Part shown: positions 1 to 28,169 of the stretch, piece after piece
Layout of the letters: each line of letters starts with the position of its first letter
Position numbering within the stretch: the first letter of the stretch is position 1
DNA from: a virus
Direction: 5' to 3' (one strand)
IMG/VR virus record: IMGVR_UViG_3300005468_000053
Coordinates: 1-28,169 of that record
Length of the DNA stretch: 28,169 bases
Notes under the pieces: generated by a model
Told to the model about the DNA's origin: nothing
Databases searched by the model: none
What the model saw: only the letters and a program-made list of their open reading frames with translations
Position numbers and translations under genes: made by a program

Positions 1-53
1 TGGCCGAACGTCAGGCCGTTGTACGAGCCGCTGATGGGGACTATGCCCGCCAT
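1..53 (-). CDS. Start of the next tail gene (partial, runs off the window)
   Basis: An ATG at 53-51 lies four bases after the tape measure stop codon (60-58) and opens a frame that stays open to the window edge. The visible residues read MAGIVPISGSYNGLTFG. In siphoviruses the gene after the tape measure normally encodes the distal tail protein or another baseplate or tip component, so that is the likely role. With 17 residues the family cannot be assigned from sequence, and the call rests on position and the tight spacing. Confidence 0.5.
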   Translation of the reverse strand, partial: MAGIVPISGSYNGLTFG

Positions 54-57
54 CGCC

Positions 58-2265
58 TCACCGTGGCGAGCCCTTGAGTTGCCAGCCGATGTCGCGCCCG
101 AGCGCGATGCCCTGGTCGGGTTTCACGTCGCCGTAGAAGTTGAACTCCTGCTTGGCCGCCCCGCCGACCGCTGCGGTGCCGGTCGGCCTGAGGGCTTCGC
201 GAAACGCATCAGTGAGCACTGTCTTGAGCGAGCCCGCGCCACCCCCTGCCAGCCCGCCACCGCCAGCGGCGGGCGCGACCCCGGTCAACGCGACGAGCGC
301 GAGCTGCCCGCGTCGGGCGTGATCCTCGATGGCGTCCGCCATCCCACCGTAGTGGGCGGCGATCAGTCGGGTGCCTTCGCGCACCTGGTCGACGAGGGAG
401 GGGGAATGCCTAGCGAAGGGGTTGATGAAGTCCAGGAAGCCGCCTACCTTCGACAACCCGTCGCCGATTGCCTTGAGGATGGGGCCGAAGGTGTCCTCGA
501 GCCACCCCCCGAGTTTCTTGAACCCGTCCCAGGCCCACGATACCGCCGCCGTGAGGTCGTTCCATGCCGCGATGAGGAAATCGGTCAGCCATGGCGTGAA
601 CCGCTTAAGGAAGCCCCACAGTTTGTCGACGCCGGAGTGGAACCACCCGACGTTCTTGTAGGCCCATATGACGCCGGCGACGAGCAGCGCGATGCCGACG
701 ATGACGAGGCCGATTGGGTTGGCGGTCAGGGCCGCGTTGAGGAGCCATTGGACGCCCGTCCACAGCAAGGTCGCCACCCGCACCACGCCCATCGCGGTCG
801 CGTGCGCGATGGTGGCTACGGTGCTCAGGCCGATCCGTGTGTAGTTGATTAGGCTCGATGTTGCCAGGCCACGCATTCCTGCGATGGTCTTGAGGATGGC
901 GACATACAGCCGGGTGCTCATCACGACCGACCACCCGATGATGGCCGGCGTCAGCAGCACCGCGATGACGGTGGCCGCGAGCGCGAGGCCGTGCTTGTGC
1001 TGGTCGACCCACCCGACGGCCGACCGCACTGACTTGACCATGCCCTCGACCGCCGGCACCGCCTTGTCGATGAGCGCCGAGGCGAACCCTCCCACGACCG
1101 GGATGAGGGGCGTCACGGCGTCGAGGAGTTGCCCAGCGTAGGGCAGCAGTTTGGTGCCGAGTTTGATGGCGGCGGCCCCTGCCGCAGCGGTCGCCTTGTC
1201 GAGCTTGAAGTTGAGGTCGGACTGCACCCGGGCCCATCCCTGCACGTCCTTGCCCGCCCCGCGGCCGGCGGCCGAGATCGCGGCGACGTTTTCGTTGAAC
1301 GTACCCATGTGCTTGCCACCGATCTCGAGCTCGGTCGCCATTCCACGCACACCACCGCCGATGGTCTTGAGGGCGGCCAGTGCGGCCGGGCTGCCCTTGC
1401 CGAAAGTCTTGTCGATGTGTGACTGGATCAGGGCGAGGGCAGCCGGCAGGCCCTGGGTCATGAGGGTCTTGGCGACCTCGTCGGCAGTCAGGCCAACCTT
1501 CTGCATCTCCTTTGACGCCGCGCCGGTCGGACCGATAAGCGCGAGGAGGGCGAAGCGTAGGTGGGTGGCAGCGTCGGCCGGCGCGTCGCCCTGTGAGGTC
1601 ATGGTCGAGATGGCAGCGAGGACCTGGTCGAGCCCGACGCCCGCAGCGGCCGCCGTCGGCAGCACCGTGCCGAGAGCACCGGCGAGGTCCTGCATGTGCA
1701 TCTTGCCTTGAGCGACCGCCTCGACGAGCATCGAGGTCACCGCAGTCGCGGAGCCCGCGCCTTGGCTGTAAGCATTCAGCGCTGAGGTGACCGCGTCGGC
1801 GACTGTGGCCATGTCGGCATTGCCCACCCGCGCTCCCTCGGCGGCCGAACGCAGGACCATGAGGCCTTGTGCGCCGTGAAAGCCAGCCGACTCGACCAGG
1901 TACATGCCGGCGGCGAGTTGCTGGGCGCTCTCGCCTGTCTGACCAGCCATTGCGAGGATGCCGGACCTGACGAGCTTGAGGTTCTCTTCCGACTCGCCCG
2001 CTCCAGTGACCAGCTGGGTCATTGACGCCTGGAAGTCGGACGCCATCTTGAGCGAGATACCGCCTACAGCGACCATCGCCACCCCAGTGGCGAGGGCACC
2101 GAAGGCGGCGACCTTGAGGCCCTGCGCGAGGACGTTGCCGAACCTGCCGCTCTCGGCCACCGCGACGCCCTGCAATGCGCCCATCTCCTGCGAGAATCTC
2201 GCCGCGAGGTTGCCCCTCGCGAGATTGACCCGGAGCAGGCCCTCGCCGATCAGCGAGCTTGGCAA
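58..2265 (-). CDS. Tail tape measure protein (735 aa)
   Basis: This protein fixes tail length and is threaded through the tail tube during assembly. The N-terminal half matches the TP901-type tape measure core: a hydrophobic stretch at about residues 52-72, then an Ala/Gly-rich helical region with the phrases ASDFQASMTQLVTGAGES and LVEAVAQGKMHMQDLAGALG. Further hydrophobic segments lie near 425-450 and 510-535. The C-terminal part has the common phrase NPFARHSPSLVDQV. At roughly 1.5 angstroms per residue, 735 residues would suit a tail near 110 nm. The start is a TTG at 2265-2263, directly after the TAG of the tail chaperone extension and in the same reading frame. It fits because residues 3-12 (SSLIGEGLLR) look like a typical tape measure N-terminus. 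An internal ATG at codon 28 is the alternative. Confidence 0.93.
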   Translation of the reverse strand: MPSSLIGEGLLRVNLARGNLAARFSQEMGALQGVAVAESGRFGNVLAQGLKVAAFGALATGVAMVAVGGISLKMASDFQASMTQLVTGAGESEENLKLVRSGILAMAGQTGESAQQLAAGMYLVESAGFHGAQGLMVLRSAAEGARVGNADMATVADAVTSALNAYSQGAGSATAVTSMLVEAVAQGKMHMQDLAGALGTVLPTAAAAGVGLDQVLAAISTMTSQGDAPADAATHLRFALLALIGPTGAASKEMQKVGLTADEVAKTLMTQGLPAALALIQSHIDKTFGKGSPAALAALKTIGGGVRGMATELEIGGKHMGTFNENVAAISAAGRGAGKDVQGWARVQSDLNFKLDKATAAAGAAAIKLGTKLLPYAGQLLDAVTPLIPVVGGFASALIDKAVPAVEGMVKSVRSAVGWVDQHKHGLALAATVIAVLLTPAIIGWSVVMSTRLYVAILKTIAGMRGLATSSLINYTRIGLSTVATIAHATAMGVVRVATLLWTGVQWLLNAALTANPIGLVIVGIALLVAGVIWAYKNVGWFHSGVDKLWGFLKRFTPWLTDFLIAAWNDLTAAVSWAWDGFKKLGGWLEDTFGPILKAIGDGLSKVGGFLDFINPFARHSPSLVDQVREGTRLIAAHYGGMADAIEDHARRGQLALVALTGVAPAAGGGGLAGGGAGSLKTVLTDAFREALRPTGTAAVGGAAKQEFNFYGDVKPDQGIALGRDIGWQLKGSPR

Positions 2266-2999
2266 CTAGAGGCGGCCCCCAGAAAGCACAAAACGCTCCG
2301 CTGCGCGCGTCGTCGGGTCGTCAGGATCCTCAGATCCTTCGGCCTCTACACGCAGGCAGCGGAGGTAGTGGAACAACTCGCTCATGGTCAGGCGGCGGAT
2401 CTCCTCGAGGCTCAGCTGGAACCGGAGACTGAGGCGCTCGTAGAGCTTCCGCCACTCGACAGCGCCTTCTCGAAAGGGGCGGTGTCGACGCCGGCCTCCC
2501 GCGCCCTGCGCTCTTCGGCCTCGACGAACCTCTGCTGGACTTCGAACGCCGTCGCGGTAAGGCGGGCGAGCTTCCGCTCGGTGAGCCCCGCGAAGAACAC
2601 GCCTACCTCGCGCCGCGGCTCCGGGCCCCTGGCCTTGGGATCCGACTGGTCCCACTCGGCGTGCCGGCCGCGCAGGTCCTCCTCGTCGAGCTCGGCGAGC
2701 CACTCGTTGAAGGGCCCGAAGAGGCGCATGAGCAGCCCACGCTCGTCGACATCGAGGCGCTCGACGAAATTCTCACCGACATCGTCGACGCCGCGCAGCC
2801 CACGCACGGTTGCCTGCAGGGTTGCCATCTGCTTCTGAGCGACGACGTACTCCTTGTGAGGCAACTCATTGATGAGCAAGGTGCGGCCCTTCACGGTGAA
2901 CCTGACCGGTTCGGGGTTGAGCTCCTCGAGCTCGTCGAGGTTGTATGGGTCGGCCGCGTGGCCATTCCCGTTGGCGTGAGTGATCGAATCGCTTTCCAT
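2266..2999 (-). CDS. Tail assembly chaperone, -1 frameshift product (G-T type, 244 aa)
   Basis: This is the long form made when ribosomes slip back one base at 2478-2472. It keeps 176 residues of the upstream frame, ending Ala-Pro-Phe, and adds 68 residues from the -1 frame, beginning REGAVEWRKLYERL and ending at the TAG at 2268-2266. The added part (LSLEEIRRLTMSELFHYLRCLRVEA, split here as residues about 197-221) looks like a genuine helical tail-chaperone domain, unlike the 19-residue Ser/Gly tail of the unshifted product. Lambda gpG/gpGT is the model: the T part binds tail tube subunits while G coats the tape measure. Position between tube and tape measure genes is the expected one. Confidence 0.85.
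2412..2999 (-). CDS. Tail assembly chaperone, unshifted form (G type, 195 aa)
   Basis: This is an acidic, helical protein encoded directly upstream of the tape measure gene. ATG at 2999 follows a GGGAGAAAGAG ribosome site. The middle (LNPEPVRFTVKGRTLLINELPHKEYV) has the small beta-rich start usual for tail assembly chaperones, followed by a charged helical region. The last 19 codons after the slippery site encode a low-complexity Ser/Gly sequence, as expected for the default termination product. It is predicted to coat the tape measure during assembly and to be absent from the finished virion. Confidence 0.85.
   Translation of the reverse strand: MESDSITHANGNGHAADPYNLDELEELNPEPVRFTVKGRTLLINELPHKEYVVAQKQMATLQATVRGLRGVDDVGENFVERLDVDERGLLMRLFGPFNEWLAELDEEDLRGRHAEWDQSDPKARGPEPRREVGVFFAGLTERKLARLTATAFEVQQRFVEAEERRAREAGVDTAPFEKALSSGGSSTSASVSGSS
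2433..2478 (-). promoter_or_regulatory. Programmed -1 ribosomal frameshift site with downstream hairpin
   Basis: The heptamer CCCTTTC at 2478-2472 matches the X XXY YYZ rule in the upstream frame (C CCT TTC). After slipping, both tRNAs re-pair in the -1 frame (CCC TTT) and still encode Pro-Phe. Five bases later GGCGCT (2466-2461) can pair with AGCGCC (2438-2433), with an inner GAG/CTC pairing, giving the stimulatory stem often found at such sites. Location, frame relation and coding content on both sides all agree. Confidence 0.85.
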
Positions 3000-3029
3000 C
3001 TCTTTCTCCCTGTGACCCCGAGCGAACCG

Positions 3030-3059
3030 GGGGCCCGGCGGGGGTGAGGGCCGGGCCCC
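3030..3059 (-). terminator. Strong G+C hairpin in the gap between tail tube and tail chaperone genes
   Basis: GGGGCCCGGC (3030-3039) and GCCGGGCCCC (3050-3059) form a perfect 10-bp inverted repeat around a 10-base loop. It fills most of the 79-base gap, one of the larger gaps in the window. There is no T-run after it on the transcribed strand, so it is not a classical intrinsic terminator. It could attenuate transcription, process or protect the tail tube message, or damp chaperone and tape measure expression relative to the tube protein. Confidence 0.5.
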
Positions 3060-3078
3060 AAGGAGGGAAGGTCAGTCG

Positions 3079-3939
3079 CTAGGCGACAAGGTCGAAGCGC
3101 CACGGCTGCAGCGTGGCCGCGTTGTACGGCGGCGTCAGCACCCGCGCCTTGAAGTCGGATTCCACGTACCCGCCCTGCTTCATCGGGTAGGCGAGGCCCT
3201 CGAGCTCGGTGTAGTAGAGGATGAACTTGAACACCGAGGCCCGGCGGGTGGCGATGCCGTAGAGCCGCGCTTGGGGCGGCACAACCGGATACGCGATGGG
3301 GCCGATGACCGTCTCGTTGATGGACACACCGGACTGTCCGGAGCCGATGTTTACGACGCTGAACGTGCCAGCGTCGTTGGCGACGAATGCGGTCGGCGCG
3401 AAGCCGGTGGTGATGGTGACGCCGGCGACCGAGGTCGTGTCGACGGTGGCGACAGTCGAGCTGGTGGTGACCGCCGTCGCCGGCTTGCCAGTCGAGAGGT
3501 CGTACACCGTGTACGACTGCGCGGCCGTGGCCACGATGGCGTAGTCGCCGTTGACCGGGGTGCCCGGGGTGGTGACCACGCACCGCGCGCCGACGGTCGT
3601 GCCCTGGATGTTCTGCACGCCGTCCGAGGTCAGGGCAGGGCCGGTCGCAACAACCTTTGTGTACGAGCCCCCGGTCAGGAGCGAGACGAGGGCCGGCGGG
3701 GTGTCGGTCAGCTTGGCCGAGAGCTCGGCCTTCATTTCCTTGATGTCGGCCGCGAGCGGGAACAGGTACGCGCCGCCCCGGATCTCCTCGAGGGTGAGGT
3801 CGATCTTGATCTCGGCCGACATCGGGGTGTCGATTGCGATGGGCACGCCGGCGCTCAGGCCCCCCAGGTTGCCGGGCAGCGGAACGACGGCGAGGTTCTT
3901 GACGCTGAAGGCGATGCTTCGGCCGGTCTCGGCTCCCAT
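3079..3939 (-). CDS. Major tail tube protein (286 aa)
   Basis: This is predicted to be the subunit that stacks into the tail tube. It lies directly upstream of the tail chaperone pair, the usual place for this gene, with ATG at 3939 behind AAGGAGTAGGTAG. The N-terminal part (residues about 1-90) and the C-terminal part (about 225-286, FILYYTELEGLAYPMKQGGY) look like a beta-rich tube fold. In between is a Thr/Val/Ala-rich, beta-strand-like segment (about 95-220) that makes the protein longer than a minimal tube subunit. I read that segment as an inserted domain displayed on the tail surface. Function is inferred from position and composition rather than a diagnostic motif. Confidence 0.75.
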   Translation of the reverse strand: MGAETGRSIAFSVKNLAVVPLPGNLGGLSAGVPIAIDTPMSAEIKIDLTLEEIRGGAYLFPLAADIKEMKAELSAKLTDTPPALVSLLTGGSYTKVVATGPALTSDGVQNIQGTTVGARCVVTTPGTPVNGDYAIVATAAQSYTVYDLSTGKPATAVTTSSTVATVDTTSVAGVTITTGFAPTAFVANDAGTFSVVNIGSGQSGVSINETVIGPIAYPVVPPQARLYGIATRRASVFKFILYYTELEGLAYPMKQGGYVESDFKARVLTPPYNAATLQPWRFDLVA

Positions 3940-3943
3940 CTAC

Positions 3944-4246
3944 CTACTCCTTCGCCCCGCCGGTCGTGGCGGCCGTGTTCTTGGCGTCCTTCTGTGCCTT
4001 CTTCGCTGCGCCGGCCTTCTCCTCGTCCGTCATCGCGAGCGACCAGCCCATTGGCTTGATGACATCGTGGTCGTCCGACTTGAGCTGGTCGGCCTCCTCC
4101 TGCGAGATGTCTGCGAAGAACACGGGGCCGCCTTCGGGCCCCTTGAGGTCGGCGTGCTCCTGGAAATCGACGACCCGGCCCGCCGGGTGCTCGGCCGACC
4201 CGCCGATGTGGAAGCGGGTCCACCTGGTTGCGAGTAGTCGCGGCAT
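3944..4246 (-). CDS. Small acidic/lysine-rich protein of unknown function, neck-tail region (100 aa)
   Basis: I do not recognise a family. ATG at 4246 has a textbook AAGGAGGAGAC ribosome site, and the stop lies five bases before the tail tube ATG, so it is very likely co-translated with the tube gene. Residues about 20-70 contain an acidic, folded-looking section (PVFFADISQEEADQLKSDDH). The last 25 residues are Lys/Ala/Thr-rich and probably disordered. Small genes of this kind between tail terminator and tube are often minor structural or assembly proteins. Confidence 0.7.
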   Translation of the reverse strand: MPRLLATRWTRFHIGGSAEHPAGRVVDFQEHADLKGPEGGPVFFADISQEEADQLKSDDHDVIKPMGWSLAMTDEEKAGAAKKAQKDAKNTAATTGGAKE

Positions 4247-4255
4247 GTCTCCTCC

Positions 4256-4756
4256 TTAGGTGGTGGTGCGTCGGTACGGCTTGAGGCGGGCGCTCAGGTG
4301 GGCCACGCCAGGCAGGTGCTCGTGCGGCTCGACGCCTCGTCGCCGCAGTTCCATATCGATGACGACATCGATGATTCGCCAGTCGCCAGCAGGCCAAGGA
4401 TTCGCGTCGCGTGCGGCTACCTCAGCGACCAGGCGTGGGTACTGATCGGCGAGAGAGCCCTCGATCTTCATGCACCCGAAGCCGGCCGCGTACCCTCCAT
4501 GTTGTCGGTAGGGGTAGCGGCACCAATGATTCGGGCAACGCAGCATCGAATCGACCGCCCACGGCCACGGAATGATGTCGTGCTCGATGACTACGAAAGT
4601 CTCATGAGCCTCCCAGAGCTTGACCAGCAGTCGGCCGTAAGCGAGGTTGTCATCGAGGCGCACTGGCTCGGGCTCGAGCCCGTCGGCGCGCAGAACTCGT
4701 GCGACTAGCTCGTGATACTCACGCGGGCCCGGCGCCCACGGAATGACAACCCTCAC
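4256..4756 (-). CDS. Glycosyltransferase-like protein (166 aa)
   Basis: The core reads AHETFVVIEHDIIPWPWAVDSMLRC at about residues 50-74. The hydrophobic strand followed by an acidic EHD and a proline resembles the DXD-type metal and nucleotide-sugar site of GT-A glycosyltransferase-like proteins seen in some phages. A later segment (GYAAGFGCMKIEGSL, about 88-102) fits the strand lining the acceptor site in such proteins. The length is short for a full glycosyltransferase, so it may be a minimal or degenerate one. It sits between tail terminator and tail tube genes, where a sugar-transfer enzyme is unusual. Modification of virion proteins is one inference. GTG start at 4756; ribosome site weak. 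Confidence 0.5.
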   Translation of the reverse strand: MRVVIPWAPGPREYHELVARVLRADGLEPEPVRLDDNLAYGRLLVKLWEAHETFVVIEHDIIPWPWAVDSMLRCPNHWCRYPYRQHGGYAAGFGCMKIEGSLADQYPRLVAEVAARDANPWPAGDWRIIDVVIDMELRRRGVEPHEHLPGVAHLSARLKPYRRTTT

Positions 4757-4762
4757 TGGCGG

Positions 4763-5560
4763 CTACGAATAGACCTTCGAAAAATGGATCTTGAAGTGCA
4801 AAGGGACGCTGAGCGTGAGCGATGAGTAGTCGAAGTGCGGCTCGCCACCGTCCTCAAGTTCGATCTTTTCAATCCACGACCTCAGCTGAGGCGAGGCCAC
4901 GCCGAGCAACGGCGAGGGGTTAACGCCCGTGTTCGAAGGGTTCGGGCCGCCCGCCTCCCCCAGGTTGAGCAGGTAGTCAAGGCGATCGCGGACGTCCTCG
5001 GCGAGCTTCCTCGAGGGAGACGAGTCGTAGACCTTGACGATGAGGAATGTTTCGTACAGACGAACCGGAGGTCGAACCTTCGGCTGCGGAGTCGGGAACT
5101 CATGCTCCGGACCGACCACCACGCACCAGTAGAAATCCGGCGTGTCAACGACGATGCGGGGCTCGACGTCGTGAATGATGGTCGGTAGCGGACTTACAAG
5201 TGAGCCGGACGCATGCGTTGAGCCGAGGTTAGCGCTGAGTGTCAGTTGGCCAGCGGCTACGCCTCCACGCTTGACTTGCATGACCTCGGGCGTGACTCCG
5301 CCAAGCCAGATCCACATTAGGTCGCGGTAGTTCACGCTCGAGGCAACCGGCACGACCGCCTGGCCTGCAGCTGCTCCGCCGCCGGCGATGGTCGTGGCGC
5401 TGAACAGTCCGGCGGTCGGGCGCGGCGGGCCAGTGCCCGTAGCTGCAGCAATGCGCTGAGGACTGCGATTGGCGAGCGTTAGAAGGCTCGGGTTCCCGGT
5501 GCTGGTGTCAATCGAATCGACAACGAGCGCCTGCCACACAAGCCGCGTGATATCGCTCAC
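4763..5560 (-). CDS. Predicted tail terminator/completion protein with inserted beta domain (265 aa)
   Basis: The C-terminal half (about residues 135-265) looks like a tail terminator: a strand-rich part (ETFLIVKVYDSSPSRKLAEDVRDRLDYLL), then an immunity-loop-like stretch and a final strand pair (SLTLSVPLHFKIHFSKVYS). The segment around residues 50-125 is different: QAVVPVASSVNYRDLMWIWL followed by GQLTLSANLGSTHASGSLVS. It follows the common pattern of a small beta module seen as insertions in phage structural proteins. The GTG start at 5560 overlaps the upstream TGA as GTGA. Position after the gp10-like gene and before the tube agrees with tail completion. Confidence 0.6.
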   Translation of the reverse strand: MSDITRLVWQALVVDSIDTSTGNPSLLTLANRSPQRIAAATGTGPPRPTAGLFSATTIAGGGAAAGQAVVPVASSVNYRDLMWIWLGGVTPEVMQVKRGGVAAGQLTLSANLGSTHASGSLVSPLPTIIHDVEPRIVVDTPDFYWCVVVGPEHEFPTPQPKVRPPVRLYETFLIVKVYDSSPSRKLAEDVRDRLDYLLNLGEAGGPNPSNTGVNPSPLLGVASPQLRSWIEKIELEDGGEPHFDYSSLTLSVPLHFKIHFSKVYS

Positions 5561-6213
5561 AGACCGAACTCAGCTGTCGCTTCCGCCCATGCCGTCTGCG
5601 GCAACCACTCGTTGACCAGTGGCCACACGTACAGGAGCGTCGGCAGCAGATACGGGTGGGGCGCCCGATGCACCACTGGCTTAAAGACGATGGTGTGGCC
5701 GTCAGGGCTATAGCGTAGGTACTTGGCCTTTTTCGCGGCTATGGTTCCGCCGAGCTCGGCGATGCGCGCGTACTTCTCAGCTGGCGAGCCGGCTGGCACC
5801 CCAATGCGACCCTCAAGTAGCTCGACGGAGGACTTGATCACGATCATCGACAGCAAGCGCCGCAGAGTGCCACCCGGCACCTTGCGGATCCGATAGCCGC
5901 CATGGCCGGTTGCGGCGAGACGGCGCTGGTCGGTGGTAATCGCAAAGCCTCGCGGGTTGGCTGGGCGTGAGTTCCGTGAGCCACCGGCGCGAGTGATCTC
6001 ATCGAGGTCCTCGATGGCGAAATTGCGATCGCCTTTCGGCGCGGCGGCCTTGGCGAACTTCAACGCCAGGACCATCACATGCCGGAAGTTCTTCTCGAGC
6101 GACCGCTCGAACGCGTCGAAGAACAGGAGCCCGTGAGCGTGTGCTTCGCGCCAGTCGATCGATACCTTGACTTCGAGGGACCCATCGGCGCTACGGCCAA
6201 TGACGTCGGCCAC
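5557..6213 (-). CDS. HK97 gp10-like neck/tail completion protein (218 aa)
   Basis: The frame is open further upstream, but the residues before the GTG at 6213 are the antisense-like extension over the preceding gene, and a GGAGG lies 12 bases before that GTG. Residues about 25-60 (LLFFDAFERSLEKNFRHVMVLALKFAKAAAPKGD) have the amphipathic helix followed by 'AAPKGDR' turn that is typical of HK97 gp10-family proteins. The C-terminal part (PHPYLLPTLLYVWP) also fits, since gp10-like proteins often end with a 'HPF/YLRPA' type helix. Such proteins act at the head-tail joint or tail completion. Confidence 0.75.
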   Translation of the reverse strand: MADVIGRSADGSLEVKVSIDWREAHAHGLLFFDAFERSLEKNFRHVMVLALKFAKAAAPKGDRNFAIEDLDEITRAGGSRNSRPANPRGFAITTDQRRLAATGHGGYRIRKVPGGTLRRLLSMIVIKSSVELLEGRIGVPAGSPAEKYARIAELGGTIAAKKAKYLRYSPDGHTIVFKPVVHRAPHPYLLPTLLYVWPLVNEWLPQTAWAEATAEFGL

Positions 6214-6218
6214 GAGTT

Positions 6219-6635
6219 TTAGATGCCTCCGCCGACTACCTGCAGCTCGAGCTCGATGTGGTGGATTCCGGTCCTGGTCTTGGCCGCCCTCGCCGGCGCG
6301 ACGACGATGTAGTCGCCCTGCTGCGTATCGAGCACGTGCCAGTCGACGGCCCCGGATCCGGCAGGCTTGAACAGCACCCACAAGTCGCGCGTGACCGCTC
6401 CATCCGGCCCATAGATCGCGGGGGGCAGGGTCGCGAGGTGCGTCGATATGGGGACGTCTGCCGCATCGGTTACTAGACGGCGACCCTGCCCCGAGCGAGC
6501 CTCGATCTTTCCCTGCACCTGAAATCCACCACCAGGCCCAAGCGATCGCGTAAAGCCGCCCTGCAGGTCCGATGTATCAGAGGCGCCAATCGGGACCAGA
6601 GTGAGGGTCTCATTCAGCCAATCGATCAGCGGCAC
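6219..6635 (-). CDS. Predicted head-tail stopper/connector protein (138 aa)
   Basis: This is a small beta-rich protein ending in HHIELELQVVGGG, encoded just before the gp10-like gene. The order connector, stopper, gp10-like, terminator, tube is standard in siphoviruses, and length and composition (strands WVLFKPAGSGAVDWHVLDTQ and YIVVAPARAAKT) suit a stopper that closes the portal channel. No diagnostic motif is visible. GTG at 6635 lies three bases after the upstream TAG, so translation is probably coupled. Confidence 0.5.
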   Translation of the reverse strand: MPLIDWLNETLTLVPIGASDTSDLQGGFTRSLGPGGGFQVQGKIEARSGQGRRLVTDAADVPISTHLATLPPAIYGPDGAVTRDLWVLFKPAGSGAVDWHVLDTQQGDYIVVAPARAAKTRTGIHHIELELQVVGGGI

Positions 6636-6638
6636 GAC

Positions 6639-7079
6639 CTACGAGGTCCTGAAGGCATCCAGTGGATCGTAGGCAAGACCAGCCGCGGTCTCGGTGTTGG
6701 CCGGCGCGCTCCTGCCAGCCTGGCGCCACAGGGCCAGGACATCGGCAGGAAGTTCAGTCCCGCCTATGCCGGCGGGCACCTGCACCTGCGCAGCGAGCTC
6801 AGGATCCATCCGCAGCAGTCCGGGCTGAGGTAGGCCCGGGATGGAGGCCTCGAGTTCCTTACCGTTCAGCGTGATGTCGAGCGCCGTCTCGGGTTCGTTT
6901 TCTTTCCCACGGAAATCGCTGCCTCTTGTGGACTTCGGTCGCGTCTTCTGGTTGGTGCGCCCGGTGACGACGACGTCGTTTCCAGACACGACCACCTTTG
7001 TTACATGCACGCCGGCCCGGGCGAGGAGTCGACGAATGAACTCCTCGCTCACGGGTGCGGCATTTTCTTCAGAAGACAT
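6639..7079 (-). CDS. Neck-region protein of unknown function (146 aa)
   Basis: I do not recognise a family. ATG at 7079 is preceded by GGGGAGGAGAG. The N-terminal 45 residues (EEFIRRLLARAGVHVTKVVVSGNDVVVTGRTNQK) are a helix plus a two-strand pattern. Then comes a linker with an 'ELEASIPGLPQPGLLRMDPELAAQ' stretch and a helical C-terminus rich in Ala and Asp. Position between the major capsid side genes and the stopper suggests a head-tail joining or minor capsid role. Confidence 0.65.
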   Translation of the reverse strand: MSSEENAAPVSEEFIRRLLARAGVHVTKVVVSGNDVVVTGRTNQKTRPKSTRGSDFRGKENEPETALDITLNGKELEASIPGLPQPGLLRMDPELAAQVQVPAGIGGTELPADVLALWRQAGRSAPANTETAAGLAYDPLDAFRTS

Positions 7080-7106
7080 CGCTCTCTCCTCCCCGAAACG
7101 CCCTAG

Positions 7107-7805
7107 CTAGCCGGCCGGGGCAATGTCGACGCGGTAGTGGCAGAACACGTCGACGATGTCGACCGTGCCCGTGTTCGCCATCGGAAACGACAGGCGGCCG
7201 ACCACCTTCTGCAGGTCGACCGACATCAGGAACGGGGTGCCGAGGAGGATCTGCGCGGTGACCACGAGGCCCGCGCCTGTGACGCCGGCCGCGCCGAGCC
7301 ACGTGGCCGGGCTGGAGGTCGAGGCGCCGTCGATGGCGGTCACGACCGGGGCGGCGGCCGCCGCCGCGACGGCGGGGTAGGCGACCGACCGGATGGCGAG
7401 CGTCGGCGCAGCCGAGAGAGCCACGACGCCGACGTTGTAGACGACCTCGACCGACTTGAGGGTCATGCCCAGGCTCGACCCGTCGATGCGCTGCTGCTCG
7501 AACGCGAAGTCGAAGTCGACGAGTGCGGTGGCCGCGCCCGAGGCCAGGACATGCAGGCCCTCCACGCCGGCCGCGAACTCGGTGTTCGAGTATGCGATGG
7601 AGGCGACCACGATGCCCGTCAGCGCGGCGGGTGGGATGACGGTGACCATCGGATCCCACCGCGCGTAAGGCACGGCCTGGCGCGGTCCGGAACCGCCGGC
7701 GATGCGGCGCACCGCCGTGGTTAGGCCACCCTTGTCCGTGACAAGGGTGTAGCCCCGCAGCGCGAGCGGGGCCTTGAGGCGGGCGAGCTCGATGACGGGT
7801 CTCAC
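7107..7805 (-). CDS. Beta-rich predicted virion protein (232 aa)
   Basis: The true start is the GTG at 7805-7803, seven bases after AAGGAG. Residues encoded upstream in this frame are an antisense-like extension into the preceding gene. The protein is rich in Val, Ala, Thr and Gly. It has alternating strands (YTLVTDKGGLTTAVRRIAGG, then RWDPMVTVIPPAALTGIVVASI) and a low-complexity Ala/Pro stretch near residues 155-185. It resembles the two-domain, surface-exposed structural proteins often found after the capsid gene. I cannot name a family. A head decoration or head-completion role is inferred from position. Confidence 0.6.
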   Translation of the reverse strand: MRPVIELARLKAPLALRGYTLVTDKGGLTTAVRRIAGGSGPRQAVPYARWDPMVTVIPPAALTGIVVASIAYSNTEFAAGVEGLHVLASGAATALVDFDFAFEQQRIDGSSLGMTLKSVEVVYNVGVVALSAAPTLAIRSVAYPAVAAAAAAPVVTAIDGASTSSPATWLGAAGVTGAGLVVTAQILLGTPFLMSVDLQKVVGRLSFPMANTGTVDIVDVFCHYRVDIAPAG

Positions 7806-7809
7806 CGGC

Positions 7810-8202
7810 CTACTCCTTCTCGGCCGGGGCTGCCTTGACTGCCTTGGCTGCCCTGGCCGCGCGAGCGGCCGCGAGGCGGTCGGGCTTGGCCTGCTCGGGC
7901 TCGATGCCCTTTGCCTTGAGGTGCGCAGCGACCTCCTCCGGCTCACAGGCGACGATACGCGCCGGCCGGTCGGTGCCGGGCAGCTTCTCGAGCATGGCGA
8001 TCCGCACCGCCGCGGTGTCGGTCACCTGCATCGGCACCGGGATCTGCTTGCTGTGGTCGGGGTGCCCATCACGCAGAACGGTTGGCGCGTGCACGTGCTC
8101 GATCTTGAGCTCGGCCGGCCCGCCATCCTCGCTCATCTCGAGGACCTCCTGGTAGAACGACGCGCGTGGGTGGGCCGCTTTGACCCAGATCTTGCCTGGC
8201 AT
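7810..8202 (-). CDS. Small protein downstream of the major capsid gene, unknown function (130 aa)
   Basis: ATG at 8202 follows CAGGAGGTTTCCGC, an excellent ribosome site. The longer open frame upstream is the antisense-like +1 reading of the capsid gene. The N-terminal half is beta-strand-like (MPGKIWVKAAHPRASFYQEV and LKIEHVHAPTVLRDG). The last 35 residues are an Ala/Lys/Arg helix (RLAAARAARAAKAVKAAPAE), probably extended. Proteins at this position may be minor capsid or neck factors. No family is recognised. Confidence 0.65.
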   Translation of the reverse strand: MPGKIWVKAAHPRASFYQEVLEMSEDGGPAELKIEHVHAPTVLRDGHPDHSKQIPVPMQVTDTAAVRIAMLEKLPGTDRPARIVACEPEEVAAHLKAKGIEPEQAKPDRLAAARAARAAKAVKAAPAEKE

Positions 8203-8270
8203 GCGGAAACCTCCTGAGTGGGATGGATGTGCGGGCTGCCTCGGACCCGGCAGTTGGGCAGAGCGGCTCT

Positions 8271-9524
8271 TTAGACGAAGGTCAGGGTCGAGCTCGCGAG
8301 GGCGAGGAACTTGTCGAATCCGATCACCTGGCTCACGACGATTTCGTTCAGCTGTGAGCGGATGTCTTTGTCGGTCTCTGTCAAAGCCGAGTTGTTCTCG
8401 ACCAGCTGCTCGATGCCGAACCGCTTGTCGAGGCCGACCAGTAGGCCACCCGGGGCCCAAGGGTGGTAGACGAGGTTGACGTTGACGCCGTAGATGTTTA
8501 CGGACATCGACAGCTTGCCGGTCTGTACGCGCTGGTCCGGCTGCTGGAGCAACGCCAGCAGGGTGAGTGGGTCGACGTTGGGGAACTGCAGGGTGAGCAC
8601 CTGGAGCAGCTCGTTGAGCCGCCCGATGACGGTGGTCATGTGCAGCGGATAGAGGGAGGCACGGAAGATGAGCCAGGCCTTGTAGGTCAGGCCCTTGGTG
8701 ATGGTCGACGTCTGGCTGGTCACCAGGTCGGTGACGGTGCCGGGGCCCGCCGGCGCTGCGGGGTCGAGCGACGAGGCGTTGAAGTTCGGCGCCGCGTTGC
8801 CGTTGCCGTCGCCGTTCTGCAGGATGTTGATGGCGTGGGTGGCCAGGTCGAGCTTGATCTGCATCGCGATGCGGGCGAGGAAGAGCGAGAACAGGTCGAC
8901 GCGCAGGCGGCGGTAGGTCTCGTATGTGCCCTTGAGGGCGACGCCGTACTTCTGCAGCTTGACGTTGTTCTCGAAGGTGGCGATGGTGATCGGTGGGATC
9001 TCTGCGCCCTCTTCGACCCTCTGCAGCTGGCGCTGTGACTGCCCGGGCGCCGTCTGGATGTTGTCGTTGAGGTAGATGGCCTTGTACGTGTCGGTGTCGA
9101 TCGGGGTCACCTGGGCCACGATGTCGCCGAGCACATCCTCGGGCAGGGGGATGATCCTCATCTGCCGGTTGATGAACTCCGGGTAGAGGATCCAGGACTG
9201 CGGCTGGTCGCTGGCGAAGAACCGGGTGCCGTCGGGCTTGATCGGGTTGTAGAACTCCTCGAGCCGCGAGGCGGGCTTCATCAGACGCAAGTCCGGCTTG
9301 GTCCTGATGTTGAAGTGGTGCAGCTGGCGCTCGAAAGCGTCGAGCTTTCCAAGCGACGAGTACTCGCCCGAGTCGGGGTATCGCTCGCTCGGATCGACTT
9401 CCTCGAGCTTGGCCGACAGGCGCTTGCGCTCGTTGCGGCACTCGCGCACGATCTGCCAGTCGGCTCCCTCGGCCTTGAGGATCTCCTGGAACGACGGCTT
9501 GAACTGCGTGATGGTGGGGGCCAC
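8271..9524 (-). CDS. Major capsid protein, HK97-type fold predicted (417 aa)
   Basis: This builds the icosahedral head. GTG at 9524 lies 11 bases after AAAGGAGGAAA. The N-terminal ~75 residues are charged and helical (QIVRECRNERKRLSAKLEEVD), like a delta/scaffold domain, and may be removed by the protease encoded upstream. The body has patterns typical of HK97-fold capsid proteins: WILYPEFINRQMRIIPLPEDV, YKAIYLNDN, then a P-domain-like segment with VEEGAEIPPITIATFENNVK and a helical spine (FSLFLARIAMQIKLDLATHAI). It closes with a beta-rich part. Length and position after protease and decoration genes agree. Confidence 0.85.
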   Translation of the reverse strand: MAPTITQFKPSFQEILKAEGADWQIVRECRNERKRLSAKLEEVDPSERYPDSGEYSSLGKLDAFERQLHHFNIRTKPDLRLMKPASRLEEFYNPIKPDGTRFFASDQPQSWILYPEFINRQMRIIPLPEDVLGDIVAQVTPIDTDTYKAIYLNDNIQTAPGQSQRQLQRVEEGAEIPPITIATFENNVKLQKYGVALKGTYETYRRLRVDLFSLFLARIAMQIKLDLATHAINILQNGDGNGNAAPNFNASSLDPAAPAGPGTVTDLVTSQTSTITKGLTYKAWLIFRASLYPLHMTTVIGRLNELLQVLTLQFPNVDPLTLLALLQQPDQRVQTGKLSMSVNIYGVNVNLVYHPWAPGGLLVGLDKRFGIEQLVENNSALTETDKDIRSQLNEIVVSQVIGFDKFLALASSTLTFV

Positions 9525-9572
9525 TCGGGTCGTTTCCTCCTTTCGGGTTGGTGTGGCTGGCCGGGTGGCCGC

Positions 9573-10001
9573 CTAGTTCTTCTTGACGAGGCAGACGGTG
9601 TTGCCGGTCGCCGGGTCGACCACAAAGCCGACGCATACGGCCTGCTTGTTGGCCGCCGTCTGTGTGACCTTGCCGGTGCCGTCGACGCCAACCGCGACGT
9701 TCGGGGCCGGGTTGGTCGCCACGAATGCGAAGGTCATGTAGCCGCGGTCCTGGACCGACATCATGCCGTCGGTCGAGACCTGCTTGACCTTGCCGTAGAG
9801 CTCGTTGCCGGAGGCGCCCAGGCCGACGAGCGGCGTGCCGGTGCCGACGTTGGTGAGCGTCACGGCGAGCTTCAACGAGGTTGAGGGGACGAAGCCGCCG
9901 GCGCCGAGGGTAGGCAGGTTGATGGTGCCGTCGCCGAGGATCGTCGCGAAGTGAGCGTCGAGCTCGTCCCAGGCCGTGGAGAGTCGGGGGTCGTTCGCCA
10001 T
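9573..10001 (-). CDS. Capsid decoration-like protein (142 aa)
   Basis: ATG at 10001 follows GAAGGAGGCTAACCGACAG. It lies between the protease/scaffold gene and the capsid gene, the place where lambda-type phages carry their head-stabilising protein. The sequence is small, Gly/Thr/Val-rich and beta-like: a helical start (LSTAWDELDAHFATILGDG), then strands such as LKLAVTLTNVGTGTPLVG and YMTFAFVATNPAPNVAVGVD. The last strands (AVCVGFVVDPATGNTVCLVKK) contain two Cys. Assigned as a decoration protein on position and composition only. Confidence 0.6.
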   Translation of the reverse strand: MANDPRLSTAWDELDAHFATILGDGTINLPTLGAGGFVPSTSLKLAVTLTNVGTGTPLVGLGASGNELYGKVKQVSTDGMMSVQDRGYMTFAFVATNPAPNVAVGVDGTGKVTQTAANKQAVCVGFVVDPATGNTVCLVKKN

Positions 10002-10046
10002 CTGTCGGTTAGCCTCCTTCTAGGGCGTGGTGGTGGGTGGGGCGGA

Positions 10047-11165
10047 CTACCAGGGGTTGGTCTTGAAGAGGTCCACGTTGACCGCGGCGGCCACCGCCGC
10101 GGGCAGCTTGGTCTTCGTCGGAGTGCCCGGCAGCAGGCCCGGTGTCGTCTGCCGGCCGACACGGTCCACGAGCGATGGCAACCAGTCCGGGCGCTCCTCC
10201 ACTGGGGCGTTCGCGAAGCGCTTCCAGGCGTCGCGCTCGAACTCCTTGGTCAGCTCCTCGATCTGTCCGAGCTCCATCGAGGGCAGCAACCGCTTGTAGA
10301 GCTCGGCGTTGAAATCGGTGCCTCGCGCGCGCACACCCCAAGCCAAGAGCTCCCCGGCGACGGCGCGGCGGTAGTCGCGTCCAGCTTTGGCCTGCGCGAC
10401 CAGGGCGCGGATCGCAGCGAACTCGGGGGCGCGTAGCGCCGCCTCGAGTTGCAGCGCGCGCCTGGCCCTGGCCTCATGGTCGGCCGAGCGACCTGGCACC
10501 AGGACGGGCTGGTCGTGGGCCGAGCCTCCGGGCCCCGGCCCGATGGCGCTCGACGTAATCGGGATGGCGTCTTCGGCCGACTGCTGCTCAACGTCCTGCT
10601 CGTCCTCCTGCGCGTCGGTCGCAAGAAGGTCCGAGATAATGCCGTTGATGGTGCCCAGAGCCGACTTGACCTTGGCATCGAGGTTGGCGCCCGCGTTGCC
10701 GATGGCGATTGAGCGCGATCGTCCGCCACCGATGCTGCCATTGGGCGGCATGGTGCCGTTGCCGGTTCCGTTTGGCGTTGCGCCGGGCCCGTAGTCGAGC
10801 GTCTTGAGGCCAGCGGCTTGTCCGGGCTCGAGGTCCTCCTGCGACGCCATGTTGTCCGGCAGCCCGTACTGCATGCCGCCCTCAGCGCCAATGCCGACCA
10901 AAGTCTTGAGCGCCTTGAGCGCCTCGGCGTGAGCATCGTGCGCGTCGGCCATCTGGTCGAGGATTCCCTGCATCTGCGATGCCATGTCCGGAGCCATCGC
11001 GGGGCCTGCGCGCTTGAGCATCGACGCCGCGACGCGGTTCACGAGGTCGGGGGTCACATCGTCCGGATTGACGCTGATCAGCGCATCGACAACGCGCTCG
11101 CGCTCGGCGACCGGCATCCTTACGCCGGCGAGGTTGGCGAAGGTCTCTGGGTCGAGTGGCGTCAT
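10047..11165 (-). CDS. Predicted separate scaffold protein from an internal start (372 aa)
   Basis: Inside the protease/scaffold gene and in the same frame, an ATG at 11165 (codon 526) is preceded by AAGGGAGGCAAC, a ribosome site as good as any in the window. The product would begin MTPLDPETFANLAGVRMP and include the helical part and the C-terminal segment. In lambda, the scaffold (Nu3) is made from an internal start within the protease gene C, so the same arrangement is likely here. Separate scaffold would be needed in far more copies than protease. Confidence 0.6.
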   Translation of the reverse strand: MTPLDPETFANLAGVRMPVAERERVVDALISVNPDDVTPDLVNRVAASMLKRAGPAMAPDMASQMQGILDQMADAHDAHAEALKALKTLVGIGAEGGMQYGLPDNMASQEDLEPGQAAGLKTLDYGPGATPNGTGNGTMPPNGSIGGGRSRSIAIGNAGANLDAKVKSALGTINGIISDLLATDAQEDEQDVEQQSAEDAIPITSSAIGPGPGGSAHDQPVLVPGRSADHEARARRALQLEAALRAPEFAAIRALVAQAKAGRDYRRAVAGELLAWGVRARGTDFNAELYKRLLPSMELGQIEELTKEFERDAWKRFANAPVEERPDWLPSLVDRVGRQTTPGLLPGTPTKTKLPAAVAAAVNVDLFKTNPW

Positions 11166-12740
11166 GTTGCCTCCCTTGTTGGATTTCACCCTGCCCTCGT
11201 CGTCGACCTCTATACCGAGCGTCTTGGCATGAGCCTTGACGTGGCTGAGTGCGCTCGACTTGGCGGCGTCGCTGACGTCTGACTGTGGGATCCGCGCGAG
11301 GGCGTTTCGCACGTGCGCCTCGTCCAACTTGCCCGCGTCATCGTGATGAGGGAAGTGGCGGAGCGACCGCGGCGTGGTCTTGCCTTCCTCGTCCTTCTTG
11401 CCTCCAGGCTCGATGTAGGCAAAAGCTGAGTCGGGTAGATCGTTCATCATCGCGGTCGACCAGGTCGCTCGTTCGAGTGCGCTCGCTTTCTCCCAGGTCT
11501 TGCCACTCACGAACAGGGAGAAACGCCCTCGCGCAGCAATCGCCACTCGACGCTCGACTTCCTCGCGGCCGAGAAATTCGACCGACTGGCGCGCGTGGGC
11601 TGGCAGCAGCTCGACCCACCTGTCGGCCGGCGTGTCAGCGTGGTCATGCTCGGGTCGCGAGTCCTCGTGGTCGTGCTCGAACTCGCTGTGCTTGTGTGGA
11701 TGCTCCATGCGCTTGCTCTCCTTCGCGCGGTTGATGGGAGTAACGGTTGTGGTGATGGTCACGGGAGTCGGCTCGCCGAGGGTGACCTTGCCGCCGTCAT
11801 CGATCGAATAGGTGGCCTGGTAGCTGCCAGCCTTCGATCCGCCGGTGACGGTCCAAGCAACATCCGTGTCAGTGGTGCGGTCAAGGTATGCCCACTCGTC
11901 ATCACCCGGGTACAACTTCTGCACGGCGTTCTGGATCGCCTTCTGTCGGTCCTCATAAGCCGTGGGAGTGCGATCGCCGCCGGGCTCGGGAGGACCACCA
12001 GCTGACGGAGCCACGCTGCGAATTCGAGTGCGATACAGACGCTCGAGTCGGGCGACCTGCTTGGCATCGAGTTGCCCCGCTGCTGCCATACGCTGCGCCT
12101 TGTCGATCATGGCGCGCGGGGTGGCGCCATCAAAACAAAGGGAATGCTCGAGAGCGTGACCGTCGACAATCAGCGCCTCTGCGCGCTTCCCGCCGTAGGT
12201 CAGCCCGGGCATATGGATGCACGAGCTCTCGCGCTCGTACATGTCGCCACCGCAGATGGTGCAGCGGTACTCCGCTTCATCGTCGAAGTGGACGCTGACG
12301 TCGCGAACCACGCCAGCCTCAATCGCGCGCACCAGGTCGTCCGTGGGGACGCCGTTGATGTTGATGCCGCGAAGGATGTAACTCTTAACCACCGCGGCAG
12401 TACGGGCGGGGTCGTTGGAGTCGCCCTCGCGCCCTCGCTGCTCGAGGGCCGCATCGAAGCTCGTGCCGAGGGGAAGCTCTTCCGTTCGGTGGGAATTCAT
12501 CAGAGACCGACCTTCCTTGAAGTCGTCGACGAAGTTGGGGAGGGTGGTCTCCGGATCCATGGTCGTGAAGTACGAATCGCGCAGTGAGTTGCTCGTTTCG
12601 GTCTGTACGACGAAGACATCGTTCTTCGTCAGAGGCTTCAGAGCGCGTGAGTTGATGATCTGGAGGTCATCGTCGCTCGGTTCCCCGAGAGGCTTGAGAG
12701 CTCTCTGCATCTGGTAGGCGATGTCGACGGCGTCAGACAT
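10047..12740 (-). CDS. Head maturation protease fused to scaffold (897 aa)
   Basis: Residues about 70-215 form a prohead-protease-like domain: His84 in MNSHR and Ser149 in VVRDVSVHF are the probable catalytic pair. It is followed by a metal-site-like insert (Cys160, Cys163, Cys174, His176; CTICGGDMYE...SCIHMPG) and ALEHSLCFDGATP, a combination I know from phage capsid maturation proteases. Residues about 345-375 are His/Asp/Glu-rich. Residues about 420-510 (DLPDSAFAYIEPGGKK, RSLRHFPHHD, VRNALARIPQSD) match a module commonly fused to such proteases. The remainder is a scaffold-like, helical and disordered region ending in LFKTNPW. ATG at 12740 follows AGGAGGCCAA. It processes and shapes the procapsid. 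Confidence 0.85.
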   Translation of the reverse strand: MSDAVDIAYQMQRALKPLGEPSDDDLQIINSRALKPLTKNDVFVVQTETSNSLRDSYFTTMDPETTLPNFVDDFKEGRSLMNSHRTEELPLGTSFDAALEQRGREGDSNDPARTAAVVKSYILRGININGVPTDDLVRAIEAGVVRDVSVHFDDEAEYRCTICGGDMYERESSCIHMPGLTYGGKRAEALIVDGHALEHSLCFDGATPRAMIDKAQRMAAAGQLDAKQVARLERLYRTRIRSVAPSAGGPPEPGGDRTPTAYEDRQKAIQNAVQKLYPGDDEWAYLDRTTDTDVAWTVTGGSKAGSYQATYSIDDGGKVTLGEPTPVTITTTVTPINRAKESKRMEHPHKHSEFEHDHEDSRPEHDHADTPADRWVELLPAHARQSVEFLGREEVERRVAIAARGRFSLFVSGKTWEKASALERATWSTAMMNDLPDSAFAYIEPGGKKDEEGKTTPRSLRHFPHHDDAGKLDEAHVRNALARIPQSDVSDAAKSSALSHVKAHAKTLGIEVDDEGRVKSNKGGNMTPLDPETFANLAGVRMPVAERERVVDALISVNPDDVTPDLVNRVAASMLKRAGPAMAPDMASQMQGILDQMADAHDAHAEALKALKTLVGIGAEGGMQYGLPDNMASQEDLEPGQAAGLKTLDYGPGATPNGTGNGTMPPNGSIGGGRSRSIAIGNAGANLDAKVKSALGTINGIISDLLATDAQEDEQDVEQQSAEDAIPITSSAIGPGPGGSAHDQPVLVPGRSADHEARARRALQLEAALRAPEFAAIRALVAQAKAGRDYRRAVAGELLAWGVRARGTDFNAELYKRLLPSMELGQIEELTKEFERDAWKRFANAPVEERPDWLPSLVDRVGRQTTPGLLPGTPTKTKLPAAVAAAVNVDLFKTNPW

Positions 12741-12748
12741 TTGGCCTC

Positions 12749-13609
12749 CTATCGGGGGTTCTGGGTGTAGGTCCCGAAAGCGCCAGGGATGGCGTTGGGG
12801 TCGGTGCCGGAGATGTACGACGGGTCGTTCGCCTTCGGCTTCGGATGGGCGATCATCGCCGCAGGCGGGGGTGCGAGGCCGGCTATGTAGCCGGTGACGA
12901 GGCCGAGGTAGTAAGCAGCGTCCTCGAACATCGCTGATTCCTCGTGACGCCAGTCGACATCGATGATCTCGCTGAAGGAGTAGGAACGAAATTCGCGCGG
13001 CACCTTGCGCTGCATCCGTTTACAGAGGTGAGCTGCGCACGCTGCCTGCGTCGCGGACTTGAGGTTGGCCAGGTCGCCCTGCTCGGTCACGTCCTCGGGG
13101 CCGACCGCGCCGATGGCGCCGATCGCCGGGCCCGCGAGCGAGAATGCAAGCAGGCTGTAGATCCCGCCGGGCGTCAGCCCCGCCTGCTGTAGGAACTCCT
13201 GAGTGGCTGCTGTGCCGACATATACGTCGTACGACTGGATGCCGGGCGAGGTCGGGATGGTGATGTCGAGGCGTTGACCGACGGTGATCACTTGCGATGC
13301 CTCGACGCCGGGAGGCGATGGTATGCCGGCTGCGCGCGCAACGAGAATGACGTAATAAGTCGCTGCGAGCAGCGAGGTTGGTGGCGAGACGGTGGTTGCA
13401 GCGAGCACCGGTGCAGCTGGCTGCGTGAGCTGCATGATGAGCGCCCAAGCGGGGAGTTGCTTCATTACGAACCGCTCGCCGGCGCCGAGCACCCACGGGT
13501 GCAGCAGCACGTCGTCGCCGAGCTCGCTGGGCTCGAACCCAAGCATTTCGCGGATGCCGCCGAGGTCGTCGGGGCTCGTGAGTATCTGCCCGAAATCGGC
13601 TGTCGGCAC
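12749..13609 (-). CDS. Predicted head-tail connector (gp6-like) with an inserted Fn3/Ig-like domain (286 aa)
   Basis: GTG at 13609 follows GGAGGTTACCTAACG. The N- and C-terminal parts (residues 1-65 and about 160-286) look like one helical adaptor domain interrupted by an insert. The C-terminal section (DLANLKSATQAACAAHLCKRMQRK, then AMFEDAAYYLGLVTGYIA) is helical as in head-tail connector proteins. Residues about 70-150 read TYYVILVARAAGIPSPPG, VITVGQRLDITIP and GIQSYDVYVGTA, the strand pattern of a fibronectin type III or similar beta sandwich. A connector before the protease gene is out of the usual order, so the role is uncertain. Confidence 0.5.
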   Translation of the reverse strand: MPTADFGQILTSPDDLGGIREMLGFEPSELGDDVLLHPWVLGAGERFVMKQLPAWALIMQLTQPAAPVLAATTVSPPTSLLAATYYVILVARAAGIPSPPGVEASQVITVGQRLDITIPTSPGIQSYDVYVGTAATQEFLQQAGLTPGGIYSLLAFSLAGPAIGAIGAVGPEDVTEQGDLANLKSATQAACAAHLCKRMQRKVPREFRSYSFSEIIDVDWRHEESAMFEDAAYYLGLVTGYIAGLAPPPAAMIAHPKPKANDPSYISGTDPNAIPGAFGTYTQNPR

Positions 13610-13611
13610 CG

Positions 13612-13920
13612 TTAGGTAACCTCCGAGGCCGCGACGACCTCGTAGTCATAGATCGCCGTCCTGATCGTCGGCGTGGCGTCCACCGTGATCTGCGCTGCCG
13701 CGCGGAACTGCCCGAGGGTGGCGGCCGCCGGCAGCGTGATGGCGACCTGGTTGCCGCTGATGGTCACGACCGGCGAGCCGGTGATGTTGCCCTTGGTCCG
13801 GATGTTTGTCACTGTCACCGTCACGGGACCGGTTGGGGTGACCGGCGTTACGCCATCGGCCTTGAAGACGTCGACCTCGAAGGTGGGCGTGTCGCCAATG
13901 GCGTAGCGGTCGAGCGCCAT
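13612..13920 (-). CDS. Small Ig-like beta-sandwich protein (102 aa)
   Basis: ATG at 13920 follows GAGAAGGAGAAGG. The sequence YAIGDTPTFEVDVFKADG then PVTVTVTNIRTKG, PVVTISGNQVAITLPA and IRTAIYDYEVVAASEV reads as seven or so short strands, like the small Ig-like modules found in phage decoration or baseplate adhesion proteins. It lies immediately upstream of the connector-like gene with one base between them. It is most likely a virion surface or joining component. No specific family is claimed. Confidence 0.6.
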   Translation of the reverse strand: MALDRYAIGDTPTFEVDVFKADGVTPVTPTGPVTVTVTNIRTKGNITGSPVVTISGNQVAITLPAAATLGQFRAAAQITVDATPTIRTAIYDYEVVAASEVT

Positions 13921-13921
13921 G

Positions 13922-14701
13922 TCAGGGCCTTCTCCTTCTCAGTTGGGTGGCGCGGTTGACCGCCTGGGCCACGCGCCGGGTGACGCTCGTCGCTTGGCGG
14001 GCGACCGTGACGAGGCGAACCCGGGCGACGGCCAGCAGCACGGGCGCGTGGGCGACGACCATGAGCAGGTACTCGAGCGCGGGCGGGAGTTGTGGCGCGA
14101 ACACGAGCCATGCAGCTCGCCGGCGCGCTGCGGCCGCCTGTGTGCGCCGCCGCTGCGGGAAGGGTGGTGGCGGAACGACTACGGCCGGGGGCGGCGTTGG
14201 CACGAACGCCTGCCTGAAGCGCCGCACGAGGGCACCGAGGCGCCGCCGTGCGGGCGCGGCGGGGACGGCCTCCGCCACGGGCACGGAGCCAGCCCGCCGG
14301 CGGACCAGCTGCGTGGCGATCCGCCGGGCCCTGGTGAACATGGGCATCATCGGCGGCGGGAACAAGGCCACCACGAATCCAGGGCGCACCCGGCGCACCG
14401 CTGCCGCGAACCGCCTGCGTACCGCGATCACCGGGGCGGCGGGCTGTTCCGGCAAGACAGCCGCCTGCCGGCGCGACCTGGCTGTCTGCACGCCCCTCGT
14501 GCGACTTCGTGCTGGGGTGGGGGCGATGGCTGGAGTGTCGGTCGGTGAGAACCCCGGCGCACGGCGTCGGGAGAGCCCCGCTGCCCGCCTGGTCCCGCGG
14601 GGTACCTCTGGTGCGGGCACGGCATCGAGCAGGGCTGCGCCAGCCACCCTGCGGGGGCGTGGGGCGCGGCGCAGGGCCCTCGCAGGCTGCGTCGCAGGCA
14701 T
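13922..14701 (-). CDS. Pro/Arg-rich repeat protein (about 259 aa)
   Basis: I do not recognise a named family. The open frame extends further upstream over the previous gene. The first usable start after that gene's stop is ATG at 14701, without a clear ribosome site. The protein is extremely basic and built of imperfect 25-30 residue units of the form Arg-cluster, Ala/Val stretch, Arg-cluster, Phe/Val, Pro-run, e.g. AVRRRFAAAVRRVRPGFVVA then LFPPP, and RRRLGALVRRFRQAFV then PTPPP. It may be an internal head protein contacting DNA. Because the segment is G+C-rich on both strands, low-complexity coding is less certain than for neighbours. Confidence 0.5.
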   Translation of the reverse strand: MPATQPARALRRAPRPRRVAGAALLDAVPAPEVPRGTRRAAGLSRRRAPGFSPTDTPAIAPTPARSRTRGVQTARSRRQAAVLPEQPAAPVIAVRRRFAAAVRRVRPGFVVALFPPPMMPMFTRARRIATQLVRRRAGSVPVAEAVPAAPARRRLGALVRRFRQAFVPTPPPAVVVPPPPFPQRRRTQAAAARRRAAWLVFAPQLPPALEYLLMVVAHAPVLLAVARVRLVTVARQATSVTRRVAQAVNRATQLRRRRP

Positions 14702-14747
14702 GGGCGTCGGGTCCGGGGCCAGCGGGCCCAGGAGAAGGGTCAGGCCG

Positions 14748-15506
14748 CTACCGCTCCCACCAGCCCACCTCGGGCGCGTAGGAACTCGCGGCCGACTGCG
14801 ACGGCAGCCAGATGTGGACGGCGGCCGAGCCGCCAGGGGCGACGATGACCGGAGGCAACTGGACCGTGCGCACCGCGACGGTCGAGGTGGTGTTCTCGTC
14901 GTTCGCCTCGACGCCGCCAAAGTTGGCGAGGAACGTGTCGTTGGCGATGCCGATGGCACCCTTGAGCAGCCGCGCGGCCACGACGGTGCGCGAGTCCTTC
15001 GACGAGGCCGCGAGCACGAGCGGGGTCGCGCCGCCCGACCACCACCGCATGATGGATGCCTGCCGGGCGACGTTGCCGTTCGGGTTGGAGATGTTGGCGG
15101 TGAGCTCGGTCCCGGTCGCTGCCGGGGCCCGGAAGGTGTTGTCGACCGTGACGGCGAGGAAGATCGCGGTGCCTGCGGTGCCGGCCGCCGTGACGATCAG
15201 GTTCAGCCAGTCGAGGTAGGCCGACTTGTTCTTGTCGTGGTTCTCGCCGTACAGGAAGGCCGAGGCGGTGTCGCTGAACACCGCCTGCGCGGCGGCGGTG
15301 GCGAGGCCGTTGACGCCCGCGCCGTTGTTCACGACGAAGTACGAGCCCTCGTCGGCAAGCGCATGGGTCTTGCGAACCATCGGCATGACGTAGAGCTCGC
15401 GGTAGCGACCGGAGCGCACGGCCTTGGTGTTCTCGAAGTCGTCCGTCGTGAAGCCGGGAATGATGCGGGCGACGAACGCCCTAATGTCTACTGCTGCGCC
15501 TGCCAT
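14748..15506 (-). CDS. Beta-rich predicted virion protein (252 aa)
   Basis: The sequence has the style of surface-exposed head proteins: FVVNNGAGVNGLATAAAQAVF, YLDWLNLIVTAAGTAGTAIF, LAVTVDNTFRAPAATGTELT and AAVHIWLPSQSA. The segment 'LDWLNLIVTAAGTAG...LAVTVDN' has counterparts in the two smaller proteins encoded upstream (LKCRRIKIGVRAGTG...VTIALYR, and LLRFIRFVYVNGAA). A shared fold or a common ancestor is possible. ATG at 15506 overlaps the end of the upstream gene by 19 bases and has GAGG nearby. A trimeric decoration or fibre-base role is my inference. Confidence 0.65.
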   Translation of the reverse strand: MAGAAVDIRAFVARIIPGFTTDDFENTKAVRSGRYRELYVMPMVRKTHALADEGSYFVVNNGAGVNGLATAAAQAVFSDTASAFLYGENHDKNKSAYLDWLNLIVTAAGTAGTAIFLAVTVDNTFRAPAATGTELTANISNPNGNVARQASIMRWWSGGATPLVLAASSKDSRTVVAARLLKGAIGIANDTFLANFGGVEANDENTTSTVAVRTVQLPPVIVAPGGSAAVHIWLPSQSAASSYAPEVGWWER

Positions 15507-15787
15507 CTGGCCTCATCCTCCATAGTGGGGACCGCCTCCCCACGTGATAGCGATTCCACCGCGAACGCGATCCGGTCGAGCTGCCTGAGCGTCTGTAACT
15601 GGAAGTCGCGCAGGTCGAGCTCGTCGGCACGGAGGATGCGGCCCTCCTTGTCGCCGATGCTGACCACCTGCATCTCGACCGTGGCGAGCGAGCCGTCGCC
15701 CTGCTCCACGGTGATCTCGAGGGTCCGGGCGAGGCCCGGCGCGCCGGTCGAGACCGGCGCTATGGGTACGTTGCGCTCGACGGCCAT
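15488..15787 (-). CDS. Small protein of unknown function, virion block (99 aa)
   Basis: I do not recognise a family. ATG at 15787 is nine bases after the stop of the upstream gene. Residues 20-55 are strand-like (RTLEITVEQGDGSLATVEMQ, VVSIGDKEGRIL). The rest is a helix (LDLRDFQLQTLRQLDRIAFAVE) suitable for oligomerisation, such as a coiled-coil. It lies between two beta-rich virion proteins, so it may join or chaperone them. Confidence 0.65.
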   Translation of the reverse strand: MAVERNVPIAPVSTGAPGLARTLEITVEQGDGSLATVEMQVVSIGDKEGRILRADELDLRDFQLQTLRQLDRIAFAVESLSRGEAVPTMEDEARWQAQQ

Positions 15788-15796
15788 CAGCCGCCG

Positions 15797-16309
15797 CTAC
15801 TCCTCGTCGGTGACGCTGAGGGTGAACAGGTGGCCGGCCGGCAGCGCGTTGCCGATGTTGACGAACGCGATGCCGTTGGCCGCGGCCTGGTCGCCGATGA
15901 GCTCCTCGATGAGCTCCCACGGCAGGTCGAGGCCCTGCTGCGTGTTGAAGGTCCACTCGTCGAGTTTCTGCGCGGCCAGGGTCGGACCCGCAGTGCCGGC
16001 GGCCGCCGCCGTGGTCACGTCGATGCCGGTGATCTGGCTCGGCATCGAGCGCGGGTCGAGCGCCTGCGGGACCAGGGTCGAGAACCCGGTGCCGGTGGGT
16101 CGCACCGTCTGCCGGTAGAGGGCGATGGTCACCTGCTGCGAGGTCGGGGGCCCGGTGCCGGCGCGGACGCCGATCTTGATGCGGCGGCACTTGAGGTTGG
16201 CCGACGCCCCGGCGACGATGGCGGCCCAATAGCCGTTGAATGTGACGCCAGACGGCAGGCCGGCGGGCTGCGCGAGTTGCGACTCGACGACGGTGGTGAA
16301 CCTGCTCAC
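15797..16309 (-). CDS. Beta-rich predicted virion protein (170 aa)
   Basis: GTG at 16309 overlaps the upstream TGA as GTGA and follows a GGGGGG run. The longer frame upstream is a shadow. Residues 20-170 read as a jelly-roll-like sequence: GYWAAIVAGASANLKCRRIK, VTIALYRQTVRPTGTGFST, PTLAAQKLDEWTFNTQQGLD and GIAFVNIGNALPAGHLFTLS. This arrangement ('IKIGVRAGTG...VTIALYR...TFNTQQG...NGIAFV') is one I associate with small, widespread phage structural proteins of unknown role. Probably a head decoration or fibre component. Confidence 0.65.
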   Translation of the reverse strand: MSRFTTVVESQLAQPAGLPSGVTFNGYWAAIVAGASANLKCRRIKIGVRAGTGPPTSQQVTIALYRQTVRPTGTGFSTLVPQALDPRSMPSQITGIDVTTAAAAGTAGPTLAAQKLDEWTFNTQQGLDLPWELIEELIGDQAAANGIAFVNIGNALPAGHLFTLSVTDEE

Positions 16310-16593
16310 TTCGCCCCCCTCGCCGCGACCGTGGCGGCCCATCCCTTCGGCCGGTCGGTCGGCGGCCTCACGGGGTGACTGTTGTGAACCGGCTCCTGGT
16401 CGAGCAGGCGCTTGGCGAGGTCGACCTCGCGCTCCTCCTCGTCGTGCAGGTGGCCGACCAGGTCGGCGCCGTGGGCGAGTGTCGCCTCGAGCTGCTGCAG
16501 GCGCGGCTCGTGCGTTCCGTGCTCGTCCTCGAACCGCTTGCGCATCGCCTTGCCGACCTCGGCGAGCTTCGACAGGGCCTCCTCGCGGGTCAT
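16306..16593 (-). CDS. Small helical protein of unknown function (95 aa)
   Basis: Two starts are possible. ATG at 16614 overlaps the upstream stop, but ATG at 16593 has a near-perfect AAGGAGGCGACC in front, so I chose the latter. Residues 1-65 are strongly helical and charged (REEALSKLAEVGKAMRKRFE, HEPRLQQLEATLAHGADLVG), with seven His overall. This suggests a coiled-coil scaffold or adaptor. The C-terminal 30 residues are Pro/Arg-rich. Not recognised. Confidence 0.65.
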   Translation of the reverse strand: MTREEALSKLAEVGKAMRKRFEDEHGTHEPRLQQLEATLAHGADLVGHLHDEEEREVDLAKRLLDQEPVHNSHPVRPPTDRPKGWAATVAARGAK

Positions 16594-16610
16594 GGTCGCC
16601 TCCTTGGTGG

Positions 16611-17036
16611 TCATTCGGCCGAGTACGCCGGCTGCTTCTTGCCGGGGTGGCATTTGTGCGTCTTGAGCGCGGCCAGGCCCTTCGCGGTCGCCTGCTCCTG
16701 ATGGCTGCACTTCTCGCAGGTGAGCGGGATGCGGTGGGCGTGGGCGTGCTCGAGGTGCTCGTCGAGGGTGTGGGACTTCTCCGCGTGGTCGTGGGTGGCT
16801 TTGAACGCATCCTCATCGAGCCTGTAGGCGGCGGCCTGGGCCTCCCGCTCGTCGAGGACGCGTTGGGACGCCGCGACCTTGTCGGGGTCGAGGCCGACCT
16901 CGTGGATCGCGAGCCGACCGAGGTACTCGACCGCCTCGAGGTAGCCTTCGGGCATGTCCGGCGGCTCCGGGGTCTGCCACCCCTCGCCGCAGATGCCGCA
17001 CGAGGTGTGCGCGAGGTCTAGGCGCTTGACTGCCAT
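16611..17036 (-). CDS. Zinc-finger protein of unknown function, virion block (141 aa)
   Basis: Two possible metal sites are visible: CGIC at residues 13-16 near the N-terminus, and CEKC with a following HKCH near the C-terminus (residues about 105-130). Between them is a helical, His-rich region (THDHAEKSHTLDEHLEHAHA). ATG at 17036 follows AAGGAGGAGGA. It lies among predicted virion genes, so it may be a structural or assembly factor held together by zinc. No family name is claimed. Confidence 0.65.
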   Translation of the reverse strand: MAVKRLDLAHTSCGICGEGWQTPEPPDMPEGYLEAVEYLGRLAIHEVGLDPDKVAASQRVLDEREAQAAAYRLDEDAFKATHDHAEKSHTLDEHLEHAHAHRIPLTCEKCSHQEQATAKGLAALKTHKCHPGKKQPAYSAE

Positions 17037-17045
17037 TCCTCCTCC

Positions 17046-17534
17046 TTAGTTGAGCGGCGACATCGCCGACTGGATCTCGAATGTGCCCGTCTGCGCCGCC
17101 GCCCCGTTGACGTACACGAAGCGGATGAACCGCAGCAGCGACTTGGTCGGCACGATGCGCGCACCAAAACTCGTGGCGGCGACGGTGCCCGGCGAGCCGT
17201 GGGTCGCGGGCTCGGCGGCGGCCGCCTGGGTCGCGACCTGGTAGATGTTCGCGCCCGAGGCCGCGCTCGACTCGTCCATGAGCAGGGTGCCCGCCTGGCC
17301 GCCGGACACGTTCGACTTCGCGCCGGCCCAGTTGTAGTTGGTCGTGTCGCGCATCGACCCGGTGAACGTGGCACTCGACCCGAGCAGCGCTGTGGTCTCG
17401 GCGTTGAACTGCGAGATGTCCTGCACGGCCTGCCCTGGGTTCGTGAACAGAAGCGTGCCGCCGTCGTCGGTCACGTCGGTCTTGCCCGCGGCCAGGCGAA
17501 CAAGGTCGCGGGTGTATTCCTGCTCCTGCTTCAA
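17046..17534 (-). CDS. Beta-rich predicted virion protein (162 aa)
   Basis: The start is TTG at 17534, which overlaps the MuF stop as TTGA and has GGAGG seven bases upstream. The next gene in the same direction begins right after its stop. The N-terminus is helical and charged (KQEQEYTRDLVRLAAGKTDV). The rest is Ser/Thr/Ala/Gly-rich with strand patterns (GTLLFTNPGQAVQDISQFNA, SLLRFIRFVYVNGAAAQTGT). It is the first of a set of similar-style proteins encoded from here to 14748. Decoration or fibre role is inferred. Confidence 0.6.
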   Translation of the reverse strand: MKQEQEYTRDLVRLAAGKTDVTDDGGTLLFTNPGQAVQDISQFNAETTALLGSSATFTGSMRDTTNYNWAGAKSNVSGGQAGTLLMDESSAASGANIYQVATQAAAAEPATHGSPGTVAATSFGARIVPTKSLLRFIRFVYVNGAAAQTGTFEIQSAMSPLN

Positions 17535-18709
17535 CCTGCTTCCTCCAAATCTCCGCCGGCCCACGGCGTGGTCGGCAGGTGCCAGTCGTCGGGAATCACT
17601 GGAGACCAGTAGTGTGTGCAGCGAGGGTGGATAGGGATGAGGCTCACAGCCTCGTCCGAATCCACGTCAAAGCGTTCACCGACGTACTCGTCGCAAATGT
17701 CGCCGCTGTATCCGCCGTCAACCTCGACTTGCGCGACGTCGTTCTCGCGATATGTGTCGAGTTCGGCAGCAGCTGACGCACGCGCCATCTCCGTCGACGC
17801 GATCGTGATGCCGCGCACTGTGCTCGCTTCGTCCCAGGTCTCGTCGATCGCCTCTGCTTTCTCGACGATCGTTCCGTCGCTGGCGAGGATTGCACGCAGA
17901 ATCTCGGCCGTTGTCTCGTCGATGCCGACGATCCGATCGAGGAGCAGCGCGTCGACGCGCTCTTGAAGCTTCGGATCGTCGATTGAGAAGTCGCCACCGA
18001 CCACGAGCCCACCGTCGCGCCTGGCTTTCCTACGGAAATCCTCCGCTCGTAGGATGTCGAGCGCATGCTGTCCAGCTGCCCGATAGGCATGGCGCTGATG
18101 CGGGAGCAGCCCTTTGGCGTCGAAGTGGGGATTCCAGCCGGCCAGCTCGTCGTGGTTGGTGACTCCATGGTCGACGTGGGTGAGTAGACCTGTTGCCCGG
18201 GCCCACATGTCGAAGGCTGCCTGTTGCCGGCGAAACTCGAGGCGAACCGCGGCGACGTATGCGCGCCAGATGGTGACGCCGCCGGGCAGTCGCAGCAGGT
18301 TGCCGGGCGGTGTCTCCGACTGTGTGCGCGCAACGTCGCCCGAGGCTCGCATCGCGGCTATAGCTAGCGCGCGGGCCCGCTCCTGTGCCGCCCAGGCGAA
18401 GTAGCGCCGCAGGGTGGCGGGTTGCGGGTCCTCCTTGATGCAGGCCCACAGGCCCTCGAGGGTGACGACGCGCGCGAAGGCGGTCAGCTCGCCCGCCGGC
18501 GGCGGCAGTTTGCCAAGAGCTTCGACCAGGTCACCCTTTACCGGGCTTCGCCAAAAGCGGGCGTCGAGGTGACGCTCCAGCTCGTGCCCCTCGCGGAGCA
18601 GGAGCTCCTGTAGCCCTACAGCGAGGCGGTCACTTTTTCTTTGCGCGGGAGGCTGACTTGGCAGCGCGTGCCGAGTGCTTCGCGGTCCGGACCCTCGCGT
18701 GATGGCCAC
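17531..18709 (-). CDS. MuF/SPP1 gp7-like head morphogenesis protein (about 392 aa)
   Basis: The C-terminal ~100 residues carry the MuF signature: ITIASTEMARASAAAELDTY, CDEYVGERFDVDSDEAVSLI and PIHPRCTHYWSPVIPDDW. This protein enters the procapsid and is linked to portal and DNA ejection in related phages. The N-terminal two thirds are helical. The start is uncertain: GTG at 18709 overlaps the small basic gene by about 80 bases, and another GTG lies at 18730. The more natural N-terminus seems to begin near 18601, where CTG follows AGGAGCTC. TGA at 17533-17531 overlaps the next start. Confidence 0.85.
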   Translation of the reverse strand: MAITRGSGPRSTRHALPSQPPAQRKSDRLAVGLQELLLREGHELERHLDARFWRSPVKGDLVEALGKLPPPAGELTAFARVVTLEGLWACIKEDPQPATLRRYFAWAAQERARALAIAAMRASGDVARTQSETPPGNLLRLPGGVTIWRAYVAAVRLEFRRQQAAFDMWARATGLLTHVDHGVTNHDELAGWNPHFDAKGLLPHQRHAYRAAGQHALDILRAEDFRRKARRDGGLVVGGDFSIDDPKLQERVDALLLDRIVGIDETTAEILRAILASDGTIVEKAEAIDETWDEASTVRGITIASTEMARASAAAELDTYRENDVAQVEVDGGYSGDICDEYVGERFDVDSDEAVSLIPIHPRCTHYWSPVIPDDWHLPTTPWAGGDLEEAG

Positions 18710-18752
18710 CGTGGCGGTTGTGGTGCCCACCCGTTTTGACCGTCTTTGCCAC
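18630..18752 (-). CDS. Small very basic His/Lys/Arg-rich protein (40 aa)
   Basis: Between portal and MuF, a GTG at 18752 one base after the portal stop opens a 40-codon frame. It reads VAKTVKTGGHHNRHGGHHAR, then RTAKHSARAAKSASRAKKK. About half of the residues are Lys, Arg or His. It is histone-tail-like and would bind DNA. No ribosome site is visible, so coupling to portal translation is likely. It has been easy to miss because the MuF frame overlaps it. It may be packaged with DNA or help condense it. Confidence 0.5.
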   Translation of the reverse strand: MAKTVKTGGHHNRHGGHHARVRTAKHSARAAKSASRAKKK

Positions 18753-18753
18753 G

Positions 18754-20412
18754 TCAGCGGTAGCGCTCGAGCATGCGCTCGACCTCGCGCTGTGCGGCGA
18801 TATGTGCATACACGAGACCCATACCTGGGCCGGAGCGCACGATTGTTTCGGCCCACCGCGCGGGCTCACCAGCTGCAGCTTTTCCACCCGGAGCAGGTGG
18901 AGTGCCGGGTGGCATCGGCTGAGGCATTCCCTTGGGCGGCGCGAGCGGCGCGGGCGAGGGTGATGGCGCGGGCCCGACTGCATCGGACTCGGTCACCTCG
19001 TTGGACGCGTCGTCCTGCGAGATCCAGCCCTGGTCGCGCTTGTTTGCGGCGTTCTCGATCTCCTGCGCTTCAGCCATTGCATCCTGCAGGCGCTGCGTGG
19101 TCCGGATGGGGGCCCACTCGTGCTGCACCTCGCACTGCACGCCACGGAATTGCAGCGCGACAGTGAGGGCTCGAACCAGTACCTCGGCGACTATCTCGCG
19201 CAGGGTCACGCATGAGGCGCCATAGATCTCGTACTCGACCGTTCCGTAGGTCTCGGTCTCACCCTTTCCCTGTCCCCCACCGTGAAAGATGGGCAGCGTC
19301 TTGAGAGCGACGATGAGCTGGTCGCGAAAGATCGCGACGATCTTCTCAGGCTCGAGCGCGCGCCCACCGCTGCCTCTTCCACCCTGACCCATTTCCTTGT
19401 GGTGGTCGGCGCTGACGAAGTCCCAGTGGATGAAGGCGTCCTCGGGGGCCATCGAGTTGTAGGCCGCAACGAGCTCCTGCATCCGCGCGGTCATCCATGC
19501 GTACTTCGCGCCCTCATCCTCGAGCACCTCGGCCGGCATGGTCGGCTCGAGCAACTCGTACACCATCGTCAGGTCGACGCGCGGGAACCCCATCTGGTGC
19601 ATCACTCGCTGCAGGTCGCGGAGGATTGAGACGAGACCGAACACGATCTGGAGCGCGGCTGCAGCCGGCGCTCGGCCATAAGGGTCGTCGATGAACGGGT
19701 CGACAGGGTTGTAAAAGAAGGTCTCCTCGTTCATCATCCGGTACGGGTACGCAGCTGCGAGGTTGCCCCAGATCGCCTGCCGCTGGAAGGGCACGAGCTT
19801 TTGCTCCTCGTCGCGCTGGAACCAGATCGAGTCCGGGTTGACGGCGTAGATGTCGTCGAGGTCCTTCAGGTTCTTCGTCGGCGCGGCCTCGGCGCACACC
19901 GCGCCCTGGAGGTAAGCGCTGAGGAGCAGCTGACGAGTCAGTGCATCGATGCCGCCGAACTGCGGGTTGGTACCGAGGATGAGGTCGTCGAGATGCTTCT
20001 GGCCCTGCGGGAACTCCTTGCCATTGGGGGTGACCGCTGTGAACTTCAGGTCGGTACCGCAGGTGCGCAGATATGACCAGACGGCTATCGAGAAATCGGG
20101 ATTGAGGTCGGGAAGGATGGCGAGGAGCTGGTCGGCCGTGAACTGCGTGACATCGAGCTCCTCGACGTCGATCTCTTGGTACTGACGCTTCGGGATGAAG
20201 TACCACCCGCTCAGCCCGAACGGGTTGTAGTTCATCGGCTGCGTCTGCCGTCCGGCAGTCGCAGGCGGGAAGGCGTACTTGTCGGAGATCGCCCTCGTGG
20301 CCGGCGTCATCAGGTTCTTCGTTGGCCGGCTGCGCTTTCGCGCCATGCGCGGCAGTTGGGGCAGTCGCGCCCAGTTGCGCGCTGCGTTTTCGAGGTCGCG
20401 CCTGTTCGCCAT
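18754..20412 (-). CDS. Portal protein (552 aa)
   Basis: This is the dodecameric ring at the DNA entry vertex. ATG at 20412 overlaps the upstream stop as ATGA. The order terminase, portal, MuF supports it. The central body has portal-like helices and wings: ADQLLAILPDLNPDFSIAVW, TRQLLLSAYLQGAVCAEAAP, and a 'SIWFQRDEEQKLVPFQRQ' strand pair. It continues with VDPFIDDPYGRAPAAAALQI, a hallmark arrangement (P-x-DDPYGRAP) of portals, and the long helix VFGLVSILRDLQRVMHQM. Residues about 470-520 are Pro-rich and probably flexible. The C-terminus is a helix. Confidence 0.9.
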   Translation of the reverse strand: MANRRDLENAARNWARLPQLPRMARKRSRPTKNLMTPATRAISDKYAFPPATAGRQTQPMNYNPFGLSGWYFIPKRQYQEIDVEELDVTQFTADQLLAILPDLNPDFSIAVWSYLRTCGTDLKFTAVTPNGKEFPQGQKHLDDLILGTNPQFGGIDALTRQLLLSAYLQGAVCAEAAPTKNLKDLDDIYAVNPDSIWFQRDEEQKLVPFQRQAIWGNLAAAYPYRMMNEETFFYNPVDPFIDDPYGRAPAAAALQIVFGLVSILRDLQRVMHQMGFPRVDLTMVYELLEPTMPAEVLEDEGAKYAWMTARMQELVAAYNSMAPEDAFIHWDFVSADHHKEMGQGGRGSGGRALEPEKIVAIFRDQLIVALKTLPIFHGGGQGKGETETYGTVEYEIYGASCVTLREIVAEVLVRALTVALQFRGVQCEVQHEWAPIRTTQRLQDAMAEAQEIENAANKRDQGWISQDDASNEVTESDAVGPAPSPSPAPLAPPKGMPQPMPPGTPPAPGGKAAAGEPARWAETIVRSGPGMGLVYAHIAAQREVERMLERYR

Positions 20413-20921
20413 CAGGCGGCGCGACCGAGTGCGCGGACCTGCGCCTCGAGACGCTTGCCCTGCTCGACGAAACCGATATTCGGGCTCGTTTGGGGCCGAC
20501 GGATCCGGACGGCGGTGAGAGCAGCGTCCCAGTCAACGTCGAGCGCGGCCATGTGCAGGCATGTGTCAAGCAGCCCGCTCCGGCTGATGCCCGCAGCACA
20601 CAGATCGATCACGTGATAGCCCCGCCGCAGCACTGTGAGCAGCGTGCCCACGAGCACGATGAGCTGATCGTCGGGCAGGCAGCCCTCAGGCGAGTCCTCG
20701 ATGCCCACATATACGTAGGCGAGCACCTTCGCGCGATGGTCGACGAGGCGTTCATAGTCCCACGCCCGCGCCTCGACGTTCATCGCGACGATGACGAGGC
20801 CCTTCTCTGTGGCGGCCTCGACCGCCTTGAGGCCTTCGTCGTCGAGCATCCCGCCTTGCCAGATCGAGCCCCAACCAGGCCGCAGGCCGTCGAGGTCGAT
20901 GCGGTCTCCGGACCAGGTCAA
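20412..20921 (-). CDS. Dual-specificity-phosphatase-like protein (169 aa)
   Basis: The sequence has the Cys-based phosphatase motif CX5R at residues 108-114 (HVIDLCAAGISRSG) with the usual strand before it and helix after it. A probable general-acid loop contains Asp76 (VGIEDSPEG). The N-terminal SIWQGG resembles the first strand of dual-specificity phosphatases, and RRPQTSPNIGFVEQGKRLE matches the 'RP..PN..F..QL' helix. It would hydrolyse phosphate from proteins or other substrates in the cytoplasm. TTG at 20921 overlaps the upstream TGA as TTGA. The frame extends further upstream but only over the preceding gene. Substrate is unknown. Confidence 0.75.
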   Translation of the reverse strand: MTWSGDRIDLDGLRPGWGSIWQGGMLDDEGLKAVEAATEKGLVIVAMNVEARAWDYERLVDHRAKVLAYVYVGIEDSPEGCLPDDQLIVLVGTLLTVLRRGYHVIDLCAAGISRSGLLDTCLHMAALDVDWDAALTAVRIRRPQTSPNIGFVEQGKRLEAQVRALGRAA

Positions 20922-21412
20922 TCTCGCGGAATCTCGTGCGGGTTCTCTGCGGTCAGGTTGATGGTGACCCACTCCGTGCCGCCCTCGAGCTCGGCATGAC
21001 CGGTGACAGTTGCCTTGAACGGTCCGACCCCGAGCTTCCCTGAGTCGATCAGGGATTCACATGCGGACTTGGATGCGCGCAGCTGCTCCTCGACGCGCTC
21101 ACGCAACGCGAGGTTGCCATCGAACGCCGGCAGCACGCCAGCGATGGCCTCGTCCGCAGATGCGGGAAAGTCGGCGCCCGCTATCGCGACGACCTGGCCG
21201 TCGCTCATCTTCGGGATGCTGATGCCGTAGCTCATTTCGAACTCCTCCGGCGCTTTGCGCGCTCTGGTTGGCTTCTTTTTCGCGAGCTCATCGGCTCGCA
21301 GCGCTGCGTCCATGCGGTCATCGAGGCGGGTCCGGGCTTCCTCACGCCACACTGTGTCCAGTAGGGCCTCGAGATCGTCTTGTGGCGAGCTCGGCGCAAA
21401 GGTGTCGGGCAT
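20918..21412 (-). CDS. Protein of unknown function upstream of the phosphatase-like gene (164 aa)
   Basis: I do not recognise a family. ATG at 21412 follows GGGAGG. The N-terminal 60 residues are charged and helical (DLEALLDTVWREEARTRLDD, AALRADELAKKKPTRARKAP). A compact domain follows: YGISIPKMSDGQVVAIAGAD, ALRERVEEQLRASKSACESL and a terminal strand pair (FKATVTGHAELEGGTEWVTI). It is translationally coupled to the phosphatase-like gene, so the two may work together. Confidence 0.7.
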   Translation of the reverse strand: MPDTFAPSSPQDDLEALLDTVWREEARTRLDDRMDAALRADELAKKKPTRARKAPEEFEMSYGISIPKMSDGQVVAIAGADFPASADEAIAGVLPAFDGNLALRERVEEQLRASKSACESLIDSGKLGVGPFKATVTGHAELEGGTEWVTINLTAENPHEIPRD

Positions 21413-21436
21413 TCCGCGCGACCTCCCACCCGGGGA

Positions 21437-22207
21437 TCAGTTCGTGAGGTAGCCGTTCCTCAAAAAGCCGTGCCACTGAGAAGCGCCCTGGCCACTCAGA
21501 ATCGAGCCGGCGCCGGCCGTGCATGTGACGCCGTTCTGGTCTGCGGTGAGATCGGGGGGTGTCCCGTGCAGGATCCAGCAGTGGTGGTTCCGGTAGTCCG
21601 GGTCAGTGCCGTCACCACCGTCCTTGCGCTTGCCGCAGTTGCTCGCCTGGTTGTCGGGCATCCAATCAGTGCCGTTCGGGAGCCTGACCACGACGGGATG
21701 CCCGCCAACCTGTGGTCGCCAACTCTTGCCGATCCACCAGGCCCACCACATCGCGCCTGGGGGCGCTTGTCGCAGCGTCATCAGGTCGGGATGCTGCATG
21801 TCGGGCGTGATGTCGTTGCGTCGGTACATCAGGTCGTAATTGACCTGCCATGGATCCTCAGCAGCGAATTCGTATCCGCAACTGGCGCATGAGGTCGGCC
21901 ATCGCGGATCCTCATGCGGGATCTCGTTGTGCTGTGACCGAGTGACGTGCACCCACGAGTCGTCTCTTGTGAAGTCGGGCACGCTGCCCGTCACGTGATC
22001 GAGCTCCTGCCAAGTCCCGGCCGCGGCGTTCCACACGTGGCGAGCGAACGTGGCGTCGACGATCGCGATGATGCCGGAGGTCGCGTCGTGATAACTCATC
22101 GGGCCCAGGCACTCCGCGCCACCATCATTTGAGGATCGGTAGCGCCGAAGCGTGACCATCGCCATGTGTGTCGGTTCGAGCAGGAAGCACCGCACCGGCT
22201 CAGCCAA
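21437..22207 (-). CDS. Conserved phage protein of unknown function (256 aa)
   Basis: I recognise the style of a protein found near terminase and portal in many phages, but no function is known to me. Features: CASCGYEF (about residues 107-114), aromatic-rich WWAWWIGKSWRPQVGG (about 153-168), VVVRLPNGTDWMPD, HHCWILHGTPPDLTADQNGV and a terminal TCTAGAGSIL. Cys and His of CASC and HHCW could form a metal site. The start is TTG at 22207, eight bases inside the upstream gene. ATG at codon 15 is the alternative. Neither has a clear ribosome site. Confidence 0.7.
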   Translation of the reverse strand: MAEPVRCFLLEPTHMAMVTLRRYRSSNDGGAECLGPMSYHDATSGIIAIVDATFARHVWNAAAGTWQELDHVTGSVPDFTRDDSWVHVTRSQHNEIPHEDPRWPTSCASCGYEFAAEDPWQVNYDLMYRRNDITPDMQHPDLMTLRQAPPGAMWWAWWIGKSWRPQVGGHPVVVRLPNGTDWMPDNQASNCGKRKDGGDGTDPDYRNHHCWILHGTPPDLTADQNGVTCTAGAGSILSGQGASQWHGFLRNGYLTN

Positions 22208-22394
22208 CGCGTCGGATCTCGATCCATTGCGGCCGCGAGAGCCCCCAGACCATCCCGGCCGCGAGACTCACAGACCAGATCAGCCCCACGCAAGCGCCTA
22301 CCTTGCGGATGGAACGCGGGTCATGATGCCAAGCGTCGCGGGCATCCCACGCGTGCCAGGCGACGGCCAGCAGCGCTTTTGCGAAGGGGTTCAC
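22200..22394 (-). CDS. Small single-pass membrane protein (64 aa)
   Basis: GTG at 22394 overlaps the upstream TGA as GTGA. Upstream residues in this frame lie over the previous gene. Residues about 33-53 (VGACVGLIWSVSLAAGMVWG) form one transmembrane helix, preceded by an amphipathic, His/Trp-rich N-terminus (LLAVAWHAWDARDAWHHD). Its function is not recognised. It sits with a second membrane protein gene and a secreted-protein gene, so a role at the host envelope such as exclusion is conceivable. Confidence 0.6.
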   Translation of the reverse strand: MNPFAKALLAVAWHAWDARDAWHHDPRSIRKVGACVGLIWSVSLAAGMVWGLSRPQWIEIRRVG

Positions 22395-22783
22395 GGCGCG
22401 TCGTCGGAGTCGATTCGGAACACGAGTCCATCGGGGTCGATCCACAGGACCATTAGCTGGTTGCTCGTTCCTGATCCGCTGAATTCGAAAAGAAAGCCGC
22501 CATCGGCCGACTGGCCGAGAGCAACGGATTGATCTCGCCCACGGTCCGCCGCCAGCCGTTGCAGGCCGGCGTCGCCGTCGTACCCGAGCCGAGTCGCAAG
22601 AGACTGCATGTTTGGACTCAGGCAGGCATAGCTGCCAGGCACGATTGCTCTCGGACTGCTCAAGGCATGGGCGACGCGGTCTGCGCAGAACTGACCGTGC
22701 GGAAGGGATGCTGGCATCGCAGCGGCAAGAGGGAGCAGCGCGATGACCTCGGCGAGGACGAGCGCGCGGAGCAATCGCCTCAT
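22391..22783 (-). CDS. Predicted secreted protein with signal peptide (130 aa)
   Basis: ATG at 22783 lies after GAGGTGA. Residues 1-24 (MRRLLRALVLAEVIALLPLA, then AAMPAS) are a clear signal peptide: Arg pair, hydrophobic core, and small residues before the likely cleavage at Ala-Ala-Ala. The mature part has two Cys (HGQFCADRVAH and GSYACLSPN), which could form a disulfide outside the cytoplasm. The rest is a helical region and a strand pair near the end (GGFLFEFSGSG, LMVLWIDPDGLVFRID). I do not recognise a family. An exported protein between terminase and portal is unusual. Confidence 0.65.
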   Translation of the reverse strand: MRRLLRALVLAEVIALLPLAAAMPASLPHGQFCADRVAHALSSPRAIVPGSYACLSPNMQSLATRLGYDGDAGLQRLAADRGRDQSVALGQSADGGFLFEFSGSGTSNQLMVLWIDPDGLVFRIDSDDAP

Positions 22784-22812
22784 TGGCAGTTCACCTCGTG
22801 TCGGATGCAGGC

Positions 22813-23058
22813 TTAGACGCGCACGGCGGTGTTGAACCAGTCGCGGGTCTGATGAAACGTGCAGTTGCACACGCTCTCGCCGCGCTTCACTCCGCAGTCG
22901 GTGTGGTCGCACGACACCCGGCCATGTAGCTGGTCATCGTCGATATCGCCCCAATGCCCGCACTCAGGGCACCTGAGCTGCCAAACGAGAGCACCGTCGC
23001 GAAGGTGCTGCCGGAGCTCGCCGCGTGGGTCGCAAGGTGTGGCCTCAGCTGGGCTCAC
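22813..23058 (-). CDS. Small zinc-binding protein (81 aa)
   Basis: GTG at 23058 overlaps the upstream TGA as GTGA. The residues read upstream of it lie over another gene. Cysteines and histidines cluster: CPEC at about 31-34, then SCDHTDC (49-55), CNCTFH (64-69). This suggests one or two zinc ribbons. WQLRCPECGHWGDIDDDQLHG is the style of small phage zinc ribbons. No role is known to me. Confidence 0.65.
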   Translation of the reverse strand: MSPAEATPCDPRGELRQHLRDGALVWQLRCPECGHWGDIDDDQLHGRVSCDHTDCGVKRGESVCNCTFHQTRDWFNTAVRV

Positions 23059-23264
23059 CGGCGCTGCAGCACGGCGACCACGAGTACGCCGAGCAGCAGA
23101 ATCAGCAACAGAACGGGCGATAAGCCCCGCCCCCCCCACAGAACCGAGAGCACCCAAAGGGCGAGGCCCAGGGCGACGAGGTCGAGACTGAACACAACGA
23201 CCCTGGCGACAGCGGCGACGAAGCAGACGAAGGCGGCGACGAGCAGGATGAATGTGAAACTCAT
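23055..23264 (-). CDS. Small membrane protein, two to three helices (69 aa)
   Basis: ATG at 23264 follows GACAGGAGGCTCGAA. Nearly the whole protein is hydrophobic: about residues 4-22 (TFILLVAAFVCFVAAVARV), 25-44 (FSLDLVALGLALWVLSVLWG) and 50-66 (VLLLILLLGVLVVAVLQ). The ending is QRR. Small proteins with the 'VNLVALGLALWVLS' type helix are frequent in phages, with unknown role. Holin is possible by size, but no endolysin lies nearby, so I do not call it one. Confidence 0.65.
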   Translation of the reverse strand: MSFTFILLVAAFVCFVAAVARVVVFSLDLVALGLALWVLSVLWGGRGLSPVLLLILLLGVLVVAVLQRR

Positions 23265-23590
23265 TTCGAGCCTCCTGTCAACTCGGCCCACTCGTGGGCG
23301 AAGGTTTCGTTCGGCATCGACCGCAAGTCGAGCAACTCGTCGCTCGAGATAGGGTCGAGCTCGCGCACGGCGCGCGGGTCGACTTCGCCAGGCTCGAGCG
23401 CGTCCACCTCGAGCGTCGCGTGCACCCATGCGCCGCAGCGCAGACACCGGGTCCTGAGTGAATACTTGCGCGGCTCGAGCTTGTCGACGTTGACCACCAG
23501 GCCTCCGCCGCGACGAGTGCCACAGCGGCCACAACGCAGGTGGTCGACCACTGCTACGACGTCCGGATTGGGGTGGTCGAAGTGCATCAT
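23261..23590 (-). CDS. Zinc-ribbon protein of unknown function (109 aa)
   Basis: ATG at 23590 overlaps the upstream TGA as ATGA. The frame upstream of it is an antisense-like extension. CGRC (about residues 19-22) and CLRC (about 48-51) form a four-cysteine zinc ribbon, with strands between (GGGLVVNVDKLEPRKYSLRT). The C-terminal 50 residues are acidic and helical (LDPISSDELLDLRSMPNETF). It may bind DNA or protein. No family is named. Confidence 0.65.
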   Translation of the reverse strand: MMHFDHPNPDVVAVVDHLRCGRCGTRRGGGLVVNVDKLEPRKYSLRTRCLRCGAWVHATLEVDALEPGEVDPRAVRELDPISSDELLDLRSMPNETFAHEWAELTGGSK

Positions 23591-23970
23591 GCCGCGACCT
23601 GTTGGGCGCGTTCGATCGCGCGCGAAAGGAACTCCCTCTGGCGCGTCCTGTCGACAACCAGGTTCTGGATGACTTTCCACATGCGCCGGAGTTGTCGACC
23701 GACCTGGTCGGGCGTGCCCATCGAGGGCAGATGGCGAGAGGCATATCGGTTCTGCTTGCGCAGGAGCTCGACAAGGCGATCGAACAGAGGAGCGAGAGCT
23801 TTGCCGACCCGGCAGTCGAGGCAGGCGCCGTCGCGGTGCTCGCTTGCCGGCCGCTCCTCGCGGCAGATCATGCACGTGGCCACGATCAGGGTCGGCGTGA
23901 CGGGAACCTGGGCCAGCAACCCGCCATCCGGGAGGACAATGCGAGAGGTTGCAGGGGCGCTGGCGCTCAT
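23587..23970 (-). CDS. Zinc-finger protein downstream of terminase (127 aa)
   Basis: ATG at 23970 follows GAGGAGAGAA. Upstream codons in this frame overlap the end of the terminase gene and are excluded. CMIC (about residues 33-36) and CLDC (about 50-53) make a compact four-cysteine site. A long basic helical region follows (RLVELLRKQNRYASRHLPSM, RQLRRMWKVIQNLVVDRTRQ) that could bind nucleic acid. Genes at this point often encode packaging accessory proteins such as HNH nucleases, but I see no HNH motif here. Confidence 0.65.
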   Translation of the reverse strand: MSASAPATSRIVLPDGGLLAQVPVTPTLIVATCMICREERPASEHRDGACLDCRVGKALAPLFDRLVELLRKQNRYASRHLPSMGTPDQVGRQLRRMWKVIQNLVVDRTRQREFLSRAIERAQQVAA

Positions 23971-23980
23971 TTCTCTCCTC

Positions 23981-25582
23981 CTACCGGCGGCCGCGGCCGC
24001 CGGCGGCGACCATCGGAAATACCGGAGTCGGCTTGGTCGCGGTCGACTCGGGCCGGCGACGCTTGATGCGGTCAGCTGACCAGCCACCTGTGCCGGCCTG
24101 AGGCATGAGACGGCTGACGTCGCCCCGCGGCATACGCGCTTTTCGTTTCTCCTTGTCGTCGTAAAGGCCGAACAACTCGGTCAGCGCCCACACGAGCGCA
24201 TCCATGCGGTTCGGGCTCTCGCGGGCCTCATCTGGCACCCATCCTGTCTGCTCACGCTCGAGTTCCGGAAAGAAGCCGACATGGTGGACGATGTGGCGGT
24301 CGTAGAGCATCGAAACCGGCTCGGCGCGCACCGCCTTGCCGCGGCTGGCCCGAACGACCTTGACCGCAATGTTGCGGTGGCCCGCGCCATGGATCGTGTT
24401 CTCGACCATGTCGCCGCCGAAGTTGACCTCGGCGATCACCTTGTCCGCGTGCCGGGCCGAATAAGTCCCGTCGAGTCTCGGCACCCAAATGTCCGGACCG
24501 CCCTTGGCCGACACGTCGTCGAGGACGTAGGCGTGACCGTCGTTGCCTTTGGCCACGGTGAGGATGCCGTTCTCGGTGCGGCCGCCGGCGGGGTCAACGC
24601 CGCAGACGACACGGACCAGGCGCAACCCCTCGTCGAGGCGCTTCTCAAAAGCCCCGACGGTAATCCGATCGATGTCGATCGCCGATTGCTTCCAGAGCGA
24701 GCCCTCGAGCTCCTCGAGGATGTCGCCGTAGACCTCCTGCCGGCCGAGACGCGAGTGCTCGACGTCGGCGATGGTCTCCTGGAACTCTTCGGCCAGGTTG
24801 GTGAAGTTGTCGTGCGAGGAGCGAACGGTCAGAGCTGCTCGCGGATGTGCCGATAGCCACTTGATGACCTTGTGGTTCTTCGGCGTCGTCGTGATGATCA
24901 GCTTCACGCCGCCGTGCTTGTGCTTGACACGCATCGTGTAGCGGATCTGGTCCCACGCCTCGTCGAGTCGCTTCCACGCCGCAAGCTCATCGAGCCATGC
25001 GCGCACGAACTGCACGCCGCGGAAGCGATCCGGATCATCAGCTGACCGCAGCTCGACGATCACGTCGTTGGGAAACGTGAGGCGCAACTTCGACGGCTCG
25101 TAGTCGGGCATGAAGTCCGGCGGCGCTACCTTCAGGACCGAGGAGGGCCCGACCTCGACCATCGTGTCTCGGACGTCTTGCGCCGTAGGACCGCCCATGA
25201 GCAAGGGACCGATCCCGGCGCGCGCCCACTCGATGATCGCCTGGGCTCCCGTCTCGGTCTTGCCGAAGCCGCGGCCGCAGCGAAGCAGCCAGTAGACCCA
25301 CGAGTCATCCGTGACCGGATCCCCGCTTTCGCCAGACGGCAGCTTGGAATCGACAGTTGCGGCCCAACGAGCTCCGGTTGCTGCTGGGGTGCCGGGCAGG
25401 AGCTGCTCGGGCCGCGCCTTTCCGTCCTGAAACGCCGGCGCGCGGGCGAGACGATCGCGTGCCTGCGTCTCGACGAGGGCTGCCTCATAACCACGTGGCC
25501 ACGGGACTTCCCCGCGCCACGCCGGCCGGTCGTTCTCTTCATCGGCGAACAATTCCGCCGTGCGAGCAAAGACGCCCGTCAC
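23981..25582 (-). CDS. terL: Terminase large subunit (533 aa)
   Basis: The packaging motor ATPase and nuclease. The ATPase domain has a Walker A at residues 102-109 (CGRGFGKT), a Walker B at 195-200 (AWLDEL) and a coupling motif at 230-235 (TTTPK). The nuclease domain has three acidic residues in the expected places: Asp330 (CGVDPAGG), Glu385 (IAEVNFGG) and Asp461 (NRMDALVW). The protein is full length for the family. GTG at 25582 overlaps the upstream TGA as GTGA, so it is coupled to the small subunit. The last 40 residues are basic and probably flexible. Confidence 0.95.
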   Translation of the reverse strand: MTGVFARTAELFADEENDRPAWRGEVPWPRGYEAALVETQARDRLARAPAFQDGKARPEQLLPGTPAATGARWAATVDSKLPSGESGDPVTDDSWVYWLLRCGRGFGKTETGAQAIIEWARAGIGPLLMGGPTAQDVRDTMVEVGPSSVLKVAPPDFMPDYEPSKLRLTFPNDVIVELRSADDPDRFRGVQFVRAWLDELAAWKRLDEAWDQIRYTMRVKHKHGGVKLIITTTPKNHKVIKWLSAHPRAALTVRSSHDNFTNLAEEFQETIADVEHSRLGRQEVYGDILEELEGSLWKQSAIDIDRITVGAFEKRLDEGLRLVRVVCGVDPAGGRTENGILTVAKGNDGHAYVLDDVSAKGGPDIWVPRLDGTYSARHADKVIAEVNFGGDMVENTIHGAGHRNIAVKVVRASRGKAVRAEPVSMLYDRHIVHHVGFFPELEREQTGWVPDEARESPNRMDALVWALTELFGLYDDKEKRKARMPRGDVSRLMPQAGTGGWSADRIKRRRPESTATKPTPVFPMVAAGGRGRR

Positions 25583-26214
25583 GTAGTCGGCTCGATCAGC
25601 GCCAGCTGCTCGCGAAACAGCTCGCGGACCTGGAATGTCTGCTGCTGCGTCAGGCTGAGGACGATGGTGAGCTTCGCGACGAAGCGCCGGCCGACCTCGG
25701 CGAGCATCTGGGCCTGTTCCTCGAGGACCTGCACCTTGCGCTCCTCGATGCCGGCATCCTTCGCCATCTTCGCGAAGTGAGCGGCCCGTTTCTGGGCCTC
25801 GTTGTATTGCTCGATGAACACATGCGCCTGGGTCGCACCTTGAGCACCGGTCACCACCAAGCCGTTGCCATGCAGATCGACACCACCGCGCTTCAAATCG
25901 GCCACAAGGTGGCTCCAGAAGGCAACATCACCGTAGGAGATCCAGAGCATGTGCAGGAGCGCCTGTGTGGGGTCCACCTCGACTGCAATGCCCAGCTGCT
26001 TGCCGGCGTCCGCAAGCGCCACGCGCTGCAGCGCCTTTGCTCTGACCTGGGGTGAGGTCCCGCCATGGGTGTCACAGACGGTCCCGCCGTGCATCCGGAA
26101 CTTCGTGCAGGGCCCGCCGTTGGAGCGATGGGCAACGCAGCTTGGAACCATCCTGCCACCGCGTGTCATCCGTTCGTGAACGCGACCGCATTTAGCGCAC
26201 GGCTGTCGCTCCAT
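25579..26214 (-). CDS. terS: Predicted terminase small subunit with zinc motif (211 aa)
   Basis: Start ATG at 26214 is chosen; TTG and GTG lie directly before it. Near the N-terminus are Cys6, Cys9, Cys26 and His29, then Cys36, Cys47 and His50 in GGPCTKFRMHGGTVCDTHGG. This HGG-type motif is common in proteins encoded next to the large terminase in phages of high-GC hosts. The rest is helical, with a coiled-coil-like segment (RKVQVLEEQAQMLAEVGRRF). It would recognise viral DNA and load the large subunit. Identification is by position and motif. Confidence 0.75.
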   Translation of the reverse strand: MERQPCAKCGRVHERMTRGGRMVPSCVAHRSNGGPCTKFRMHGGTVCDTHGGTSPQVRAKALQRVALADAGKQLGIAVEVDPTQALLHMLWISYGDVAFWSHLVADLKRGGVDLHGNGLVVTGAQGATQAHVFIEQYNEAQKRAAHFAKMAKDAGIEERKVQVLEEQAQMLAEVGRRFVAKLTIVLSLTQQQTFQVRELFREQLALIEPTT

Positions 26215-26227
26215 CACCAACCGCCGC

Positions 26228-26641
26228 TCAGGCGTCGAGACTGTCAGCGCCGGCCGCAAAAATCAGTTCGCGAGGTCCGGCGCCGCCGCGAAGAGCAGCT
26301 CGCATGAGCATTTCCCCTCGCTCGCCAGCGGGCCGCGGGGCTGTTCGTCGTTTTCCGGCAGTCGGTCGCGGAAAGCGGTCGGCCCAGACGTGGCGCATCA
26401 CCAGCATCAGCCAGGCCTGCACCCTTCGCTTGCTCCGTGAACGCGGCGGGCGCTCCACCATCCGGAGGTAGGCCTCCTGGACGAGATCTTCGGCGGCGTC
26501 CTGGTTGCGGGTCAGATGGATGGCTGCGGACAACAGGACCGGACGAACGGCGGCCGCCGTGTCAGCGAGTGCCTTTTGCAAATATCCCTCTATTAATAGA
26601 GACGGGCGCTCATGGGTGGGGCAAAACGTGATAGTTGGCAT
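26228..26641 (-). CDS. ECF sigma factor region 2-like protein (137 aa)
   Basis: Residues about 36-94 read like region 2 of ECF sigma factors: LLSAAIHLTRNQDAAEDLVQ, EAYLRMVE and RRVQAWLMLVMRHVWADRFP. Region 2 binds the core polymerase coiled-coil and the -10 element. The 40 residues that follow are basic and low-complexity, with no room for a region 4 before the stop. A normal ECF factor is longer. ATG at 26641 is one base after the upstream TGA; ATG at 26659 is the alternative. Codons 15-17 are CTA TTA ATA, a rare run. The protein may modify host polymerase to favour late genes. Confidence 0.65.
   Translation of the reverse strand: MPTITFCPTHERPSLLIEGYLQKALADTAAAVRPVLLSAAIHLTRNQDAAEDLVQEAYLRMVERPPRSRSKRRVQAWLMLVMRHVWADRFPRPTAGKRRTAPRPAGERGEMLMRAALRGGAGPRELIFAAGADSLDA
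26588..26601. promoter_or_regulatory. Perfect 14-bp AT-rich palindrome inside the sigma-like gene
   Basis: CTCTATTAATAGAG is identical to its reverse complement. It stands out in an otherwise G+C-rich region and lies 40-54 bases after the sigma-like start codon. It could be an operator for a dimeric regulator or part of a promoter for the packaging genes. Alternatively it is just the result of rare codons at that point. Confidence 0.35.
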
Positions 26642-26642
26642 A

Positions 26643-27242
26643 TCAGGCTGTCCGGCCATGGGTTTTGAGGCCCTTGAGGAGCATTTCTCTCGCCTCCGTA
26701 CAGATCTCACAGTGAGCTTCCGCGGCCAGCGGAGCCATCAGCCGCAGAGACCGATCCAGCTTCCACGCACCGTTGAGAATCAGTTGCCGAACCGCGGGCT
26801 CGAGGCGCTCGAGTAGATCCGCTATCGGCCCCAGCTCGAACCCGGCGTGGTGGAGTGCTAGAGCATTCGCCTCCGCCGGCTTCAGGCCTGCCCAGTCGTA
26901 CACAGCGTCGACGCCGTCTTTCGGCTTCTTTACCAGCAGGCTTCTCAGCACCGGAAACGCGCTCAGGTCGGCGCCGTAGCGTTCGTGCCATTCCACGACC
27001 GGCGCCGGCGGGCGCAAGGCTCCGGATTTGTCGGGCCGGCCAGCGCAGGTCGTGTGATGAATCCGGGCGCACAGCCTTCCGTTGACGACGTCGTCCTCGT
27101 CGCCTACACCGCAGTCGCATGGGTCTCCGTCCGGCAACATGTCGGCGTTGCCATCGGCCATCACCGCCTCGACCATCAGCTCGGCGAGGCGTGTCTCCGC
27201 TGACTCGAGCGTCGGGAAGGATTGCTCATAGGATTTCGTCAC
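26643..27242 (-). CDS. Protein of unknown function upstream of the sigma-like gene (199 aa)
   Basis: I do not recognise a family. GTG at 27242 overlaps the upstream TGA as GTGA. Possible metal ligands are CDCG (about residues 42-45), Cys58 and HHTTC near 62-66 in the N-terminal part, and CEIC near 178-181 close to the C-terminus. The central part is helical (AFPVLRSLLVKKPKDGVDAV, EANALALHHAGFELGPIADL). The LEPAVRQLILNGAWKLDRSL segment with a helix-turn-helix-like look suggests DNA or protein binding. Confidence 0.65.
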   Translation of the reverse strand: MTKSYEQSFPTLESAETRLAELMVEAVMADGNADMLPDGDPCDCGVGDEDDVVNGRLCARIHHTTCAGRPDKSGALRPPAPVVEWHERYGADLSAFPVLRSLLVKKPKDGVDAVYDWAGLKPAEANALALHHAGFELGPIADLLERLEPAVRQLILNGAWKLDRSLRLMAPLAAEAHCEICTEAREMLLKGLKTHGRTA

Positions 27243-27682
27243 AGGGCGCGGTGAAAGTCCGAGAGCTCGCCGTGGGATCCCTGCTCATCGTCGACGCGCG
27301 GGATTCGGAGTAGCGCATGCTCCGGTTCTCCCATTGCGCGCTGGATCTCGCGGGTGACGACCACATTGCAGACGTCGCACAACAGGGTGGGCGTTTCGTG
27401 ACCGCAGAGCTGGCAGTAACCCATCGGATCCTGGATGAGCTGCGCCATGCACCCACCGCAGGTCGTGTGATTCGCCGAGCAGGCCTCATTGCATAGCTGA
27501 CAGTGGCGATGACTCAGCGCGCCCCAATCGATGTCGCAGGACCGCCCCGCCGGCCAGCCGTCCGGACGAAAGCACCCGGCTGCGACTGCCCGGACCTGGC
27601 GCATATGGTGACCGCGCAGAAACCTGTCGTTCGCCGGACGGCCGCACCCACACTTGCAGAAATGTGGGTCGACGTCAGCCAA
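27239..27682 (-). CDS. Cysteine-rich multi-zinc-ribbon protein (147 aa)
   Basis: At least thirteen cysteines are arranged as pairs: CKCGC (about 9-13), CQLC (61-64), CGGC (75-78), CQLC (90-93), and CDVC (102-105). Several His residues (RGHHMRQ, LSHRHC, NHTTC) complete probable sites. The first segment FCKCGCGRPANDRFLRGHH resembles the 'CACGCG...F..GH' ribbon seen in HNH-type and other phage proteins. TTG at 27682 overlaps the end of the upstream gene. It is likely a nucleic-acid or protein-binding factor. No enzyme motif is seen. Confidence 0.7.
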   Translation of the reverse strand: MADVDPHFCKCGCGRPANDRFLRGHHMRQVRAVAAGCFRPDGWPAGRSCDIDWGALSHRHCQLCNEACSANHTTCGGCMAQLIQDPMGYCQLCGHETPTLLCDVCNVVVTREIQRAMGEPEHALLRIPRVDDEQGSHGELSDFHRAL

Positions 27683-28169
27683 CGTGCTGAGCCCCCTCGA
27701 GCAGTGGCATGCTCGCCGGCGACTTCCGCTTGCGGACCTTCGGCTCCGGCTTGTCGAGGCCGAGTTCCTGCCGGCGCTGGCACATGGCTACGGCCCAGGC
27801 ATCGAGTGTGTCCTGGGATGCGTACTCAACGCCGTAGCGCTTGTAGAGCTCGACGGCAGCGTTCTTCTTGCTCAGCGCACCGTTGCCGCAGAGAATTTTC
27901 TTCCACGTACCCGGCGCGATGACGTGCAGGGGGATCCGTGCCTGGTGGATGGCGAGCTTCATCACTCCGCCCAGCTCGCCGATGCTGAATGCGCGCGTGT
28001 GCCCTTGCGGTGAGCCGTAGGAATAGCCTTCGATTGCGACCTGGTCGAGGCGGTTCTCGATGACGGTTCGCCGGATCCAGGTGTTGAACATCTGCAGGCG
28101 CTCCGTCTCGCGCAGGGTGTGGCTACCGACCACGCCATGCCACACAACGTGGTCCTCGTCGAGCAGCAC
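27675..28169 (-). CDS. RuvC-like Holliday junction resolvase (5' end outside the window)
   Basis: The visible 164 residues match the middle and end of phage RuvC-type resolvases: QVAIEGYSYGSPQGHTRAFS with the acidic Glu of strand four, then GELGGVMKLAIHQARIPLHV, IAPGTWKKILCGNGALSKKN and an acidic QDTLDAWAVAMC helix carrying the last catalytic Asp. The N-terminal GIDxS strand with the first Asp must lie beyond 28169, so the start is not seen. It would cut branched DNA before or during packaging. The C-terminus is basic. Confidence 0.85.
   Translation of the reverse strand: MLLDEDHVVWHGVVGSHTLRETERLQMFNTWIRRTVIENRLDQVAIEGYSYGSPQGHTRAFSIGELGGVMKLAIHQARIPLHVIAPGTWKKILCGNGALSKKNAAVELYKRYGVEYASQDTLDAWAVAMCQRRQELGLDKPEPKVRKRKSPASMPLLEGAQHVG

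What the first reader, a model, noticed from the sequence alone, without database searches (positions are those of the whole stretch)
20412..20921. Cys-X5-Arg phosphatase-like gene coupled to the portal gene
Residues 108-114 carry CX5R with a fitting general-acid loop and C-terminal helix, so an active dual-specificity-type phosphatase is plausible. Such a gene in the packaging/head block, sharing start and stop bases with the portal and with an unknown protein, is not part of the usual phage set. It could act on a host phosphoprotein, a phosphorylated virion protein or a signalling nucleotide.
Basis: partly seen in the sequence, partly recalled or inferred. Interest (0 to 1): 0.7.

Follow-up and report, generated by a model that had tools for sequence, protein, structure and literature searches.

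The report
Phage phosphatase gene in packaging block
A soil-type bacterial virus carries, locked between its DNA-packaging genes, a gene for a dual-specificity-type phosphatase of the kind best known from animal cells and large DNA viruses, and three otherwise different phages carry the same enzyme in their virion-building genes, which suggests a late or virion-borne enzyme aimed at a phosphate signal.

Summary
Window 20412-20921 (-) encodes a 169-aa protein that scores as a dual-specificity phosphatase (DSP; Pfam PF00782, E 4e-8, exactly at the curated cut-off). Its AlphaFold model (pLDDT 87.5) matches solved DSPs. The gene overlaps its upstream neighbour by TTGA and the portal gene by TGATG.

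New here: the protein belongs to a well-supported clade (100/99) found in four phage types whose portal proteins fall in different families. It sits next to terminase in two, beside the portal and 3.6 kb from terminase in the window's type, and downstream of the major capsid gene in the fourth. In all 12 records of other phage-DSP clades where terminase was located, it is 25 kb or more away. Phage DSPs as such are known (PHROGs; haloarchaeal tailed viruses such as HSTV-2); this head-block clade was not found described.

Most likely it is an active Cys phosphatase, co-translated with the portal and deployed late or from the virion against a host phosphate mark. Substrate, activity and virion packaging are untested. 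One caution: Leu replaces the usual His before the catalytic Cys.

The parts
20412..20921 (-). DSP-fold cysteine phosphatase gene, 169 aa, TTG start, TGA stop
   Evidence: Pfam PF00782 E 4.2e-8; AF2 model pLDDT 87.5 and PDB fold matches; relatives
20580..20600 (-). Codons of the P-loop C108-A-A-G-I-S-R114 (CX5R)
   Evidence: translation; Cys, Gly111, Ser113, Arg114 invariant in alignments A2/A3
20694..20696 (-). Codon of Asp76, candidate general acid
   Evidence: Invariant in A3; in the loop after strand 66-74; role inferred from family knowledge (DUSP22 Asp57, VHR Asp92)
20469..20483 (-). Codons of the P-N-x-G-F motif (residues 147-151), shared by the phage clade and by DUSP22
   Evidence: with the P-loop pattern it recovers the clade
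20918..20921 (-). TTGA overlap: stop of the upstream gene and TTG start of the DSP
20410..20414 (-). TGATG overlap: DSP stop and portal ATG share base 20412
18754..20412 (-). Portal protein gene, 552 aa
   Evidence: phrog_3753 portal E 2e-54
20918..21412 (-). Upstream coupled gene, 164 aa, function unknown
   Evidence: No Pfam, PHROGs, NCBIfam or PADLOC match; structure model poor, pLDDT 61
17531..18856 (-). Minor head (MuF-like) protein gene
   Evidence: PHROGs minor head/portal C-terminal matches, e.g. phrog_115 E 1.8e-7
23981..25582 (-). Terminase large subunit gene
   Evidence: Pfam Terminase_6N 9.4e-14 and Terminase_6C; phrog_979

Best explanation
The gene makes an active DSP-fold phosphatase: Cys108 attacks the phosphate, Arg114 and the loop backbone hold it, Asp76 protonates the leaving group, and water then releases the phosphate. 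Through overlapping junctions it is translated with the portal, so it is made late, in step with head assembly. It is an accessory enzyme carried in the structural operons of several phages with different head proteins, and its most likely role is to remove a phosphate from a host protein (or, less likely, a host signalling molecule), either late in infection or after delivery with the virion. Shown: fold, conserved catalytic residues, junction overlaps, repeated head-block location. Inferred: catalysis, late expression, host target, and possible virion packaging.
For: DSPc domain E 4e-8, and E 1e-15, 2e-10 and 7e-7 in the three other clade members. AF2 model and DSP fold matches, E about 1e-8. 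Catalytic residues invariant in 12 viral proteins. Clade support 100/99. Location: just upstream of TerL in G002 and G003, between TerL and portal in the window and G006, downstream of MCP in G004. 3 of 4 clade-1 records have the DSP within 4 kb of TerL, against 0 of 12 in other phage-DSP clades. Portal families differ: phrog_3753, 2662, 145, 12. The DSP is the only protein that all four phages share by phmmer. P-loop CAAGISRS is of the protein-DSP type (family knowledge).
Against: No assay exists. The usual His before the Cys is Leu here and Gly in one relative, which could weaken the nucleophile. No Hanks-type kinase was found in the four records, so there is no phage-encoded partner. In G004 the DSP is not near the portal. 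The sample is four phage types, and the location comparison was made after the pattern was seen.
Confidence: 0.6

Rival explanations
1. The enzyme acts on a phosphorylated phage virion or packaging protein, or works at the portal vertex itself, regulating assembly or packaging.
For: Tight coupling to the portal gene and head-block location in other phages. Precedent: baculovirus PTP sits in the apical portal-anchor ring (PMC12103608).
Against: The phages sharing it have different portal families, and phmmer finds almost no other shared head-block protein. No phage protein kinase was found.
Confidence: 0.17
2. It acts on a small molecule or nucleic acid end: the terminal phosphate of an ADP-ribose derivative, a signalling nucleotide, or RNA 5' phosphates, as a counter to host defence.
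For: Phage head operons are known to carry NAD/ADP-ribose enzymes likely packaged in heads, including NUDIX fused to portal (PMC9503650); one clade member, G002, has such a portal-NUDIX protein two genes from its DSP. DSP-fold RNA 5'-triphosphatases exist (baculovirus PTP).
Against: No NUDIX in the other three records. The P-loop CAAGISRS resembles protein DSPs, not the CTHGxNRTG loop of RNA triphosphatases (family knowledge). No match in PADLOC.
Confidence: 0.18
3. It is a catalytically weak or dead DSP fold kept as a structural or adaptor protein.
For: Leu replaces the usual His before Cys108, Gly in G003. The best PDB fold match is the pseudophosphatase STYX (2r0b).
Against: Cys, Arg, Asp and Ser113 are invariant; STYX has lost the Cys (family knowledge). 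LMW-PTPs work without His there (family knowledge).
Confidence: 0.05

Closest known systems
Dual-specificity phosphatase family, Pfam PF00782 (DUSP22/JSP-1, DUSP14, DUSP15 by sequence and fold)
   Same: Fold, P-loop CxAGxSR, general-acid Asp, PNxGF motif at the same spacing as DUSP22
   Different: About 20-24% identity; Leu before the catalytic Cys; encoded in a phage head operon
Phage DSP families phrog_32716 and phrog_10650; haloarchaeal tailed virus DSPs (HSTV-2 gp51, HRTV-7 gp48)
   Same: Small stand-alone DSPs in tailed viruses
   Different: The window protein matches neither PHROG; HSTV-2 gp51 lies in the replication block beside a helicase and near a kinase, not in the head block
Phage proteins annotated tyrosine phosphatase (Stenotrophomonas phage DLP3 gp139, Vibrio phage R21Y ORF101)
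   Same: PTP-superfamily genes in tailed phages
   Different: Homology to the window clade not tested; DLP3 gp139 lies near thymidylate synthase and DNA polymerase
Vaccinia VH1 and baculovirus PTP (virion-associated DSP-fold phosphatases)
   Same: DSP fold in a DNA virus; both are virion components (VH1 reported in lateral bodies, PMC6336343; baculovirus PTP at the portal anchor, PMC12103608)
   Different: Different viruses and no close sequence kinship; virion packaging of the phage protein is unknown
Phage head-packaged NAD/ADP-ribose enzymes (ART, Macro, NUDIX fused to portal or MuF)
   Same: Accessory enzyme carried in the morphogenesis genes (PMC9503650)
   Different: Different enzyme class; stand-alone, not fused to a head protein

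Membership tests
Dual-specificity phosphatase (PF00782) | Domain score over curated cut-off | tested here: met
   33.5 bits against cut-off 33.5 for the window protein; 58.2 and 41.0 for two relatives, 29.5 (below) for a third
Dual-specificity phosphatase (PF00782) | Cys and Arg of CX5R conserved in homologues | tested here: met
   Invariant in A2 and A3
Dual-specificity phosphatase (PF00782) | His immediately before Cys (HCX5R; usual signature, not essential to the Pfam definition) | tested here: not met
   Leu107 in the window, Gly in G003, His in G002 and G004
Dual-specificity phosphatase (PF00782) | General-acid Asp in the loop before the P-loop | tested here: met
   Asp76 invariant
Dual-specificity phosphatase (PF00782) | DSP fold | tested here: met
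   AF2 pLDDT 87.5, pTM 0.87; top 50 PDB matches are DSP-fold proteins, TM about 0.6-0.7
Dual-specificity phosphatase (PF00782) | Hydrolysis of phosphotyrosine and phosphoserine/threonine | not testable with these tools
   Needs protein and assay
DSP-fold RNA 5'-triphosphatase | P-loop of HCTHGxNRTG type | tested here: not met
   LCAAGISRSG; the reference motif is family knowledge
Known phage DSP PHROGs (32716, 10650) | Profile match of the window protein | tested here: not met
   No PHROGs match for the window protein; relatives G004 (1e-8) and weakly G003 match
VH1-like virion-packaged phosphatase | Protein present in purified virions | not testable with these tools
   Head-block location is consistent only

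The most novel reading that the evidence does not exclude
A virion-carried phage phosphatase: a DSP co-translated with the portal, loaded into or onto the head and delivered with the DNA to strip a host phosphorylation signal at the start of infection, a bacterial-virus counterpart of vaccinia VH1 or the portal-vertex PTP of baculovirus.
Probability: 0.25. Interest if true: 0.8.

Novelty: new variant of a known kind. Interest (0 to 1): 0.5.

Why it matters
Virion-associated DSP-fold phosphatases are known from poxviruses and baculoviruses. A DSP clade that recurs in the structural genes of phages with different head proteins is a concrete candidate for the same strategy in bacteria, and would point to a host phosphorylation event that matters for phage success. 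The claim is cheap to test: one small enzyme, one Cys-to-Ser mutant and one virion proteome.

Tried and rejected
Chance CX5R motif: rejected. Kinase-phosphatase pair: no Pkinase match in the four clade-1 records. Companion ADP-ribose/NUDIX pathway: NUDIX only in G002. Defence-system component: no PADLOC match. Isolated phages and plasmids: no tblastn match to the window protein. Cellular relatives: the genome scan returned only two haloarchaeal DSPs outside the clade, so origin and host remain unknown. The first pattern scan was void through a miscounted spacer; repeated. Structure of the upstream 164-aa protein: too poor to use. A claim that the DSP is the only protein shared by any pair of the four phages was dropped after the whole records were compared: G002/G006 and G004/G006 share others. 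A claim of portal linkage in all four was dropped: in G004 the portal hit is 57 kb away in record coordinates.

Full report
Observation. The ORF at 20412-20921 on the minus strand is real. It starts with TTG and gives 169 residues. Its start overlaps the stop of the upstream 164-aa gene as TTGA, and its stop overlaps the portal ATG as TGATG. Codon-position GC is close to that of the portal and TerL genes. Against the nearest non-identical contig, 12 of 18 differences fall at third positions; five residues change, none of them catalytic. Two contigs (62.5 and 28.9 kb) carry a DSP, portal and TerL identical to the window's at the DNA level, so the window looks like a piece of the same virus.

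What the protein is. Pfam DSPc matches at E 4.2e-8, exactly at the curated cut-off. phmmer against the PDB finds DUSP22 first (E 4.9e-5), aligning CAAGISRSG with CLAGVSRSV and SPNIGF with NPNVGF. An AlphaFold model built on 12 viral sequences has mean pLDDT 87.5 and pTM 0.87, with strand 103-107, the CX5R loop, and helix 114-127. The top 50 PDB fold matches are DSP-fold proteins (STYX, DUSP1/5/7/8/10/12/14/15/18/22, SDP-1, archaeal PTP, baculovirus PTP-2), TM mostly 0.6-0.7. Viral-library matches are DSPs of giant viruses, an iridovirus and baculoviruses. Cys108, Gly111, Ser113, Arg114 and Asp76 are invariant in the alignment. One departure from the family signature: the residue before Cys is Leu here, Gly in G003, His in G002 and G004.

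Relatives. A degenerate DNA pattern and profile-guided scans of viral contigs gave a tight clade (support 100/99): the window's virus; G003, seen on three contigs; G002; and G004, at about 30-36% identity to the window. All are short stand-alone DSPs with a [W/Y/F]QG motif near the N-terminus and PNxGF near the C-terminus. More distant viral DSPs occur mostly on larger contigs. The isolated-phage collection gave no match to the window protein; one relative finds haloarchaeal tailed viruses whose DSP (HSTV-2 gp51) lies in the replication block.

Location. In the window's virus the order is TerL, small genes, 164-aa gene, DSP, portal, MuF-like protein. In G002 the DSP is 0.4 kb before TerL, which is followed by a portal with a C-terminal NUDIX domain. 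In G003 it is 1 kb before TerL, with the portal after that. In G004 it lies 4.3 kb after the major capsid gene and before a 1095-aa possible tail gene that matched no PHROG, overlapping both neighbours by a few bases, but far from that record's portal. In 12 records of other phage-DSP clades where a TerL was located, the DSP is 25 kb or more away. Three of four against none of twelve gives Fisher p 0.007, or 0.018 if related records are merged; this is post hoc, the records are not independent, several TerL hits are weak, and the other records are mostly larger. The portals belong to different PHROGs (3753, 2662, 145, 12). In whole-record phmmer comparisons the DSP is the one protein shared by all four; a few other proteins are shared by pairs.

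How it most likely works. Established knowledge of the family gives the chemistry: Cys108 forms a phosphocysteine intermediate, Arg114 binds the phosphate, Asp76 is the general acid. The P-loop CAAGISRS is of the protein-DSP type, not the CTHGxNRTG type of RNA triphosphatases. Junction overlaps and late-gene surroundings imply co-translation with the portal (inference). Because the same enzyme serves phages with different head proteins, a host phosphoprotein or signal is a better guess than a particular phage structural protein (inference; single-sequence comparison can miss remote homology between head proteins). Head operons are a known place for enzymes thought to be packaged and injected, including NUDIX fused to portal (PMC9503650), and DSP-fold enzymes are virion components in vaccinia (PMC6336343) and baculovirus, where PTP sits at the portal anchor (PMC12103608). 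Packaging here is therefore possible but unproven.

Verdict. Phage DSPs are known; a DSP clade resident in phage structural blocks was not found described in the papers searched, a search limited to open-licence papers. Interest 0.5.

Noticed in passing
L033:8179-11589 (+) (record IMGVR_UViG_3300021178_000002): Portal protein with a C-terminal NUDIX domain (Pfam Phage_portal 5.6e-15 and NUDIX 1.9e-15), two genes from the DSP; an example of the portal-NUDIX fusions described in PMC9503650.
   Followed up: partly
L021:11622-12359 (-) (record IMGVR_UViG_3300027854_000006): Endonuclease VII-like gene divergent from and next to the DSP (phrog_2633 E 1.7e-18).
   Followed up: no
record of L082 (IMGVR_UViG_3300014047_000001), about 8057-8875: Terminase frame contains two in-frame TAG codons, a possible TAG-recoded phage that also carries a DSP-like gene.
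   Followed up: no
L032:4483-5247 (+) (record IMGVR_UViG_3300037418_003024): Sigma-factor-like gene (phrog_1740 E 4.4e-12) inside the structural block shortly upstream of the DSP.
   Followed up: no
L088:3207-8441 (+) (same record): 1744-aa protein with DEAD/Helicase_C domains, possibly an antirestriction or DNA-handling protein.
   Followed up: no
window:25579-26259 (-): Gene next to TerL, family phrog_3678 of unknown function; also found in G002 on the far side of its record.
   Followed up: partly
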